A stretch of 64,000 bases of DNA from Agromyces sp. Marseille-P2726. GTDB lineage: Bacteria; Actinomycetota; Actinomycetes; Actinomycetales; Microbacteriaceae. The notes beneath the pieces were generated by a model, which made no database searches, was not told where the DNA came from, and saw nothing but the letters and a program-made list of their open reading frames with translations. Shown here in pieces: positions 1 to 64,000 of this stretch (the stretch's first letter is position 1; the number at the start of each line of letters is the position of its first letter). Location of the stretch: the NCBI RefSeq assembly GCF_902809835.1, contig NZ_CADDWM010000015.1:806001-870000 (forward strand). Direction: 5' to 3'. Position numbers and translations under genes: made by a program.

Positions 1-882
1 GCCGACGCGCGCCGACAGCCAGGCGAAGCCGTCGAACCGCACACCGTCGGCGCCGAACATCTCGAGGTGGAGGTGCGGGCCGGTCGACTGGCCGGTCGAG
101 CCGACGAGGCCGAGCTGCTGACCGGCGGTCACCTGGTCGCCGACCGAGACCGCCAGCGAACCGTACTGCATGTGGGCGTAGGAGCTCGTGATGAGCTCGC
201 CGTCGATGTTGTGCTGCACCTCGACGTTGACCCCGAGGCCGCCGCCGTTCTCGGTGGCGAGCACGACGACGCCGTCGGCGATCGACATGACCGGCGTGCC
301 GTTGCCCGGGTTGAAGTCGATGCCGTCGTGGAACGTCGAGCAACCGCCACAGGGCGCCTCCCTGGGGCCGAAGCCCGATGCCCGCTTCTCCCACGAGACG
401 ACGGGCCAGACGACGAGGCCCGACTTGACGACCGAGACGCTGCCGACGCCGGCAACCTCCGAGACGATCGGCGGCGGCGCCGCCTCGACCGAGTAACCCC
501 CGGCCGAGAGCGTCTTCACCTCCGCCTCACCCGAGACGGCGAGGTGCTGCGGCTCGTACGAGATCGAGTCCTCGACCGGCGCGTACACGGAGGCTCGGGG
601 CTCGGCCTCGTTCGCGGTGACCGCGAGGGCCGGCAGGCCGGTCGAGATCATCATCCCGCCGACGAAGGTCATCGCGAGCACCGAGAAGGCGGGGCGCGCC
701 GAACCCGATCGACGGCGGGGATCCGCGGGCCGGGCCGACGCAGCGGTGGTCGACGGGGTCGCCGACGTCGATCCGAAGGTGCGAGGAGCTTTCCGGGTGC
801 CGGAGGACTTGCGGGTCCGGCGGAGGCTGAAGCGGACAGGTGCTGGTGCGGCCGCACGGCGGCCATGCTGAGGGGAGGTCAT
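1..882 (-). CDS. M23 (LytM-type) peptidoglycan endopeptidase, 3' end outside window
   Basis: The first 294 codons are in the window; the stop lies before base 1. Members of family M23 are zinc endopeptidases that cut peptide cross-links of peptidoglycan outside the membrane. Residues 1-65 are rich in Arg, Ser and Pro, about 66-88 form a hydrophobic export or anchor segment, and the catalytic domain starts near residue 155. The metal site is visible: His185 and Asp189 in FHDGID, His237 in YAHM, and the HLHLE motif with His270 and His272. The ATG at 882 opens the frame; I see no strong ribosome site in front of it. An intrinsic terminator-like hairpin lies 33 bases upstream, so expression may be attenuated. 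Family assignment is secure; physiological substrate is unknown. Confidence 0.9.
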   Translation of the reverse strand, partial: MTSPQHGRRAAAPAPVRFSLRRTRKSSGTRKAPRTFGSTSATPSTTAASARPADPRRRSGSARPAFSVLAMTFVGGMMISTGLPALAVTANEAEPRASVYAPVEDSISYEPQHLAVSGEAEVKTLSAGGYSVEAAPPPIVSEVAGVGSVSVVKSGLVVWPVVSWEKRASGFGPREAPCGGCSTFHDGIDFNPGNGTPVMSIADGVVVLATENGGGLGVNVEVQHNIDGELITSSYAHMQYGSLAVSVGDQVTAGQQLGLVGSTGQSTGPHLHLEMFGADGVRFDGFAWLSARVG

Positions 883-914
883 CGAGTGCGTTACGTGTCT
901 GATTCGGGGGCGTG

Positions 915-940
915 AAAAAATCCCGACCTACGTCCGGGAT
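915..940 (-). terminator. Intrinsic terminator-like hairpin with six-U tail
   Basis: Read on the minus strand, a 6-bp stem (ATCCCG/CGGGAT, 9-base loop) is followed directly by TTTTTT. It may end typA transcription, whose stop codon is 172 bases upstream. It may equally sit in the leader of the M23 gene that begins at 882. Confidence 0.6.
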
Positions 941-955
941 TCGGGCAATTCCGAC

Positions 956-1002
956 AAACTACGCACCGAATCTGGGAGGAACCTCCGTTATCGAACCGTA
1001 AT
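956..1002 (-). promoter_or_regulatory. Candidate M23 promoter with MtrA-like element
   Basis: On the minus strand a TTACGGTTCGATAACGG element (1000-984) lies above a possible -10 box TAGTTT (961-956). Repeated, spaced TTAC/TAAC-type half sites resemble sites bound by the actinobacterial response regulator MtrA at cell-wall hydrolase genes. The 10-mer TCGATAACGG recurs in front of the solute-binding protein gene near 8815. Function is inferred only. Confidence 0.3.
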
Positions 1003-1111
1003 CTGGGAAACCCCCGAGAACGATGCGTTCGAATCGATATCCGCCCGGCTGCCCGAGCACCCGTCGCGCTGTCGCAGGGGCACGATCACGAGCAGCGCCG
1101 GAACGGCCTGG

Positions 1112-3034
1112 TCAGGCCTGTTTCTTGAGCCGGGAGGCGAGGCGCGCACGGGCCGTCTGGTCGAGCTCGACCTTGCGGATTCGCACCTTCTCGGGCGTCA
1201 CTTCGACGCACTCGTCTTCACGCGCGAATTCCAGGCATTCCTCCAGGGTGAGCTGCCGTGAGGGCGTCATCGACTCGAAGGTGTCCGCCGTGGAGGAGCG
1301 CATGTTCGTGAGCTTCTTCTCCTTGGTGATGTTCACGTCCATGTCGTCGCTGCGCGAGTTCTCGCCGATGACCATGCCCTCGTACACCTCCTCGGTGGGG
1401 TTCACGAAGAAGGTCATCCGCTCCTGCAGGGCGATGATCGCGAACGGGGTCACGACGCCTGCCCGGTCGGCGACGATCGAACCGTTGCTTCTCGTCGTGA
1501 TCGCGCCTGCCCACTCGCCGTAGCCGTGCGAGATCGCGTTCGCGATGCCGGTGCCACGCGTGATGGTGAGGAACTCGGTGCGGAACCCGATGAGGCCGCG
1601 GCTCGGCACGATGAACTCCATGCGCACCCACCCTGTGCCGTGGTTCGCCATGTTCTCCATGCGACCCTTACGGGCGGCGAGCAGCTGCGTGATCGCGCCG
1701 AGGTACTCCTCGGGAGCGTCGATCGTCAGGTGCTCGTACGGTTCGTGCACCTTGCCGTCGACCGTCTTCGTGACCACCTGCGGCTTGCCGACGGTGAGCT
1801 CGAATCCCTCTCGTCGCATCTGCTCGACGAGGATCGCGAGTGCCAGCTCACCGCGGCCCTGCACCTCCCAGGCGTCGGGGCGGCCGATGTCGACGACCTT
1901 CAGCGATACGTTGCCGACGAGCTCACGGTCGAGGCGGTCCTTCACCATGCGCGCGGTGAGCTTGTGCCCCTTGACCTTGCCGACGATGGGCGAGGTGTTG
2001 GTGCCGATCGTCATCGAGATCGCGGGATCGTCGACGTGGATCGCCGGCAGCGGACGCACATCCTCGGGATCGGCGAGCGTCTCGCCGATCGTGATGTCCT
2101 CGATGCCCGCGACGGCGATGATGTCACCGGGACCGGCCTCCTCGGCGGGGAATCGGTCGAGCGCCTTCGTCTTCAGCAGCTCAGTGACGCGCACGTTCGA
2201 GTGCGACCCGTCGTGACGTACCCACGCCACGGTCTGGCCCTTCCGGATCCGGCCGTTGAAGACGCGGAGCAGCGCGAGGCGACCGAGGAATGGCGACGCG
2301 TCGAGGTTGGTGACCCACGCCTGCAGCGGCGCCTCGTCGTCATAGGTTGGCGCCGGCACGTGCTGCAGGATCGCCTCGAAGAGCGGCTCGAGGTCTTCGC
2401 TGTCGGGAAGGCTGCCGTTCGCGGGCTTCGTGGTGGACGCGCGACCCGCCTTGCCCGAGGCGTACACGACGGGCACGTCGAGGATGGCATCGAGGTCGAG
2501 CTCGCCGTCGGTGCCGCCGGATGCGGCATCGTCGGCGAGGTCGGACGCGAGGCCGAGGAGCAGGTCCTGGCTCTCGGCCACCACCTCGTCGATGCGAGCA
2601 TCGGGTCGGTCGGTCTTGTTGACGAGCAGGATCACCGGGAGGCGCGCCTCGAGCGCCTTGCGCAGCACGAACCGGGTCTGCGGCAGCGGGCCTTCGCTCG
2701 CATCCACGAGCAGCACGACGCCGTCGACCATCGACAGGCCTCGCTCGACCTCACCGCCGAAGTCGGCGTGGCCCGGCGTGTCGATGACATTGATGGTGAC
2801 AGGGCCGGATGTCGCGTGCACACCGTCGTACTCGATGGCCGTGTTCTTCGCGAGGATCGTGATGCCCTTCTCGCGCTCGAGCTCGTTCGAGTCCATGGCG
2901 CGCTCGTCGACGTGCGCGTGCTCGGCGAAGGAGTGGGTCTGCTTCAGCATGGCGTCGACGAGCGTCGTCTTGCCGTGGTCGACGTGGGCGACGATCGCGA
3001 CGTTGCGCAGGTCGTTGCGGGTGGCGTTGGCCAT
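1112..3034 (-). CDS. typA: Translational GTPase TypA/BipA
   Basis: A 640-residue ribosome-binding GTPase of the EF-G-like TypA/BipA family, which acts on 50S maturation and stress adaptation. The P-loop reads AHVDHGKTT at residues 16-24, followed by the EREKGITI switch I segment, DTPGHADF (G3) and NKTDRPDA (G4), then EF-G-like domains II, III and V and the family-specific C-terminal domain. Length matches the usual 610-640. An upstream in-frame ATG at 3058 exists, but the ATG at 3034 has GAGGA seven bases before it and gives the usual MANATRN-type N-terminus, so I chose it. It is a single-gene unit, with the peptide transporter operon ending upstream behind a strong hairpin. Confidence 0.97.
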   Translation of the reverse strand: MANATRNDLRNVAIVAHVDHGKTTLVDAMLKQTHSFAEHAHVDERAMDSNELEREKGITILAKNTAIEYDGVHATSGPVTINVIDTPGHADFGGEVERGLSMVDGVVLLVDASEGPLPQTRFVLRKALEARLPVILLVNKTDRPDARIDEVVAESQDLLLGLASDLADDAASGGTDGELDLDAILDVPVVYASGKAGRASTTKPANGSLPDSEDLEPLFEAILQHVPAPTYDDEAPLQAWVTNLDASPFLGRLALLRVFNGRIRKGQTVAWVRHDGSHSNVRVTELLKTKALDRFPAEEAGPGDIIAVAGIEDITIGETLADPEDVRPLPAIHVDDPAISMTIGTNTSPIVGKVKGHKLTARMVKDRLDRELVGNVSLKVVDIGRPDAWEVQGRGELALAILVEQMRREGFELTVGKPQVVTKTVDGKVHEPYEHLTIDAPEEYLGAITQLLAARKGRMENMANHGTGWVRMEFIVPSRGLIGFRTEFLTITRGTGIANAISHGYGEWAGAITTRSNGSIVADRAGVVTPFAIIALQERMTFFVNPTEEVYEGMVIGENSRSDDMDVNITKEKKLTNMRSSTADTFESMTPSRQLTLEECLEFAREDECVEVTPEKVRIRKVELDQTARARLASRLKKQA

Positions 3035-3186
3035 TGGTGGGTCCTCGCGATGTGGCATCCGTCATCTGCCGATTTCGGGCTCGGCGGGGCCGCGCGGATG
3101 CGCTGGATGGGAGTCTGTGGGAGCGCGGACGACCGTGAACCACGGTACGCGCTTTGTTCAGCCTAGCGTGCCTTGCCGAACGAACG

Positions 3187-3227
3187 CCGAACGCCCGGCA
3201 TCCGAATGGACGGAACCGGGCGTTCGG
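3187..3227 (-). terminator. 12-bp perfect stem hairpin after the peptide transporter operon
   Basis: CCGAACGCCCGG (3187-3198) and CCGGGCGTTCGG (3216-3227) are exact reverse complements separated by 17 bases, starting 11 bases past the stop codon of the ATP-binding protein gene. There is no clear U-run, which is common for high-GC actinobacterial terminators. Confidence 0.65.
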
Positions 3228-3238
3228 AGTGGATGACG

Positions 3239-5011
3239 CTACGCGCCGAGCTCGATGTTCGCCCCGGGGATCGCCGCGAGCAGGTCGCGGGTGTACTGCT
3301 CCTTGGGGTTGTCGAACACCTCGTCGGTGGTCGCGGCCTCGACGATCCGTCCGCGCTGCATCACGCATACGTTGTCGGCGATGACCCGCACGACGGCCAG
3401 GTCGTGCGTGATGAACAGGTAGGTCAGGCCGAGTTCCGCCTGGAGGTCGGCGAGCAGTCGCAGGATCTGCGCCTGCACCAGCACGTCGAGAGCCGAGACG
3501 GCCTCGTCGAGCACGACGATCTCGGGCTTCAGTGCCAGCGCACGGGCGATGGCGATGCGCTGTCGCTGACCGCCCGACAACTCGTTCGGGTACCGGCCCG
3601 CCAGGGAGCGGGGCAGCGAGACCTGGTCGAGCAGCTCGAACACCCGCTCACGTCGCGACGCCTTGGTGCCGTACTTGTGGGTGAACAGCGGCTCGGCGAT
3701 GGTGTTGCCGATGTTGCGCAGGGGGTTCAACGACCCGTACGGGTCCTGGAAGACGGGCTGCATCCGGCTGCGGAGGCGGAACAGCTCCTTGCCGCTCGTG
3801 GACGCGAGATCCTGGCCGCCCACGACGATCCGGCCGCTGGTCGCGTCCTCCAGCTTGAGCAGCATCTTGGCCACCGTCGACTTGCCCGAGCCCGACTCGC
3901 CGACGAGGGCGGTCGTGGTCCCCTTGGCGATCTCGAACGAGACGTCGTCGACCGCCGTGAACTCACCTGAGCCGCGGATCTTGAAGACCTTGGTCAGGTT
4001 CTCGACCACGATCGCCGGTGGAGCGGAGGCGGCTGCCTCGACGGCTTCGGCGTGCGCCTCGGCCGTGGCGATAAGGTCGATCTCGTCGCCGGCTGCGTGG
4101 GCGGCATCGCCCTGCATGGAGGTCTCTGCGGCGGCGATGCTGCCGACCGACTGGATTCGCCGCGAAGCAAGGCTGGGCGCGGCGGCCACGAGCCGCTGCG
4201 TGTACGGGTGCTGCGGATTCTGCAGGATCTCGATCGAGGGACCCGACTCCACGATCTTGCCCTTGTACATCACCACGAGCTGCTCCGCACGCTCGGCGGC
4301 GAGCCCGAGATCGTGGGTGATGAACAGCAGCGTCGTGCCGAGCTCGCGGGTGAGGGACTCGAGGTGGTCGAGGATCACGCGCTGCACGGTCACGTCGAGG
4401 GCGGACGTAGGTTCGTCGGCGATCAGGAGTTGCGGATCGGCCGCCAGCCCCATGCCGATGAGGACGCGCTGGCGCATGCCGCCCGAGAACTGATGCGGGA
4501 ACTGCTTCAGGCGTCGGTCGGCATCCTGCAGCCCGGCCTGCTTGAGCACATCGATCGCGCGCTTCTTGATCTCCTTCCGGCCCGTCGCGATGCCGTTGGC
4601 CTTGATCGCTTCCTCGACCTGGAAGCCGATCGACCACACCGGATTGAGGTTCGACATCGGGTCCTGGGGAACGAAACCGATCTTGCGACCGCGGATCGAC
4701 TGCATCTCCTGCTCCGAGGACTGCGCCAGATCCTGGCCATCGAGGAGGATCTGGCCACCCGCGATGTGCCCGGTGCCGGGAAGGAGGTTGATGATCGCGT
4801 GCGCCGTCGTCGACTTGCCCGACCCCGACTCGCCTACGATCGCGAGGCTCTGCCCGCGGTACAGCGTGAGGTTCACGCCGTCGACGGCGTTCAGCACCCC
4901 GTCTTGAGTGTTGAATCCGACGCGGAGATCCTTGATCTCGAGCAGCGGACGCTCGCCGACGTCGGTCGCCGTTCGCGACTCCACGTCGCTCCGGTTCACG
5001 GTCTCGCTCAT
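3239..5011 (-). CDS. Dipeptide/oligopeptide ABC transporter, fused double ATP-binding protein
   Basis: A 590-residue protein with two complete ABC ATPase domains in one chain, equivalent to DppD plus DppF. The first Walker A is GESGSGKST (Lys66) with signature FSGGMRQRV; the second has Lys377 and signature LSGGQRQRI. Both carry Walker B ADEPTSALD/LDEAVSALD segments and the oligopeptide-transporter C-terminal extension after each domain (AAAPSL, AAIPGA). It powers import through the two permeases encoded just upstream. Its ATG overlaps the TGA of the upstream permease gene (ATGA), so translation is probably coupled. Fusion of the two ATPases is common in actinobacterial Opp/Dpp systems. Substrate is not determinable; peptides are likely. 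Confidence 0.93.
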   Translation of the reverse strand: MSETVNRSDVESRTATDVGERPLLEIKDLRVGFNTQDGVLNAVDGVNLTLYRGQSLAIVGESGSGKSTTAHAIINLLPGTGHIAGGQILLDGQDLAQSSEQEMQSIRGRKIGFVPQDPMSNLNPVWSIGFQVEEAIKANGIATGRKEIKKRAIDVLKQAGLQDADRRLKQFPHQFSGGMRQRVLIGMGLAADPQLLIADEPTSALDVTVQRVILDHLESLTRELGTTLLFITHDLGLAAERAEQLVVMYKGKIVESGPSIEILQNPQHPYTQRLVAAAPSLASRRIQSVGSIAAAETSMQGDAAHAAGDEIDLIATAEAHAEAVEAAASAPPAIVVENLTKVFKIRGSGEFTAVDDVSFEIAKGTTTALVGESGSGKSTVAKMLLKLEDATSGRIVVGGQDLASTSGKELFRLRSRMQPVFQDPYGSLNPLRNIGNTIAEPLFTHKYGTKASRRERVFELLDQVSLPRSLAGRYPNELSGGQRQRIAIARALALKPEIVVLDEAVSALDVLVQAQILRLLADLQAELGLTYLFITHDLAVVRVIADNVCVMQRGRIVEAATTDEVFDNPKEQYTRDLLAAIPGANIELGA

Positions 5012-5967
5012 CGCTGTGCCCTCGCCTTCGGGTCGAGAGCATCGCGGAGGGCTTCGCCGAGCATGATGAAGCTCAGCACCGTGATGGAGAGTGCGATCGA
5101 AGGCAGGATGAGCACCTGCGGCGCCGTGCGCAGGTCGGTCTGCGCCTGGCTGATGTCATTGCCCCACGACATGGTGTCCGAGGGGAGGCCGACGCCGAGG
5201 AACGAGAGTGTCGCTTCGGCAACGATCGCCGACGCGAGCGAGAGCGTCGTGATGACGATGACCGGTGCGATCGAGTTGGGGAGTACGTGCCGCAGGAGGA
5301 TCCGGAACCGTGAGACGCCGAGGGCGGTGGCCGCCATGACGAAGTCGGAGTTCTTCACCCTGAGGATCTCGGCTCTCAGCACACGCGCGGTGGCCGGCCA
5401 GGCGAAGAGGCCGATCGCAAGCGAGATCACCCACACGTTCGCGTACCGCGACAGCACCGACATGACGACCACGGCGGCGAGGATGTAGGGGATGGAGAAG
5501 AAGATGTCGCCGATCCGCGAGAGGACCGAGTCGATCCATCCGCCGTAGAAGCCCGAGAAGGCTCCGAACACGATGCCGAGGAAGGCCACGAGGAAGGTCA
5601 CGATGAGACCGACCGAGAGCGACGTGGATGCACCGTGAACGATGCGCGAATAGATGTCGCAGCCCTGCTTGGTGAACCCGAGCGGGTGCCCCTCGGTCGG
5701 GGCGCCGTTGCTGTTGGCGAGTTGGCAGTCGTTGTTCGGGGGCACCTGGGTGAACCAGGTCGGGAACAGAGCGACGATGACGACGATCAGGATGAGCGCA
5801 AGCGAGATCCAGAACATCGGCCGCCGGCGGACGTCGGCCCAGGCATCGGTCCAGAGGTTGGAGGGCTTGCCTTCGGTCTTGACGGAATCGACCGCGAGGA
5901 GGGGCGTCTCGTCGACCGGCGCCACGTAGTGCTGCTGGTTCGGTCTGGTGCGGGCGTTACTTGGCAT
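5008..5967 (-). CDS. dppC: Dipeptide/oligopeptide ABC transporter permease, DppC type
   Basis: Inner-membrane permease of about 319 residues from the start chosen here, with an N-terminal cytoplasmic tail, a first membrane span (ISLALILIVVIVALFP), an extracellular loop and the binding-protein-dependent transport domain with five further spans. The ATPase-contact EAA region is recognisable around the segment ATALGVSRFRILLRHVLPN. I prefer the ATG at 5967 over the upstream ATG at 5994: GAGGAT precedes it by five bases and it overlaps the end of the preceding permease gene by 11 bases, typical of coupled transporter genes. Partner of the DppB-type permease upstream and the fused ATPase downstream. 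Confidence 0.92.
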   Translation of the reverse strand: MPSNARTRPNQQHYVAPVDETPLLAVDSVKTEGKPSNLWTDAWADVRRRPMFWISLALILIVVIVALFPTWFTQVPPNNDCQLANSNGAPTEGHPLGFTKQGCDIYSRIVHGASTSLSVGLIVTFLVAFLGIVFGAFSGFYGGWIDSVLSRIGDIFFSIPYILAAVVVMSVLSRYANVWVISLAIGLFAWPATARVLRAEILRVKNSDFVMAATALGVSRFRILLRHVLPNSIAPVIVITTLSLASAIVAEATLSFLGVGLPSDTMSWGNDISQAQTDLRTAPQVLILPSIALSITVLSFIMLGEALRDALDPKARAQR

Positions 5968-6886
5968 AGCGGATCCTCGGGTCGAGAACGGCATAGAACA
6001 GATCGATCAGCAGGTTCACCACGAGATAGATCAGCACCATGACAGTGACGAAGGCGACGACGGTGGGGTTCTCCCCCCGGATGATCGCCTGGTAGACGGT
6101 ACGGCCGACGCCCGGCACATTGAAGATTCCCTCGGTGACGACCGCGCCGACCATGAGCGTGCCGAAGTCGACGGCCAGGTAGGTGACGACCGGAATGAGT
6201 GAGTTTCGGAGGATGTGGACCGGGACGATTCGTTTGCGGGAAAGGCCCTTGCTCGCGGCAGTGCGAACGAAGTCGAGGCCGCTCGTCTCGATGACCGACG
6301 CCCTCGTCAGTCGGACGATCATGGCGAAGCTGCCGGTTGCCAGCACCAGAGCCGGAAGTATCAAGTCTTGTGTCGGGGCTCCGGTGCCGACCGTGGTGCG
6401 GAACCATCCGAGTTGGATTCCGAAGATGAGCTGCGCCACGAAGCCCACGACGAAGATCGGAACCGAGATGAGGATGAGACTCACCACGAGTGCGCTCGCG
6501 TCGAAGATACCGCCCTTGCGGAGCCCGGAGACGAGGCCGACGGAGACGCCGGCGACCATCAGGAAGAACACCGAGAGGGCCGCGAGGCGAAGGGTCACCG
6601 GGAACGTCTGCGCGAGGATCTCCGTGACGGGCTGACCCGAGAACGAGGTGCCGAGGTCGCCTCGGAAGATGCCGCCGAGGAAGTAGAGATACTGGACGAT
6701 GAACGGCTGATCGAGATGATATCTCTCGCGCAACTGCTCGACCACCGCTGGCGGTGGGGTCTTCTCGCCGAAGAGCGCGATGATCGGGTCGCCCGGCATG
6801 GCGAAGACCATGAAGTAGATCAGGAACGTGGTGCCGAGCAGGACCGGGATCACCTGCAGTACTCGGCGCACGATATAGCCGGCCAT
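5957..6886 (-). CDS. dppB: Dipeptide/oligopeptide ABC transporter permease, DppB type
   Basis: A 309-residue permease with the conserved DppB opening (first span RRVLQVIPVLLGTTFLIYF, then MPGDPI), a periplasmic loop with the HLDQPF segment and the transport domain ending in LDPRIRYAK. The EAA loop is visible around ASKGLSRKRIVPVHILRNS. With the DppC-type protein it forms the membrane channel of the importer. It is the first permease after the solute-binding protein gene; the 185-base gap between them contains a 32-base perfect palindrome, and a possible TAGCAT box further down could give a second start for the membrane genes. Confidence 0.93.
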   Translation of the reverse strand: MAGYIVRRVLQVIPVLLGTTFLIYFMVFAMPGDPIIALFGEKTPPPAVVEQLRERYHLDQPFIVQYLYFLGGIFRGDLGTSFSGQPVTEILAQTFPVTLRLAALSVFFLMVAGVSVGLVSGLRKGGIFDASALVVSLILISVPIFVVGFVAQLIFGIQLGWFRTTVGTGAPTQDLILPALVLATGSFAMIVRLTRASVIETSGLDFVRTAASKGLSRKRIVPVHILRNSLIPVVTYLAVDFGTLMVGAVVTEGIFNVPGVGRTVYQAIIRGENPTVVAFVTVMVLIYLVVNLLIDLFYAVLDPRIRYAK

Positions 6887-6997
6887 GTATCAGGCCTCGC
6901 TGTTCGTGGATATTGACATGCTGAAGAAACCTCACCGTGTGGGAGTTCGTCTCCACGATGCTACGCCGATCGGGCGAGCACCGGGTGATTACGTGGA

Positions 6998-7029
6998 GTG
7001 GGGCGGCAGCCGATCGGCTGCCGCCCCAC
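6998..7029 (-). terminator. 32-base perfect palindrome between solute-binding and permease genes
   Basis: Bases 6998-7013 and 7014-7029 are exact reverse complements with no central spacer, so the RNA can form a very stable hairpin 43 bases after the binding-protein stop codon. Such hairpins usually act as partial terminators or 3' protection, raising binding-protein mRNA over permease mRNA. Confidence 0.7.
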
Positions 7030-7071
7030 GGGCGGCTCAGAGTCTAACCCCGAGTCGCTCTGGAACGAGAA

Positions 7072-8694
7072 TTACTCGCTCTTGGTGATCTGGTAGTAGA
7101 GCGGAACGGTGTTCCAGCCGAACTCCACATTGTCGACCTGCTCGCCCCACGCGCCAGCGGTGTTGGTGTACCACAGCGGGATGGCGGGGAGGTCCTGGAA
7201 GAGGATCTCCTGGGCCTGCTGGAACTTCTCGATACCCGCTTCGACCTCGGTCGCCGCGAGGCCTTCGCTGATCAGCGCGTCGAACTCGGGGTTCGAGTAG
7301 TCGCCGTCGTTCGAGCCGGCACCAGTGCCGTACAGCGGTCCGAGCGCGTTGACCATCGACGGGTAGTCGAACTGCCATCCGGTACGGAACGGCGTCTGGA
7401 TCGAACGGTCGGTGACGGAGGTACGCAGCTCGGCGAACGTCGGGACCGGGGCGCCCGAGGCGTCGATGCCGAGGTTGTTCTTCAGCTGGTTCGCCACCGC
7501 GTCCACCCAGCCCTGGTTCGGGCCGTCGGAGTTGTAGGCGAGCTGGAACGAGCCGCTCCACGGGCTGATCGCGTCAGCCTGCGCCCACAGCTCCTTCGCG
7601 AGGTCGACGTCGAATTCCAGGACCTCGGAGCCGGGGATGTCCTCGGAGTAGCCGTCGATGACCGGCGACGTGAAGTCCTTCGCCGGGGTGCGCGTGCCGC
7701 TGTAGATCACCTCGGTGATCTCGGCGCGGTCGATCGCGTGCGAGATCGCGGCGCGGCGGAGCTTGCCCTCCTCGCCGGCGAAGTGCGGCAGGCGCTCGGG
7801 GAGGGTGATCGTGGCGTTCGCCGCTCCGGGCTCGTTCACCGACCGACCCTCGAACTCCGACTCGAACGTGCCGAGCGCGCTCTCGGGGATGTCCTGCAGC
7901 ACGTCGACGTTTCCGCCCTGGAGGTCGGCATACGCGGCGTCCACATTGGCGTAGAGGATGACGTCGAGCCCACCGTTCTGCGGGGTGCGCGGGCCATCGT
8001 AGTCGGGGTTCACGACGAGGTCGATGCGCTCGTTGTGCTTCCAGGCGCCTTCGCCGTCGAGCATGTACGGGCCGTTGCCGATCGGGTTCTCACCGAAGGC
8101 GTCGATGTCTTCCCACGCCGCTTCGGGCAGGGGGACGAAGGCCGAGTAGCCGAGGCGCAACGGGAAGTCGGACTCGGGCTGCTTCAGCTTCACCTCGAAC
8201 GTCAGGTCGTCGATCACCGTGAGACCCGACATCTCCTCGACGTTCTCGTCGTAGCTGAAGCCCTCGATCGACTCGAAGAAGTAGCTCGAGAGCTGCGCGT
8301 TGTCGAGGGCGGCGCCGTAGTTCCACGCCTTGACGAACGAATCGGCAGTGACCGGCTCGTCGTTGGTGAACTTCAGGCCCTCGCGGATCTTGATGGTGTA
8401 GGTCTGGGAGTCATCGGTCTCGATGGACTCGGCGACATCGTTGTGCGCTGCACCCTGGGCGTCGTAGTACACCAGGCCCGCGAAGATGTTGTCGATGATG
8501 AGACCGCCGCCGACCTCATTCGTATTGGTGGGGATCAGCGGGTTCTGCGGCTCGGTGCTGTTGGTCGAGACGATCGCAGCGGAGCTGCCGGCCTCGCCGG
8601 TGGACCCAGATCCGCCGCTGGTGCAGCCGGAGAGCGCGAGCGCTCCCGCAGCCGCAAGAGCAATGGCGGGCAGGCCAAATCTCTTGATCTTCAA
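7072..8694 (-). CDS. Peptide ABC transporter solute-binding lipoprotein
   Basis: Family-5 extracellular solute-binding protein (DppA/OppA type), 540 residues. The TTG at 8694 is the start because AGGAGG lies six bases before it and it gives a clean lipoprotein signal: MKIKRFG, a hydrophobic core, and the lipobox LSGC with Cys24. After lipid attachment it captures substrate at the outer face of the membrane and hands it to the two permeases encoded downstream. Family landmarks include the NNDEV-like opening region, FTNDEPVTADSFVKAW and the NPxYDGPRTP stretch. The frame continues upstream to 8913, but that extension lacks a signal peptide and a ribosome site and is not used here. Confidence 0.93.
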   Translation of the reverse strand: MKIKRFGLPAIALAAAGALALSGCTSGGSGSTGEAGSSAAIVSTNSTEPQNPLIPTNTNEVGGGLIIDNIFAGLVYYDAQGAAHNDVAESIETDDSQTYTIKIREGLKFTNDEPVTADSFVKAWNYGAALDNAQLSSYFFESIEGFSYDENVEEMSGLTVIDDLTFEVKLKQPESDFPLRLGYSAFVPLPEAAWEDIDAFGENPIGNGPYMLDGEGAWKHNERIDLVVNPDYDGPRTPQNGGLDVILYANVDAAYADLQGGNVDVLQDIPESALGTFESEFEGRSVNEPGAANATITLPERLPHFAGEEGKLRRAAISHAIDRAEITEVIYSGTRTPAKDFTSPVIDGYSEDIPGSEVLEFDVDLAKELWAQADAISPWSGSFQLAYNSDGPNQGWVDAVANQLKNNLGIDASGAPVPTFAELRTSVTDRSIQTPFRTGWQFDYPSMVNALGPLYGTGAGSNDGDYSNPEFDALISEGLAATEVEAGIEKFQQAQEILFQDLPAIPLWYTNTAGAWGEQVDNVEFGWNTVPLYYQITKSE

Positions 8695-8759
8695 TGTTCC
8701 TCCTGGTGAGTGTGCGTCGACAGCACGACTTCTGGCCGCGCTGGATCGCTGGTAGATCG

Positions 8760-8788
8760 AGACTAAGGAGCGGTCTTCGGGGAAGCAA
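8760..8788 (-). promoter_or_regulatory. Promoter of the peptide transporter operon
   Basis: On the minus strand TTGCTT (8788-8783) and TAGTCT (8765-8760) are spaced by 17 bases, a good vegetative sigma match, about 65 bases above the TTG start with its AGGAGG site. Confidence 0.55.
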
Positions 8789-8900
8789 ACCGAACGCCAA
8801 ACCGTTATCGAGGTGCAACGTGACGAAGGCACACGAGGGGGAACCGCTCTCTCACCGCGCACGATTCTTGCGTCGCGATCCCGCGTGCGAGGATGACCGC

Positions 8901-9665
8901 ATGCCGCCTGCACGACGACTGCGACTCGAGATCGTGATCGTGCTCGGACTCTCGCTCGGGGCGTCGGCCGTGTACTCGATCGTCTCGCTCGTCGCGAAGC
9001 TCACCGAGGAACGCGCGCTGGGCGACCAGACGGTGGCGCTGAACCCGTCGCGCTCGAGCCGGGAGTGGCTCGACTTCACCTATCAGTTCCTCGACGTGTT
9101 CTTCGGGCTGTTCGCGGTCGCACTCGCGCTGTACCTGCTGTGGCAACCGGGAGTCAGCCCGTTCCGGCGGATCGGGTTCGACTTCACGAGACCGGGTCGC
9201 GACACGGCATCCGGCCTGCTGCTCGTCGCGGTGATCGGGGTGCCGGGGATCGCGCTCTACGCGATCGGGCGGGCGCTCGGCATCACGGTCGCCGTGCAGA
9301 CCTCACCGGCCGACTGGTTCTGGTGGACGGTGCCGATCCTCGTGCTGCGCGCCCTCGAGGCCGCCCTCACCGAGGAGATCATCGTGGTCGGCTACCTGTT
9401 CACGCGCTTCCGCGAACTCGGCGTCGGCCCGTGGGCGACGATCGTCTCGAGCGCGCTGCTGCGGGGCACGTACCACCTCTATCAGGGGTTCGGCCCGTTC
9501 CTCGGCAACGCACTGATGGGCGTGCTGTTCGGCTGGTTCTACCAGCGCTGGGGTCGCACGATGCCGCTCGTCATCGCGCACTGGATCCTCGACGTCGTGT
9601 CGTTCGTCGGCTACCCGCTCGCCGTCGGCTGGTGGCCCGAGCTCTTCGCGCCGCCCGCCGACTGA
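8901..9665 (+). CDS. CPBP-family intramembrane metalloprotease with altered first motif
   Basis: A 254-residue integral membrane protein with about seven hydrophobic segments and the CPBP (Abi, type II CAAX-protease-like) domain at residues 150-235. Motif 1 is Glu158-Glu159, but the Arg normally found four residues after the second Glu is Val163. Motif 2 is LLRGTYH with His192, and motif 3 is HWILD with His227 and Asp231. The Glu and His ligands are kept, so activity is possible. Family members process prenylated proteins or act in bacteriocin immunity and signalling; the substrate here is unknown. Start at the ATG, six bases after GAGGAT; a leaderless start is possible. Transcribed away from the peptide transporter. 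Confidence 0.82.
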   Translation: MPPARRLRLEIVIVLGLSLGASAVYSIVSLVAKLTEERALGDQTVALNPSRSSREWLDFTYQFLDVFFGLFAVALALYLLWQPGVSPFRRIGFDFTRPGRDTASGLLLVAVIGVPGIALYAIGRALGITVAVQTSPADWFWWTVPILVLRALEAALTEEIIVVGYLFTRFRELGVGPWATIVSSALLRGTYHLYQGFGPFLGNALMGVLFGWFYQRWGRTMPLVIAHWILDVVSFVGYPLAVGWWPELFAPPAD

Positions 9666-10066
9666 GGCAGGCGCTCGGCCGGCGGCGGCGGTGACGGATG
9701 CCGCGTCCGCGGCGTCTGCGGAACGTGCTCGCTCCGAGCCAGGGCGACGACCGTCGACGGCATCGGCGGCAGCGCCTCCTCGGGCGGCTCCACCCGGAGG
9801 TCGGAGTCGGACCCTCGCACCCTGGCCAGCTCGTGCCAGGTGCGGCGGCTCGGCGTGCACACCGCGGAGAGTCCCTCGCCGAACATACCCCCGTACGAGA
9901 AGTCGGAGATCGACTGCGCCCGTCGGAGAGCTGACGCGGTGCCGGGGTCCCGCCGCTCGAGGATTCCGGCGCGCTGCTCGAGGCTCAGCCCGGCCCCGGC
10001 CAGTACGGACGTTCCGATGAGGAGCCCGACGAATGCGGCGCTCGCGAGTACTGCGATGAGATCCAC
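9611..10066 (-). CDS. Uncharacterised membrane-anchored protein
   Basis: I do not recognise a family. The frame from the GTG at 10066 encodes about 151 residues: an N-terminal hydrophobic span (residues 2-25, VDLIAVLASAAFVGLL), a charged amphipathic region with LEQRAGILERRDPGTASALRRAQ, and a proline-rich tail. Third codon positions are strongly G/C like neighbouring genes, which supports coding. GGGGG lies nine bases before the GTG. The frame is open further upstream, so a longer form is possible. Its 3' end overlaps the end of the convergent CPBP gene by 55 bases, which lowers confidence in the last residues. Confidence 0.5.
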   Translation of the reverse strand: MDLIAVLASAAFVGLLIGTSVLAGAGLSLEQRAGILERRDPGTASALRRAQSISDFSYGGMFGEGLSAVCTPSRRTWHELARVRGSDSDLRVEPPEEALPPMPSTVVALARSEHVPQTPRTRHPSPPPPAERLPQSAGGAKSSGHQPTASG

Positions 10067-10207
10067 GATGATGCGCCCCCAATACGAGAGAACCTCAGTG
10101 TACTCCCGGGGCCGTTGATCGGGAGGGCACGGATCCGCCGCGTCGCGATCGCCTCGACCATGGAACGGTCGCGGCCGATGCGGCCGCTCCGGAAGAGGAC
10201 GAACATC

Positions 10208-10402
10208 ATGACCATCGCACACGCCATCGCCGCCGCGGGCCTCGCGGCACTCGCGACCGACCGGCTCTCCAGCACGACCGAGGCCGAGGTCCGCGAAGCC
10301 GAGCGGCGCGTCATCGAGCGCCGATCGGCCGCCGCGGCATCCGACCGCCGCACCTACCCCGAGCGCGGCCGCCCCGCCGCAGCGCGTCCGGCGCGCGCCT
10401 GA
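10208..10402 (+). CDS. Small uncharacterised Ala/Arg-rich protein
   Basis: A 64-residue frame starting at an ATG ten bases after GAGGAC. The first 17 residues are hydrophobic (MTIAHAIAAAGLAALA); the rest is Arg/Ala-rich with TEAEVREAERRVIERR, probably a helix. No family recognised. The same stretch is open on the other strand, so this call rests on the start signal and the plausible short-protein composition only. Confidence 0.4.
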   Translation: MTIAHAIAAAGLAALATDRLSSTTEAEVREAERRVIERRSAAAASDRRTYPERGRPAAARPARA

Positions 10403-10407
10403 CGCCG

Positions 10408-11109
10408 CTACTCCGCCGCGACGCCGCGAAGCAGCACGTCACCCGTCGCCACCGCGCGGATCTCGAGCGACGCGATCTCGTCCACGCCCAGCGCGCTTCC
10501 GGCCTCGAGCCGCGCCGTCGCGCCGGGTGCCGCGCGCCAGCTCGAGACCTCGGTGCTCCGGCCGTCGCTGTCGACGACGACGAGCGCGTACGGCCAGCCC
10601 GATCGGGGCCCCTCGTCCCCGGGATCCGCCTGGTAGGTGCAATCGAGCTGGATGCGGGTGCCCCACTCGACGGGCGTGAGCACCGCGGTCGCCGTCACGG
10701 GAGCGTCGACGACGGCCTCGAACGCGACCGACTGGCGATCCGCAGCCGGACGGGAGAGTGCCAACGGCACGGCCACGGCGGCGATCACGACGAGCGCGGC
10801 CGCGGCGAGCAGCGCCACTCTGGTGCGGGAACGACGGACGCTGCGGCGACGCGCCTCGCGACGCACGGCGTCGAGCAGCTCGGGGCGGGGCGAGGGCATC
10901 TCGTCGGCGCCCTCGTCGAGGAGCGCCTCGGCGCGATCGGTGTCGAGACGGGCCAGGAGACCGGGCATCGGCGTGAGCTCGGCCACCGAGCGGCGGCAGG
11001 CGTCGCACATCTCCACGTGCTCCTCGTACTCGCGGCGCTCGGTGGGCGAGAGCGCGCCGAGCACGTAGGCGGAGTCCCAATCGGCGTAGCGCGAGTGATC
11101 CGGGTTCAT
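10408..11109 (-). CDS. Zinc-finger anti-sigma factor
   Basis: A 233-residue membrane anti-sigma factor. The N-terminus carries the zinc anti-sigma (ZAS) motif HVEMCDAC, with His31, Cys35 and Cys38, which in RskA/RsrA-type proteins binds and holds the partner sigma factor. One membrane span follows at about residues 100-122 (RVALLAAAALVVIAAVAVPLAL), then an extracytoplasmic RskA-like domain of about 105 residues. The ATG at 11109 overlaps the TGA of the ECF sigma gene (ATGA), so the two are translationally coupled, as expected for a sigma/anti-sigma pair. The inducing signal is not visible from sequence. Confidence 0.88.
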   Translation of the reverse strand: MNPDHSRYADWDSAYVLGALSPTERREYEEHVEMCDACRRSVAELTPMPGLLARLDTDRAEALLDEGADEMPSPRPELLDAVRREARRRSVRRSRTRVALLAAAALVVIAAVAVPLALSRPAADRQSVAFEAVVDAPVTATAVLTPVEWGTRIQLDCTYQADPGDEGPRSGWPYALVVVDSDGRSTEVSSWRAAPGATARLEAGSALGVDEIASLEIRAVATGDVLLRGVAAE

Positions 11110-11612
11110 CGCGTCACCCCTTTCTCCTGCAGTGCGAGACGCAACGATCGCAGCCCATAGTGCAGCCGGGACTTGACCGTGCCGTCGGGGATGCCGAGCC
11201 GCCGCGCAACCTCGGCGATGCTGCATCCGCCGTAGTACGCGTGCACGATCACCGCGCGGTGCTCGTAGTCCAGCGCGGCGAGCGCCTCCTCGACGAGCAG
11301 GCTCTCGAAGAGCGCATCCGTGCCGTCGGCGATTCCGGCATCGGGCAGGTCGGCGACCCCGAACTCAGGGCGTCGTCGTGCGCTTCGCGCCTCGTCGATC
11401 ACGAGGTTCCGGGCCACCGTGAACATCCAGGACCGGGTCGACTCGGGCTCCTGGGCGAGGATGCGCGGGCTCCGCCATGCCCGCAGGAGGGTCTCCTGCA
11501 CGATGTCGTCGGCGCCCGCCGGATCACCCGTGAGGTGCACGACGTAGCGCCACACCGACCTCCCGTGCGCGTCGAAGAGCGCGACGAGTCGACTGTCGTC
11601 CTCGGGCGGCAT
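11106..11612 (-). CDS. ECF RNA polymerase sigma factor
   Basis: A 168-residue group-4 sigma factor with region 2 at about residues 8-78 (DDIVQETLLRAWRSP is region 2.2) and region 4 at about 108-160 (a helix-turn-helix around GGCSIAEVARRLGIPDGTVKSRL). It has the compact ECF layout with no region 1 or 3. AGGAGGTGACGG directly precedes the ATG. The coupled downstream zinc-finger anti-sigma gene shows how it is controlled: release from the membrane on an envelope or redox signal. A GAACC-N16-CGTT arrangement at 11657-11633 on the minus strand could be an autoregulated ECF promoter, but this is a weak match. Target genes are unknown. Confidence 0.92.
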   Translation of the reverse strand: MPPEDDSRLVALFDAHGRSVWRYVVHLTGDPAGADDIVQETLLRAWRSPRILAQEPESTRSWMFTVARNLVIDEARSARRRPEFGVADLPDAGIADGTDALFESLLVEEALAALDYEHRAVIVHAYYGGCSIAEVARRLGIPDGTVKSRLHYGLRSLRLALQEKGVTR

Positions 11613-11786
11613 CCGTCACCTCCTGTGGTGACAACGAGACGGGGCGCCTCGCGGTTCACCGCACTCTAACGCCGCGCGCTGGCGCCGACGCCGGCTGCAC
11701 AACCTGCCGGACACGCTTCGCGGCGCGTTGCGCCGCGACCTTCTCCTGCCACCGCCTTCGCCTGCCGGCGCGGCGGAACCCTCCAC

Positions 11787-14687
11787 TTACGCGAAGGCTT
11801 CCACCGGCGGGCAGGCGCACACGAGGTTGCGGTCGCCGTACGCCTGGTCGATGCGTCGCACCGGCGCCCAGTACTTGTTGCGCACGAGCGAGCGCACCGG
11901 GTACGCGGCCTGCTCGCGGCTGTACGGGTGCGTCCACTCGCCCGCGATGAGCGACTCGGCCGTGTGCGGCGCGTTCCGCAGCGGGTTGTCGTCGGCCGGC
12001 CACTCGCCGCGGCCGACCGCGTCGGCCTCGGACTTGATCGCGATCATCGCCTCGATGAAGCGCTCGAGCTCGGCCAGGTCCTCCGACTCGGTCGGCTCGA
12101 CCATGAGCGTTCCCGCGACCGGGAACGACATCGTCGGGGCGTGGAAGCCGTAGTCGATGAGGCGCTTGGCCACGTCGTCGACGGTGACGCCGGTCGCCGC
12201 GGTGAGCGGGCGCAGGTCGAGGATGCACTCGTGAGCGACGAGTCCGTCCTTCCCGGTGTACAGCACCGGGAAGTGGTCGCCCAGGCGGGCGGCGACGTAG
12301 TTGGCGGCGAGCACCGCAGCGGCGGCCGACTGCTTGAGCCCCTCCGAGCCCATCATGCGCACGTACGCCCACGAGATGGGCAGGATCGATGCGCTGCCGT
12401 ACGGCGCGGCCGAGACGGGGCCGCCGTCGTGCGTCACGCCACCCGCGTGCTCGGTGCGCTGGGCCATCGGGTGCCCGGGCAGGAACGGCGCGGGGTGCGC
12501 CTTCGCCGCGACGGGCCCGATGCCGGGTCCGCCACCGCCGTGCGGGATGCAGAACGTCTTGTGCAGGTTGAGGTGCGAGACGTCGCCGCCGAAGTCGCCG
12601 AATCGGGCGTGCCCGAGCAGTGCGTTGAGGTTCGCGCCGTCGATGTAGACCTGGCCGCCTGCGTCGTGCACCGCCTGCGTGACCTGCTTCACCTCGTGCT
12701 CGTAGACGCCGTGGGTCGACGGATACGTGATCATGAGTGCGGCGATCCGGCCGGCGTGCGCAGCGATCTTCGCGCGCAGGTCGTCGAGGTCGACGTTGCC
12801 GAGGTCGTCGGTCGCCACGACGACGACGCGCAGTCCGGCGAGCACCGCCGATGCCGCGTTCGTGCCGTGCGCGCTCGAGGGGATGAGGCACACATCGCGC
12901 TCGTCGTCCCCGTTCGCGCGGTGGTAGCCGCGAATGGCGAGGAGCCCGGCGAGCTCGCCCTGGCTGCCCGCGTTCGGCTGCAGCGACACCGTGTCGTAGC
13001 CGGTGACCTCGGCCAGCCAGTTCTCGAGCTGCTCGATGAGCCCGAGCGTTCCGACGACGTCGGCCTCGGGCGCGAACGGATGCAGGTTCGCGAACTCGGG
13101 CCACGTGATGGACTGCATCTCGGTCGCTGCGTTGAGCTTCATCGTGCAGGAGCCGAGCGGGATCATTCCGCGGTCGAGCGCGTAGTCGCGGTCGGCGAGC
13201 AGCTTGAGGTATCGCATCATCTGCGTCTCGGACTGGTGGGTGTTGAACACCGGGTGCTCGAGGTACGACGACGTGCGGCGGAGGCCGGCGGGCAGGGTGG
13301 TGCTCGGCGGCACGAGCTGCCGGAGCGGTGCGAGATCCTCGGCGAGCGCCTCGAATCCGAACGACTCGACCACGCGCGAAAGCTCGTCGACGGTCGTCGT
13401 CTCGTCGACGGCGATGTGCACGGTGCGCTCGTCGGCCTCCCACAGGTACAGGCCGAGCTCGCGGGCCCGCGCCACCACCTCGCGAGCGCTTCCCGGCACC
13501 CGCACGCGGATCGTGTCGAAGTACGCGTCGTGCACGAGAGACAGCCCAGACCGCGTGAGGGCGTCGCCGAGCACCTTCGCCTTGGCGGCGGTCGACACGG
13601 CGATGTGACGGATGCCGCGGGGCCCGTGGTACACGGCGTACATCGACGCCATGACGGCGAGGAGCACCTGGGCGGTGCAGATGTTCGACGTCGCCCGCTC
13701 CCGGCGGATGTGCTGCTCGCGGGCCTGCAGGCTGAGCCGGTACGCGGGGTGGCCTGCGGCATCCTGCGACACGCCCACCAGGCGACCCGGCAGTTGGCGT
13801 TCGAGCCCCGCTCGCACCGCCATGAATCCGGCGTGCGGACCCCCGAATCCCATCGGGACGCCGAATCGCTGGGTGGTGCCGACGGCGACATCTGCGCCGA
13901 GCTCGCCGGGGCTCGTCAGCACCGCCGTCGCGAGCAGGTCGGCAGCGACGACCGCGAGCGCGCCCTGCTCCTTCGAGGCCGCGATGACGGATGCCGCGTT
14001 CCACACACGACCCGAAGCGCCCGGGTACTGCACGAGGATGCCGAAGTGCTCGCCGAGGGCCGCGACATCCGTGCCCTCCTCGAGGTCGACCACGACGAGC
14101 TCGATCCCGACCGCCGCGGCGCGCGAGCGCAGGAGCGCCAGGGTCTGCGGCAGCACGTCGGCATCGACGACGAAGCGGTTCGACGACGCCTTCGACGCGC
14201 GGCGCGCGAGGAGCATGCCCTCGACGACCGCCGTGCCCTCGTCGAGCATCGACGAGTTGGCGACGTCGAGGCCGGTGAGGTCGGCGACCACGGTCTGGAA
14301 GTTGATGAGCGCCTCGAGGCGCCCCTGCGAGATCTCGGGCTGGTACGGCGTGTAGGCCGTGTACCAGCTCGGGTTCTCGAGCACATTGCGCTGGATGACC
14401 GCCGGGGTGATCGTGCCCGAGTAGCCGAGTCCGATGAGCGAGGTCCTGACGCTGTTCTGCTGGGCCAGCCCGGCGAGCTCGGCGATCGCCTGCCGCTCGG
14501 TCGCGGCGGGCGGGATGACCGAGTCGATCACCTCCTCCATGCGGATCGCCGTCGGAACAGCCGCGGCCATGAGGTCGTCGAGCGACTCGTGGCCGACCTG
14601 GGTGAGCATGAGCGCGTGGTCGTCGGGGGTCGTGCCGATGTGTCGACGCCCGAACGCGTCGAGGTCGAAGGTGGAGCTCGAAGTCAT
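11787..14687 (-). CDS. gcvP: Glycine dehydrogenase (decarboxylating), P-protein
   Basis: A 966-residue PLP-dependent P-protein of the glycine cleavage system, a fused homodimeric form about the size of E. coli GcvP. It decarboxylates glycine and transfers the aminomethyl group to the lipoyl arm of GcvH. The C-terminal half has the PLP-binding Lys710 in HLNLHKTF, followed by the glycine-rich [10 protein letters not shown] loop; N-terminal landmarks include RRHIGT and the [14 protein letters not shown] segment. The ATG follows the gcvH stop by 14 bases with a distant GAGG. The same frame stays open far upstream through gcvH and gcvT, but those codons are shadow. Third gene of the riboswitch-controlled operon. 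Confidence 0.96.
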
Positions 14688-14701
14688 CTGGGTCGGGGTC
14701 C

Positions 14702-15073
14702 TCACTCGGCGACGAGCGCGCGGTACTCGTCGTGGCTGAGCAGCTTCGGCAGCTCGCCCGCCGTGATCTTGATGAGCCAGCCTTCGCCGAACGGGTCGCT
14801 GTTCACGAGCTCGGGCGAGTCGATCACGGCCTGGTTCGATTCGACGATCTCGCCGTCGACGGGGGCGAACAGCTCGCCGACGGACTTGGTCGACTCGATC
14901 TCGCCGACGACGCTGCCCGAGGTGATCGCGGTGCCGGCCGCGGGCAGGTCGACGTAGACGACGTCGCCGAGCTTCTCGGCGGCGTAGTCGGTGATGCCGA
15001 TGGTCACGGTGTCGCCGTCGACACGCAGCCACTCGTGCTCTTCGGTGTACTGGAGCGAAGCCTGGTCGGTCAT
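14702..15073 (-). CDS. gcvH: Glycine cleavage system H protein
   Basis: A 123-residue lipoyl carrier protein. The lipoyl-accepting Lys63 lies in ESTKSVGE, with the family signatures YTEEHEWLR near the start and the [12 protein letters not shown] turn. It shuttles the aminomethyl and reducing intermediates between the P, T and L proteins. It is the middle gene of gcvT-gcvH-gcvP with 14-base gaps on both sides, and has GAGGAG before its ATG. Normal length, no missing key residue. Confidence 0.97.
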
Positions 15074-15087
15074 GTGGGTCTCCTCGG

Positions 15088-16278
15088 TCAGTTGGTGCGC
15101 TGGTAGAACGGACGGGCGACGACGGATGCCGCGAGCCGCGTGCCCCGGACGTCGACGAAGAGCTCGCGGCCGAGCTCCGCCGCGTCGGGCGCGACGAACG
15201 CCATCGCGATGGGATGCCCGAGCGTCGGCGACAGCGCGCCGCTCGTGACGACACCGACGCGCGCGGCGTCCTCGCCGGGTCCGTCGTACACCTCGTAGTC
15301 GGCGCGCGGTGCGCGACGGCCCTCGCCTGCGAGGCCGACCAGCACCGGGGCATCCGCTGCCGGGCCCTGCTCGATGGCCTCGCGGCCGACGAAGTCACCC
15401 TCCTTCGAGAGGGCGACCACGCGCTCGAGTCCCGCCTGCACGGGGAGGATGTGGCGGCCGAGCTCGTGCCCGTAGAGCGGCATGCCGGCCTCGAGCCGGA
15501 GGGTGTCGCGGCTTGCGAGCCCGCACGGAACGACGCGTGGACCGCCGGTCTCGCGGAGCGCCTCCCAGATGCTCGCGGCACGCTCGGGCGCGACGTAGAG
15601 CTCGAAGCCGTCTTCACCGGTGTACCCGGTGCGCGCCACGAGCACGGGTGCGCCCTCGTACTCGGCGGCGAACGCACGATAGTACTTGACGTTCTCGAGC
15701 GCGGTGACGAAGTCCTCCTCATCGTTGCCCGGACCCTGGACGCCGAAGCCGGGCGTCTGCGAGAGCACCTCGCGCGCGTCTGGTCCCTGCAGGGCGATGA
15801 GCGCGATGTCGTCGCTCTCGTCGAACACCTCGGTGTCGAACGGCGAGGTGCGGTCGCGGAGCTCCTCGGCGACCACCTCGCGGTTGGCCGCGTTCGCGAC
15901 CACCATGAATCGGTCTGCACCGGTGCGGTACACGACCACGTCGTCGATGACGCCGCCGTCGCGGTCGAGCAGGAGCGAGTACTTCGCCTGTCCCTCGTCG
16001 ATCGCCGAGAGCTTGCCGGCGAGCGCGTAGTCGAGTGCGAGCGCGGCCTCGGGCCCCACGACGACGATCTCGCCCATGTGCGAGAGGTCGAAGAGCCCCG
16101 CATGCGTGCGCACGGCGTGGTGCTCGGCGAGGTCGCTCGAGTAGCGCACGGGCATCTGCCACCCGGCGAAGTCGGTGAACGAGGCGCCGGCCTCGCGATG
16201 CACGGCGTCGAGCGGGCTGCGCCGTTCGGTGGCGGCGGATGCCTCGGGGCTGGTGGTGGTACCGGGTTGCTGAGTCAC
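15088..16278 (-). CDS. gcvT: Aminomethyltransferase, glycine cleavage T protein
   Basis: A 396-residue folate-dependent T-protein, which moves the methylene carbon from the H-protein arm to tetrahydrofolate and releases ammonia. Landmarks are [10 protein letters not shown] at the folate-domain start, FDLSHMGEI, and the [13 protein letters not shown] block near residue 215, plus the C-terminal barrel ending in [11 protein letters not shown]. It starts at a GTG five bases after GGAG; residues 1-20 are a variable Ser/Thr/Ala-rich extension. It is the first gene of the operon and directly follows the glycine riboswitch leader. The lpd and lipoate genes needed to complete the system are not in the window. 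Confidence 0.96.
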
Positions 16279-16332
16279 GAGTTCTCCAGACTTGCCGGCG
16301 TCTGACCGGCATATCGCACGGCTCGGCCGTGT

Positions 16333-16604
16333 GGGAACTCCCCCTCTGTCATGGGCCTGAGAGTTTCACGCGACGTGACGCGCTTTCACCATCGGCGACT
16401 CCGGCATCGCGCGGAGTTCTCGATGCGCGTCGTCGCTGACGTCGCCCTTCGAGCTGCTCCGCACTCCGCTCGGGAGCACTTTTCAGAGCGGCCTCGTCAT
16501 CGCGGTGTGTGTGACCTGAGAGATTGGCGGGGAGGCTTGCTCCTTCGGTGCGGGCAGTGCTGTCGGAGTGGTGTGCCCCCACAGCCTGCCGGCTCTCCCG
16601 CGAT
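16333..16604 (-). ncRNA. Tandem glycine riboswitch upstream of gcvT
   Basis: Two glycine aptamer-like units in series on the minus strand. The upstream unit (about 16604-16475) begins GGGAGAG and contains the conserved CACCGAAGGAGCAA and CTCTCAGGTCA cores. The second (about 16450-16333) has GCCGATGGTGAAAGC, CTCTCAGGCCCATGACAGAGG and the closing GGGGGAG. Context before the glycine cleavage operon matches known gcv riboswitches, which switch expression on when glycine is abundant. There is no U-run after it; two short hairpins lie between it and the GTG, so control may be at translation or by an atypical terminator. Confidence 0.9.
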
Positions 16605-16637
16605 GCGTCGATGGCCCGGTATGCGGTTGTACGGCTG

Positions 16638-16643
16638 ATCCTA
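16638..16643 (-). promoter_or_regulatory. Likely -10 box of the gcv operon
   Basis: TAGGAT on the minus strand, about 34 bases above the first riboswitch aptamer, is in the right place to start the riboswitch transcript. No convincing -35 was found. Confidence 0.45.
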
Positions 16644-16772
16644 GCAGCGGCGCGCACCGGGCGCGGACCGCGTCTGCCCCAGGGTTCACGGCGCCCACGA
16701 TCCCCGGCATCATCGCCGCAGGCGATTCCCGGCCCGGCCGCCCTCTGCTTCCGCCGGAGGACCAGGGTGGTG

Positions 16773-16831
16773 TTCTGGTCAGGATGACTGTAAGCTGCAC
16801 TCAGCCTGAGTTCGAGTCATCTCGACCAGAA
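16773..16831 (+). promoter_or_regulatory. Nested inverted repeat in front of nrtR-nad
   Basis: Arms 16773-16789 and 16815-16831 are reverse complements at 15 of 17 positions (TTCTGGTC and GATGACT blocks match exactly). The 25-base loop holds a second perfect repeat, ACTCAG/CTGAGT at 16799-16811. It could be the NrtR operator region or a leader hairpin just above the GGAGG site of nrtR. Confidence 0.5.
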
Positions 16832-16848
16832 GTAGATCGGAGGTCACG

Positions 16849-17550
16849 ATGCCGCAGGATGCTGCAGCCGTCCGCCTCGCGGTCTCCACCGTGATCTTCG
16901 CCCTTCGGCCCGACCACACGGGCCAGCCAGTGCTCTGGACGCCGCTGGTTCGCCGCACGCGCGAACCGCAGCGCGGGCTGTGGGCACTCCCGGGCGGGTG
17001 GCTGCCGCCGAACGAGGAGCTCGAGGCCGCAGCGGCCCGTACGCTGCGCTCGACGACGGGCCTCACCCCCAAGTACCTCGAGCAGCTCTACACGTTCGGC
17101 GACGTCGACCGCTCCCCTGGTGCACGAGTCGTCTCGGTCGTCTACTGGGCCCTCGTCCAGAGCGATGAGGCGGCGCAAGCGACGGCCGGCCCGAATGTGC
17201 GCTGGGTGCCCGCCGACACCATGCCCCGGCTGGCCTTCGACCACAACGCGATCGTCGAGTACGCCCTGTGGCGCCTGCGCACCAAGGTCGAGTACGCCGA
17301 GATCGCGCACGCGTTCCTCGGTCCCACGTTCACGCTCGCCGAACTCCGCGAGGTGTACGAGGCGGTGCTGCGACGCCGCCTCGACCCGGCGAACTTCCGA
17401 CGCACCATGATCGCCTCCGGGCGGCTCGCCGAGACGGGCGAGCGCGTCGCGGGGGCCCCGCATCGACCCCCGAAGCTCTACCGCTACGAGACCCCGTCCG
17501 AAGGCGCGGGATCTCGCGAACCGTTCATGGGAGAGAGGCCCGCATCATGA
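16849..17550 (+). CDS. nrtR: NrtR-type Nudix transcriptional regulator of NAD synthesis
   Basis: A 233-residue protein with an N-terminal Nudix-fold domain (about residues 8-145) and a C-terminal winged helix (about 150-220). The Nudix box begins LPGGWLPPNEE, but the catalytic REUXEE core reads RTLRST, so it is a sensor domain and not an active pyrophosphohydrolase, as expected for NrtR. NrtR proteins bind ADP-ribose or NAD-related ligands and repress nad genes. GGAGGTCACG precedes the ATG. Its TGA overlaps the nadA ATG (ATGA), placing the regulator first in its own target operon. An unusual nested inverted repeat upstream is a natural operator candidate. Confidence 0.88.
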   Translation: MPQDAAAVRLAVSTVIFALRPDHTGQPVLWTPLVRRTREPQRGLWALPGGWLPPNEELEAAAARTLRSTTGLTPKYLEQLYTFGDVDRSPGARVVSVVYWALVQSDEAAQATAGPNVRWVPADTMPRLAFDHNAIVEYALWRLRTKVEYAEIAHAFLGPTFTLAELREVYEAVLRRRLDPANFRRTMIASGRLAETGERVAGAPHRPPKLYRYETPSEGAGSREPFMGERPAS

Positions 17551-18965
17551 ATCCCACCCTCGAGAAGGCCCGCGTCGCGGCATCCGTCGACCGCACCATT
17601 CGGCGCATCACGACCGGCGCGGCATCGGGCGAGACGTGCACCCCCGACCTGGCGAAGGGCCCGTGGGAGTTCGACGGCGGTCCCGCGGGCTACGGGCCCG
17701 GGTCGTCGATGGGCGATGTGATCCCGGTCGGTGCCCCGCGACAGGGCACCCTGCCCGAGACGTACCGCACCGCCTCCGACGAGGAGCTTCGCGAGCGCAT
17801 CCGCGCCGCCAAGGCGACCCTTGGAGACCGGGTCGTGGTGCTCGGGCACTTCTACCAGCGCGATGAGGTGATCGAGCACGCCGACTTCACCGGCGACTCC
17901 TTCCAGCTCGCCAACGCCGCCATGTCCCGGCCCGAAGCCGAGGCCATCGTCTTCTGCGGCGTGCACTTCATGGCCGAGACCGCCGACCTCCTCTCGGGGG
18001 CCGATCAGGCCGTGATCCTGCCCAACCTCGCCGCGGGATGCTCGATGGCCGACATGGCCGACGAGTCGAGCGTCGAGGAGTGCTGGGAGCAGCTCGAGGA
18101 GGTCTATGGCGACCTGACGGCCCGTGACGCCGAGGGCCGCGTTCCGGTCATCCCGGTCACGTACATGAACTCGTCAGCGGCGCTGAAGGGCTTCGTCGGA
18201 CGCCACGGGGGCATCGTGTGCACCTCCTCGAACGCCCGCACGGTGCTCGAGTGGGCGTTCGAGCGCGGGCAGCGCGTGCTGTTCTTCCCAGACCAGCACC
18301 TCGGCCGCAACACGGCGAAGGCCATGGGGGTCCCGCTCGAGCGGATGCCGATGTGGAACCCGCGCCGGCCGCTCGGCGGCAACTCGGCCCGCGAGCTCGC
18401 CGACGCCCGCGTCATCCTGTGGCACGGCTTCTGCTCGGTGCACCGACGGTTCACCGTCGACCAGATCGCCGCCGCTCGCGAGGCGCACCCCGACGTGCGA
18501 GTCATCGTGCACCCCGAGTGCCCGATGCCGGTCGTGGATGCGGCGGATGCCTCCGGCTCGACGGACTTCATCGTGAAGCAGATCGAGGCGGCCCCCGCCG
18601 GCTCGACCTTCGCGATCGGCACCGAGATCAACCTCGTGCAGCGGCTCGCTGCGGAGCATCCCGAGCACGCGATCTTCTGCCTGGACCCGGTCGTCTGCCC
18701 GTGCTCGACGATGTACCGCATCCACCCGGGCTACCTGGCGTGGGTGCTCGAGGAGCTGGTCGCAGGCCGGGTCGTGAACCGCATCACGGTGCCCGACGCG
18801 GTCGCCGATCCCGCCCGGCTCGCGCTCGAGCGGATGCTCGCGGCGAAGCCGCCCGCCGCTCCTTCCGGTGGTCGAGGAGCGACGCCGCCCGCCGCTCCTT
18901 CCGGTGGTCGAGGAGCGCCGCCGCAGGCGACGCGTCTCGAGACCTCGGTTCCGGCCGGGGCCTGA
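17547..18965 (+). CDS. nadA: Quinolinate synthase A with repeat-derived C-terminal tail
   Basis: A 472-residue [4Fe-4S] quinolinate synthase that condenses iminoaspartate with dihydroxyacetone phosphate. Visible landmarks are VVLGHFYQRDEV, FCGVHFMAETA, the cluster cysteines in these and in HPECPMP and VCPCSTMYRI, and GTEINLVQRLA. The ATG overlaps the nrtR stop. The first 80 residues are an actinobacterial-type extension. The last 40 residues are odd: they contain PPAAPSGGRGA twice and are encoded by two copies of a dispersed intergenic-type repeat, so the native stop was probably lost and the reading frame extended. Catalysis should not depend on this tail. Confidence 0.95.
   Translation: MNPTLEKARVAASVDRTIRRITTGAASGETCTPDLAKGPWEFDGGPAGYGPGSSMGDVIPVGAPRQGTLPETYRTASDEELRERIRAAKATLGDRVVVLGHFYQRDEVIEHADFTGDSFQLANAAMSRPEAEAIVFCGVHFMAETADLLSGADQAVILPNLAAGCSMADMADESSVEECWEQLEEVYGDLTARDAEGRVPVIPVTYMNSSAALKGFVGRHGGIVCTSSNARTVLEWAFERGQRVLFFPDQHLGRNTAKAMGVPLERMPMWNPRRPLGGNSARELADARVILWHGFCSVHRRFTVDQIAAAREAHPDVRVIVHPECPMPVVDAADASGSTDFIVKQIEAAPAGSTFAIGTEINLVQRLAAEHPEHAIFCLDPVVCPCSTMYRIHPGYLAWVLEELVAGRVVNRITVPDAVADPARLALERMLAAKPPAAPSGGRGATPPAAPSGGRGAPPQATRLETSVPAGA
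18848..18944 (+). repeat. Dispersed GGTGGTCGAG-type repeat inside the nadA 3' end
   Basis: A 34-base unit occurs exactly at 18848-18881 and 18884-18917 (36-base period), followed by GACGCGTCTCGAGACC. The core GGTGGTCGAG...GCG and the end CTCGAGACC resemble the repeat at 45861-45937, where it lies between genes. Confidence 0.75.
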
Positions 18966-18967
18966 TC

Positions 18968-20557
18968 ATGGCACGCGTGCTGGTGGTGGGCGGCGGTATC
19001 GCCGGGCTCTGGACCGCGGTGAGGGCAGCCGGCGCCGGCCACGAGGTCGAGGTCGTCACGAAGACCGAGCTCGTCGACGGCAGCACGCGTCACGCGCAGG
19101 GCGGCATCGCGGCGGCCTTGTTCCCCGGCGACTCCGTCGACCGTCATCTCGCGGACACGCTGGCGGCCGGGGCCGGTCTCTGCGACCCCGCCGCGGTCCG
19201 GGTGCTCTGCGAGGAGGGTCCGGCGCGAGTGCGCGACCTCATCCGCTTCGGCGTCGCGTTCGACCGTGGCGAATCGGGTCTCGAGCGCGGGCTCGAGGCG
19301 GCGCATTCCCGGGCGCGCATCCTGCACGCCGGCGGCGATTCCACCGGCGCGGCGATCGAGGCCGCGCTCGTCGCCACGGTGCGGAACCGCGCGGTCGGCG
19401 TGCAGGAGCACACGATGCTCCTCGACCTCGTGATCGAGGCCGGTCGTGTCGTCGGGGCCCGACTCCTTGCGCCATCCGGACCGGTCGAGATGCCGGCGGA
19501 CGCGGTCGTGCTCGCCACCGGCGGCAGCGGATGCCTCTACCGGCATACGACGAATCCCGACGTCGCGACGGGCGACGGCGTGGCCGCGGCCTGGCGTGCC
19601 GGCGCAGCCGTCGCAGACCTCGAGTTCATCCAGTTCCATCCGACGGCCCTCGCCGCACCGGGCACGCCCCTGATCTCCGAGGCCGTGCGCGGCGAGGGCG
19701 CCGTGCTCGTCGACGAGCGCGGCGAGCGGTTCATGCTCGAGGTCGACGCGCGCGCCGAGCTCGCGCCGCGCGACATCGTCGCCCGGGCGGTCTGGCGGCG
19801 CATGGCCGAACAGGGGGGACGACCCGTGCGCCTCGACGCGACCGCTCTCGGGGCGGACTTCCTCTCCGAGCGGTTCCCCACCCTGGATGCCGCGTGCCGC
19901 GCGGCCGGGTACGACTGGTCGTCCGCGCCCGTGCCGATCACCCCGGCTGCGCACTACGCGATGGGCGGGGTGGTGACCGACCTGGATGGGCGCACGACGC
20001 TTCCCGGACTCTTCGCGGTCGGCGAGGCCGCCCGCACCGGCGTCCACGGGGCGAATCGGCTGGCCTCGAACTCGCTGCTCGAGGCCGCCGTCTTCGCGGA
20101 CCGCGCCGCACGCGCCCTGGGCGACCCCGTCCGTTCGTCGAGTGGCGCCGCCGCAGTCGACGCGCATCGAGATGTCGGGAGCGTTCTCGAGCACCGGTCG
20201 ACCGATCTCGATACCCGTCCTGCGTTGCCGGGCGCCACTCGACCACCGAACGTCTCGTTCGTCGACCGGGGCGAACTGCAGACGCTGATGTGGGAGCACG
20301 CCGGGCTCGAGCGCTCGGCCGAGGGGTTGGCCGCGGCATCCGATCGCCTCGCGGGCTGGCGCGCACCTGCGGTCGTCGACCGCCGGAACGCCGAGGACCG
20401 CAACCTCCTCGACCTCGCCCGACTCACCGTCGCAGCCGCCATCGCTCGTCGAAGCAGCGTCGGCGCGCACTACCGCATCGACGATCCCCATGACGCGGTC
20501 ACCCGCCCGCTCGGGCCGTCCGCCGTCACGACACCCGCACTCGAGGAGGCCGCCTGA
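18968..20557 (+). CDS. nadB: L-aspartate oxidase
   Basis: A 529-residue FAD enzyme that oxidises aspartate to iminoaspartate, the substrate of NadA. The Rossmann dinucleotide motif GGGIAGL is at residues 8-14, followed by the succinate dehydrogenase/fumarate reductase flavoprotein fold: STRHAQGGIAAAL, ATGGSGCLYRHTTNP, the active-site region FIQFHPTAL, the TPAAHYAMGG block and GLFAVGEAARTGVHGANRLASNSLLEA. The C-terminal helical domain is present. It starts two bases after the nadA TGA, without a strong ribosome site, so translation is probably coupled. The stop shares its last base with the nadC start (TGATG). Confidence 0.96.
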   Translation: MARVLVVGGGIAGLWTAVRAAGAGHEVEVVTKTELVDGSTRHAQGGIAAALFPGDSVDRHLADTLAAGAGLCDPAAVRVLCEEGPARVRDLIRFGVAFDRGESGLERGLEAAHSRARILHAGGDSTGAAIEAALVATVRNRAVGVQEHTMLLDLVIEAGRVVGARLLAPSGPVEMPADAVVLATGGSGCLYRHTTNPDVATGDGVAAAWRAGAAVADLEFIQFHPTALAAPGTPLISEAVRGEGAVLVDERGERFMLEVDARAELAPRDIVARAVWRRMAEQGGRPVRLDATALGADFLSERFPTLDAACRAAGYDWSSAPVPITPAAHYAMGGVVTDLDGRTTLPGLFAVGEAARTGVHGANRLASNSLLEAAVFADRAARALGDPVRSSSGAAAVDAHRDVGSVLEHRSTDLDTRPALPGATRPPNVSFVDRGELQTLMWEHAGLERSAEGLAAASDRLAGWRAPAVVDRRNAEDRNLLDLARLTVAAAIARRSSVGAHYRIDDPHDAVTRPLGPSAVTTPALEEAA

Positions 20558-21465
20558 TGACCCGCACCCGCGAGATCGACCGCATCGTCGCCGAAGCCCT
20601 CGACGAGGACGCACCCTGGGGCGACCTGACGTCCGAGACGCTCATCCCGAGGACCGCAACCGCGACGGCCGAGCTCGTCGCGCGGGAGCCGGGCGTTCTG
20701 AGCGGCGTCGAGGTGTTCGCGGCGGCGTTCCGGCTCACCGATCCGCGCATCGTCGTCGAGCGCCTCGCCGCCGACGGCGACCCGTTCGATGCGGGCGCCG
20801 TGCTCGCGAGGGTGCAGGGACCGGCTCGCGGCATCCTGACCGCCGAGCGGGTCGCACTGAATCTCCTGCAGCGGATGTCGGGGGTCGCCACGCTGACGGC
20901 CGGCTACGTGGCCGCCGTCGCGGGCACCCGAGCGCGCATCGTCGACACGCGCAAGACCACGCCGGGCCTTCGCAGCCTCGAACGGCAGGCGGTCCGCGAC
21001 GGTGGAGGGAGCAATCACCGTCGCTCGCTCTCCGACGCCGTCATGGCGAAGGACAACCATCTCGCCGTGCTCACCGCCGACGGGCGCGACCTCACCGAGG
21101 CATTGCGCGTGGCACGCGATCGGATGCCGCACACGGCCCACCTCGAGGTCGAGGTCGACCGGCTCGACCAGATCGACGCCGTGCTCGCCGGCGGTGCGGA
21201 CACGATCATGCTCGACAACTTCAGCACCGACGACCTGCGCGAGGGGGTCTCGCGCATCGCGGGCCGAGCCGTCGTCGAGGCATCCGGCGGCGTCTCACTC
21301 GACACCGTCGGCGAGATCGCATCGACCGGCGTCGACGTGATCTCGGTGGGCGCGCTCACGCACTCCGCGCGCGCGCTCGATCTCGGGCTGGACGTCGTGA
21401 TCGACGCGGGCCGGCCCGAGCCCGCCCGGCCGGCCCTGCAGACGACTGCGGAGGCGATCCCGTGA
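20557..21465 (+). CDS. nadC: Nicotinate-nucleotide pyrophosphorylase (carboxylating)
   Basis: A 302-residue quinolinate phosphoribosyltransferase, which converts quinolinate and PRPP to nicotinate mononucleotide. The family pattern is clear: EDAPWGDLTSET, LLQRMSGVATLT, RIVDTRKTTPGLR (substrate-binding Arg and Lys), GGGSNHRRSLSDAVMAKDNHL, and the C-terminal barrel strands VEVEVDRLDQ, IMLDNF and EASGGVSLDT. It is fused translationally to neighbours on both sides: its ATG uses the last base of the nadB stop, and its TGA lies inside the GTG start of nifS (GTGA). Confidence 0.97.
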   Translation: MTRTREIDRIVAEALDEDAPWGDLTSETLIPRTATATAELVAREPGVLSGVEVFAAAFRLTDPRIVVERLAADGDPFDAGAVLARVQGPARGILTAERVALNLLQRMSGVATLTAGYVAAVAGTRARIVDTRKTTPGLRSLERQAVRDGGGSNHRRSLSDAVMAKDNHLAVLTADGRDLTEALRVARDRMPHTAHLEVEVDRLDQIDAVLAGGADTIMLDNFSTDDLREGVSRIAGRAVVEASGGVSLDTVGEIASTGVDVISVGALTHSARALDLGLDVVIDAGRPEPARPALQTTAEAIP

Positions 21466-22607
21466 TCTTCCTCGACCACGCCGCGACCACGCCCGTTCGC
21501 CGCGAGGCCCTCGAGGCCATGTGGCCGTTCCTCACTGGCACGTTCGGCAACCCGTCGAGTCACCACGGCCTCGGCGACGCGGCGGCGCGAGCACTCGACG
21601 ACGCTCGCGCACAGGTCGCGGCGGTCATCGGATGCCGCGCCGGCGACGTCGTGTTCACGAGCGGCGGCACCGAGGCCGACAACCTCGCGATCAAGGGCAT
21701 CGCGCTGGCCAACCCGCGCGGACGCCACGTCATCGTCTCCCCGATCGAGCACGAGGCGGTGCTCGAGTCGGCCCACCACCTCGCCCGTGTGCACGGCTTC
21801 GACATCGAGGAGGTGCCCGTGGACCGGTATGGCGTCGTGCATCCCGAGGCGCTCGCCCGCGTCATCCGACCCGATACCGCCCTCGTCTCGGTGCAGCTCG
21901 CGAACAACGAGGTGGGCACGGTGCAGCCCGTCGGCGAGCTCGCCCGTGTCGCCCACGACGCCGGCGCCATCATGCACACGGATGCGGTGCAGGCCGCCGG
22001 ATGGCTGCCCCTCGGCATCGACGGGCTCGGTGTCGACGCGCTGTCACTCGCCGGCCACAAAGTCGGGGCGCCGAAGGGCACGGGGGCGCTCATCGTGCGC
22101 GGCCGGATCCCGCTCGAGCCCGTGCTCCACGGCGGCGGACAGGAGCGCGGTCGCCGCTCGGGCACCGAGAACGTGGCGGGGTCCGTCGCATTCGCGACCG
22201 CGCTGAGGCTCGCCGACGAAGGGCGGGCGGATGCCGCGGCTCGCGTCGAAGCGCTGGGCGAGCTCCTCGCGCGGCGCGTCCTCGCCGACGTGCCGGGCGC
22301 CATGCTGACCGGTCACCCCGAGTCACGGCTGCCCGGCACCGTGTCATTCGTCTTCCCGGGCACGAGCGGGGAGGCCGTGCTGCTCGAACTCGAGCGTGAC
22401 GACGTCATCTGCTCGAGCGGATCGGCGTGCGCCGCCGGAAGCGACCAGCCGTCGCACGTGCTGACGGCCATGGGCGTGCCGGCCGACGTCGCCCAGACGG
22501 CCGTGCGATTCACATTGGGCGCCGAGACGACGGCAGACGACGTCACGGATGCCGCAGCATCCGTGGCCCGAGCAGTGTCGGTGGTGCGCGGTATCGTCAT
22601 CGCATGA
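21462..22607 (+). CDS. Cysteine desulfurase of the nad operon
   Basis: A 381-residue class-V aminotransferase-fold enzyme of the NifS/IscS group, which removes sulfur from cysteine for Fe-S clusters. The PLP-binding Lys200 is in AGHKVGAPKG and the catalytic Cys323 in SSGSACAAGS; the TEADNLAIKG and HTDAVQAAG blocks are intact. The GTG start overlaps the nadC stop by four bases. Sitting last in nadABC, it most likely builds or repairs the [4Fe-4S] cluster of NadA, as known for the nadB-linked nifS of Bacillus subtilis; a general role in Fe-S or thio-tRNA synthesis cannot be excluded. Confidence 0.93.
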   Translation: MIFLDHAATTPVRREALEAMWPFLTGTFGNPSSHHGLGDAAARALDDARAQVAAVIGCRAGDVVFTSGGTEADNLAIKGIALANPRGRHVIVSPIEHEAVLESAHHLARVHGFDIEEVPVDRYGVVHPEALARVIRPDTALVSVQLANNEVGTVQPVGELARVAHDAGAIMHTDAVQAAGWLPLGIDGLGVDALSLAGHKVGAPKGTGALIVRGRIPLEPVLHGGGQERGRRSGTENVAGSVAFATALRLADEGRADAAARVEALGELLARRVLADVPGAMLTGHPESRLPGTVSFVFPGTSGEAVLLELERDDVICSSGSACAAGSDQPSHVLTAMGVPADVAQTAVRFTLGAETTADDVTDAAASVARAVSVVRGIVIA

Positions 22608-22675
22608 CCGATCCCACGATCCCAGTCGACGACGACGAGCCGGGCGCGCGCACGCGCCGAGCCGGCACCCGCTGA
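22604..22675 (+). CDS. Possible 23-residue peptide after the nad operon
   Basis: An ATG overlapping the desulfurase stop (GCATGA) opens a 23-codon frame, acidic then Arg-rich (VDDDEPGARTRRAGTR). It could be a translated tail peptide or chance. No family recognised. Confidence 0.2.
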   Translation: MTDPTIPVDDDEPGARTRRAGTR

Positions 22676-22930
22676 TCCGCGGTGCTGCCGCGACGCTCGC
22701 GGCCAGACTCGATTCCATGCATTCCGATCCATCTCGCGAAATGGGAATAGCGCGTTGACACGCTCCGGTCGACCTCACTGTTCGACCGCCACGCTTCGCC
22801 GCCACCCTTCCTTCGACCGCCACCCTCGACCGACTGAATCCTCCGACTGAACGAAGGCGCCCGACGCCTTCTGCGCCTCCGGCGCCGTCGTGCGCCGATC
22901 CTGATTGGACCCGTCTTGACCGAACGCGCC
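22676..22930 (+). promoter_or_regulatory. Upstream region of the MFS exporter with direct repeats and a hairpin
   Basis: No gene seen. It contains a perfect -35-like TTGACA (22755-22760) without a good -10 box, two copies of TTCGACCGCCAC about 30 bases apart (22782-22825 region), and a 7-bp hairpin GAAGGCG/CGCCTTC (22853-22871). These are candidate operator and leader elements for the exporter, but no regulator gene is adjacent. Confidence 0.35.
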
Positions 22931-24451
22931 ATGACCGACCTCGATGACGCCGTCGTGCCGGGGCACGACGATGCGCCGGCCACCGACGCCTCCCGCGAGC
23001 ACAGCGACGCCGAGGCGTTGCGCGGAGCGCGCAACAACAGGGTGATCTGGCTCCTCCTGTCCGCCACCTTCGTCGTCTTCCTCAACGAGACGATCATGGG
23101 CGTTGCGATCCCCCATCTCGTCGACGACCTCGACATCACCCTCTCCGCGGCGCAGTGGCTCACCACGGCCTTCATGCTCACCATGGCCGTGGTCATCCCC
23201 ATCACCGGCTTCCTGCTCCAGCGCTTCGCGACCCGGCCGATGTTCATCACGGCCATGAGCCTGTTCTCGACCGGCACGCTGATCGCCGCGCTGGCGCCCG
23301 GGTTCGAGGTGCTGCTCCTCGCCCGCGTGGTTCAGGCCACGGGTACCGCGATCATGATGCCGCTGCTCATGACCACCCTGATGACGCTCGTGGCGCCGTC
23401 CGATCGCGGTCGACTCATGGGGCGCGTCTCCATCGTCATGTCGGTCGCGCCGGCGATCGGGCCCACCATCTCCGGGCTCATCCTGAACTACCTCTCGTGG
23501 CGGTACATGTTCTGGTTGGTGCTGCCGTTCGCCCTCGTGATGCTCGTCATCGGCATCCGCCGCGTCGAGAACGTCAGCGAGACGCGGGTGATCCCGATCG
23601 ACGTGCTCTCGATCGTGCTGTCGGCCCTCGGCTTCGGCGGGCTCGTCTACGGGCTCAGCCTCGTCGGCGGAGTGGTGAGCGGCACCGACACCGGCTCGGC
23701 GTCGCAGATGTGGATCTCGCTTGCGGTCGGCGCCGCCGGCATCGCCTCGTTCATCGTCCGCCAGCTGTACCTGCAGCGTCGAGATCGGGCCCTGCTCGAC
23801 CTCCGCACGTTCCTGACGCGCAACTTCGCGGTCTCGGTCGCGCTCATGGTCGTGATGATGGCCGCACTCTTCGGCACGATCATCCTGCTGCCCGTCTACA
23901 TGCAAGACGTGCTGCATCTCGAGCCGCTGTTCACCGGCCTGCTGCTCCTGCCCGGCGGCCTGCTCATGGGTCTGCTCGGTCCGACCGTGGGCCGGCTCTA
24001 CGACCGAGTCGGGCCGACTCCCCTGCTCGTGCCGGGTTCCATCGTCGTCAGTGGTGTGCTGTGGTCGCTGACGCTCGTGAACGTGAACACCTCCCCGTGG
24101 ATGGTGCTCGCAGCGCACATGGCGCTGTCGACCGGCCTTGCGTTCATGTTCACGCCGCTGTTCACCTCGGCGCTCGGGTCGCTCGAGCCGCGCTTCTACT
24201 CGCACGGCTCGGCGACCGTGGGCACCGTGCAGCAGGTGGCCGGTGCCGCGGGCACGGCGCTGTTCATCACCGTGATGACCTCGCGGGCGACGACGGCCGC
24301 CGCGACGGGCGCCTCAGCCGAGTTCGCCGCGGCGGCCGGCATCCGCAACGCATTCCTCGTCGGCGCGATCCTCTCGCTCGTGGCGATCGTCGGCGCGTTC
24401 CTGGTTCGCAAGCCCGCCGACATGGCCGCGGGCGCACCAGCGGGCCACTGA
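22931..24451 (+). CDS. DHA2-family MFS multidrug exporter (EmrB/QacA type)
   Basis: About 506 residues with roughly fourteen membrane spans, the DHA2 layout of proton-driven drug exporters. The first span follows ARNNRVIWLLL and contains the FVVFLNETIMGVAIPHL motif; the A-like loop between spans two and three reads GFLLQRFATRPMF, and motif C is in the fifth span (SVAPAIGPTISGL). A cytoplasmic break around residues 190-200 and an N-terminal acidic tail are present. The start is uncertain: ATG at 22931 is taken, and a TTG at 22916 is also in frame; neither has a clear ribosome site. Substrate cannot be told from sequence. Confidence 0.88.
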   Translation: MTDLDDAVVPGHDDAPATDASREHSDAEALRGARNNRVIWLLLSATFVVFLNETIMGVAIPHLVDDLDITLSAAQWLTTAFMLTMAVVIPITGFLLQRFATRPMFITAMSLFSTGTLIAALAPGFEVLLLARVVQATGTAIMMPLLMTTLMTLVAPSDRGRLMGRVSIVMSVAPAIGPTISGLILNYLSWRYMFWLVLPFALVMLVIGIRRVENVSETRVIPIDVLSIVLSALGFGGLVYGLSLVGGVVSGTDTGSASQMWISLAVGAAGIASFIVRQLYLQRRDRALLDLRTFLTRNFAVSVALMVVMMAALFGTIILLPVYMQDVLHLEPLFTGLLLLPGGLLMGLLGPTVGRLYDRVGPTPLLVPGSIVVSGVLWSLTLVNVNTSPWMVLAAHMALSTGLAFMFTPLFTSALGSLEPRFYSHGSATVGTVQQVAGAAGTALFITVMTSRATTAAATGASAEFAAAAGIRNAFLVGAILSLVAIVGAFLVRKPADMAAGAPAGH

Positions 24452-24502
24452 GTCGACGATCGGGCGGTGCCTGCGGAGAGATCTGCGGGCACCGCCCTCG
24501 GC

Positions 24503-26233
24503 TCAGCCGCAGTTCGGTCGACAGGTGCGCTGCGAGAGCGCGTCGACCAGCACGTTGCCGAGGTCCTCGGGCTTCGACGCCGAGTACGCGCCACCCTTCG
24601 TGGCGTGTGCGATGCGCTGCATCGCGTCGAGGTCGGTGTCGGGGCCGAACCCGATCATGATCACGGGCACCGGCTTCGCGGGGTCGTCCATCTTCGCGAG
24701 TTCGGCCAGGAGCGTCTCGAGATCGATGCCGTTCTCATCCTCGTTGCGGCCGTCGGTGATGAGCAGCACCGAGTTCACCATGTCGGGGTCGTAGGTCTCA
24801 CGCACGCGCTGCACGGCGGCCAACGTCGTGTCGTACAGGCCCGTGGCACCGCCCAGGCGGTCGGGCAGCGACTGGATGGCTCCGACGAGGTGCTGGGTGT
24901 GCGTCTGATCGGCGAGCGGCGCGATCGGCACCAGTTCCTCGTAGTCGAGGTCGCCGTTTCGCGCGGTGGAGAAGACCCACATGCCGAGCTCCACCTCGCC
25001 CGAGAACTTCTGCATGGCGCCGACGGCCGCCTGCTGGAAGATGTCGATACGACGGAGGCCGCTCTCGCTGGGCTCCTCCATCGACCCCGACACGTCGACC
25101 ACGGCGAGCATGCGGGATCGCAGTGTGAGCACCGCCCACGCTCGCAGGATCTCGAGCTGCGCGGCGCTGTCGAGCTCGGCCGCGGCGCCGGCCGGGGCGT
25201 TCGTCGCGAGCCCGGGCACCTCCACGGTCCCGGTGCCATCGGCTCCGCGGAATCCGGCGGCGGCGAGTCGCTCGGTGCTGGCGCGGGCGGCCTCCTCGAA
25301 CGCAGCAAGCAGGTCGGCTCGAGTCTGCGCGGGGTCGGCGCCCTCGGCCTCATCGGAGGCTTGCTCGCCCTCCGCGTCGGCATCGGCACGCACCGGAAGC
25401 CGCACGAACGGGTAATCCAGCAGCACGGTGCCGTCGGCGGGATAGGCGGCGACGAGGGTCTCGGCGGGCTCGTCGAGGTTGTACGCGGCGACCTGGGCCT
25501 CGGTCGTGATGACGACGCTGGGCTGGGCTGACGCGCCCAGCGCCCCGAACGCCGCACTCGTGGATGCGGGAATCGACTTGCCGAGCTCGATCATCGCACC
25601 AGCGAATTGTCGCGGGTCATCTGGCGATGAGTGCCCTCGCAGCGCGAGGAGGCCCGCAAGGCTCGCCGACGAAGCCTCGGGGTTGGGCAGGATCGTGGGC
25701 AGTGCGCCGCCGAGCACGCGCGTCCAGGTGACCGGCTCCGACGCGATCGCGGCAGCGTTGGTGGCCGCAGCGGCGAACACGACCGGGCTCGTGGCGATCG
25801 GCTCGCCGACCTCGAGCTCGGGGGTGTTCTGGCCGAGCGAGGCCGCGGTGGCCGCCATCCGGTCGGTCCACACGCTCGACTCGGGGATCCAGGCGTCGGC
25901 GTCGACACCGCCGGATGCGAGGACGGCAGCGGTGTCGGCCGAGTCCTGCGACTTGATCTCGGTGCTGACGCACGCCTCGGATTCGGCGTCGAACTCCTCG
26001 GCGATGTCGGTGAGGGCGGGGGCGATCGAGGTGTCGGCGATGACGACGATCCGCTGCTCGTCGGCGCAGCCCGACTCCGCAGCCGCGAAGAGCGGGTTGA
26101 GGTGGCCGCCGACCCAGAGGAAGACTCCGGATGCGACGACGCCGACCACCGCGACGGCCGCGATGATCGACAAGACGAGTGCACGGCTCGGCAGCCTTGC
26201 CGGAGCCTTGATACTGTGACGCCCCACGGACAC
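24503..26233 (-). CDS. Membrane-anchored solute-binding domain fused to a VWA domain
   Basis: A 576-residue surface protein starting at a GTG. Residues 19-41 form one membrane anchor (ALVLSIIAAVAVVGVVASGVFLWV), followed by a periplasmic substrate-binding-protein-like domain (about 57-300, with IVVIADTSIAPALTDIAEEFDAE and TTEAQVAAYN) and a C-terminal von Willebrand A domain (about 370-565). The VWA metal site is intact: DVSGS with Asp380, a threonine in the TGLYDTT loop, and ITDGRNED. Such proteins occur widely in actinobacteria; VWA domains mediate metal-dependent protein contacts, often with MoxR ATPases, but no MoxR gene is adjacent. The ligand and partner are unknown. It is a single-gene unit convergent with the MFS exporter. 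Confidence 0.85.
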   Translation of the reverse strand: MSVGRHSIKAPARLPSRALVLSIIAAVAVVGVVASGVFLWVGGHLNPLFAAAESGCADEQRIVVIADTSIAPALTDIAEEFDAESEACVSTEIKSQDSADTAAVLASGGVDADAWIPESSVWTDRMAATAASLGQNTPELEVGEPIATSPVVFAAAATNAAAIASEPVTWTRVLGGALPTILPNPEASSASLAGLLALRGHSSPDDPRQFAGAMIELGKSIPASTSAAFGALGASAQPSVVITTEAQVAAYNLDEPAETLVAAYPADGTVLLDYPFVRLPVRADADAEGEQASDEAEGADPAQTRADLLAAFEEAARASTERLAAAGFRGADGTGTVEVPGLATNAPAGAAAELDSAAQLEILRAWAVLTLRSRMLAVVDVSGSMEEPSESGLRRIDIFQQAAVGAMQKFSGEVELGMWVFSTARNGDLDYEELVPIAPLADQTHTQHLVGAIQSLPDRLGGATGLYDTTLAAVQRVRETYDPDMVNSVLLITDGRNEDENGIDLETLLAELAKMDDPAKPVPVIMIGFGPDTDLDAMQRIAHATKGGAYSASKPEDLGNVLVDALSQRTCRPNCG

Positions 26234-26630
26234 TCCAATGCCCGGCAGTCGCCGTGGCGCCGCCGATTCCCTGTCTGAACGGGTTCCCCCGGTCAGAGGG
26301 GGAAGGATGTCCTCAATCCTAGGCGACGGGTCGCGATACGCGAATTTCGCTCGGTATATGGAGTGGATGCGTGATGCGGGTCGGATGGCCCCCAGCCATC
26401 CGACCCGCTCCCCCGCCCTGGCGTCGACCCCTCAGTCGTCGCACAGGCGCCCGTTCGACGGAGCCGCAGACTCGGCGTCGCGTCGTGTGAACACCACGGT
26501 ATGCGGCGCTCGAACTCGGTGCATAGGGGTTGACTGCCTGGGAACCGCACGCTACGTCCCGCGGGGGTGGTGCCCGCGTGGGTGCGGTGGGAGCATGAGA
26601 CGACTCGGAGCACGAGATCGAGGTGCCGCC
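26234..26630 (+). other. Intergenic region without a supported gene
   Basis: About 400 bases between the VWA protein gene and the phosphoribosyltransferase. The plus-strand frame through it is Arg-rich and lacks a start signal. It is locally less GC-rich around 26320-26360 (CGATACGCGAATTTCGC), where promoters for either side could lie. I see no RNA gene. Confidence 0.4.
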
Positions 26631-26717
26631 ATGACGATCATCCACACGAATCCCGTCGACGAGACGACGGCAGCGGACGCCGCGGTGATGCCTGGGCCGG
26701 CGTCATCCGACCGGTGA
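26631..26717 (+). CDS. 28-residue peptide, possible remnant of a carboxymuconolactone decarboxylase-like protein
   Basis: ATG with GAGGTG eight bases before it, ending one base before the next gene's ATG. The opening MTIIHTNPVDE resembles the N-terminus common in AhpD/carboxymuconolactone decarboxylase-like proteins, after which the frame stops. It may be a truncated relic or a coupled leader peptide. Confidence 0.25.
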   Translation: MTIIHTNPVDETTAADAAVMPGPASSDR

Positions 26718-26718
26718 C

Positions 26719-27396
26719 ATGGAACGGTTCAGGGATCGACGCGACGCCGGACGCCAGCTCGCACGGGCGCTCGAGGGGCGCGAGTTCGACGACCCGGTGG
26801 TACTCGGCCTCCCGCGCGGGGGCGTCCCCGTCGCCGCCGAGGTCGCTCGCGCGCTGGGCGCTCCGCTCGACGTGCTCGTGGTGCGCAAGCTCGGTCTCCC
26901 TCGGCAACCCGAGGTCGCGATGGGCGCGATCGGCGAGCACGGCGCGCGCGTACTCAATGACGACGTGCTCCGGTCGGGCGGAGTATCGAAACGCGACCTC
27001 GCGCGCGTCGAGGCGCGCGAGCGATCGGAACTCGACGCCAGATCGGCACGCTTCCGCGGGGATGCAGCTCCCGTCGACCTGCGCGACCGCACCGCCGTGG
27101 TCGTCGACGACGGCGTGGCGACAGGAGCGACGGCTCGGGTCGCCGCCATGGTCGCGCGTGAGCTGGGCGCGGCATCCGTGGTGCTCGCGATGCCGGTGAG
27201 CTCACCCGAGAGCTTGGCGGAGCTCGAGGCGATGCCCGAGGTCGACGAGGTGATCTGCCTGTCGGTGCCGTCGGGCTTCATGGCGGTGGGCATGCACTAC
27301 GTCGATTTCACCCAGACGACGGATGCCGAGGTGCAGGCGATCCTCGAGATGGCGCGTGCCAAGGCCGATGACGGCGATCTGGACGCCGACGACTGA
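26719..27396 (+). CDS. Phosphoribosyltransferase-family protein
   Basis: A 225-residue type I PRTase-fold protein. The PRPP-binding loop VVVDDGVATGATA is at residues 127-139, and the N-terminal part has LPRGGVPVAAEVARAL and the LDVLVVRKLGLP strand. This stand-alone subgroup is common in actinobacteria and other bacteria and has no fixed substrate; it is sometimes linked to dienelactone hydrolase-like genes. The hood region that would define the base is not diagnostic here. Start at an ATG one base after the stop of a tiny upstream frame. The C-terminus is acidic (DDGDLDADD). Family confident, reaction unknown. Confidence 0.87.
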   Translation: MERFRDRRDAGRQLARALEGREFDDPVVLGLPRGGVPVAAEVARALGAPLDVLVVRKLGLPRQPEVAMGAIGEHGARVLNDDVLRSGGVSKRDLARVEARERSELDARSARFRGDAAPVDLRDRTAVVVDDGVATGATARVAAMVARELGAASVVLAMPVSSPESLAELEAMPEVDEVICLSVPSGFMAVGMHYVDFTQTTDAEVQAILEMARAKADDGDLDADD

Positions 27397-27423
27397 ATCC
27401 GAGCGCGCCCCGCCACGGGGTGC

Positions 27424-28215
27424 TCAGCCGGTGCCGATGACGACGGTGCCGTCGACGTCGTCATCACGCAGCACACGCGGCTCGAGGCCGCTGTCGGCCA
27501 TGAATGCGGCGGTCGCCGGAGCCTGGCTCACGCTCGTCTCGATGAGGAGCCGGCCGCCGGGAGCCAGCCAGGAGCGAGCCGATGCAGCGATGCGGCGATG
27601 CATGTCGAGGCCGTCGGTGCCACCGTCGAGGGCGATCCGGGACTCGTGGTCGCGCGCCTCCGCCGGCATCATCGAGATCTCGTCGGTCGGAACGTACGGG
27701 GCGTTGGCGGCGAGCACGTCGATGCGGCCACGCAGGTCGCCGGGGAGCGCGCCGTAGAGGTCGCCCTGCACGACGCGGGCGCCGTATCGCCCGAGGTTGC
27801 GGCTGGCCGCGCGGACCGCGGCGGGGTCGATGTCGGCGGCAACGAGCTCGCACGGCATGGCGGCCGCGACGACGACTCCGATGGCACCGGATCCGCAGCA
27901 GAGATCCACGACGACGGGTACGTGATCCGGCCGCGCCGCCTCGCGAGTGAGGCGCACCGTCTCTTTCGCCAGTGCCTCGGTGCGGCGCCGCGGCACGAAC
28001 ACGCCGGGCTCCAGCAGGATGCGATGTCCCGCGAAATCGGCCCAGCCGAGGACCTGCTCGAGCGGTTCGCCGGCCACGCGACGCACGACGAGGGCCTCGA
28101 GGCTCGCAGCGGAGCCCCGGGCGGCTGCCATGAGCAGCGCCGCCTCCTCCTCGGCGAAGACGCAACCCGCGGCACGAAGGCGGGCGACGAGCTGCCGAGG
28201 TGGGCCGACGGGCAT
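27424..28215 (-). CDS. PrmC-related protein N5-glutamine methyltransferase
   Basis: A 263-residue SAM-dependent methyltransferase resembling PrmC/HemK, which methylates the GGQ glutamine of release factors. It has an N-terminal helical domain, the FVPRRRTE block at 73-80, motif I DLCCGSGAIG at 104-113 and, in place of the NPPY active-site motif, NAPY at 171-174. The NAPY form fits the actinobacterial PrmC-related subgroup, annotated as putative protein N(5)-glutamine methyltransferase, distinct from true PrmC next to prfA. Substrate is therefore uncertain. The ATG lies exactly six bases after TACGAT on the minus strand, which suggests a leaderless mRNA and fixes the start. Confidence 0.85.
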   Translation of the reverse strand: MPVGPPRQLVARLRAAGCVFAEEEAALLMAAARGSAASLEALVVRRVAGEPLEQVLGWADFAGHRILLEPGVFVPRRRTEALAKETVRLTREAARPDHVPVVVDLCCGSGAIGVVVAAAMPCELVAADIDPAAVRAASRNLGRYGARVVQGDLYGALPGDLRGRIDVLAANAPYVPTDEISMMPAEARDHESRIALDGGTDGLDMHRRIAASARSWLAPGGRLLIETSVSQAPATAAFMADSGLEPRVLRDDDVDGTVVIGTG

Positions 28216-28221
28216 CAGGGC

Positions 28222-28227
28222 ATCGTA
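28222..28227 (-). promoter_or_regulatory. -10 box TACGAT for leaderless PrmC-like gene
   Basis: TACGAT is followed after six bases by the ATG at 28215, the spacing expected if transcription begins at the start codon. Confidence 0.5.
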
Positions 28228-28380
28228 TCGACAATCAGCGGCGCAGCGCAGCGCAACCGCTCGCAGCAGCTCGGATGGATGCCGGATGATTCCGCACTCC
28301 AAGACGTTTGGCAAGCCGTTGCGGACATTCGTCTCATGGGAGTTTGCTGGTGCCGACTCGACCGAGGAGGCGGATTCCCT

Positions 28381-29025
28381 GTGGATACCAGCACCATCAT
28401 CTGGATCATCGTCGGCATCATCGTCGTCATCGCGATCATCGCGGTCGTCGTGTGGCTCACGACCCGCCGGCGGCGCCAGGAGGCGCATCTCGAGTCCGAG
28501 CGGCAGAAGGCCGCCGAGCTCCGGCAGAACGCCTACGAGTCGGATGTCGCCCGGCGGGAGCGCGAGGCCGAGGCGGCACGCGTCGCGGCGGCAGCGCAGC
28601 AGGCTCAGGCCGGCGCGAAGCAGGCGGAGGCCGATGCCATGCAGGCCCGGCTCGAGTCCGAGCGACTGGCGCAGGAAGCCGCCACCCACCAGTCCAGCGC
28701 ACAGCAGCTTCGAGATGAGGCGGCCGAGCGCATGCGCAAGGCCGACGAGGTCGACCCCGATCTGAACGGGAACAGGAACGACCGCGACGACCGTGCCACG
28801 ACGGCGGCCTCCACGACGGGCTACGACGCCGATCGGAACGGCGTGCGCGACGACCGCGAGGTCGCGCGAGATCGCGATGGTGACGGCATGCGTGACGACC
28901 GCGAGCCCACTCGCGACCACGACCGCGACGGCGTGCGTGACGACGGCGACGCCAGGACCGATGGCAACCCCAATCCTCCGGTCGACCCGACGCGCGGCGA
29001 TACCGGAACGGGCCGGCGAATCTGA
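28381..29025 (+). CDS. Single-span membrane protein with coiled coil and DxDxDG-like repeats
   Basis: I recognise no named family. A GTG start after GGAGGCGG encodes 214 residues: a strong membrane span at about 6-27 (IIWIIVGIIVVIAIIAVVVWL), a basic RRRR stop-transfer, an Ala/Glu/Gln-rich coiled coil at about 32-120, and a tail with three tandem imperfect repeats of the type DADRNGVRDDRE, DRDGDGMRDDRE and DHDRDGVRDDGD. The acidic repeats resemble calcium-binding thrombospondin type-3 or EF-like loops, suggesting cation-dependent folding. Topology, from the positive-inside rule, places the coiled coil in the cytoplasm, which would put the repeats inside the cell. Confidence 0.65.
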   Translation: MDTSTIIWIIVGIIVVIAIIAVVVWLTTRRRRQEAHLESERQKAAELRQNAYESDVARREREAEAARVAAAAQQAQAGAKQAEADAMQARLESERLAQEAATHQSSAQQLRDEAAERMRKADEVDPDLNGNRNDRDDRATTAASTTGYDADRNGVRDDREVARDRDGDGMRDDREPTRDHDRDGVRDDGDARTDGNPNPPVDPTRGDTGTGRRI

Positions 29026-29100
29026 TCGATCGAACACGCGGGCGGCGGTGCGGGGCGAGGCCACGCGGTCGACGGCATCCGACACCGGCCGTCTGGGTCG

Positions 29101-29961
29101 TTACTTCAGCAACCGCGACAGCACGCGATCGGCCAGCGGCTTGCCGCCCGTCTGACACGTGGGGCAGTACTGGAAGGTGGAGTCGGCGAAGATGACCTCG
29201 CGCACCGTGTCGCCGCACACCGGGCATGCCTCGCCGGTGCGGCCGTGCACCTGCATGCGGCTGCGCTTGCCGTCTTTCAGCTCGTCGGGCGGTCGCCCCG
29301 CCGCGGCGTCGACCGCGTCGGCGAGGGTGTCGCGCATCGCATGGTAGAGCCGCTCGACCTGGTCGGGCGTGAGCTTCGCGGCGAGGATATACGGCGACAT
29401 CCGTGCGTTGTGCAGGATCTCGTCGGAGTAGGCGTTTCCGACACCGGCGAACACCGACTGGTCGCGCAGGAGTCCCTTGATCTGCGTGCGACGACCGGCG
29501 AGTATGGCGGCGAAGTCGTCGAGGCTGAAGTCGGGCGCCGTCGGATCGGGCCCGAGGCGGGCGATGCCCGGCACCTCGGAGACGTCGCGCACGACGTAGA
29601 CCGCCAGCGACTTCTTGGTGCCGGCCTCGGTGAGGTCGAACCCCGAGCCGTCATCGAGACGTACACGCAGCGCGATCGGCGACTTGCCGGGCTTGACCAC
29701 CGTCTTCGGAAGCTCGTCGTACCAGCGGAGCCACCCGGCACGGGCGAGGTGGAACACGAGGTGCAGGCCTCCGACCTCGAGGTCGACGAACTTGCCATGG
29801 CGCGATGCCGCATCGATCGTGTTGCCGACGAGCGCCTGCAACGGGGGGTCGAACGTCTTCAGGGCCGAGATCGCCGCGACGGTGGCCGACGAGACGGCAC
29901 GACCCACCGCTCGTTCGCGGAGGAACCCCACGAGCGCATCGACCTCGGGCAACTCGGGCAC
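29101..29961 (-). CDS. Fpg/Nei-family DNA glycosylase (first copy)
   Basis: A 286-residue formamidopyrimidine-DNA glycosylase/endonuclease VIII family protein. Pro2 (nucleophile) and Glu3 follow the start, Lys57 is in RHGKF, the helix-two-turn-helix holds GVGNAYSDEIL, and the C-terminal zinc finger has CPVCGD and CPTC pairs. It removes oxidised bases and nicks the abasic site in base excision repair. It opens PELPEV, whereas the second copy at 32094-32936 opens PESPEV, so they may differ in substrate. The start is a GTG six bases after GAGCAT; the initiator Met must be removed to expose Pro2. Confidence 0.93.
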   Translation of the reverse strand: MPELPEVDALVGFLRERAVGRAVSSATVAAISALKTFDPPLQALVGNTIDAASRHGKFVDLEVGGLHLVFHLARAGWLRWYDELPKTVVKPGKSPIALRVRLDDGSGFDLTEAGTKKSLAVYVVRDVSEVPGIARLGPDPTAPDFSLDDFAAILAGRRTQIKGLLRDQSVFAGVGNAYSDEILHNARMSPYILAAKLTPDQVERLYHAMRDTLADAVDAAAGRPPDELKDGKRSRMQVHGRTGEACPVCGDTVREVIFADSTFQYCPTCQTGGKPLADRVLSRLLK

Positions 29962-30222
29962 GCTGCCATGCTCTCACCCCCTGCCCACATGTGAGCAACT
30001 TCTCAGCCATCGGCCCCCCGGATGAGGGTAGGCTGGCGTCGGCCGCGCATGAGGGCCCGAGGTGTTGACGAAGACGTTGGCGCCCTGTCGACCCCATGAT
30101 CCCGGCTGCGAACCCCGGCGCACACAGCGTTCGAATGAGGGGCACGACGATGTGCGCTTCGACCTCCGCCGGGGTTCGCCACCCCGCTCCTGCCGGCCGC
30201 GGCCGGCGTCATGCCGGCAGGG

Positions 30223-30228
30223 TATGGT
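30223..30228 (+). promoter_or_regulatory. -10 box TATGGT for leaderless DUF4180 gene
   Basis: TATGGT is followed after six bases by the ATG at 30235. Just upstream lies a 9-bp inverted repeat CCTGCCGGC/GCCGGCAGG that brackets the expected -35 region. Confidence 0.5.
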
Positions 30229-30234
30229 CGTGCC

Positions 30235-30618
30235 ATGCAGACCGACGAGCACGCGACCCGAATCCTCCACGTGCCCCCGCACGGACCCGCCATCGTCACG
30301 TCGGACGACACGTCAGACCTGATCGGCAGTGCGTGGGCCAACCGGGCCGAGCTCATCGCCATCCCCGCCGCACGGCTCGACCCCGCCTTCTTCGACCTCA
30401 GTTCAGGGGTCGCCGGCGAGATGACCCAGAAGTTCGTGAACTACCGGCTGCGCGTCGCGATCGTGGGCGACATCAGCGCGTACGTCGCCGAGAGCGACGC
30501 CCTCCGCGACTACGTCTGGGAATCGAATCGCGGTACCCAGGTGTGGTTCGTGTCCGATGAGGCGGCGCTTCACGACAAGTTGGCCGGGCGGCCGGCGCGC
30601 ATGGGCACCATCGGCTGA
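30235..30618 (+). CDS. DUF4180 family protein
   Basis: A 127-residue protein that I match to DUF4180 from its hallmark segments: SSGVAGEMTQKFVNYRLRVAIVGDIS followed by SDALRDYVWESNRGTQVWFV. The family is short, soluble and of unknown function, often found near regulators or transporters. I start at the ATG at 30235, six bases after TATGGT, and not at an in-frame ATG at 30211, since the later one gives the usual N-terminal length and a leaderless-type start. Its 3' end overlaps the convergent EamA exporter gene by 49 bases. Confidence 0.8.
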   Translation: MQTDEHATRILHVPPHGPAIVTSDDTSDLIGSAWANRAELIAIPAARLDPAFFDLSSGVAGEMTQKFVNYRLRVAIVGDISAYVAESDALRDYVWESNRGTQVWFVSDEAALHDKLAGRPARMGTIG

Positions 30619-31535
30619 TCCGCCCGCACGAGCGTGCCCGCTCCGACGGCGGCGCGACCCGGGCGCCGGGTCGCGAGGGCGCGCCCGATCAGGGGCTGGC
30701 CCAAGAGGATTCCGGTGAACACCAGTGCCAGGCCGACGAGCTGCTGCGGTGCGAGCACTTCGCCGCCGATGAAGACGCCGAGCAGCACCCCCGTCACGGG
30801 ATTCAACAGTCCGATGAGTCCGACGGTGCCCGCGTCGAGGTGACGGAGCCCGCTGAACCAGGCGACGAACGCGAGCGCCGTGGCGACGATGCTGATGTAC
30901 GCGAACGCCACGACGGCCGGCGCGTCGAGCAGTGGCGGCCCACCCTCCCAGACGATCGCGGCGGGCACGAGCATCGCACCGCCCGCGATGAGCTGCCACG
31001 AGGTGAGGGACAGCACGTCGACCCCGCTCCACCGCTTCGCGAGGATGTAGCCGAGCGACGACATCGACATCGCGCCCAGCGACGCGACCACGCCCCAGAC
31101 GTCGATGGATGCCTCGCCCGTCACGAGCATCAGCACGACCCCGGCGAGGCCGATGACCGCTCCGGTGAGCGACAGCGCACGGAGCCGCTCCGAGACCAGC
31201 AGCCAGGCGAACACCATCATGACGATCGGCGAGGTGGCCATGATCGTCGACGCGATGCTCGTCGGCAGCAGTTGCGCCGCCACGTAGACGAGGGCGAAGA
31301 ACGCCCCCATGTTCAGCGCACCGAGGACGAGTGAGCGCCACCACCACGCGCCCCTCGGCCGTTCTCGCCGGACGGCGAGCAGGAGCAGGCCCGCCGGCAG
31401 TGCGCGAATCACCGCGCCCCACAGCGGCGCGTCGGGGGGCAGGAACTCCCTCGTCACGAAGTAGGTGCTGCCCCACGCGATCGGCGCGATCGCGACGATG
31501 AGACTCCATCTCAATGTAGCTTCCACGGAAGACAT
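30570..31535 (-). CDS. EamA/DMT-family exporter under MarR control
   Basis: A 321-residue drug/metabolite transporter with ten predicted membrane spans as two EamA halves (first opening LIVAIAPIAWGSTYFVTREFLP, second in YILAKRWSGVDVLSLTSWQLI). Family members export amino acids, purines or drugs; the substrate is not predictable. It is transcribed away from the MarR-type regulator at 31566. The ATG at 31535 sits between the two copies of a 21-base repeat, and codons 2-5 of the gene themselves contain one of the two CTTCC/GGAAG palindromes, so the regulator can cover the start codon. Confidence 0.88.
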   Translation of the reverse strand: MSSVEATLRWSLIVAIAPIAWGSTYFVTREFLPPDAPLWGAVIRALPAGLLLLAVRRERPRGAWWWRSLVLGALNMGAFFALVYVAAQLLPTSIASTIMATSPIVMMVFAWLLVSERLRALSLTGAVIGLAGVVLMLVTGEASIDVWGVVASLGAMSMSSLGYILAKRWSGVDVLSLTSWQLIAGGAMLVPAAIVWEGGPPLLDAPAVVAFAYISIVATALAFVAWFSGLRHLDAGTVGLIGLLNPVTGVLLGVFIGGEVLAPQQLVGLALVFTGILLGQPLIGRALATRRPGRAAVGAGTLVRADQPMVPMRAGRPANLS

Positions 31536-31552
31536 TGTAGCTTCCGTGGAAG
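31520..31552. promoter_or_regulatory. Twin palindromic MarR operators
   Basis: CTTCCACGGAAG (31520-31531) and CTTCCGTGGAAG (31541-31552) are 12-base palindromes with centres 21 bases apart, two helical turns. They fill the gap between the divergent EamA and MarR genes, and the second lies just upstream of the marR -10 box. Confidence 0.8.
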
Positions 31553-31553
31553 A

Positions 31554-31559
31554 TAGAGT
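31554..31559 (+). promoter_or_regulatory. -10 box TAGAGT for leaderless marR
   Basis: TAGAGT is followed after six bases by the ATG at 31566 and directly follows the second operator palindrome, which explains how the regulator could repress its own gene. Confidence 0.55.
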
Positions 31560-31565
31560 ACAGCC

Positions 31566-32066
31566 ATGGATGCCCCGACCGACCGCGTCGCCCAGATCAT
31601 GGCCGAATGGGCACGCGAACGCCCAGATCTCGACCTCGCTCCACAGGGCGTCATCGGGCGCCTCCACCGCCTGGCGAACCACCTCACCGAGGACCTCGTC
31701 GCCGTCTACCGCACCTTCGACCTCTCCGAGGGCGACTTCGACGTGCTCGCGACCCTCCGCCGCGGTGGTGACCCGTTCGAGCGCACCCCGAGCGACCTCG
31801 CCGACTCCACGATGGTGACGACCGGCGCGATGACGAAGCGCATCGACCGCCTCGAGACGCGCGGGCTGGTGAGCCGTCGTCAGAGCGACGTCGACGGACG
31901 CGGACGCGTCATCGCACTGACCACCAAGGGGCGTGCACTGATCGACGACGCGGTCACGGCGCATCTCGCGAATGAGCGCCGTCTCATCGACGAGGCGATC
32001 TCACCGATGGATGCCGCGACGCTCGAGCGCGTGCTCACGAGCTGGCTCGCGCACTACGAGTCCTGA
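31566..32066 (+). CDS. MarR-family transcriptional regulator
   Basis: A 166-residue dimeric winged-helix regulator. The DNA-recognition region TPSDLADSTMVTTGAMTKRIDRLETRGLVSRR is at about residues 80-110, with the wing DVDGRGRVIALTTKGRAL next, and long helices for dimerisation at both ends. It is encoded next to, and opposite to, an EamA exporter, with two identical-type palindromes in between, so it most likely represses both genes until a ligand, probably the exporter substrate, binds. The N-terminal 25-residue extension before the first dimer helix is typical of the actinobacterial subgroup. Confidence 0.92.
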   Translation: MDAPTDRVAQIMAEWARERPDLDLAPQGVIGRLHRLANHLTEDLVAVYRTFDLSEGDFDVLATLRRGGDPFERTPSDLADSTMVTTGAMTKRIDRLETRGLVSRRQSDVDGRGRVIALTTKGRALIDDAVTAHLANERRLIDEAISPMDAATLERVLTSWLAHYES

Positions 32067-32093
32067 GGGTCGCGACCCACGAGATGGAATGGC

Positions 32094-32936
32094 TCACGAC
32101 TTCAGCGGAAGCTCCTCGCCGTGGGTCTGGCAGGTCGGACAGTACTGCGCCGTCGTGCTCGCGAACGAGAAGTCGCGGATCGTGTCACCGCAGACCGGGC
32201 AGGCCTCCCCCGCACGACCGTGCACGCGCATGGCCGCGACCTTGGCGTCCTTGAGCTCAGCGAGGGTCACGCCCCGCTGAGCCGCAACCGCCCCGGTGAT
32301 GACGTCGACCGTGGCCTCGAAGAGCCGGTCGAGTTCTTCCGGCGCCAGATCGGCTGCACGACGCACGGGTGAGATCTTCGCCGTGTGGAGGATCTCGTCG
32401 GAATAGGCGTTCCCGATGCCGGCGAGCGATTCCTGGTCTTGCAGAACGGCCTTCACCTGCTTGCGTCGCCCGGCCACCGCACGGTCGAATTCCGCACGGG
32501 AGAACGCAGGCCTTGCCGGATCGGGACCGAGCTTGGCGACGGCCGGCACTTCCCCGGGATCATCGACGACCCAGAGGCCCAACGACACCCAATCGCCCGC
32601 GTCAGTGAGTTCCAGCGATGATCCGTCGTCGAACTCGAGGATCACCAGCGCCGGCGGTTGGTCCTCCTCGCGGCCGGCGTCGTCAGCGCCTCCCCATCGC
32701 GCCCATCCGTGCCGGCCGAGCGAGATCACCAGATGGGTGTCGGGGCCGAACGCCACGTCGACGAGCTTGCCGTGCCGCGTGGCTCCGGCGACGGATGCCG
32801 CAAGGAGGCTCTCGGGAGGACGGGCACGGGTCTTCGTCGTCCTGAACTCGACGACGTCGACCCCCGTGAGGCTGCGGCCGGTCAAGCGGTCACCGAGTTC
32901 CTCGGCGAGCGCCTCGACCTCTGGTGATTCCGGCAT
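32094..32936 (-). CDS. Fpg/Nei-family DNA glycosylase (second copy)
   Basis: A 280-residue paralogue of the glycosylase at 29101-29961, about 3 kb away and on the same strand. Pro2 and Glu3 (PESPEVE), Lys57 in RHGKL, GIGNAYSDEIL in the helix-two-turn-helix, and the zinc finger CPVCGD...CPTC are all present, so it should be active. The N-terminal residues 29-45 and the loop GGADDAGREEDQPP differ strongly from the first copy, consistent with a different lesion preference. I start at the ATG at 32936, six bases after AAGGCT, which puts the catalytic proline at position 2; the frame extends further upstream without it. Confidence 0.93.
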   Translation of the reverse strand: MPESPEVEALAEELGDRLTGRSLTGVDVVEFRTTKTRARPPESLLAASVAGATRHGKLVDVAFGPDTHLVISLGRHGWARWGGADDAGREEDQPPALVILEFDDGSSLELTDAGDWVSLGLWVVDDPGEVPAVAKLGPDPARPAFSRAEFDRAVAGRRKQVKAVLQDQESLAGIGNAYSDEILHTAKISPVRRAADLAPEELDRLFEATVDVITGAVAAQRGVTLAELKDAKVAAMRVHGRAGEACPVCGDTIRDFSFASTTAQYCPTCQTHGEELPLKS

Positions 32937-32996
32937 GGCGCCAGCCTTCCACGGGGCGAGCCGCGCCACCAGCCCGCCGAGCGCGAGGCCGCGCCG

Positions 32997-34304
32997 CTAC
33001 TGGGTGCCGAAGTCGAGCATGGAGTCGGCGAGGGCGATGACCGACCAGGTGCCGCCCGCGGCATCCGTGAACTCGTAGGCCGGCACGAGCAGCACGCCTC
33101 CGGTGACCTGCCAGTGGGTCGCCAGCCCGAGTCGTGCCTCGACGATCTCGACCTCGTTCACCGGCCACGAGAGCGCCGTGCCACCCGTCGGTGCGGCCGG
33201 CGGCTCACCGGCGGTGCCGAACTCCATGGGCGCCTGCTGCGCCGAGAACGGCATGGCGGTCACCTGGGGTCCGAAGCGGGGATCGGACAGGCGCTCGAAC
33301 GCCTCCTGCTCGCTCACGATCGGGTAGTCGCCGAGCGACACGGTGGCGGCGAGCGAGCCCGAGGCGTTGAGCACGCCGCCCTCCGCGAGTTCGAGGTACC
33401 AGCCCTGATCGGTGCGCTGCCCGTCGATCAGCGGCCAGGCCTGCACGGTGCGCGTCAGCGAGCCCTCGTAGACCTCGGAAGTGTACTCGAAGGCGTCCGC
33501 GTCGCGTCCGGAGGCCGAGACGAGCGAGCGCATGGCGTCGATGGCCGCAACCTCGGTCGGTGCCGTGCCGGTCGGCTCGCAGGCGGTCGCGTCGGGCGCG
33601 CACCGCCACGGATCGTGCTGCGGATCCCAATAGGAGAATCCGAGCGTGCCGTCGAGCGTGACCCAGAGGGATGCCGCGGTGCCGTCCTGCGGGCCCACGG
33701 CCCAGCCGCCGTCCTTCAACTCGGGCGTACCCGTAAGACCGAGCGCTGCGGCGAGCGCACCGACGTTCTCGGCGTTAGATGCGGATCGCGCATCGTACGC
33801 GTAGGCGGGCGCGGTGCCATCCTCGGTCGAGAGTCCGGACGCGTGGAAGACGTTGCGTCCCCAGGCGTACGGCAAAATGCGGTCGCTGCCGAACCCCGGG
33901 GTCGCCCTGCTCTGCGGAGCCACGGCGGACGCGTCCGTCTCGGGCACGCCCATCTCGGTCGGAGCCGTGCCGACGCCGGACTCGAGCGAGATGGGCGGCG
34001 CCGCACCGCCTGCGACGGTCGTCGAGCCGGTGTTCGTCGCGCCGACCGCGTAGCCGGCACCGCCGACGACCAGCATGGATGCCGCGACGGCGGCGACCGT
34101 CAGCCAGCGGTTGCGGCGGCGGGCACGCTCTGCGGCGAGGTCGGTGACGGCGGCGGATGCCACGGCCGGCGCGTCGGCGGCCTCGGTGGTGACCCTCGCC
34201 ACGACGTCGTCGGTGAAGCCCGCGCGTGGTTCCAGCCCGGCGGCGGGGTCGGCGGCGCGAAGGCGCTCGACGGGGTCGAGCTCGTCGTCGTTCCGGTCGG
34301 TCAT
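32997..34304 (-). CDS. Membrane protein paired with ECF sigma factor, probable anti-sigma or signal partner
   Basis: A 435-residue protein with a cytoplasmic N-terminus (1-66), one membrane span at about 68-90 (LTVAAVAASMLVVGGAGYAVGA) and a large exported domain. There is no ZAS zinc motif. Topology and position, 84 bases after the ECF sigma gene on the same strand, suggest a membrane anti-sigma or sensor protein of the kind found beside many actinobacterial ECF genes. The exported part has repeated TGTP/TAPTEV stretches, no recognised fold and two cysteines (WRCAPDATACEP) that could form a disulfide. GGAGGG precedes the ATG chosen. Its own promoter-like copy upstream resembles that of the sigma gene. 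Confidence 0.65.
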   Translation of the reverse strand: MTDRNDDELDPVERLRAADPAAGLEPRAGFTDDVVARVTTEAADAPAVASAAVTDLAAERARRRNRWLTVAAVAASMLVVGGAGYAVGATNTGSTTVAGGAAPPISLESGVGTAPTEMGVPETDASAVAPQSRATPGFGSDRILPYAWGRNVFHASGLSTEDGTAPAYAYDARSASNAENVGALAAALGLTGTPELKDGGWAVGPQDGTAASLWVTLDGTLGFSYWDPQHDPWRCAPDATACEPTGTAPTEVAAIDAMRSLVSASGRDADAFEYTSEVYEGSLTRTVQAWPLIDGQRTDQGWYLELAEGGVLNASGSLAATVSLGDYPIVSEQEAFERLSDPRFGPQVTAMPFSAQQAPMEFGTAGEPPAAPTGGTALSWPVNEVEIVEARLGLATHWQVTGGVLLVPAYEFTDAAGGTWSVIALADSMLDFGTQ

Positions 34305-34336
34305 GTCGATCACCCTCCGTGACATCCGTTCACTCA

Positions 34337-34366
34337 TGGATGTGTGTCATCCGCCGCAGACCTTGC
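34337..34366 (-). promoter_or_regulatory. Candidate ECF promoter before the membrane partner gene
   Basis: On the minus strand TGCAAG is followed after 16 bases by a CACACAT-type block. The same layout occurs at 34999-34970 before the sigma gene: about 20 of 30 positions match, including TGCAAG, GCGGC and ACACAT. Confidence 0.4.
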
Positions 34367-34388
34367 ATCCCCGCGGCGACCGATTGCG

Positions 34389-34913
34389 TCAGAACGAGAG
34401 TCGCTCGCCCCACGCGTCACGGAGGCGCTTGCGCGCTCGCGACAGCGCGGCATCCGCCCCCGACCTGGAGATGCCGAGGACCACCGCGAGTTCGTCGCCG
34501 TCGAGGCCTTCCCACGCGTGGAGCAGGAGGATGCGACGGTCGCGCTCCCCGACGCTGGCGAGTGCCCCCCGGAGCTCGGCATCGAAGAGCGCGCTCAGTT
34601 CGGGGTCGTCGGCCACGCGCACCGTGCCCGCATCGGGCACCTCGCCGACGGGAAGGTCGACGAGCTTGCGTCGATGGTTGGCGAGCGTGAAGCCCGCCGT
34701 GCGGTAGAGCCACGGCAGCACGGCGTGGCGCGGGACGTCGTCTCGACGGCGCCAGGCGGTCGCGAAGACGTCGGCGGCGAGGTCCTCGGCATCCTGCCGC
34801 GGGCCGCGGCGGGCGAAGTACCGCACGAGGGCGGTCGAGTGCTCGCGCACGACCTCGGTGAACCACGCCAGGTCGTCGGCATTGCCGGATGCCGCGTCGG
34901 CGCCGTCGGCCAT
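34389..34913 (-). CDS. ECF RNA polymerase sigma factor (second)
   Basis: A 174-residue group-4 sigma factor. Region 2 covers about residues 18-85 (RQDAEDLAADVFATAWRRRDDVPRH and LPWLYRTAGFTLANHRRK); region 4 covers about 110-165 with LSALFDAEL, LLLHAWEGLDGDELAVVLGISRSGADAALSRARKRL. I use the ATG at 34913 because AGGAGGTGGCG precedes it; the frame is open to 35000. The downstream membrane protein is its probable regulator. TGCAAG-N16-ACACAT motifs before both genes suggest autoregulation. It is separate in sequence from the ECF factor at 11106-11612. Confidence 0.9.
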   Translation of the reverse strand: MADGADAASGNADDLAWFTEVVREHSTALVRYFARRGPRQDAEDLAADVFATAWRRRDDVPRHAVLPWLYRTAGFTLANHRRKLVDLPVGEVPDAGTVRVADDPELSALFDAELRGALASVGERDRRILLLHAWEGLDGDELAVVLGISRSGADAALSRARKRLRDAWGERLSF

Positions 34914-34969
34914 CGCCACCTCCTGGTTCGGGTCGACGTCAACTGCGGCGCTCGGAGTCCTCACATCGA

Positions 34970-34999
34970 GAATGTGTCGCCGCTGCCGCGAGTCTTGCA
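34970..34999 (-). promoter_or_regulatory. Candidate autoregulated ECF promoter before the sigma gene
   Basis: TGCAAG and ACACAT spaced by 16 bases on the minus strand, about 57 bases above the sigma ATG; matches the element at 34366-34337. Confidence 0.4.
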
Positions 35000-35060
35000 C
35001 GGAGCAGGAGGTTGCGTCGCAAGACGGGGCCGCCTCGCGCTCCTGCGGCGTCCGACCGGC

Positions 35061-36755
35061 TCAGCCGAGCGTGACCCCCCGCGCGGACATGAACGGCACT
35101 GGGTCGATCTGCGTCCCGCCCTCGTAGACCTCGAAGTGAAGATGGCACCCGGTCGCGGCACCGGTCGCCCCCGACCATCCGATCTGCTCCCCGGCTGCGA
35201 CCTGTCGGCCGACGCTCACGAGGATGCCGCCGTCGACCAGGTGGGCGTATCCGGTGTCGATGCCCGAACCGTGGGCGATCTTGATGAAGTTCCCGTACGT
35301 TCCGACCGGACCGGCCGTGCTGACGCGTCCTGCGGAAGCAGCGTAGATCGGCGCCCAGCACCCGGTTCCGATGTCGACACCCCGGTGGAACGACTGCGAG
35401 CAGCCGCCCGGCGTGCAGATCGGGTCTCGCGGACCGAACGCGCCGGTGATCCGACCCGTCGCCGGCTTCGCCCACCCGATCGCGCACGCCGTGCCGGCGG
35501 CGACCTCTTCGCCGACCACGGCGGATCCGCCCAGAATGACCCGCGCCGGCGGAGCCAGTTCATTGAGCGCGAGCGACACGGGATGCGGAATGCACGCGGT
35601 TCGGGTGAGGTACAACGGTGCGAGCAACCCGCCGGCCAGGGCCGCGCCGGCGAGCGCATCGGCGAAATCGCCACCGGTCGCGAGGAACGCACTCGTCGGC
35701 TTCGTCCCGCCGAACACGGCGGCATTGATCGCCGCCGCCGTCTGGAAGCGATCGAGCCCCTCGTGGCGGAGGACCGCGAACCCGTTGGCGGCGAGCTCCT
35801 GCTCGATGGCCGCGCTGACGGCGCCGCTGCCTCCCGCGATCCGCACGGTCCAGGCACCCAGTGCAGCTAAGGCTTCGACCGTCCCTGGTCGAAGCGATGG
35901 TGAGAGCCCGTCGACGAGGTACACCGGCGCACCCAGCCGGCCGGCTGCGGCCGACGCCGCGAGCGCGTCGGGGAAGTCCCGGCCGGTTGCGATGAAGGCC
36001 TCGGTGACCGTGGAGAAGGCCTCGTCCACCAGGAGTCGAGCCGTCTCGAAACGGTCGGCTCCCCCGAGGCGGTCGATGCTGATGCCGGGCAGCAACGCCG
36101 CGAGTTCCGCCTGAACTCCGGCGCCGACGACGCCTTCGCCGCCGGCGATGATGACGCGCTGCGGCGCGAGCCGCGTGATCTCGGTCCGCACCACGGCGGG
36201 AAGGGCCTCAGCCTGCGTCAGGAGCAGCGGCCCACCGTGATGCGCCGCCGCAGCCGCCGCGGACAGCGCGTCGGGGAAGTCGGCGCCCGTTGCGACATAC
36301 AGCACCGGGACTCCGGGGGAGAACCGTTGCGAGATCGCGACCGCCGTCTCGAAGCGGTCGGCTCCGGCGAGGCGATGCACGCCCGGTTCGAACGGAGTGA
36401 TGACGCTTTCCGCGGCCATGAGCGCCGTCGGCGCGAGAGCCTTGGCGCGGTCCACGGTGCGGTCGAGCGGCGCCGGCTCAGGTTCTGCCGTCTCGGGTTC
36501 GGCAGACGGCTCCGGCCCGGGCAACGACTCAGTCGCAGGTGCCGGCTCGGGCACCGGTTCCGGCTCGGAGTACGGACCTGATTCCGGCTGCCCCTCGGGC
36601 TCGCTCGCGCGCAGGGGCTCGGGACTCCGGCCCGACACGGACACCGTCGAGGGCTCCGGGACGACCTCCGCTGCCAGGGCAGGACTGGTCGTGCCGAAGA
36701 CGAAGACGGCGACCGCCCCGATGGCGACGGCATGCATTCGCGTCCTTGGATGCAC
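35061..36755 (-). CDS. Secreted CWB2-repeat protein with C-terminal M23 peptidase
   Basis: About 564 residues from the GTG at 36755, chosen because it gives a signal peptide with a basic start (HPRTRMHAV), hydrophobic core and SPALA cleavage site, with GGAGG upstream. Residues about 30-100 are a Pro/Glu/Ser-rich spacer (repeated PEPEP-type runs). Three cell-wall-binding type-2 repeats follow, each with RLxGADRFETA or LDRFQTA and ATGxDFPDAL-type motifs. The C-terminal M23 domain has FHRGVDIG and HLHFE metal ligands intact. It should attach to the wall and cut peptidoglycan peptides outside the cell. Its spacer would project the binding modules through the wall. Confidence 0.9.
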   Translation of the reverse strand: MHPRTRMHAVAIGAVAVFVFGTTSPALAAEVVPEPSTVSVSGRSPEPLRASEPEGQPESGPYSEPEPVPEPAPATESLPGPEPSAEPETAEPEPAPLDRTVDRAKALAPTALMAAESVITPFEPGVHRLAGADRFETAVAISQRFSPGVPVLYVATGADFPDALSAAAAAAHHGGPLLLTQAEALPAVVRTEITRLAPQRVIIAGGEGVVGAGVQAELAALLPGISIDRLGGADRFETARLLVDEAFSTVTEAFIATGRDFPDALAASAAAGRLGAPVYLVDGLSPSLRPGTVEALAALGAWTVRIAGGSGAVSAAIEQELAANGFAVLRHEGLDRFQTAAAINAAVFGGTKPTSAFLATGGDFADALAGAALAGGLLAPLYLTRTACIPHPVSLALNELAPPARVILGGSAVVGEEVAAGTACAIGWAKPATGRITGAFGPRDPICTPGGCSQSFHRGVDIGTGCWAPIYAASAGRVSTAGPVGTYGNFIKIAHGSGIDTGYAHLVDGGILVSVGRQVAAGEQIGWSGATGAATGCHLHFEVYEGGTQIDPVPFMSARGVTLG

Positions 36756-36949
36756 AGCGGGCCCCCCTCCGCTCGCGAACGCCTCCCCGCGGTCCGCTCT
36801 TCGCAGTGTAGGGGAACAGGTCCGCGGTGGAGCGGAATTCGCGCGCACCGCGTCGCTGCTGCGGCATCCCCCCTCGGATCGGAACGTCGTGCGATGGAGA
36901 GCCCCCGAGCTCCGGTAGGCGCATACGGCTGCGGACATGCGACATGACG

Positions 36950-36955
36950 TACGGT
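36950..36955 (+). promoter_or_regulatory. -10 box TACGGT for leaderless acyltransferase gene
   Basis: TACGGT is followed after six bases by the ATG at 36962, which selects this start over an in-frame ATG at 36944. Confidence 0.45.
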
Positions 36956-36961
36956 TGCCGG

Positions 36962-37549
36962 ATGCTCCGACGACTCGTTTCCCGCGTCTACTGGGCCTGC
37001 AGTCGTTGGCGCCTCGTCAGCGAACCGGCGCCCGACCGTCCCACCGTCCTCGTCGGTGCGCCGCACACGTCCAACTGGGACTTCGTGCTCATGCTCGCCA
37101 TCGCCTGGCGGCTCGACGTCGACGTGCGCTGGCTCGGCAAGAAGAGCCTGTTCGCCGGATGGCGCGAGCCGATCATGCGGGCACTGGGAGGTATTCCGGT
37201 CGACCGTTCCGATGCGGGCCGAGTCGTCGCAGAGGTCGTCGAGCGCGTCCGGGCCGGCGAGGTGTTCGGTCTCGTCGTGACGCCCGACGGCACGCGCGGT
37301 GCGCACCAGTACTGGAAGTCGGGCTTCTATCGCATCGCCCAGGAGGCCGGAATGCCGGTCACGCTCGGCTACGTCGACCGGACCACGATGACCACCGGCC
37401 TCGGCCCGACTTTCGAGCTGACCGGCGACGTGGCCGCCGACATGGACCGCATCCGCGCCTTCTACGCCGACAAAGCCGGTGTGCGACCGCACCTGCGCAT
37501 CGAACCCCGCCTGCGCTCGGAGGGCACGCCCGACACGCCGGTCGACTGA
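36962..37549 (+). CDS. 1-acyl-glycerol-3-phosphate acyltransferase-like protein
   Basis: A 195-residue PlsC-superfamily protein. The catalytic HX4D motif is His-Thr-Ser-Asn-Trp-Asp (HTSNWD, near residue 36), the acceptor-binding region reads LGGIPVDRS, and the third motif PDGTRG takes the place of the usual EGTRS. This short form without extra domains is common in actinobacteria; many are annotated as glycerol acyltransferases and may act on phospholipids, glycolipids or polyketide-type lipids. No lipid genes are adjacent, so substrate is open. It stands alone, divergent from the CWB2/M23 gene and convergent with ychF. Confidence 0.83.
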   Translation: MLRRLVSRVYWACSRWRLVSEPAPDRPTVLVGAPHTSNWDFVLMLAIAWRLDVDVRWLGKKSLFAGWREPIMRALGGIPVDRSDAGRVVAEVVERVRAGEVFGLVVTPDGTRGAHQYWKSGFYRIAQEAGMPVTLGYVDRTTMTTGLGPTFELTGDVAADMDRIRAFYADKAGVRPHLRIEPRLRSEGTPDTPVD

Positions 37550-37576
37550 GCCGGCGTCGCGCGGCAGGGTGCCCTG

Positions 37577-38650
37577 CTACACGTTGAAGCGGAACTCGAC
37601 CACGTCGCCGTCCTGCATGACGTAGTCCTTGCCTTCCATGCGGGCCTTGCCCTTCGCCCGGGCCTCCGCGACCGATCCGGCGGCCACGAGGTCGTCGAAC
37701 GAGATGACCTCCGCCTTGATGAACCCCTTCTCGAAGTCGGTGTGGATCACGCCGGCCGCCTGAGGTGCCTTCCACCCCTTGTGGATCGTCCAGGCGCGCG
37801 ACTCCTTGGGCCCGGCGGTCAGGTAGGTCTGCAGGCCGAGCGTGTCGAAGCCCACGCGGGCGAGCTGGTCGAGACCCGACTCGTCCTGTCCGGTCGACGC
37901 GAGGAGCTCCGCGGCATCCGCGGCGTCGAGGTCGATGAGCTCCGACTCGATCTTGGCGTCGAGGAAGACGGCCTCTGCCGGCGCGACGAGCGCTGCGAGC
38001 TCCGCCCTGCGCGCGGCATCCGTCAGCGTCGCCTCGTCGACGTTGAAGACGTAGATGAACGGCTTCGCGGTGAGCAGGCCGAGTTCGCGGATGGGCGTGA
38101 GATCGACGGATGACGCACTGAGCGGAGTCGCCCGCTGCAGCACGTCCTGCGCCTCCACCGCAGCGGCCAGCACCGAGGGGTCGAGCTTCCTGCCCTTGAC
38201 CTCCTTCTCGTACCGCGCGATGGCGCGCTCGAGGGTCTCGAGGTCGGCGAGGATCAGCTCGGCGTTGATCGTCTCCATGTCGGCCTTCGGGTCGATCCTG
38301 CCTTCGACGTGCGCGACGTCGGAGTCCTCGAATCCGCGCACGACCTGAGCGATCGCGTCGGCCTCGCGGATGTTCGCGAGGAACTTGTTGCCGAGCCCCT
38401 CACCCTCCGACGCACCGCGCACGATGCCCGCGATATCGACGAAGGACACCGCCGCGGGCAGGATGCGCTCGGACCCGAAGATCTCGGCCAGCTTCTCGAG
38501 CCGCGGGTCGGGAAGGTTCACCACGCCGATGTTCGGCTCGATCGTCGCGAACGGGTAGTTCGCCGCGAGCACCTGGTTCTTGGTCAGGGCGTTGAAGAGG
38601 GTCGACTTGCCGACGTTCGGGAGTCCGACGATTCCGATGGTGAGTGCCAC
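37577..38650 (-). CDS. ychF: Redox-regulated ribosome-binding ATPase YchF
   Basis: A 357-residue Obg-family P-loop protein (Ola1/YchF), universally conserved, with ATPase preference and a role in translation and oxidative stress. GLPNVGKST is at residues 9-17, the helical hairpin lies in the middle, and the C-terminal TGS domain contains AWTIHKGWKAPQAAGVIHTDFEKGFIKAEV. The start is a GTG. It begins six bases after the stop of the EamA gene, so the two can form an operon; a TACGAT box eight bases before the GTG could also give a separate leaderless mRNA. Confidence 0.97.
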   Translation of the reverse strand: MALTIGIVGLPNVGKSTLFNALTKNQVLAANYPFATIEPNIGVVNLPDPRLEKLAEIFGSERILPAAVSFVDIAGIVRGASEGEGLGNKFLANIREADAIAQVVRGFEDSDVAHVEGRIDPKADMETINAELILADLETLERAIARYEKEVKGRKLDPSVLAAAVEAQDVLQRATPLSASSVDLTPIRELGLLTAKPFIYVFNVDEATLTDAARRAELAALVAPAEAVFLDAKIESELIDLDAADAAELLASTGQDESGLDQLARVGFDTLGLQTYLTAGPKESRAWTIHKGWKAPQAAGVIHTDFEKGFIKAEVISFDDLVAAGSVAEARAKGKARMEGKDYVMQDGDVVEFRFNV

Positions 38651-38656
38651 GGGCGT

Positions 38657-39571
38657 CTATCGTACCGCCAGGCCCGCGGCGGCATCCGTCGGGCCGACCT
38701 TCGATCGCGGCTGGTGCAGCGTCAAGTAGACGCCCGCGATGACGATCGCGCCGCCGATGGCGGCGGGCGGGTCGACCGTGGCGCCGAACGCGATGGCGAT
38801 GAGCACCGTGAACACGGGCAGCAGGTTCAGGAAGATGCCGGCACGTGCCGGGCCCACCCGTGATGCGCCGATGTTCCAGAGCGCGTAGCCGGCCATCGAC
38901 GGGAACACCACGATGTAGGCGAGCCCGACCACGCCAGCGGCCGACGAGGGCAGCGAGACGCCGGTGAACGCGATGAGCGGCAGCATCGTGACGACCGCGA
39001 ACACCGCCTGCACCGAGGTCGCGGTGATCGGCGGCGTCACGAGGCGTCGCGAGATGAGCGAGTACACGGTCCAGGCGAGCACCGAGCCGATGACGAGCAG
39101 GTCGCCGACGCCGAAGCCCTGCTCGACGAGCTGTCCGAGGTCGCCGCCGGTGAGCACGATCGAGACGCCGACGAACGCCACGGCGATGCCGAGCGCCTGC
39201 AGCCGGTTCAGCCGCTCGTGCAGGAAGATGGCCGCACCGAGGGCGATCGTGGCCGGATTGATCGCGCTGATGACCGCCGCGTTCACCGCACCGGTGAGTC
39301 CGAGCGCCGCATAGAGCAGCAGCGTGTACCCGGTCAGGCCGAGCAGCGACTGCAGCAGGTGCAGCCTCCACTCCCGCCATGCCTCACGCCAGTCGGGCCG
39401 CTCGATCAGCCACGCGAGCGCGATGAGGGGCAGCACCGCGAACGCCCACCGGAAGAACGTCAACGAGATCGGCGAGATCTCGCGCGTGACCATCTCGCCG
39501 AAGACGTAGTTGCCGGCCCAGAAGAGGTTGGCGAGGGCCAGGAAGAGGTACATCCGGCCGCGGTGGTTCAC
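38657..39571 (-). CDS. EamA/DMT-family transporter
   Basis: A 304-residue ten-span drug/metabolite exporter with two EamA halves: LFLALANLFWAGNYVFGEMVTREISP opens the first, LVIGSVLAWTVYSLISRR the second, and IGASRVGPARAGIFLNLLPVFTVLIA marks the conserved late segment. Substrate is unknown. The GTG start comes exactly six bases after TAGGCT on the minus strand, suggesting a leaderless mRNA that runs on into ychF, six bases downstream. It is unrelated in regulation to the MarR-linked EamA gene at 30570-31535. Confidence 0.9.
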   Translation of the reverse strand: MNHRGRMYLFLALANLFWAGNYVFGEMVTREISPISLTFFRWAFAVLPLIALAWLIERPDWREAWREWRLHLLQSLLGLTGYTLLLYAALGLTGAVNAAVISAINPATIALGAAIFLHERLNRLQALGIAVAFVGVSIVLTGGDLGQLVEQGFGVGDLLVIGSVLAWTVYSLISRRLVTPPITATSVQAVFAVVTMLPLIAFTGVSLPSSAAGVVGLAYIVVFPSMAGYALWNIGASRVGPARAGIFLNLLPVFTVLIAIAFGATVDPPAAIGGAIVIAGVYLTLHQPRSKVGPTDAAAGLAVR

Positions 39572-39577
39572 CGATAC

Positions 39578-39583
39578 AGCCTA
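39578..39583 (-). promoter_or_regulatory. -10 box TAGGCT for leaderless EamA gene
   Basis: TAGGCT, then six bases, then the GTG start at 39571 on the minus strand. Confidence 0.5.
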
Positions 39584-39783
39584 CGTCGCCCCTCGGCGGG
39601 CGACGAATCGCGAATCCGGATGCCGCGAGCGGCGCATCTTCTCAGGGCAGACCCTCCGGGGCAGCCCTGAACGCCGCCCGAAACGCTGGTGGCGCCGTGC
39701 TCGGCGGTCGTAGGCTGCGGCTGACGGAAGTGAGCGCCGCCCGGGCGTCGTTCGGTCGGCGAAGCAGTCAAGGGGGATCACCC

Positions 39784-39849
39784 ATGATCGCGCGCTGCAG
39801 CAGACGCGGATGGGGCATTCGGGGGCCCGACGATGACGGCTCGCGATGA
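39784..39849 (+). CDS. 21-residue upstream frame overlapping the CHAT gene start
   Basis: The ATG has a strong ribosome site (AAGGGGGAT, seven bases away) and opens a short Arg-rich peptide (MIARCSRRGWGIRG...). It ends at 39849, 16 bases inside the CHAT gene in another frame. The CHAT ATG at 39833 has only a weak site of its own, so ribosomes loaded here may reinitiate on it. A leader-peptide role is inferred. Confidence 0.4.
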   Translation: MIARCSRRGWGIRGPDDDGSR

Positions 39850-41941
39850 CCGGATCGAGGCACGGGGCCCGCTGCGCGTGGAGCCCGGATTGCCCGATGA
39901 GGCATGGATTCCGCCGGTCGGCGGCGCCGAACTCGCGCGCGCGAGCGTCGTCGGCACGGGAGAGGGCACGCCGGTGCTCATGTTCTTCATGCCCGATGAC
40001 GTCGACCCGCGGCGGGTGGTCGTGTTCGTGCGTGTCGGCACCCTGCTCTGCTCGCTCGCACCGACGCGGGCGGGCGATCGCTACGAGGTCGAGCTGCCGT
40101 TCAACCTCGGGTCGCGCACGGCACTCGTCGTCGTGCTCGAGTGCCGAAGCGAGGCGGATGCCACGGAGCTGGTGAAGCGCTACGACGCGAGCCGAGTGCG
40201 CCTCGACGAGGAGGAGCGCGCCGAGACCGGAGCCGAGCCGCCGCCCGAGGAGGCCGCGGCGGAACCCGAGCCGCGACGGGTGCCGTCCAGGACGCGATCC
40301 ATCCCTCCTTCCATGGCACCACCACCCCTCGAGGCGGCGCCGGTGGAGGCGATGCCCGCCAACGGCCACGAAGCGCTCGCACACGTGCACGCCGAGATGC
40401 CGAAGCGCGTCGTCGTCGAGACGCCGGTCGAGGTGCGATTCCGTCTCAGCAGGCGCCGGCTCGCGGCATCCGAAGGAAGCAGCCACACCGAGCAGTCGAT
40501 TCGGGTCGATACCGATCGTGACGTCACGGTGACCATCGCACTGCGCGGATTCCGCCTGGCCGACGGCGAGGCCGACACGGTCGCAGTGCGACTGCCGGAC
40601 TCGGCCGACGCGGTCGCCGAGCACCGCTTCACGATCGTCGCGCCGCGAACCGGAAAGGGCGAGGTGTCGCTGGCAGTGCGGCAGAACGCGGACCTGCCGA
40701 TCGCGACGTTGCGGATCACGTCGGACATCGTGGCGGCGGGGGCCCGCGACGACGAGATCGAAGCCAACGAGGTCGACGCCGAGGTCGTCGACCCCGACCC
40801 CGAGCTCGTGCGACTGCCGAGCATCCGCATCGACGAGTCGATCGTGGGCAACGACTCCACCCTCCGCATCCGCGTCACCGTCGCGGGCATCACGCGGGAG
40901 TGCACGAAGGCCCTGCCCGACAAGGCGGCGTTCATCGCCCGCACGTATCGGGTGGTCGCCGGGATCCGAGCTGAACTCCGGGACATCCGGGATGTCGCCG
41001 AACGCCGCCGACACGGCGTCCGCCGACTCCGCGACCTCGGCATGGGACTTGCTCGCGCCCTGTTCAGCACCGACGTGCTCGACCTGCTCTGGGAGGCTGC
41101 GCCCGGCGAACTCGAGGGGCTCATCGTGCAGACCACCGGCGAGCTCGACATCCCCTGGGAGATCGTGCACCTCGTGCCGCCGTCCGGCGCCGACGACGGC
41201 CAGGAGCGCTTCCTCAGCGGCTTCGGCCTCACCCGGTGGGTGTACGACACCGCCCATCCGACCGAGCTGCACATCGAGCCAGCGCGGGCGCGCTACGTCT
41301 GCCCCATGTACGTCGAGCGGCGACTGCACCTCACCCACGCGGTGGAGGAACGGCGCTTCATGGAGGACGAGTTCCAGGCGACGACCGTCGACCCCGACGA
41401 CGCCGGAGGCATCGCAGCCCTCATGCACAGCGGCTTCGACCTGCTGCACTTCGCTGGCCACGGGCGCTGGAGCGCCGTCATCCCGCCCGCCCAGGAGCTC
41501 CTGCTGGCCGGCTTCCGAGAGGCGGTGGATGTCCCAGGCGCCCGCTACTCCGACGGGGAGCTCCGCAACGACCTCCCCGACGTCGGTGCAGCGGATGCCG
41601 CGGCCACTGGTCCGTTCGTCTTCCTGAACGCATGCGACATCGGCCGCCTGCCCTCCGGCCCGGCCGCGCTCGGCGGATTCCCCGAGGCATTCCTGCGCGG
41701 CGGCGCCGCCGCCTTCGTCGGATGCTCCTGGGCGGTCGGCGACGACCCCGCCTCCGCCTTCGTCGAGGGGTTCTACCGCGCGCTCGCCGCGCCGGGCACG
41801 ACGATCGCCGACGCCACCCGGATCGCCCGCCTCGCGGCCCGCAAGGAGGCCGATCTCTCGGAGCACGCCTACGCCGTGTACGCGCATCCGCACGCGCACG
41901 TCTTCGTCGATCGACCGACACCGGAAGGACCAGGATCATGA
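39833..41941 (+). CDS. CHAT-domain cysteine protease
   Basis: A 702-residue multidomain protein. Residues 1-115 look beta-rich (VLMFFMPDDVDPRRVVVFVRVGT), 120-185 form a Pro/Glu linker, 190-300 a second beta-rich region (VTVTIALRGFRLADGEADTVAV), and about 420-690 the CHAT (caspase HetF-associated with TPRs) protease domain. The His/Cys pair is present: His543 in LLHFAGHG and Cys601 in FLNACDIG, as is the WEIVHL entry strand. No TPR repeats or trypsin domain are seen. The neighbouring overlapping gene encodes a caspase-like protease, so the two probably act together. The regulator and target of proteolysis are unknown. Codon use matches neighbours. Confidence 0.88.
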   Translation: MTARDDRIEARGPLRVEPGLPDEAWIPPVGGAELARASVVGTGEGTPVLMFFMPDDVDPRRVVVFVRVGTLLCSLAPTRAGDRYEVELPFNLGSRTALVVVLECRSEADATELVKRYDASRVRLDEEERAETGAEPPPEEAAAEPEPRRVPSRTRSIPPSMAPPPLEAAPVEAMPANGHEALAHVHAEMPKRVVVETPVEVRFRLSRRRLAASEGSSHTEQSIRVDTDRDVTVTIALRGFRLADGEADTVAVRLPDSADAVAEHRFTIVAPRTGKGEVSLAVRQNADLPIATLRITSDIVAAGARDDEIEANEVDAEVVDPDPELVRLPSIRIDESIVGNDSTLRIRVTVAGITRECTKALPDKAAFIARTYRVVAGIRAELRDIRDVAERRRHGVRRLRDLGMGLARALFSTDVLDLLWEAAPGELEGLIVQTTGELDIPWEIVHLVPPSGADDGQERFLSGFGLTRWVYDTAHPTELHIEPARARYVCPMYVERRLHLTHAVEERRFMEDEFQATTVDPDDAGGIAALMHSGFDLLHFAGHGRWSAVIPPAQELLLAGFREAVDVPGARYSDGELRNDLPDVGAADAAATGPFVFLNACDIGRLPSGPAALGGFPEAFLRGGAAAFVGCSWAVGDDPASAFVEGFYRALAAPGTTIADATRIARLAARKEADLSEHAYAVYAHPHAHVFVDRPTPEGPGS

Positions 41942-44253
41942 CCACCACACGTCCGCCGAGCCCATCCGCTCCCCCGGCGCCGCCGACCGCGGCCGCACCC
42001 GAGGCGCCTCGAGGCGGTCCGAAGCTCACGGCCGACGAACTCGCGGCGCTCCGCCCGCATGTGATCACCCTCGAAGACGGCAAGCTCGCCGACGGCGGCC
42101 GCACCGAACCGCGTTCGGTCGCGGACTTCCGCACCACTGCGGCCGACATCGACGCGATCTTCGACGAGCACCTCCCCGCCTTCGCGGCCGACCATGAGCC
42201 CGGTCCCCTCCCAGTGGTGCTGTATGCGCACGGCGGACTCGTCGACAAGGAGGCGGGATTCGCGATCGCCGCGCAGCAGATCGACTGGTGGAAGGAGAAC
42301 GGCGTCTATCCGATCCACTTCGTCTGGGAGACCGGCCTCGGCCCCGCGCTCTGGGATGCCCTGCGGCGCTGGGCGTCGGGCGGTCGCCGCGGCTGGGTCG
42401 ACGAGGCCAAGGACACGTTCCTCGAGGTCGCCGCTCGGCTGCTCGGTGGTGGCGGGATCTGGAGCGACATGAAGATCGATGCCGCCGCGGCATCCGTCGA
42501 CGGTGGTGGCGGACGCTACTTCGTGAAGGCCCTCGGAAAGTGGATGACCGAGCACCCGGGTGAGATCGTCGTGCACGCGGTCGGGCACAGCGCCGGTTCG
42601 ATCTTCCACTCGCACCTGCTCTCGGCGGCACTCGAGGAGCACGTTCCCGAGATCGAGTCGCTGAACCTCCTCGCGCCCGCGGTGCGCATCGACACCTTCT
42701 CGAAGCTGCTGCTCCCCCATGCGAAGAGCCGCAAGATCCGCCGTGTCGCCATCTTCACGATGACCGACAAGGCCGAGCGGGACGACACGTGCCTGCGCAT
42801 CTACAACAAGTCGCTGCTCTATCTCGTCTCGGCGTCGTTCGAGCCGCAGAAGGCCACGCCCATCCTGGGCATGGCGAAGTACCTCACGCGAGACGCCGAG
42901 CTGGCAGCGTTCTTCAGCGGTGACTCGGCCGCCGGCGACCTCGTCCTCGCGCCGTCCGCGGTCGGTGTCCGCACTGGAAGCGCGGCCACGGCGCACGGGG
43001 ACTTCGACAACGACCCCGCCACCATGGAGAGCGTCGCGCGACGTGTGGCCGGCATCGTCGACGTGACGCCGTTCCCGAAGGGTCGTGGGCGTGCAGCGGC
43101 CCCGTGGCCCCAGTATGTCGACGTGCCCGCGGACGCGGCGAACGTGTCCGGCGCGATGGGTTCCCGATCGACGGGCGGTACCCCGCCCGATGGGGCGGCG
43201 CCCGGCGGGACTCCGAGCGCCCGCCGCGCCCTCTGCATCGGCATCAACGAGTACCCCGATGTCGGCGACCGCCTGCAGGGCTGCGTGCCCGACGCGAAGG
43301 CGTGGGCCGGGGCGTTGCGGACGGCGGGGTTCGAGGTCACCGAACTGACGGAGCCTGCGAAGACCACCCGCGACGAGATCCTCCGAGGCATCCTCGAACT
43401 CGTGAGCCAGTCGGTGCCCGGCGACGTGCTCGCCGTGCAGTACTCGGGCCACGGCACGTTCGCGCCCGATCTCGACTCCGAGGAGCCCGATGCGAAAGAC
43501 GAAGCCCTCTGCCCCGTCGACTTCCGGCAGAACGGTCGCCTCATCATCGACGACGATCTTGCACGGATCTGGGACGTCATTCCCGAGGGCGTGAGCCTGA
43601 CGGCATTCTTCGACAGCTGCCACTCGGGCTCGGCCAACCGGCAGCCCGACGTCGACCTCGCGCCGATCGGCGATGCGCTTCCGCGCGCCGTGGAGCTGAC
43701 CCGCGACGACGAGGAGGCCTACCGCGCCGACCGCGGTGTCGGGGTCGGCACGCGCGACGGCGACGAGCCCGACCCAGTGCGTGCCGCGGCGGTCGCGAGC
43801 GTGCTCGCCGCGGAGCGGGTCTCGCCCCCGGCTCCGCGCGCCGCCGGCGTGCGCCGCGAGATCCTGTTCAGCGCCTGCAAGGCGAGCGAGGTCGCGTGGG
43901 AGTCGCGCGGACAGGGCGACTTCACCCGCAACGCGCTGCCGCACCTCGGGCGCGGCGTCGGCACGGTGTCGAACCTCGAGTTCCTGAATTCGGTCGTCGC
44001 GGCGTTCGGCGACAACCGGCGGCAGACGCCCGAGTTCCACGGCGAGGAGGTGCTCGGGGGTCGCGTCCTGCTCGGCTCGGTGAGCGCGACGGCACCGGAT
44101 GCCGCGACGGCGGCGGCCGCGATCACCGCGCCGTTCACGGGCACCCCGCCGGTCACGGGCACCGCGCCCGATCGCGGCGGTGCGGCATCCGACCGTCGGA
44201 TGGCGGCGATCGCCGCCATCCTGCGCGCGACCGCAGACCTCTTGGAGCCGTGA
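41938..44253 (+). CDS. Alpha/beta-hydrolase-like domain fused to a caspase-like (C14) protease
   Basis: A 771-residue protein whose ATG overlaps the CHAT gene stop (ATGA). After a Pro/Ala-rich start, residues about 60-300 resemble an alpha/beta hydrolase: VVLYAHGGLVDKEAG supplies an oxyanion HGG and HAVGHSAGS the nucleophile elbow with Ser218. A Gly/Ser-rich link (about 385-425) leads to a metacaspase/caspase-like domain (426-715) with ALCIGINEYP, catalytic His505 in YSGHGTF and Cys561 in FFDSCHSGS, plus the FSACKASEVAWE strand. The Ala/Thr/Pro-rich tail is probably disordered. All expected catalytic residues are present in both domains. No named system was recognised; association with CHAT suggests a protease relay or effector unit. 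Confidence 0.87.
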   Translation: MTTTRPPSPSAPPAPPTAAAPEAPRGGPKLTADELAALRPHVITLEDGKLADGGRTEPRSVADFRTTAADIDAIFDEHLPAFAADHEPGPLPVVLYAHGGLVDKEAGFAIAAQQIDWWKENGVYPIHFVWETGLGPALWDALRRWASGGRRGWVDEAKDTFLEVAARLLGGGGIWSDMKIDAAAASVDGGGGRYFVKALGKWMTEHPGEIVVHAVGHSAGSIFHSHLLSAALEEHVPEIESLNLLAPAVRIDTFSKLLLPHAKSRKIRRVAIFTMTDKAERDDTCLRIYNKSLLYLVSASFEPQKATPILGMAKYLTRDAELAAFFSGDSAAGDLVLAPSAVGVRTGSAATAHGDFDNDPATMESVARRVAGIVDVTPFPKGRGRAAAPWPQYVDVPADAANVSGAMGSRSTGGTPPDGAAPGGTPSARRALCIGINEYPDVGDRLQGCVPDAKAWAGALRTAGFEVTELTEPAKTTRDEILRGILELVSQSVPGDVLAVQYSGHGTFAPDLDSEEPDAKDEALCPVDFRQNGRLIIDDDLARIWDVIPEGVSLTAFFDSCHSGSANRQPDVDLAPIGDALPRAVELTRDDEEAYRADRGVGVGTRDGDEPDPVRAAAVASVLAAERVSPPAPRAAGVRREILFSACKASEVAWESRGQGDFTRNALPHLGRGVGTVSNLEFLNSVVAAFGDNRRQTPEFHGEEVLGGRVLLGSVSATAPDAATAAAAITAPFTGTPPVTGTAPDRGGAASDRRMAAIAAILRATADLLEP

Positions 44254-44309
44254 TGGGTCGGGTTCTGCGCGGGGCGCGTGAATGCCGGTCGAGTCGTCGG
44301 CGGGGCGCG

Positions 44310-45101
44310 TCAGCCCCGGCGGGCGCGGGAGCACCGGGTCACGGACGGCACCGCGAGCTCCCCGGCGCCTTCGATGTCGGGGTGCGTCTCGAGCAGCGTC
44401 TCGAGTGCGGCGATCGTGGCCGCCTGATCCGCCTCGGAAGCGGTGATGAAGTGGCTGCGTGATCGCACGAGGTCGAGGAACCTCGTGCGCGACATCCGCT
44501 CGGACCACTCGACCGTGTGCTCCTCGATGGGGCCGAACGGCCTGCCGATCCTCACGTAGTCCTCGAACGTCGTGCTCGCATCGTGGCGCTCGTGCATGAT
44601 CTCGCCGGCCTGGCGCAGCCAGTCGGCGCGGTTGTCGCGGCTGTTCCAGACCAGCCCGAGCACGCCGCCGGGGCGCAGCACTCGAGCGATCTCGGGCACC
44701 GCCCGCTCTGGGACGAACCAGTGCCACGCCTGGCCTGCGACGACGGCGTCGACGGACGCGTCCTCGAGGGGGATGTCCTCCGCGGTGCCCAGGATGCGAG
44801 GAACCCCCGGCACTGCCACCTCGAGCTCCTCGAGCATCTCCTCGACCGGATCGACCGCGATCGCGTCGCGATCGAGTGCGACGAGCGCCTCGGTGAGCTT
44901 GCCGGTGCCGGCACCGAGGTCGAGCACGCGCTCGGCGTCGCCGATGAGCCAGGCGATCGCCTCGACCGGATAGCCGGGCCTCGCCTGACGGTAGACGGAT
45001 GCCGCGGCGCCGAACGAACGCGCCGAACTCAGGGTCTGAGGGTCGGCGGGATCGGCGACGAGGCCGTCGTGGGTCGCGGTGCGGTCGGCGATGTCGCTCA
45101 C
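44310..45101 (-). CDS. Class I SAM-dependent methyltransferase
   Basis: About 263 residues from a GTG at 45101. The SAM-binding motif I reads VLDLGAGTGKL, followed by DAIAVDPVEEML and the motif-IV-like region EDASVDAVVAGQAWHWF, which places it in the UbiE/Methyltransf_11 group that often carries AxAxHW. The C-terminal half (about residue 160 on) is a helical cap with RSRSHFITASEADQAATIAAL. The substrate is unknown; small molecules are likely. It is convergent with the caspase gene and divergent from the exonuclease, so it is not part of the CHAT operon. Confidence 0.82.
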   Translation of the reverse strand: MSDIADRTATHDGLVADPADPQTLSSARSFGAAASVYRQARPGYPVEAIAWLIGDAERVLDLGAGTGKLTEALVALDRDAIAVDPVEEMLEELEVAVPGVPRILGTAEDIPLEDASVDAVVAGQAWHWFVPERAVPEIARVLRPGGVLGLVWNSRDNRADWLRQAGEIMHERHDASTTFEDYVRIGRPFGPIEEHTVEWSERMSRTRFLDLVRSRSHFITASEADQAATIAALETLLETHPDIEGAGELAVPSVTRCSRARRG

Positions 45102-45233
45102 GTTGCCATTGGACCCCGCCCCGCGGCATCCGTCAACCGTCCCCGCGTCGGCACGACACGGGTTCGGCGACCGATCGTCGACGCGCCCGGCGACCGCCCC
45201 CGCCGTGTCGGACCGCCGTGCCACGATGCACAC

Positions 45234-45851
45234 GTGCCAGTGGACTTCACCGCGATCGACTTCGAAACCGCCAACTCGTCGAGTGCGTCGGCCTGCTCGG
45301 TCGGGCTGGTGAAGGTGCGCGACGGTCGTGTGGTCGATCGGGCGCATTGGTACATCCGGCCGCCGTTCCCGCACAACGAGTTCTCGGAGTGGAACATCCG
45401 CATCCACGGCATCACGCCCGAGATGGTGGCGGATGCCCCCGGCTGGGCCGGCCACCTGCCCGCACTGTGCGAGTTCGCCGGCGACGATGTGCTCGTCGCG
45501 CACAACGCGGGGTTCGACATGGCGGTCATCGCCAAGACCTCCGAGGCGTTCGGCCTGCCGGTTCCCGACTTCCGCTCGCTGTGCAGCCTGCAGGTCGCGC
45601 GCAACACCTACCACCTGGAGTCGTACCGACTGCCGGTCGCGGCCATGGCCGCCGGATTCGAGGGGTTCTCGCACCACGACGCGCTCGCCGACTCCGAGGC
45701 GTGCGCCGCGATCATCGTGCACGCGGCGAAGCGCCACGAGGTCGACGACCTCGAACGGCTCGCCCAGGTGACCCGCGTGCGCTTCGGCGCGATCGGGCGG
45801 GTCGCCGTGCGCGACGACCGTGCGGCGCACGGCCCCATGGCGCTGCAGTAG
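45234..45851 (+). CDS. DEDDh-type 3'-5' exonuclease
   Basis: A 205-residue exonuclease of the DnaQ/epsilon fold. Exo I is TAIDFETANSS with Asp and Glu metal ligands, Exo II is VLVAHNAGFDM, and Exo III is HHDALADSEACA with the histidine of the DEDDh class. It lacks polymerase or BRCT domains and is the stand-alone form found in many actinobacteria, where a repair or RNA-processing role is possible. Starts at GTG; a second in-frame GTG lies two codons on. The frame ends shortly before a dispersed repeat pair. Confidence 0.85.
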   Translation: MPVDFTAIDFETANSSSASACSVGLVKVRDGRVVDRAHWYIRPPFPHNEFSEWNIRIHGITPEMVADAPGWAGHLPALCEFAGDDVLVAHNAGFDMAVIAKTSEAFGLPVPDFRSLCSLQVARNTYHLESYRLPVAAMAAGFEGFSHHDALADSEACAAIIVHAAKRHEVDDLERLAQVTRVRFGAIGRVAVRDDRAAHGPMALQ

Positions 45852-45860
45852 GCGCCCTGC

Positions 45861-45937
45861 TGGTCGAGTAGCGCCGCGCGCAGCGCGACCCCCGGTGGTC
45901 GAGTAGCGCCGCGCGCAGCGCGACGCGTATCGAGACC
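45861..45937. repeat. Two copies of a dispersed TGGTCGAGTAGCGC repeat
   Basis: A 29-base unit (TGGTCGAGTAGCGCCGCG...) occurs identically at 45861-45889 and 45896-45924, then GCGTATCGAGACC. The outer ends GGTCGAG and CTCGATAC-type sequences are partly complementary. A related element forms the end of nadA. No transposase is present; it looks like a small non-autonomous intergenic repeat. Confidence 0.75.
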
Positions 45938-45986
45938 CGCGCGCCGGCTCCCGCCCGATGTCGGCGGCCGCTGCGACACTGCAGGC

Positions 45987-47417
45987 ATGGACCTGATCGC
46001 ACTTCTCCTGGGCCTCGTCATCGGCGCCGTCGTCGGCGGCCTGGCCGTCGCCGTCTGGTCGTCACGGCGCCGCGCCGGCGCTCCGGCGGCCGAAGATCCT
46101 GCCCTCATCGAGGCGCGGCACCAGGCGCAGCTGGCCGAGGTGCGGGCGGCCGAGGCGGCCGCGATGTCCGAGCTCCGTGCGCACGAGCAGGAGGCCCGGG
46201 CCCGTCTCCAGGCCGACCTCGCATCCGCCATGTCGACCGTCGAGGGCCTCGAGCAGCAGATCGAGGAGCACCGGGCACGCTACCGCGACCTCGTCGAGCA
46301 GCAGCGAAGCGACCAGGCCGAGCGCGAAGCGCGGGCGAAGCGCGAGAGCGCCGTCCTCGAGGCGCTGAGCCCGGTGCGCGAGACGCTGCAGACCATGCAC
46401 ACGAAGGTCGCCGAGCTCGAGCGGCAGCGCAGCGAGCAGTACGGTTCGATCGCCGAACAGCTGAAGCAGGCCCAGCTCTCCGACGCCGAGCTCCGTGCCA
46501 CGACCGAGTCGCTCGCCTCGGCGCTGCGATCCAACAGCACTCGCGGCGTCTGGGGCGAGACGCAGCTGCGGCGTGTGGTCGAGGCGGCCGGGCTCACCCA
46601 GTACGTCGACTTCTTCACGCAGCAGAGCATCGTGACCGACGCCGGGTCGGGCCGCCCCGACATGGTCGTGCGCCTCCCCGGCAGCAAGTCGATCCCGCTC
46701 GATGCCAAGGTGCCGCTCGAGCATTACCTCGAGGCGAGCCAGATCCCGTTCACGGCCACCGGAGACGAGGGTGCGCGGCGCAAGGAGCTCATCACCCGGC
46801 ACGTGCGGGCGGTGCGCAGCCACATCGACTCCCTCGCGAAGAAGACGTACTGGGAGGGCCTCGACGCGAGCCCCGAGTTCGTGATCGCCTTCATTCCGAG
46901 CGAGTCGCTGCTGTCGTCGGCGCTCGAGGCCGACCCGGCACTGCTCGACTACGCCTTCGGCAAGCGAGTGGCCCTCGCCTCGCCGGTGAACCTCTGGGCG
47001 GTGCTGAAGACCGTGGCCTTCACGTGGCAGCAGCAGGCTGTGTCTGATGAAGCCAAGAAGCTCTTCGATCTCGGCAACACGCTCTATCAGCGCATCGGCA
47101 CCTTGGCGGGCCACGCCGACGGGCTGCGCAAGGCCATCGAGCGCACGGTCGACAGCTACAACAAGTTCGCGAACTCGCTCGAGTCGCGCGTGCTCGTGAC
47201 CGCGCGTCAGTTCCCGGGTATCGACGAAACGAAGGTCGCGCTCCTCGCGGCGCCGGCCGCCGTGCACCAGCAGCCGAAGCGGCTCACCGCGCCCGAGGTC
47301 ACCGAGGCGGTCGTGGTCGACGAGTTCGACACCCGCGAGGCCGAGGGCGAAACCCTGCTCGAGCTCGATCCAGAGATCCGCCGGCAGCTCGAGATCGGCG
47401 AGAACTCGACCGACTGA
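45987..47417 (+). CDS. rmuC: DNA recombination protein RmuC
   Basis: A 476-residue RmuC-family protein with an N-terminal membrane anchor (residues 2-26, LIALLLGLVIGAVVGGLAVAVW), a long Ala/Glu/Gln-rich coiled coil to about 170, and the conserved nuclease-like RmuC domain at about 180-420 (RGVWGETQLRRVVEAAGL, DAKVPLEHYLEA, SPEFVIAFIPSE, ASPVNLWAVLKTVAFTWQQ). RmuC limits rearrangements at inverted repeats in E. coli, though its biochemistry is not well known. The ATG follows GACACT by six bases. The C-terminus is acidic and variable. Single-gene unit convergent with an MFS exporter. Confidence 0.93.
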   Translation: MDLIALLLGLVIGAVVGGLAVAVWSSRRRAGAPAAEDPALIEARHQAQLAEVRAAEAAAMSELRAHEQEARARLQADLASAMSTVEGLEQQIEEHRARYRDLVEQQRSDQAEREARAKRESAVLEALSPVRETLQTMHTKVAELERQRSEQYGSIAEQLKQAQLSDAELRATTESLASALRSNSTRGVWGETQLRRVVEAAGLTQYVDFFTQQSIVTDAGSGRPDMVVRLPGSKSIPLDAKVPLEHYLEASQIPFTATGDEGARRKELITRHVRAVRSHIDSLAKKTYWEGLDASPEFVIAFIPSESLLSSALEADPALLDYAFGKRVALASPVNLWAVLKTVAFTWQQQAVSDEAKKLFDLGNTLYQRIGTLAGHADGLRKAIERTVDSYNKFANSLESRVLVTARQFPGIDETKVALLAAPAAVHQQPKRLTAPEVTEAVVVDEFDTREAEGETLLELDPEIRRQLEIGENSTD

Positions 47418-47515
47418 GCCAACGCCCGTCGCCGCCTGGCACATCCGGGATGTCGAGGGCGGTCAGCGCGCGGTCATCCTCGCGAAGGCGGGTCTCCTCG
47501 ATGTCGCGGGCGCTG

Positions 47516-48859
47516 TCACGAATGTCGCTCGTCGGCCGGCAACTCGAACCCGGCCGCTGCTTCGGGGCCCGTCACGATCGACGGGTCAGGATGACCGTCG
47601 AGCGGATGCGCGAGTTCGTCTTCACCGAGCCGGGCAAGGGCGAGCGTGACCAGCGCCAGCACCGGGGGCACGAGACCCGCGATGAGGAATGCGGGCGCAA
47701 TGCCGATCGCCTCGCCCACCGGTCCGGCCACGGCCATCGAGATCGGCATCAGGGCGAGCGAGACGAAGAAGTCGAGACTCGAGACACGCCCGAGCATCGA
47801 CGGCGGCACCCGCCGTTGCAGCAGCGTGCCCCACACCACCTGCGCCCCGTCGAACAGCACGCCCACGATGAAGAGCGCGATCACCATGACCCAGAGCCAC
47901 GACGTCAGGCCGATGATCGCGAGCGGAACGCAGCCGACACCCCAGGCCAGAATCATCAGGGTGAGGTATCGCCGAGGGATCGGGAGCGAAGCGACGGTCA
48001 GCGAGCCGACCGCGCCGCCGACGCCGAACGCGGCGAGCGCCAGGGCGAACGCTCCCGCTCCTCCGCCGGTCTGGTCTTTCACCGCGAACGGCAGCAGCAC
48101 CTCGATGGGCCCCATGATGAGGAACACCAGGATGATCGAGAAGACGAGCGTGGCGAACAGCCAGCGCGCGCGCAGCAGGTAGACGAAACCGTCGCGCAGG
48201 TCGATGAACGACTGCCGCACGGGATGGACGACGATCTCGTCGGGGTCGCGGCGCACGGCGGTCGTTCGCATGAGGCCGAGCACCACGACCGCGACCGCCT
48301 GCATCACGGCGACGACCGCGAACGCCAGCCAGGGCGCCTGCACGGCGATGAGCAGGCTCGCGAGCGCCGGCCCGGCCGCCTGCATCACGGCGGGCCGCAG
48401 CACGCCTTCGACGCCGTTGGCGGCGAGCAGCTGCTCGGCCGGGAGGATGGCGGGCAGCCACGCCGAGTAGGCCGGGTAGAAGAATCCGTCGGCGAGCCCC
48501 AGCACGAACGAGAGCGCGGCGAGGTGCCACACCTCGATGAGCCCGGTCGCGCCGAGCACCGCGGCGACCGCGAAGGTGAGCCCGCGCACGATCTCGACGC
48601 CGATGAGGATGCGTCGCTGCGGGATGCGATCGGCAGCCACGCCGCCGAAGAGCACCGCGACGACGAGGCCGAGGCTCGCGCCCACGGCGACAGAGGAGAG
48701 GTCGACCGGAGTGCCCCCGAGTTCGACCACCTGCCAGACCGCGGCCACCAGCCAGGCTCCCGCCGAGAGCAGCGATGCCGCGAGGGCGGCGACGAGCAGG
48801 CGGTACTGCCCCGATGTGAACGGTCGAAGGGCACGCGGCAGTCGAGTCGCCTCGGTCAC
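47516..48859 (-). CDS. MFS transporter, enterobactin/macrolide-exporter-like
   Basis: A 447-residue twelve-span major facilitator with the layout of EntS/Mef-type exporters: LRPFTSGQYRLLVAALAASLLSAGAWLV begins span one, the A-motif loop is GGVAADRIPQRR, and a large loop with RQSFIDLRDGFVYLLR precedes span seven. DHA3 members export macrolides or siderophores; the substrate is not predictable. The start is a GTG close to GGAGCG. The C-terminal tail is acidic. It is downstream of rmuC in the convergent sense and 57 bases from glpX, which is on the same strand. Confidence 0.87.
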   Translation of the reverse strand: MTEATRLPRALRPFTSGQYRLLVAALAASLLSAGAWLVAAVWQVVELGGTPVDLSSVAVGASLGLVVAVLFGGVAADRIPQRRILIGVEIVRGLTFAVAAVLGATGLIEVWHLAALSFVLGLADGFFYPAYSAWLPAILPAEQLLAANGVEGVLRPAVMQAAGPALASLLIAVQAPWLAFAVVAVMQAVAVVVLGLMRTTAVRRDPDEIVVHPVRQSFIDLRDGFVYLLRARWLFATLVFSIILVFLIMGPIEVLLPFAVKDQTGGGAGAFALALAAFGVGGAVGSLTVASLPIPRRYLTLMILAWGVGCVPLAIIGLTSWLWVMVIALFIVGVLFDGAQVVWGTLLQRRVPPSMLGRVSSLDFFVSLALMPISMAVAGPVGEAIGIAPAFLIAGLVPPVLALVTLALARLGEDELAHPLDGHPDPSIVTGPEAAAGFELPADERHS

Positions 48860-48916
48860 CGCTCCATTGTCGCGGATGCCGCGGACCTCCGCCCGCGGCA
48901 TCCGGTCACCGATCGC

Positions 48917-49915
48917 TCAGCGATCGCCTTCGTCGAGCCACTTCTCGATGTGATGATCGGCGATGACCCGGCGGATCGTGCCCGAGCGCCCGCGGAGGAT
49001 GATGCTCTCGGTGCGGATGATCGGCCCTTTGCGGAGCACCCCGTCGACGAGCTCGCCGTCGGTGACGCCGGTCGCGACGAAGAACGTGTTGTCGCCCTGC
49101 ACGAGGTCGTCGAGCTCGTACACCCGGTCGCAGTCGAGTCCCGCCGCCTCGCCGCGCTCGCGCTCGGCGTCGTCGAGCGGGGCGAGCCGGCCCTGCATGA
49201 ACCCGCCGAGCGCCTTGATCGCGCACGCCGTCGTGATGCCCTCGGGGCTCCCGCCGATGCCGACGCACATGTCGATGCGCGACTCGTACCGCGCGGCGTT
49301 GATGCCACCGGCCACGTCGCCGTCGCTGATGAGGCGCGTGCCCGCTCCGGCCGCCCGGATGTCGGCGATGAGCTGCTCGTGCCGCTCACGGTTCAGCACG
49401 GCGACCCGCAGTTCGCCGACGTCCTTGCCCTTGGCCGCGGCCAGCGCGCGCAGGTTCTCGCCGATGGGCTTGCGGATGTCGACGACACCGTGCCCCGAGG
49501 CATCCGTCACGATCTTGTCCATGTAGAAGACGGTCGAGGCATCGAGCATCGTGCCGCGATCGGAGACCGCGATGACCGAGAGCGCGTTCTGCCGGCCGGC
49601 GGCGGTCAGCGAGGTGCCGTCGATCGGGTCGACGGCGATGTCGCACGCCGGTCCGCGACCGTTGCCGACGTTCTCGCCGTTGAAGAGCATGGGCGCCTCG
49701 TCCTTCTCGCCCTCGCCGATGACGACGACACCGTCGAAGTTGACCGTGCCGAGGAACGCCCGCATGGCGTCGACCGCGGCGCCGTCGGCGCCGATCTTGT
49801 CGCCGCGGCCGATCCACGGATAGGCGCGGATCGCTGCGGCCTCGGTGGCACGCACCAGTTCGAGGGCGATGTTGCGGTCGGGGTGGAGGAGTTGACTTGA
49901 GGAATCGGGGCTCAC
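48917..49915 (-). CDS. glpX: Class II fructose-1,6-bisphosphatase
   Basis: A 332-residue GlpX-type phosphatase of gluconeogenesis, removing the C1 phosphate of fructose-1,6-bisphosphate. The metal-binding lithium-sensitive phosphatase motifs are WIGRGDK (34-40), GEGEKDE (67-73) and DPIDGTS (96-102), with GIGGSPEGITTACAIKALGG further on. Actinobacteria commonly use this class as their only FBPase. The GTG comes exactly six bases after TAGGCT on the minus strand, so the mRNA is probably leaderless. It is divergent from fba, the aldolase of the same pathway, with an AT-rich palindrome between them. Confidence 0.95.
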   Translation of the reverse strand: MSPDSSSQLLHPDRNIALELVRATEAAAIRAYPWIGRGDKIGADGAAVDAMRAFLGTVNFDGVVVIGEGEKDEAPMLFNGENVGNGRGPACDIAVDPIDGTSLTAAGRQNALSVIAVSDRGTMLDASTVFYMDKIVTDASGHGVVDIRKPIGENLRALAAAKGKDVGELRVAVLNRERHEQLIADIRAAGAGTRLISDGDVAGGINAARYESRIDMCVGIGGSPEGITTACAIKALGGFMQGRLAPLDDAERERGEAAGLDCDRVYELDDLVQGDNTFFVATGVTDGELVDGVLRKGPIIRTESIILRGRSGTIRRVIADHHIEKWLDEGDR

Positions 49916-49921
49916 GCACCC

Positions 49922-49927
49922 AGCCTA
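49922..49927 (-). promoter_or_regulatory. -10 box TAGGCT for leaderless glpX
   Basis: TAGGCT, then GGGTGC, then the GTG start on the minus strand. Confidence 0.55.
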
Positions 49928-49974
49928 GGCATCGACCGGCGATTGCGGCCGATGTTCGGCTCACAACGGCACGG

Positions 49975-49992
49975 TAAGAACCACGATTCTTA
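49975..49992. promoter_or_regulatory. AT-rich palindrome between glpX and fba
   Basis: TAAGAA (49975-49980) and TTCTTA (49987-49992) flank six bases. It is the most AT-rich spot of a very GC-rich gap and lies about 48 bases above the glpX -10 box and 64 above the fba -10 box, a natural place for a shared operator. Confidence 0.35.
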
Positions 49993-50055
49993 ACCCGGCG
50001 CCAAGGCCCGGCCATCCGCGGCATCCGCCACATCTGAGCGCTGCTCGTGACTGGA

Positions 50056-50061
50056 TAGACT
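50056..50061 (+). promoter_or_regulatory. -10 box TAGACT of fba
   Basis: TAGACT lies 36 bases before the fba ATG, which has its own AAAGGAG ribosome site, so this gene has a normal leader, unlike glpX. Confidence 0.45.
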
Positions 50062-50097
50062 CGACTCGGACCCCACTGTCATCTGTAAAGGAGCAGC

Positions 50098-51126
50098 ATG
50101 CCCATCGCAACCCCCGAGCAGTACGCCCAGATGCTCGACACCGCCAAGGCGAGCGGCTTCGCGTTCCCGGCCATCAACGTGTCGTCGTCGCAGACCCTCA
50201 ACGCGGCGTTGCAGGGCTTCGCCGAGGCGGGCTCCGACGGCATCATCCAGGTCAGCACGGGTGGCGCCGACTACTTCGCGGGGCACACCGTGAAGGCCCG
50301 GGCGGCGGGCGCGCTCGCATTCGCGAAGTACGCGCACGAGGTCGCGAAGGCGTACCCGGTGACGGTCGCGCTGCACACCGACCACTGCCCCAAGGATGCG
50401 CTCGACGGCTTCGTCCACCCCCTCATCGCCGCCTCCGAGGAGGAGGTCAAGGCGGGCCGCAACCCGATCTTCCAGTCGCACATGTGGGACGGCTCGGCGG
50501 TGCCGCTCGACGAGAACCTCGAGATCGCCAAGCAGATCCTTCCGCGCATGAAGAACATCAACGCCATCCTCGAGGTCGAGATCGGCGTCGTCGGCGGCGA
50601 GGAAGACGGGGTCAGCCACGAGATCAACGAGCACCTGTACACCACCCTCGACGACGCCATCCAGACCGTCGAGGCGCTCGGCCTCGGTGAGAACGGCCGC
50701 TACCTCGCGGCGCTCACGTTCGGCAACGTGCACGGCGTCTACAAGCCCGGCAACGTCAAGCTGCGTCCCGAGCTGCTGAAAGAGATCCAAGACGGCCTGG
50801 CCGCGAAGTACGGCACCGGTCCCAAGCCGCTCGACCTCGTCTTCCACGGCGGCTCCGGCTCGAGCGATGAAGAGATCGCGACGGCGGTGGCGAACGGCGT
50901 CGTCAAGATGAACGTCGACACCGACACGCAGTACGCATTCACTCGAGCGGTGGCCGGCTACATGTTCCAGAACTACGACGGGGTACTGAAGGTCGACGGC
51001 GAGGTCGGCGTCAAGAAGCAGTACGACCCGCGCACGTGGGGCAAGGTGGCCGAGTCGGCCATGGCCGCGCGCGTAGTCGAGTCGACGCGTCAGCTCGGGT
51101 CGGCCGGCAAGTCGATCTCCGCGTAG
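50098..51126 (+). CDS. fba: Class II fructose-bisphosphate aldolase
   Basis: A 342-residue zinc aldolase (FbaA type) that cleaves or forms fructose-1,6-bisphosphate. The catalytic and zinc residues Asp95 and His96 are in LHTDHCPKD; LEVEIGVVGGEEDG, FGNVHGVYKPGNVKL and VFHGGSGS follow, and the KMNVDTDTQYAFTRA helix ends the core. AAAGGAG precedes the ATG by five bases. It is head-to-head with glpX, so synthesis and removal of the same metabolite share a control region. A small membrane protein gene begins eight bases after its stop. Confidence 0.97.
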   Translation: MPIATPEQYAQMLDTAKASGFAFPAINVSSSQTLNAALQGFAEAGSDGIIQVSTGGADYFAGHTVKARAAGALAFAKYAHEVAKAYPVTVALHTDHCPKDALDGFVHPLIAASEEEVKAGRNPIFQSHMWDGSAVPLDENLEIAKQILPRMKNINAILEVEIGVVGGEEDGVSHEINEHLYTTLDDAIQTVEALGLGENGRYLAALTFGNVHGVYKPGNVKLRPELLKEIQDGLAAKYGTGPKPLDLVFHGGSGSSDEEIATAVANGVVKMNVDTDTQYAFTRAVAGYMFQNYDGVLKVDGEVGVKKQYDPRTWGKVAESAMAARVVESTRQLGSAGKSISA

Positions 51127-51133
51127 GTTCCGG

Positions 51134-51763
51134 ATGTCGCAGCAGCACGCCGGGGGAACTCCCGACCAGCCGGCCGCCCTGTCGGCTCGCGAGGGCGCTT
51201 CCCCGGCGGTGCCGCCCGCGCCGCGCGACGAGCGTCCCCGGCCGCAGTACGGCGAGTACGCGCCCGAGGGTTGGACGTGGGAGCCGCCGCAAGACGACCG
51301 GTACGCACCGGCCACCACGCCCGAGCGCGCGTCCGTCGCGCCGCCCGCGGCCGCGGCATCCGTCACCGATCGCCCCGACCGCGCAGCCGACCGCATCATC
51401 ACCGTGCTGCTGCTGGTGATCGGGATCTTCGGCGCATGGACGGCGGTCGGCACGATCCAGGCGATCCCCGATCAGCTCCCGCAGGCGATCCGGCAGGCGG
51501 GCGAACTGCTCGGCACGCCGGCGGCGGCGGTCGACTACACGCCCGGGCCCGAGGTGCCCGGCATCCTCCTCGCGGGCTCGATCGCGCAGGTCGTGCTGTG
51601 GCTGCTGACCGCGTGGTGGTCGGTGGCGCGGCTTCGTGCGCGCAAGCTCGCGTTTTGGGTCCCGCTCGTCGGCGGATTCGTCTCGTTCGTGCTGCTCTAC
51701 GCGGTGATGTTCGTCGTCATCGCGATGGACCCCGAGCTCGTTTCGAGCCTCAGCGGAGGCTGA
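51134..51763 (+). CDS. DUF6264-like membrane protein
   Basis: A 209-residue protein with a Pro-rich cytoplasmic N-terminus containing RPRPQYGEYAPEGW (residues 34-47) and three membrane segments in the C-terminal half (about 88-108, 143-165 and 171-197). The QYGEYAPEGW motif plus this topology matches a Microbacteriaceae family that I believe is annotated DUF6264; function is unknown. It starts seven bases after the fba stop and is likely co-transcribed with it. GC content and codon use are normal. Confidence 0.7.
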   Translation: MSQQHAGGTPDQPAALSAREGASPAVPPAPRDERPRPQYGEYAPEGWTWEPPQDDRYAPATTPERASVAPPAAAASVTDRPDRAADRIITVLLLVIGIFGAWTAVGTIQAIPDQLPQAIRQAGELLGTPAAAVDYTPGPEVPGILLAGSIAQVVLWLLTAWWSVARLRARKLAFWVPLVGGFVSFVLLYAVMFVVIAMDPELVSSLSGG

Positions 51764-51800
51764 TGGCCGCCGTGGTGCTCAGCGTTCGCAAGGCCTGACC

Positions 51801-52883
51801 TCAGCCCGAGGTCGCGCGGGTTCGCCCGCCGAGGGCGCGTGCATCGCGGTTGCCCGCGAGGTCGCGGCGCAACTCCTTCGGCAGTGAGAACATCAGGTCC
51901 TCCTCGGCCGTCTTCACCTCGGAGACCTCGCCGTACCCGGCGTCCTCCAGCTCGAGGAGCACCTCTTTCACGAGGCCTTCGGGCACGGATGCCCCGCTCG
52001 TGACGCCGATCGTCGAGACACCGTCGAGCCACTCCTGCTTGATCTCGGTCGAGTAGTCGACCCGGTACGCGGCCTTCGCCCCGTTCTCGAGCGCGACCTC
52101 GACGAGCCGGACACTGTTCGACGAGTTGGCCGAGCCGACGACGATCACGAGCTCGGCCTCTTGCGCGACCTTCTTGATCGCGACCTGGCGGTTCTGGGTG
52201 GCGTAGCAGATGTCGTCGCTGGGCGGGTCGGCCAGCTTCGGGAACTTCTCGCGCAGGCGGCGAACGGTCTCCATCGTCTCGTCGACCGAGAGCGTGGTCT
52301 GCGAGAGCCAGACGACCTTGTCGGGGTCGCGCACCTCGATGTTCGCGACGTCGTCGGGGCTGTTGACGAGGGTGACGTGGTCGGGCGCCTCGCCCGCGGT
52401 GCCCTCGACCTCTTCGTGGCCCTCGTGGCCGATGAGCAGGATCTCGTAGTCGTCGCGCGCGAACCGCACGGCCTCGCGGTGCACCTTGGTGACGAGGGGG
52501 CACGTGGCGTCGATGGCGCGCAGCCCGCGGTCGGCGGCCGCGTTCACGACGGCGGGCGACACGCCGTGCGCGCTGAACACCACGTGGGCACCCTCGGGCA
52601 CCTCGTCGACCTCGTCGACGAAGATCGCACCCTGCTTCTCGAGTTCGGTGACGACGTGGATGTTGTGCACGATCTGCTTGCGCACGTAGACCGGTGCCCC
52701 GTAATGCTCGAGCGCCTTCTCGACCGCGATCACCGCGCGATCGACGCCGGCGCAGTAGCCGCGGGGAGCGGCCAGCAGCACCCGCTTCTGTCGGGGGGCG
52801 GGGTTATCCTTGAGCCGGCCGCGCACGCCCGGAACCCGGGGCATGCCGAGGCCGATGGGCGAAGCGTCCGTGGTGCTGGTCAT
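51801..52883 (-). CDS. ispH: 4-hydroxy-3-methylbut-2-enyl diphosphate reductase
   Basis: A 360-residue [4Fe-4S] enzyme for the last step of the MEP isoprenoid pathway. The three cluster cysteines are Cys44 (PRGYCAG), Cys128 (DATCPLV) and Cys226 (ICYATQNRQ); SAHGVSP and [11 protein letters not shown] are conserved substrate-site segments. I choose the ATG at 52883 over the in-frame ATG at 52892 because TAGGAT ends seven bases before it, consistent with a leaderless mRNA. It is divergent from xseA with about 50 bases between. It supplies IPP/DMAPP, used later by the UppS encoded at 60.5 kb. Confidence 0.96.
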
Positions 52884-52890
52884 ATGTTCC

Positions 52891-52896
52891 ATCCTA
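52891..52896 (-). promoter_or_regulatory. -10 box TAGGAT for ispH
   Basis: TAGGAT followed after seven bases by the ATG at 52883; it overlaps the alternative upstream ATG, which makes that start unlikely. Confidence 0.5.
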
Positions 52897-52934
52897 CGTG
52901 GGGCCAGCTGAGCGACAGGCGGGAGAGGCACTCG

Positions 52935-54146
52935 ATGGCGGATGCACCGGCGACGCGTGAGGCACCGTGGCCGGTGGCGCTGCTCTCGGGCAAGCTGAAG
53001 GACTATCTCGACCGGCTCGGCACGGTCTGGGTCGAGGGTGAGATCACGCAGTGGGGCCTCTCGGGCGGCAACGTCTACGGCAAGCTGAAAGACCTCGAGG
53101 TCGACGCGACGCTCTCGTTCACCATGTGGTCGTCGGTGCGGGCGAGGCTCTCCGAGCAGTTCAAGCAGGGCGACCACGTCGTCGTGCTCGCGAAGGTGAA
53201 CTGGTGGGTCAAGGGCGGCACCCTCTCGATGCAGGTCTACGACATGCGCCACGTCGGCCTCGGCGACCTACTCGAACGACTCGAGCGGCTGCGCACGCAA
53301 CTCGCGGCCGAGGGGCTGTTCGATGCGTCGCGCAAGAAGCGCCTGCCGTTCCTGCCCAGAGTCGTCGGACTCGTCACCGGGCGCGACAGCGACGCCGAGC
53401 AAGACGTGCTGCGCAACGCTCGCCTCCGCTGGCCCGCGGTCGAGTTCCGCATCGCCTACGCGACGGTGCAGGGCGATCGCACCGCGCCCGAGGTCGTCGG
53501 GGCGATCCGGCGGCTCGACGCCGACCCCGAGGTCGATGTCATCATCGTCGCTCGCGGCGGCGGCGACTTCCAGAACCTCTTGGGGTTCAGCGACGAACGC
53601 GTCGTGCGGGCGGCGGCCGCGGCATCCACCCCCATCGTCTCGGCGATCGGCCACGAGGCCGACCGTCCGTTGCTCGACGAGGTCGCAGATCTCAGGGCTT
53701 CAACGCCGACGGATGCCGCGAAGCGCGTGATTCCCGACGTGTCCGAGGAGCTCGGGCGGGTCGAGCAGGCCCGCGCGCGGCTCGGCATGCGCCTGGCCTC
53801 GATGCTGACGCACGAGATCGACCGCATCGGCCACCTGCGCACGCGCCCGGCACTTGCCGACCCGAACTGGATCATCGACCGCCGCGCCGAAGAGCTCACG
53901 CGCTGGGTCGCGCGCGGCACCGAACTCGTCGAGCGCTGCATCGAGCGGCAGTCGGCCAAGGTCGCCGAGCTCCGCGGGCACCTCCGCGGGCTCTCGCCCC
54001 AGTCGACGCTCGACCGCGGCTACGCCATCGTCCAGGGCGATGACGGGCACGTGCTGCGCCGCGCGGTCGACGCTCCCGCCGCCGCCCGTCTGCGCATCAC
54101 GCTCGCGGAGGGCGCGATCGCTGCGACATCCGACGGCGCCGAGTAA
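52935..54146 (+). CDS. xseA: Exodeoxyribonuclease VII large subunit
   Basis: A 403-residue catalytic subunit of the single-strand nuclease ExoVII. The N-terminal OB-fold has [23 protein letters not shown], the nuclease domain has [45 protein letters not shown] and [27 protein letters not shown], then the long coiled coil that contacts XseB. GGGAGAGG precedes the ATG. The C-terminal [15 protein letters not shown] segment is present. The small-subunit gene follows after 112 bases with its own start signal. Confidence 0.95.
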
Positions 54147-54246
54147 CCACGGCACGTCGCTGTGCACTTCTCGCCCGCATCGAGGCACCGGGAGCACTTC
54201 GGTCTGCCGGTACCACCGGCTGCGCCGGAGCGTCGGTGCCGCCGAA

Positions 54247-54252
54247 TAGAAT
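54247..54252 (+). promoter_or_regulatory. -10 box TAGAAT for leaderless xseB
   Basis: TAGAAT followed after six bases by the xseB ATG at 54259, a close match to the actinobacterial leaderless layout. Confidence 0.55.
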
Positions 54253-54258
54253 GGCTGC

Positions 54259-54525
54259 ATGCCCCCCACCACCGATGTCGCCGAGCTGAGCTATGAGCAG
54301 GCGCGCGACGAGCTCGTGCGCGTCGTCGCCGAGCTCGAGCAGGGCTCCGCGACGCTCGAGCAGTCGCTCGCGTTGTGGGAGCGGGGTGAGGCCCTGGCTG
54401 CACGGTGTGAAGAGTGGCTGATCGGCGCGAAGGCCCGCCTCGACGCCGCGCGGTCCGGAGCCGCGCGCGGCGGCCAGGCGCGCGTGGGCGCCCCCGCGGC
54501 ATCCGACGGTCCCGGCGAGCGCTGA
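54259..54525 (+). CDS. xseB: Exodeoxyribonuclease VII small subunit
   Basis: An 88-residue helical hairpin subunit. The family core [41 protein letters not shown] is at about residues 10-50. Several copies bind the XseA coiled coil and are needed for activity. It has its own likely leaderless promoter 112 bases after xseA. Its TGA shares a base with the ATG of the next gene (TGATG). The C-terminal 25 residues are a Gly/Ala-rich tail. Confidence 0.94.
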
Positions 54526-55163
54526 TGGCGAACCGAGCACCCCGCGTCGTCGCCGAGCTCGGCCGGCCCGAGACGCCCGAAGAGACGGCCGCGCGAAAGG
54601 CCGAGGCCGCGCGACTTCGACGGCAGCGGCAGACCGTGGTCAACCTCCTGCTCGCGCTCGGGGCCAGTCTCGCCGTGGTGCTCGTGCTCGTGCTCATCGT
54701 GCCCCGCAGCGACGCGCCCATCGAGCGCGACGTCGACGTCGCCGCCGTCGCCGAGCAGGCCCAGTCGGTGAACGACGACCCGCTGGCGGTGCCCGACCTC
54801 TCCGAGGGGTGGCGGTCGAACGCGGCCGGCCTCCGCTCGTCGGTCGACGGCGTCAACGCCTGGTATGCCGGGTATCTCACCCCGAGCGATGAGTACATCG
54901 GCATGTACCAGGGCATCGACGCGAACCCCACCTGGGTCGCCGACCTCCTTGCGCGCACGCCCGCGACCGGCACGACGACGATCGACGGGGTGGAGTGGAC
55001 GGTCTACGACAACCGCGACACCAGCGCCGACGTCGGCAACGCACGGTACGGGCTCACGACCGAGGCCGGCGGCAGCACGTTCGTGCTGCTCGGCACCGCA
55101 ACATCCGAAGAATTCGAGACGATCGCCGCGGCGCTGGTGCCGGCCATCGATGCGCAGGACTAG
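54525..55163 (+). CDS. DUF4245 membrane-anchored protein
   Basis: A 212-residue protein with a short basic cytoplasmic N-terminus ([24 protein letters not shown]), one span at about 39-60 ([21 protein letters not shown]) and an exported domain containing [25 protein letters not shown] and [12 protein letters not shown]. These match DUF4245, a single-span actinobacterial family of unknown role that lies beside xseB and glpX in mycobacteria as well. The ATG uses the last base of the xseB stop, so translation is coupled. Confidence 0.88.
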
Positions 55164-55199
55164 ACGCACCACCAACCGACGCCGACCGAGGGGAACCGC

Positions 55200-55856
55200 G
55201 TGAGCGAGCAGCCGACCGCCCGTCCAGAGACACCGGCTGCCACCTGGCGCGAGCTGCGCCGCGGCAACGAGCGCTTCGTCGCCGGCACTCCCCAGCATCC
55301 GCGCCAAGACGTCGAGCACCGCTCGGCACTCGCGCACACGCAGCGACCACTGGTCGCGATCTTCGGATGCAGCGACTCCCGCCTCGCGGCCGAGATCATC
55401 TTCGACATCGGCATCGGCGACGCCTTCGTGGTGCGCAACGCCGGGCAGGTCATCTCCGACTCCGTGCTGGGCTCGCTCGAGTACGCGGTCGGCATCCTCG
55501 GCGTGCCGCTCATCCTCGTGCTGGGGCACGACAAGTGCGGTGCGGTGCGCGCGGCCATCGACTCGCAGGCCGTCGATGCCACGCCCCTGCCGCCGCACAT
55601 CGCACAGGTCGTCGACCGCATCGTCCCCGCGGTCCGGCGGGTCGCCGGGGGCGACACCGAGGCGCCCATCGAACCCGACGACGTCGATGCCGGGTACGTC
55701 GGCCGCGAGCACCTGCGCGACACGGTCGCCGAGCTGCTCGAGAGCTCCGAGATGATCAGCGATGCGATCGCCGCAGGTACGCTGGCTATCGTCGGCGCGA
55801 ACTACCGCCTGCTCGAAGGACGCGCCGAGACCGACATCGTGGTCGGCCGCATCTGA
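55200..55856 (+). CDS. Beta-class carbonic anhydrase
   Basis: A 218-residue zinc enzyme that interconverts CO2 and bicarbonate. The zinc ligands Cys57, His110 and Cys113 lie in FGCSDSR and LGHDKCGAV; the Asp59-Arg61 dyad of CSDSR and the [18 protein letters not shown] segment are conserved. It starts at GTG with GAGGGGAACC before it. The order xseB-DUF4245-carbonic anhydrase-fumC suggests a housekeeping cluster; bicarbonate may serve anaplerotic carboxylases. No signal peptide, so it is cytoplasmic. Confidence 0.94.
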
Positions 55857-55915
55857 CGGCCGACCGAGCGGCACTTCGCCGGGGCGCCCCGGCACGCAAC
55901 CGAAAGGAATACACC

Positions 55916-57331
55916 GTGGCCGACAACGCCGACGACTATCGCATCGAACACGACACGATGGGCGAGGTGCGCGTGCCCGCGTCGGCGCTGTACCGCGCGC
56001 AGACGCAGCGCGCGGTCGAGAACTTCCCGATCTCGGGCTCCGGCCTCGAGCTGCAGCAACTGCAGGCGCTCGCCCGCATCAAGAAGGCCGCGGCGCAGGC
56101 CAACGCCCGGCTCGGCGTGCTCGACCCCGCCATCGCCGCGGCGATCGAGGCGGCCGCCGACGAGGTGATCGCGGGCAAGCACGACGCGGTCGCGCACTTC
56201 CCGGTCGACGTGTACCAGACCGGCTCGGGCACGTCGTCGAACATGAACATGAACGAGGTGCTCGCGACGCTCGCGACTGAGAAGCTCGGCTCGCCCGTGC
56301 ACCCGAACGACCACGTCAACGCATCGCAGTCGTCGAACGACGTATTCCCGACCTCCGTTCACATCGCGGTCACCCAGGCCCTCATCGACGACCTCATCCC
56401 CGCGCTCGACCACCTCGCCGTCGCCCTCGAGGCGAAGGCCGAGCTCTGGAAGGACGTGGTCAAGGCCGGCCGCACCCACCTCATGGACGCGACGCCCGTC
56501 ACGCTCGGGCAGGAGTTCGGCGGGTATGCCCGCCAGGTGCGCCTCGGCATCGAGCGCGTGCAGTCGGCGCTCCCGCGCGTCGCCGAGGTCCCGCTCGGCG
56601 GCACCGCGGTCGGCACGGGGATCAACACGCCCGCTGGCTTCCCACAGCTCGTCATCGAGCTCCTCCAGCAGGAGACCGAGCTGCCCATCACCGAGGCGGT
56701 CGACCACTTCGAGGCGCAGGCGAACCGCGACGGTCTCGTCGACGCATCCGGGGCCCTCCGCACCATCGCCGTGAGCCTCACGAAGATCGCGAACGACCTG
56801 CGCTGGATGGGCTCGGGGCCGAACACGGGCCTCGGCGAGCTGTTCATCCCCGACCTGCAGCCCGGCTCGTCGATCATGCCGGGCAAGGTGAACCCCGTCA
56901 TCCCCGAGGCGGTCCTCATGGTCGCCGCCCGGGTCATCGGCAATGATGCGACGGTCGCGTGGGGCGGGGCATCCGGCGCCTTCGAGCTCAACGTGCAGAT
57001 CCCGGTCATGGGCACGGCGGTGCTCGAGTCGATCCGCCTGCTCTCGAACTCGATGCGCGCGCTCGCCGACAAGACGGTCGAAGGACTCGAGGCGAACGTC
57101 GAGCGTGCGACCGCGCTCGCCGGCATGTCGCCCTCGATCGTGACGCCACTCAACAAGCTCATCGGCTACGAGGCCGCGGCGAAGATCGCGAAGCACTCGG
57201 TCGCGAAGGGCATCACCGTGCGCGAAGCCGTCATCGACCTCGGGTACGTCGAGCGTGGCGAGCTGACCGAGCAGCAGCTCGACGAGGCGCTCGATCTGCT
57301 CTCGATGACGCGGCCGCCGCAGGCGAAGTAG
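55916..57331 (+). CDS. fumC: Class II fumarate hydratase
   Basis: A 471-residue iron-independent fumarase of the TCA cycle. The signature [11 protein letters not shown] is at residues 317-327, with [38 protein letters not shown] (His188) and [11 protein letters not shown] also conserved. The GTG is preceded by GAAAGGAATACACC. It is followed by a GC-rich repeat and a large hairpin that separates it from the convergent KTSC gene. The short C-terminal tail RPPQAK ends just before the repeats. Confidence 0.97.
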
Positions 57332-57339
57332 CGCCCGCT

Positions 57340-57381
57340 GCGGGCCGGGTAGCGGCCGCTGCGGGCCGGGTAGCGGCCGCT
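57340..57381. repeat. Tandem 21-base repeat after fumC
   Basis: GCGGGCCGGGTAGCGGCCGC followed by T is repeated exactly twice (57340-57360, 57361-57381), beginning nine bases after the fumC stop. Two copies only, no spacers, so not CRISPR-like. Confidence 0.7.
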
Positions 57382-57442
57382 GCGCCACTTCTGCGGCCAG
57401 CGCGCCAGCTGAACTGGCGCTGCGGGTGCAGAAGTGGCGCAG
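57380..57442. terminator. Large hairpin between convergent fumC and KTSC genes
   Basis: 15-base arms 57380-57394 and 57428-57442 are perfectly complementary and enclose an inner near-perfect stem (CAGCG-CG-CCAG/CTGGCGCTG). It probably serves as a two-way terminator. Confidence 0.6.
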
Positions 57443-57509
57443 AGTGGCGCAGCGGGTGCGCACGCGAGGTGAGCGCCCGCCAACGCGGCGGCGTTCCGCG
57501 TCGCGTTGC

Positions 57510-57722
57510 TCAGCGAAGGCGCCGGTACCGGTGCTCCTTCACGCGCGCACCCACGACACGCCACGGGTGGGGCTGCGCGGCCTCGAGTTCGGCGTAGAGC
57601 TCGGGCTCGATGTCGAAGTACTGGTACACCGAGCCCGACTCGAACTCGATGGTGAGCACGCGGTGAACGGCGTCGTACGATGCGCCGTTCAACGCCTCGG
57701 ATTCGATGCGCGGAATCCTCAC
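57510..57722 (-). CDS. KTSC-domain protein
   Basis: A 70-residue single-domain protein. The segments SYDAVHRVLTIEFESGSVYQYFDIEPELYAEL and the basic end VKEHRYRRL match the KTSC domain, a small module of unknown function also found fused to lysyl-tRNA synthetase-like proteins and in phage. No catalytic residues can be named. It starts 17 bases after the stop of phoH2 and may be co-transcribed with it. Real coding is supported by strongly G/C third positions and the family match. Confidence 0.82.
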   Translation of the reverse strand: MRIPRIESEALNGASYDAVHRVLTIEFESGSVYQYFDIEPELYAELEAAQPHPWRVVGARVKEHRYRRLR

Positions 57723-57738
57723 TCTGCCGACCCGACGC

Positions 57739-59121
57739 TCAGGTGAGCTCCGCCCCGTCGAGCATCTCCGACACGAGCGCCGCGATCGCCGAGCGCTCCG
57801 AACGCGTCAACGTGATGTGCGCGAAGAGCGGATGGCCCTTCAGCGTCTCGATCACGCTCGCGACCCCATCATGGCGGCCGACGCGCAGGTTGTCGCGCTG
57901 GGCGACGTCGTGGGTCAGCACGACCCGCGAGTTCTGTCCGATGCGCGAGAGCACCGTCAGCAGCACGTTCCGTTCGAGCGATTGCGCCTCGTCGACGATC
58001 ACGAACGAGTCGTGCAGCGACCGCCCCCGGATGTGCGTGAGCGGAAGCACCTCGAGGATGCCGCGATCGACGACCTCCTCCAGCACGTTGTCGGAGACAA
58101 CCGAGCCCAGCGTGTCGAAGACCGCCTGGCCCCAGGGGTTCATCTTCTCGCCCTGGTCACCCGGGAGGTAGCCGAGCTCCTGCCCGCCGACGGCGTAGAG
58201 CGGTCGGAAGACCATGATCTTCTTGTGCTGCTGGCGCTCGAGCACCATCTCGAGGCCCGCGCAGAGCGCGAGGGCCGACTTGCCGGTGCCGGCGCGCCCG
58301 CCCAGCGAGAGGATGCCGATCTCGGGGTCGAGGAGCAGGTCGATCGCGAGCCGCTGCTCGGCCGAACGGCCGTGCACGCCGAAGACCTCCCGATCGCCGC
58401 GCACGAGCTTCACCTCGTGGTCGCCCACCACCCGACCGAGCGCTGAGCCGCGATCGGAGTGGATCACCAGGCCGGTGTTCACCGGCATCCCCTCGACCTC
58501 GGCGGTGAAGATGCGGTCATGCTCGTAGAGCTTCGCCATGTCGTTCGACCCGAGGGTCAGCTCGGCCATGCCGGTCCAGCCCGAGTCGAGGGCGAGCTCC
58601 GCTCGGTACTCCTGGGCGTCGAGTCCGATGGATGCGGCCTTCACGCGCAGCGGCAGATCCTTCGAAACGACGGTCACGGCGACGCCGTCGTTCGCCAGGT
58701 TCGCCGCGCAGGCGAGGATGCGCGAGTCGTTGTCGCCCAGCTGCAGTCCGCTCGGCAGCACCGAGGGGCTCGAGTGGTTGAGTTCGACCCGCAGGGAGCC
58801 GCCGTCGCCCACGGGGATCGGGAAGTCGAGACGCTCGTGCTCGATACGGAGCTCATCGAGGATCCGAAGGGACTGCCGCGCGAAGTACCCGATCTCGGGA
58901 TCGTTGCGCTTCGCCTCCAGCTCCGTGATGACCACGACGGGAAGCACCACCGCGTGCTCGGCGAACCTGAACAGCGCCCGGGGATCCGACAGGAGCACCG
59001 AGGTGTCGAGCACGTAGGTCCGCTCGGACTGGGCGATCCCGATGGGCGAAGACGCGTCAGGACGTGCCTTGGCACGCCCTGTGATTCGACCGACGGACTT
59101 GGAGGTTTCAAGTGAGGCCAC
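57739..59121 (-). CDS. phoH2: PhoH2: PIN domain fused to PhoH ATPase
   Basis: A 460-residue protein combining an N-terminal PIN RNase domain (about 36-170, starting [13 protein letters not shown] with Asp39) and a C-terminal PhoH-type P-loop ATPase (about 235-450, [11 protein letters not shown] with Lys281, Walker [10 protein letters not shown]). Mycobacterial PhoH2 is a sequence-specific RNA helicase and RNase. In mycobacteria it is paired with an antitoxin-like gene; none is visible here. I use the GTG at 59121, with GGAG six bases before it, over the ATG at 59142. It is conserved near fumC and glpX in mycobacteria. Confidence 0.93.
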
Positions 59122-59354
59122 GACCGCTCCTGCCCCGAGCATTCCGCTCGGCTCTCGCGCCGGCCGGCGAATCCCTCCACGAGCGCTTCACGAAGCCGAC
59201 TCGATCGGGCACCTTGCCCGATGCCTCCGACGCTACGACTGCGTCGGCCGATCCGTGCGACCGACACGCACCTGTCACCGGCTGTTCACGTCGATGAGTC
59301 GGTTTCGAGACGGCGCCTGTCGGTGCCACCTGAACCCGCAGACGACGGCGGGCC

Positions 59355-60473
59355 TCAGTACGTCGCCGCCGTGTTGTACGAGACGAACGCTCCGCGCAGC
59401 ATCTCGAGGGTCTCGCTGCTCGTCGCCGCGTGCACGCTGAGCCGGACCCGGCCGTCGCGCGTCGTGGCGGTGATCCCGTGATTGTGCAGCGATGCGGTGA
59501 GCACCGTGACCTGCTCGGCGGGCGGTCCGAGCACGACGAGACCCGCGCGCTCCTGCTCGTCGCGCGACGAGACGACCGCGATGGCGAATTCGTCGGCCAG
59601 CTCGACCACCTCGCTCACGTGCTCGGTGATGGCGGCGTTGATCGCGGCGACACCGGTCTCGTGGATCTCCTCGAGTGCCGCCGCGAGACGGGCCTCGGCG
59701 ATGGGGTCGGGATTCGACACGCGGTAGGCCCGAGCGTCGGGTGCCGGCGGCGGCACCTCATCCCACGGCTCGGGCTCCTCGGTTCCGGTGAAGCCGGAGA
59801 AGACGGGCGTGAGCCGCTCGAGTGCGCGGGCGGAGAACGCCATGATTCCCGTTCCCCAGCCGGCGCGCACCCATTTCTGTCCGCCCGAGACGATCACGTC
59901 GGCGGCATCCCACGGCGCGTCGACGACGCCGAAGCCCTGGATCGCGTCGACGATGAGCAGGCGGTCGCCGATGACCTGGCGGATCCCCTCGATGTCGCAG
60001 AGGTACCCGGTGCGCGAGTCGACCAGGCTCACGGCCACGGCCGCCACATTCGACTCGAGCTGCTGGCGGATCTGCCCGGGCGTGACCTTGCCGTGGTCGG
60101 TCTCGAGCCACGCGGGCTGCACGGAGTGCAGCGCCTCCTGGGCTCGGACCGCGGCGATCGGCAGGCTGGGGAACTCGCCGGGCGAGAGCAGCACACCGCC
60201 GGTCAGCCCGAACATCGCGTGCATGATGCCCTGCGTGGTGTTCGGCTGGAACACGATCTGGTCGACCGGGAATCCGATCAGGTCGGATGCGGCCCGACGC
60301 ACGCGCAGGTCCTGCTCGGGGAACACGTCGAGGCTGCCGTACCGCGCGCGCTCCAGCACCTGGGTGAGCGCCAGGCTCTCCTCGGCGGCGGAGGTCGCGA
60401 GCGGACCCAAGCGGCCGTAGTCGAGGTATCCCGGCTCCTCGGTGAACCCGGCGATGTAGGCGTCGATGGTCAC
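59355..60473 (-). CDS. Class V aminotransferase-fold PLP enzyme
   Basis: A 372-residue PLP enzyme of the aminotransferase class V/kynureninase-like superfamily. The PLP lysine is Lys200 in SGGQKWVRAGWG, with LIVDAIQGFGV (the PLP-stacking Asp) and NTTQGIMHAMFGL before it. There is no C-terminal cysteine motif like that of desulfurases, so sulfur transfer is unlikely; an isopenicillin-epimerase-like or transaminase role is possible. Substrate unknown. It starts at GTG after GAGAGGGG. Encoded on the same strand as phoH2, 234 bases upstream, and probably a separate unit. Confidence 0.82.
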   Translation of the reverse strand: MTIDAYIAGFTEEPGYLDYGRLGPLATSAAEESLALTQVLERARYGSLDVFPEQDLRVRRAASDLIGFPVDQIVFQPNTTQGIMHAMFGLTGGVLLSPGEFPSLPIAAVRAQEALHSVQPAWLETDHGKVTPGQIRQQLESNVAAVAVSLVDSRTGYLCDIEGIRQVIGDRLLIVDAIQGFGVVDAPWDAADVIVSGGQKWVRAGWGTGIMAFSARALERLTPVFSGFTGTEEPEPWDEVPPPAPDARAYRVSNPDPIAEARLAAALEEIHETGVAAINAAITEHVSEVVELADEFAIAVVSSRDEQERAGLVVLGPPAEQVTVLTASLHNHGITATTRDGRVRLSVHAATSSETLEMLRGAFVSYNTAATY

Positions 60474-60532
60474 GTGTACCCCTCTCTTCGAGCCATATCA
60501 TGGCAGACCGGAGGCGGCGGGCGAGGCGGCGA

Positions 60533-61318
60533 TCAGCCGCCGAACCGACGATGCCGGGAGGCGTAGTCGCGCAGGGCCCGGAGGAAGTCGACCTGGCGAA
60601 GGTCGGGGCCGAGCGCCTCGACGAAGTAGAACTCGCTGTGCGCCGCCTGCCAGAGCATGAAGTCGCTGAGCCGCTGCTCACCCGAGGTGCGGATCACGAG
60701 GTCGGGGTCGGGTTGCCCGACGGTGTAGAGATGCTCGCCGATGAGGTCGGGCGTCAACCGCTCTGCGAGGTCCTCCAGGCTGCGGCCCTCGGCGTGATGG
60801 GATGCCACGATCGAGCGCATCGCGTCGGTGATCTCTTTTCGGCCCCCGTAGCCGACCGCGAGGTTGACGTGCAGGCCGCGCTTGTCGGCGGTGCGGTGCT
60901 CAGCCGCGTCGAGGGCGGCGACGAGCGGCTCGGGCAGTCCGGCATCCGACCCGACATGCTGCACGCGCCAGTCGCGGTAGTGCGAGAGCTCCTCGGCGAG
61001 CTCGGCGATGATCTCGAACAGGTCGGAGAGCTCGGCGCTCGGACGATTGCCGAGGTTGTCGCTCGAGAGCAGGTACAGCGTCACGACGCCGATGCCCAGG
61101 TCGTCGCACCACTCCAGGAACTCGCGCATCTTCGCGGCACCCGCCCGATGCCCGTGCGCCGCGGTCTCGTAGCCCAGCTGCCGCGCCCAGCGACGGTTGC
61201 CGTCGATGATCATCGCAACGTGCCGCGGCAGGCCGGCCGGGTCGAGATCGCGTCGGAGCCGATTCTGGTAGAGGCGATAGAGGATGCCGCGACCGAATGG
61301 CTGATCGCTCTTCTGCAC
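60533..61318 (-). CDS. uppS: Isoprenyl (polyprenyl) diphosphate synthase, UppS family
   Basis: A 261-residue cis-prenyltransferase that makes the lipid carrier for cell-wall synthesis. The catalytic Asp39 is in AMIIDGNRRWA, followed by the YLLSSDN segment, LAVGYGGRKEI and the DPDLVIRTSGEQRLSDFMLWQ signature. It uses the IPP made by the ispH pathway. The GTG start is exactly six bases after TAGCGT on the minus strand, suggesting a leaderless mRNA. It lies head-to-head with the hemolysin III gene, as in Mycobacterium tuberculosis. Confidence 0.95.
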   Translation of the reverse strand: MQKSDQPFGRGILYRLYQNRLRRDLDPAGLPRHVAMIIDGNRRWARQLGYETAAHGHRAGAAKMREFLEWCDDLGIGVVTLYLLSSDNLGNRPSAELSDLFEIIAELAEELSHYRDWRVQHVGSDAGLPEPLVAALDAAEHRTADKRGLHVNLAVGYGGRKEITDAMRSIVASHHAEGRSLEDLAERLTPDLIGEHLYTVGQPDPDLVIRTSGEQRLSDFMLWQAAHSEFYFVEALGPDLRQVDFLRALRDYASRHRRFGG

Positions 61319-61324
61319 GGCACT

Positions 61325-61386
61325 ACGCTACCCCTCCCGTGCGCTCACGCACTCACAGCAGAACGCCACCGACGAGGCCCTACGCT
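61325..61386. promoter_or_regulatory. Divergent leaderless promoters of uppS and hemolysin III gene
   Basis: TAGCGT (61330-61325, minus) is six bases before the uppS GTG, and TACGCT (61381-61386, plus) is six bases before the ATG at 61393. The two -10 boxes are reverse complements of related form and share a 50-base control region. Confidence 0.55.
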
Positions 61387-61392
61387 TTGATC

Positions 61393-62196
61393 ATGAGCCC
61401 CGAGCACCACAACGACTCCCCCGATCTCGCAGAGGAGCTCAGCCGTCCGGTCGCGCCCGAAGACCCGGCGGATGTCGCGGTCAGCCGCGACGCGCACGGA
61501 CCCGACCTGCCCAACATTCCGCTGCTCGACGACTCGCTCGCGCACCCCGAGGAGGTCAAGCCGACCTGGCGGGGGTGGATCCACGCGGGCACGTCCCCCG
61601 TGACCATCGCGGCGGGCATCGTGCTCATCGTGCTCGCCGACGGCGCCCCGGCGAAGTGGGCCTCAGCCGTCTTTACGCTCACGTCGATGCTGCTCTTCGG
61701 CAACTCGGCGCTGTATCACCGCTTCAACTGGAAGCCGCGCGCCAAGGTGCTGTTGAAGCGCATCGACCACGCCAACATCTTCCTGCTGATCGCGGGCACC
61801 TACACGCCGCTGTCGATCCTCGCGCTGCCGCCCGAGAAGGGATGGGTGCTGCTCTCGATCGTGTGGGGCGGCGCGCTGCTCGGCATCGGGTTCCGGGTGT
61901 TCTGGATCACGGCGCCGCGCTGGCTGTACGTGCCGATCTACCTGTTGCTCGGTTGGGCTGCCGTCATGTACATCGGCGACCTGCTCGAGGCCAGCGTGGC
62001 GATGATGGTGCTCGTGATCGTGGGCGGCGTGCTCTACACGGCCGGCGCGATCGTCTACGCGCTGAAGAAGCCGAATCCGTGGCCGGGCACCTTCGGATTC
62101 CACGAGATCTTCCACACCTGCACGGTGCTGGCGTTCATGTGCCACTGGACCGCGACCCTCATCATCGCGCTGGCACCCGCCTACCACGCGGGCTGA
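61393..62196 (+). CDS. Hemolysin III/PAQR-family membrane protein
   Basis: A 267-residue seven-span membrane protein (TrhA/YqfA, hemolysin III). The metal-site residues are in GNSALYHRF, and in the late segment GFHEIFHTCTVLAFMCHW, as in the PAQR hydrolase superfamily. The first 60 residues are an acidic cytoplasmic tail. The cellular role in bacteria is not settled; a membrane-fluidity sensor role has been proposed for E. coli homologues. Its start lies six bases after TACGCT, so the mRNA is probably leaderless. Divergent from uppS. Confidence 0.9.
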   Translation: MSPEHHNDSPDLAEELSRPVAPEDPADVAVSRDAHGPDLPNIPLLDDSLAHPEEVKPTWRGWIHAGTSPVTIAAGIVLIVLADGAPAKWASAVFTLTSMLLFGNSALYHRFNWKPRAKVLLKRIDHANIFLLIAGTYTPLSILALPPEKGWVLLSIVWGGALLGIGFRVFWITAPRWLYVPIYLLLGWAAVMYIGDLLEASVAMMVLVIVGGVLYTAGAIVYALKKPNPWPGTFGFHEIFHTCTVLAFMCHWTATLIIALAPAYHAG

Positions 62197-62211
62197 ACAG
62201 GCGGCGCAGGC

Positions 62212-62601
62212 TCAGCGACGCGGAGTGCGGTCGTCGTCGGATGGCGCGGCACTCGCGTCGGGGTCGTCGCCCGGCCGGCGGCCCTCATCGGGCTCGGGGC
62301 CGGCACTCGGCGCGGCGCCCTCGGCCGGTGCGGAGCCGGCGCCGGTGCTCGCGGCATCCGTCTCGGATCGGTCGTCGTCGGCCGCGAAGTCGGCCTCGAG
62401 CCGCTCGGCCTCGAGCTGGGACCGCACCTCGGCCCGGTAGTTGACCCGCCGGATGCGTCGGACCATGTCGAGGATGAGCAGCACGACGACGAGCATCACG
62501 AGGAACGTGAACACGAACCCCCAGACGCCGGGGGTCACCGTGTTGGGATCGAACTCGTCTTCCTGGGCTCGGACCAGGAGGGACGCCGTCGCCCCGATCA
62601 C
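62212..62601 (-). CDS. Small single-span membrane protein
   Basis: 129 residues: a short exported N-terminus, one strong span at about 28-48 (WGFVFTFLVMLVVVLLILDMV), a basic RRIRR stop, then an acidic low-complexity cytoplasmic tail. I assign no family. By position and size it corresponds to the small membrane protein that lies next to mca in mycobacteria (Rv1083 type). Starts at ATG; a GTG start slightly inside is also possible. The gene is convergent with the hemolysin III gene with a 15-base gap. Confidence 0.7.
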   Translation of the reverse strand: MIGATASLLVRAQEDEFDPNTVTPGVWGFVFTFLVMLVVVLLILDMVRRIRRVNYRAEVRSQLEAERLEADFAADDDRSETDAASTGAGSAPAEGAAPSAGPEPDEGRRPGDDPDASAAPSDDDRTPRR

Positions 62602-62730
62602 GGGTGGGCTCGGCGATCGGAACGGTCGGTCACGACGAGCATCGGACTCACTCTCACGGCGGATGCGGGCTTCGCGGGGCGGTTAGGCTGGATCCAAGCC
62701 TAGACGATCGAGCGGAAGGGAGCCGGTGCG

Positions 62731-63141
62731 GTGGCCGAGCCCGAAGCCGATGCGCTCGCCGCACGATACGGCCGAACCCGCTCGCATCGCACGCGTGATC
62801 GCATCCTGCTGGTCGGTGCGGCGGTCGCCTTCGCGATCGTGCTCGTCGCGTGGGTCGTCTGGGCCGGGCTCGACGGCCAGAAGCCAGCAGTCCAGGCCAC
62901 CGACACGAGCCACCGGTTGCTGAACGATGAGCGCGCCGTCGAGGTGAGCTGGACGCTCTCGGTGCCGCCCGGCAACGAGACGGCCTGTGCAGTGCAGGCG
63001 CTCGACGAGGAGTTCACGATCGTCGGGTGGAAGATCGTCGAGATCCCGGCATCCGAACGGCATCTGCGGAGCTTCACCGAGACGGTCCGGGTTGCGCGGG
63101 AAGCGAACACCGGTTTGATTTCAAGCTGCTGGCTGAAATAA
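62731..63141 (+). CDS. DUF4307 membrane protein
   Basis: A 136-residue single-span protein: basic N-terminus (RYGRTRSHRTRDR), a span at about 25-45 (ILLVGAAVAFAIVLVAWVVWAGL) and an exported domain with VSWTLSVPPGNETACAVQALDEEFTIVGWK. It matches DUF4307, which in many actinobacteria lies between greA and mca. Function unknown. GAAGGGAG precedes the GTG. The 3' end overlaps the promoter of greA: the -10 box of greA includes the stop codon. Confidence 0.88.
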   Translation: MAEPEADALAARYGRTRSHRTRDRILLVGAAVAFAIVLVAWVVWAGLDGQKPAVQATDTSHRLLNDERAVEVSWTLSVPPGNETACAVQALDEEFTIVGWKIVEIPASERHLRSFTETVRVAREANTGLISSCWLK

Positions 63142-63144
63142 AAT
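63115..63144 (+). promoter_or_regulatory. Strong vegetative promoter of greA
   Basis: TTGATT (63115-63120) and TAAAAT (63139-63144) are separated by 18 bases. This is one of the best sigma-70-type matches in the window and is unusually AT-rich for this genome. It lies in the last codons of the DUF4307 gene and gives a greA leader of about 105 bases. Confidence 0.7.
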
Positions 63145-63255
63145 TAGGGTTTCGCTCTGGCAGCTGCCGGGGCGTCATGTCTATCACGACAGGTCCATCC
63201 CGACGCGTGCGCACCAGACGCGCCGAAACCGACACGTCACATTCAGGAGAGCACC

Positions 63256-63747
63256 ATGGCGCAGGACGTCACCGTCACCTGGCTCACTCAAGAGGCCTTC
63301 GACCGACTCACGGCCGAGCTCGAAGAGCTCTCGACGCGCGGTCGCGACGAGATCGCGAAGCGCATCGAGGCCGCGCGCGATGAGGGCGACCTGAAGGAGA
63401 ACGGCGGCTACCACGCCGCCAAAGACGAGCAGGGCAAGCAGGAGGCGCGCATCCGCCAGCTCACCGAGCTGCTCCGTACTGCGCAGGTCGGCGAGGCTCC
63501 CGAGTCGTCGGGTGTCGTCGAGCCCGGAACCGTGATCACGGCGGTGATCGCCGGCGACGAAGAGCGTTTCCTCATCGGCAGCCGCGAGATCGCCGGCGAC
63601 TCCGAACTCGACGTCTTCAGCGAGCAGTCCCCGCTCGGTGCCGCGATCCTCGGCCTGAAGGTCGGCGACGTCGCGAGCTACACCGCCCCCAACGGCCGCG
63701 AGATCTCGGTCGAGGTCACTGGCGTCGAGACCTGGAGCGGTCAGTAG
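63256..63747 (+). CDS. greA: Transcription elongation factor GreA
   Basis: A 163-residue factor that stimulates transcript cleavage by backtracked RNA polymerase. The N-terminal antiparallel coiled coil has LTAELEELSTRGRDEIAKRIEAARDEGDLKENGGYHAAKDEQG (the acidic tip loop EGDLKENG), and the C-terminal domain contains GSREI, FSEQSPLGAAILGLKVGD and ISVEVTGVE. GGAGAGCACC precedes the ATG. Normal length. It is served by a strong promoter within the preceding gene. Confidence 0.97.
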   Translation: MAQDVTVTWLTQEAFDRLTAELEELSTRGRDEIAKRIEAARDEGDLKENGGYHAAKDEQGKQEARIRQLTELLRTAQVGEAPESSGVVEPGTVITAVIAGDEERFLIGSREIAGDSELDVFSEQSPLGAAILGLKVGDVASYTAPNGREISVEVTGVETWSGQ

Positions 63748-63754
63748 CCACCGC

Positions 63755-64000
63755 TCACTCCGCCTCGACCTTCGGGTCGTATCCGGCACGGCGCAGCACC
63801 TCGACGACGGATGCGCGATGCTCGGGCCCGCGCGTCTCGACCGACAGCTTGAGCTCGACCTCTGAGATCTGCAGTCCCGACCCGTGGCGCGTGTGCAGCA
63901 CCTCGATGACATTCGCGTTCGCCTCGGCGAGCAGTTCGGCGACCCGCGCGAGCTGGCCGGGTCGGTCGGGCAGTCCGACGCTGATGGTGAGGTAGCGATC
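63755..64000 (-). CDS. ilvA: C-terminal ACT domain of threonine dehydratase, 5' part outside window
   Basis: Only the last 81 codons are inside. They encode an ACT regulatory domain: YLTISVGLPDRPGQLARVAELLAEANANVIEV followed by HTRHGSGLQISEVELKLSVETRGPEH. This arrangement at the extreme C-terminus is typical of the threonine ammonia-lyases commonly found beside greA in actinobacteria. The catalytic PLP domain would lie beyond base 64000, so the gene name is inferred from the domain and synteny. It converges on greA with an eight-base gap. Confidence 0.7.
   Translation of the reverse strand, partial: DRYLTISVGLPDRPGQLARVAELLAEANANVIEVLHTRHGSGLQISEVELKLSVETRGPEHRASVVEVLRRAGYDPKVEAE

Follow-up and report, generated by a model that had tools for sequence, protein, structure and literature searches.

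We conclude that in Agromyces a gene for a CHAT protease and a gene for an alpha/beta-hydrolase-like region fused to a caspase form a real unit, inherited together in related species. The unit was examined in Agromyces sp. Marseille-P2726, in a window that is the whole 64,000-nt stretch of DNA analysed and within which all positions are numbered. Caspases coupled to alpha/beta-hydrolases are already known from VMAP ternary systems, as described by Kaur et al. 2020 (PMC7159879), so the unit in the window is a variant and not the first such pairing; what is new is the coupling to CHAT and the existence of live and dead sets. For the same reason, and because CHAT is known to act with a caspase in CRISPR systems, the original prediction that no named system contains this pairing was too strong, even though PADLOC returned no system-specific match: protein 2 matched just a generic 'caspase' model, and protein 1 matched nothing.

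A linked gene pair at a fixed site

The features of the pair and its surroundings are as follows.

37577..38650, minus strand: ychF GTPase gene, bounding the conserved site on the left (context)
38657..39571, minus strand: EamA transporter gene (context)
39833..41941, plus strand: gene 1, DUF7363-CHAT protein (protein 1, P0001), 702 aa (open ORF, Pfam)
40391..40717, plus strand: DUF7363, residues 187-295, predicted Ig-like beta-sandwich (Pfam and model)
41072..41854, plus strand: CHAT domain, residues 414-674 (Pfam, alignment)
41459-41461, plus strand: CHAT His543 (alignment)
41633-41635, plus strand: CHAT Cys601 (alignment)
41938..41941, plus strand: ATGA stop/start overlap of genes 1 and 2
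41938..44253, plus strand: gene 2, alpha/beta-hydrolase-caspase fusion (protein 2, P0002), 771 aa (open ORF, Pfam)
42028..43077, plus strand: alpha/beta-hydrolase-like region, approximately residues 31-380 (24-member alignment, weak Pfam matches of relatives)
42589-42591, plus strand: Ser218 of this region, whose other key residues are HGG98-100, Glu280/Asp283 and His353 (24-member alignment)
43222..44040, plus strand: caspase (C14) domain, residues 429-701 (Pfam, alignment)
43450-43452, plus strand: caspase His505 (alignment)
43618-43620, plus strand: caspase Cys561 (alignment)
44188..44250, plus strand: conserved helix-like C-terminal tail (..AILRATADLLE, residues 751-771), preceded by a variable linker
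44310..45080, minus strand: methyltransferase gene (context)
45987..47417, plus strand: rmuC, bounding the conserved site on the right (context)

The open reading frames, their ATGA overlap and the Pfam matches to CHAT and C14 confirm the arrangement originally claimed, and the residues named as catalytic lie where they had been placed, in distinct motifs (AGHG for His543, NACD for Cys601, GHSAG for Ser218, SGHG for His505 and DSCHSG for Cys561). The six genes flanking the pair, from ychF to an MFS gene, are all housekeeping genes by Pfam scan. The claim that no NTPase gene lies nearby does not hold to the letter, since ychF encodes a GTPase, albeit a housekeeping one; no CRISPR had been seen either, and a simple script indeed detected no exact 18-mers repeated in the manner of an array within the 64-kb window.

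A full-length hydrolase-caspase was present in 10/60 Agromyces genomes searched. Nine of the ten carry the CHAT gene directly upstream, in the same order and at the same ychF-rmuC site, and in the tenth, A. cavernae, CHAT is fused. This is the conserved two-gene unit that a neighbourhood survey had been expected to reveal, and a rare co-occurrence of the two genes, which would have told against the unit, is not seen in the genus. Pairwise distances of the CHAT and hydrolase-caspase proteins across nine genomes are closely correlated (Mantel r 0.97, permutation p 0.0001), a value that shared descent alone can yield.

Fusions join the same parts. The second copy in Soil535 is a single-ORF CHAT-hydrolase-caspase protein of 1497 aa with intact catalytic residues, and SAV_2336-hydrolase-caspase-DUF7363-CHAT fusions (SAV fusions) of 1927 and 1932 aa occur in A. 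cavernae and G621, the latter genome holding both a live pair and a dead fused copy. The SAV fusions adjoin a caspase-VMAP-C gene, a MoxR-like AAA gene (under the Pfam cut-off) and a further hydrolase gene; at loci L004 and L065, VMAP-C scores over its cut-off and the MoxR-like AAA under its own. Genus-wide linkage and the fusions together rule out that the two genes are chance neighbours. The original prediction mentioned neither these fusions nor the dead copies, nor did it connect the unit with MoxR/VMAP systems.

Relative to the copies in Soil535, G621 and G642, CHAT is 61-65% and the hydrolase-caspase 70-74% identical, against 91-92% for YchF, 83-85% for the methyltransferase, 77-88% for the MFS protein and 58-92% for RmuC; the pair evolves faster than most of its neighbours, RmuC being equally variable or more so. 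It is absent from the site in 14/15 other genomes where the site was located, and the fifteenth, G609, holds a dead CHAT alone. This rapid evolution, the patchy presence of the pair (9/60 genomes of the genus) and the incorporation of the CHAT-hydrolase-caspase unit, its active sites broken, into MoxR/VMAP-like operons speak against housekeeping envelope proteolysis, in which CHAT and caspase would serve the maturation or turnover of envelope proteins, the hydrolase would remodel lipids or lipoproteins, and conflict would play no part. We consider such a function improbable, even though the site is fixed between housekeeping genes, a flotillin gene follows immediately downstream in the same orientation in 3/3 genomes of another genus with relatives, and a peptidoglycan amidase (Amidase_2) is fused to the hydrolase-caspase of Kovacikia, the last two being hints of a connection with the envelope.

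Domains of the two proteins

Protein 1 matches CHAT (PF12770; E 1.8e-17, 64.2 bits against a cut-off of 24) with its His/Cys dyad present, as well as DUF7363 (PF24063; E 2.8e-29), a domain that the earlier reading had left unnamed. Up to E 1 its only Pfam matches are these two and Peptidase_C25. AlphaFold2 (AF2) modelling was confident only over DUF7363, with ten-residue blocks of residues 181-280 at pLDDT 74-90, and the beta-rich region noted earlier in the CHAT protein is borne out by an Ig-like model. In a fold search with this model, rows for ankyrin-B and UNC5b, which we take to be UPA domains, top or enter the list. Because transglutaminase and complement Ig-like rows score within 1-2 Z of them, UPA was set aside, and DUF7363 is, as modelled, an Ig-like sandwich, a name we narrow no further. 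The domain scores over its cut-off in only 2/396 genomes of the phylum, both Agromyces, which rules it out as a widespread marker; around three weaker matches in phylum genomes, the fetched stretches held no relative of P0001 or P0002.

The caspase domain of protein 2 matches Peptidase_C14 (PF00656; E 2.3e-21, 77 bits against a cut-off of 21.4), has its His/Cys dyad, and finds its nearest PDB relatives by sequence in metacaspases and GSU0716. The N-terminal half appears to be alpha/beta-hydrolase-like, judging from the alignment and the weak Pfam matches of relatives: HGG98-100, Ser218, Glu280 and His353 are invariant in 24/24 members of the alignment, and relatives match DUF900 or Abhydrolase_6 weakly, under the cut-off. 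The conserved motif set is in keeping with the earlier assignment; Pfam gave no match for this half of protein 2 itself. The AF2 model of protein 2 has a mean pLDDT of 34, at shallow alignment depth. All 12 of the 12 other copies of the hydrolase family that were opened are linked to a cysteine peptidase. The C-terminal tail was not found in the SAV fusions.

Live and dead copies

The His and Cys of CHAT are intact in 11/11 copies with an intact caspase partner (nine pairs, the Soil535 fusion and G045), whereas among partnerless copies at the same site the Cys is lost in 5/5 that could be assessed: by C to T in G609, by C to S in G646, and through change or absence of the entire His/Cys block in G615, G619 and G603. 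A sixth, in G602, runs off the end of its contig and was left out. As G615, G619 and G603 form one lineage in the tree, the pattern represents fewer than 16 independent events. The live CHAT of G598 nests among dead ones (one inner node at 46%), so inactivation has probably occurred repeatedly.

Beyond the genus, a survey of 396 phylum genomes that scored the best two candidates per genome gave P0002 matches at 1e-20 in five, full-length only in two Agromyces, while 6/199 genomes of the family had full-length matches (G000, G079, G045, G078, G193 and, in two pieces, G141). A P0001-like CHAT was not found in G078, G141 or G193, nor within 20 kb of the Kovacikia gene, and CHAT is therefore not obligatory. 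These four hydrolase-caspases all keep their catalytic residues (4/4). That partnerless CHATs lose catalysis while CHAT-less hydrolase-caspases retain theirs suggests, as an evolutionary argument, that the protease activity of CHAT serves its caspase partner rather than the reverse. The same pattern counts against a wiring in which the caspase would activate CHAT, or in which the two proteases would hit separate cellular targets with the hydrolase as an accessory; the existence of hydrolase-caspases without such a CHAT would fit that wiring, as would L130, where overlapping caspase and CHAT genes lie in reverse order, and we nevertheless judge it unlikely.

Both SAV fusions carry C601F in CHAT and H98Q in the hydrolase, and their caspases have H505Q in one and C561S in the other. 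Catalytic residues are in marginal excess among the changed invariant positions (Fisher p 0.048 and 0.067). Ser218 and His353 are retained in both, and the hydrolase of these fusions may therefore not be dead.

Close comparisons of dead copies point to purifying selection, with dN/dS of 0.17-0.24 among the CHATs of G615, G619 and G603 and 0.17-0.29 across segments of the SAV fusions. Wider comparisons, including G609 against G646 and each against the live G598, give 0.37-0.58, so constraint on G609 and G646 is less clear. These values bear on a reading of the dead CHATs as remnants of decaying loci, or as orphan antitoxin-like inhibitors, and not as decoys for invaders. Solo CHAT-like genes do occupy the site of the live pair, and in G622 a dead truncated copy adjoins a live pair, as an inhibitor might. 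Free decay, however, is unlikely for G615, G619 and G603 (in G609 and G646 it is less firmly ruled out), and an inhibitor would be hard to maintain without its target unless the target arrives horizontally; we hold this reading to be possible but doubtful. Between decoy and inhibitor, the present sequences would fit either.

A possible proteolytic switch and its known relatives

We propose a model, for and against which we see the balance as even, in which a proteolytic switch governs a hydrolase aimed at the envelope and the dead copies are decoys or inhibitors. The two genes would yield one three-enzyme unit in which the CHAT protein and the caspase may cut each other; most likely CHAT would be the initiator, activating the caspase as originally suggested, and the caspase the amplifier. 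The switch would control the hydrolase tethered to the caspase through the variable linker and, once freed, the hydrolase would probably attack an ester or a lipid in the envelope of its own cell, possibly membrane lipid as first proposed, ending in suicide or arrest under attack, perhaps by phage. Dead copies could be non-enzymatic decoys or inhibitors, whether solo at the same site or, when fused, serving a MoxR/VMAP ternary system as its effector arm. Against the inferred defence role stands the location of the window pair, outside any defence island and at a fixed site where the six flanking genes scanned are housekeeping.

Plant immune receptors carry integrated decoys. Tentatively, the resident CHAT-hydrolase-caspase death unit might likewise be the target of an invader, and matched copies with broken protease sites, kept by related bacteria, might serve as bait for an inhibitor from the invader or hold the live unit in check; such broken copies would, just as tentatively, work on their own at the site of the pair or provide a MoxR/VMAP machine with its effector or sensing arm. 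The presence of a dead fusion without a live pair in A. cavernae weakens the notion of a decoy of a resident enzyme. Inactive enzymes of VMAP systems were proposed in 2020 as decoys of their active counterparts, in general terms (PMC7159879). In Agromyces a single genus offers a matched set of a live unit, solo dead relatives and a dead fused copy, with live and dead in one genome in G621, and the decoy idea is testable with a handful of genes.

The VMAP/MoxR-vWA systems resemble the pair in the caspase-hydrolase coupling and in that A. cavernae and G621 have fusions of the CHAT-hydrolase-caspase unit inside MoxR/VMAP-like operons. They differ in that none of the six genes scanned around the window pair encodes MoxR, vWA or VMAP; a profile comparison of the pair's hydrolase with the hydrolase associated with VMAP was not significant (hhalign E 0.12), and the word CHAT has 0 occurrences in the main text of PMC7159879. 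The caspase-nuclease defence system Canu (PMC12799240) has a caspase controlling a second enzyme and an Ig-like domain; in the window pair, from which a nuclease is absent, control would fall on a serine hydrolase and the Ig-like domain is part of the CHAT protein. Among the matches listed from the open-licence PMC literature, none described a CHAT-hydrolase-caspase unit. The window caspase matches the EACC1-caspase model NF047832 weakly (18.8 bits against a cut-off of 140) and is not a member.

In type III CRISPR systems, SAVED-CHAT and a caspase form a cascade in which a CHAT protease works with a caspase. The joint presence of the two is shared with our pair, but protein 1 has no SAVED or TPR Pfam match up to E 1, setting it apart from both SAVED-CHAT and TPR-CHAT (Craspase), the window has no CRISPR-like series, and its caspase carries a hydrolase. 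SAVED-CHAT is also mentioned in PMC11417357.

A mobile or phage origin was set aside on results that also count against the model: two pattern-based scans of viral_contigs returned no relative, phages gave one partial caspase match, and plasmid and phage matches were partial except for one Kovacikia plasmid. Fusions of a C1 peptidase with an alpha/beta-hydrolase belong to the same hydrolase family and have the same conserved residues, with a papain-like partner instead of a caspase, and occur on rhizobial and Burkholderiales plasmids and in two genomes of the phylum to which the window belongs.

The gene pair and its place in the genome

The feature consists of two genes joined by an ATGA overlap:

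39833-41941, + strand: gene 1, encoding protein 1 (702 aa), with DUF7363 at 187-295 and CHAT at 414-674 (Pfam)
41938-44253, + strand: gene 2, encoding protein 2 (771 aa), with a hydrolase-like half and a caspase domain at 429-701

The original prediction named five catalytic residues in these proteins, and alignment placed all five in the correct motifs. The closest solved relatives of the protein 2 family profile are metacaspases and GSU0716, the best match (4f6o, E 2.9e-32) covering the caspase part only, while the protein 1 profile gave a single PDB match (8rot, E 3e-05).

A full hydrolase-caspase was found in 10 of 60 genus genomes. Nine of these carry the CHAT gene directly upstream, in the same order as in the window and between ychF and rmuC; the tenth, A. 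cavernae, has a fusion only. The same-order pair was also found in G045, a genome from another genus of the same family. Sixteen genomes without the live pair (both genes with catalytic residues present) were searched for rmuC, which was located in 15. In 14 of the 15, ychF, the exonuclease and rmuC lie in window order within 14 kb, sometimes with other genes intervening. No match to the pair was found in the ychF-rmuC interval of these 14, A. cavernae included, and the methyltransferase gene is present in 13 of the 14 pair-free sites (missing in G629). G609, the fifteenth genome, has a solitary CHAT at the site. We conclude that, in Agromyces, CHAT, hydrolase and caspase are passed on together as a single unit. 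The pair evolves more quickly than most of its neighbours, RmuC being an exception.

Fused forms and catalytically dead copies

Agromyces sp. Soil535 carries its second copy as a single protein of 1497 aa, in which CHAT is followed by the hydrolase and then by the caspase; the catalytic residues are intact. Two larger fusions (SAV fusions) share the order SAV_2336 N-terminal domain, hydrolase, caspase, DUF7363, CHAT:

L004 6477-12260: SAV fusion of A. cavernae, 1927 aa
L065 6797-12595: SAV fusion of genome G621, 1932 aa

The SAV_2336 domain scores 340.6 and 344.8 bits in the two proteins (cut-off 200). Adjoining each fusion is a MoxR-like AAA gene whose bpMoxR scores, 24.3 and 23.9 bits, stay below the cut-off of 27. 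In the neighbouring caspase-VMAP-C gene, VMAP-C exceeds its cut-off of 27 bits with 41.0 and 46.5. Another alpha/beta-hydrolase gene is also adjacent; Abhydrolase_6 reaches 30 bits in L004 (cut-off 26.3), and the L065 product is 89% identical to that of L004. According to excerpts of an account of VMAP systems (PMC7159879), a VMAP protein with a caspase always has an alpha/beta-hydrolase gene as neighbour, and where the vWA component carries a caspase, a VMAP caspase is nearly always also present. The gene set around the SAV fusions agrees with both associations as stated there, and from sequence and position we read SAV_2336 as the putative vWA component.

Both SAV fusions have lost CHAT Cys601 (to Phe) and hydrolase His98 (to Gln), and their caspases are altered at His505 (to Gln in A. 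cavernae) or Cys561 (to Ser in G621; residues numbered as in the window proteins). Hydrolase Ser218 and His353 are kept in both, and the neighbouring VMAP caspases retain the SGHG and DAC motifs.

Searching the genus with protein 1 at 1e-10 gave matches in 17 of 60 genomes, namely the 10 hydrolase-caspase carriers, six with a solitary CHAT-like gene at the conserved site (G609, G646, G615, G619, G603 and G602), and G626, whose CHAT is a different one. None of the six solo-CHAT genomes has a full hydrolase-caspase. The Cys is replaced by Thr in G609 and by Ser in G646; the copies of G615, G619 and G603 (419-471 aa as called) lack both the His block and the Cys, and that of G602, interrupted by a contig end, was left out of the Cys count. 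In G622, a truncated dead CHAT lies downstream of a live pair. Overall, CHAT is intact in 11/11 copies whose caspase partner is itself intact, and the Cys is lost in 5/5 assessable partnerless copies at the site. Among the copies sampled, CHAT retains its catalytic residues only alongside an intact caspase. Separately, elsewhere in its genome (C30:5974-9229), G603 shows a caspase match that looks unrelated; about 2.4 kb away, on the other strand, lies a second, weak CHAT match, and the two are possibly a further pair.

Descent of the dead copies and a proposed switch

In the CHAT tree, the live G598 copy falls within the solo dead group, which points to repeated inactivation of CHAT (two or more events when the weak node is disregarded), with the SAV pair additional. 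Support is 100% for the clade that joins G598 and G609 with the truncated set, and 93% once G646 is added; the branch uniting G598 with the truncated set has 46%. The SAV hydrolase-caspase clusters with G621's own live copy (100%) and the SAV CHAT with G627 and G622 (99%), a mismatch that may reflect recombination or a change of rate.

Comparing the two SAV fusions by Nei-Gojobori counts gives a dN/dS of 0.17 in the SAV domain, 0.23 in the hydrolase, 0.20 in the caspase, 0.27 in the region between and 0.29 in DUF7363-CHAT. The dead CHATs of G615, G619 and G603 give 0.17-0.24 among themselves; broader pairings of dead copies, with one another or with live G598, give 0.37-0.58. The window's live pair, compared with Soil535, G621 and G642, gives 0.36-0.49 for CHAT and 0.25-0.31 for the hydrolase-caspase, with higher values, up to 0.70, against more distant genomes. 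Given these ratios, the close dead copies are not in free decay; G609 and G646 are less clear.

We suggest that CHAT and caspase together work as a proteolytic switch in which CHAT would act first, because partnerless CHATs lose catalysis and hydrolase-caspases without a protein 1-like CHAT keep theirs (4/4: G078, G193, G141 and Kovacikia). The hydrolase would then be the likely terminal effector. Dead copies may be kept for a non-catalytic task, either as decoys for an attacker of the live unit or as its inhibitors. Excerpts of PMC7159879 propose inactive enzymes as decoys for VMAP systems in general. The dead fusion of A. cavernae, present without a live pair, is some evidence against either role, whether as a simple inhibitor or as the decoy of a resident enzyme.

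The pairing of caspase with alpha/beta-hydrolase is already known. CHAT with caspase is familiar from CRISPR. Among the open-licence papers listed as best matches, we saw none with a DUF7363-containing tri-enzyme unit, the site-specific live/dead pattern or a matched dead fusion.

The hydrolase family and other arrangements

Opening 10 of the 20 plasmid matches listed (169 records matched) and two phylum genomes yielded 12 further hydrolase copies, Kovacikia apart, every one of them linked to a cysteine peptidase. In eight, the hydrolase follows a papain-like part within one protein, recognised by Pfam C1 (L028, L128, L129), record annotation (L030, L033), similarity (L131) or motifs only (two in L029). 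In the other four a caspase-like gene comes next, identified from record annotation (L031), Pfam (L032) or similarity to that of L032 (L132, L133). HGG98-100, Ser218, Glu280 and His353 are invariant in all 24 aligned hydrolases (15 of window type, seven C1 fusions, two separate). The hydrolase family is broader than the CHAT/hydrolase-caspase pair.

In three genomes of another genus (L022, L023, L024), the CHAT search found no protein 1-like CHAT for the hydrolase-caspase, which is followed by a flotillin gene on the same strand. Next to it there are also a second caspase gene and a divergent gene with a metalloprotease-like HEXXH motif. On a plasmid of the cyanobacterium Kovacikia (L027 8224-11208), Amidase_2 lies N-terminal to the hydrolase-caspase in one fusion. 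The flotillin neighbour and the Amidase_2 fusion are no more than hints that the hydrolase may act on the envelope.

G626 (L127 5759-11098) has a CHAT gene (hhalign E 9e-22) followed by a caspase protein with a C-terminal DUF7379/PGAP1-like hydrolase, reversing the caspase/hydrolase order, and in G333, from another family of the phylum (L130 6274-9524), caspase and CHAT genes overlap by 4 bases with no hydrolase. CHAT, caspase and hydrolase have therefore been combined more than once.

The window's own genome holds one more, different CHAT gene (L026 8397-10277, contig G000:C12). Two further features were seen in the window:

16336-16610, - strand: tandem glycine riboswitch aptamers (RF00504, 56.3 and 34.8 bits)
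35061-36938, - strand: large protein in which, by eye, the repeats resemble cell-wall-binding ones and the C-terminus resembles a peptidase
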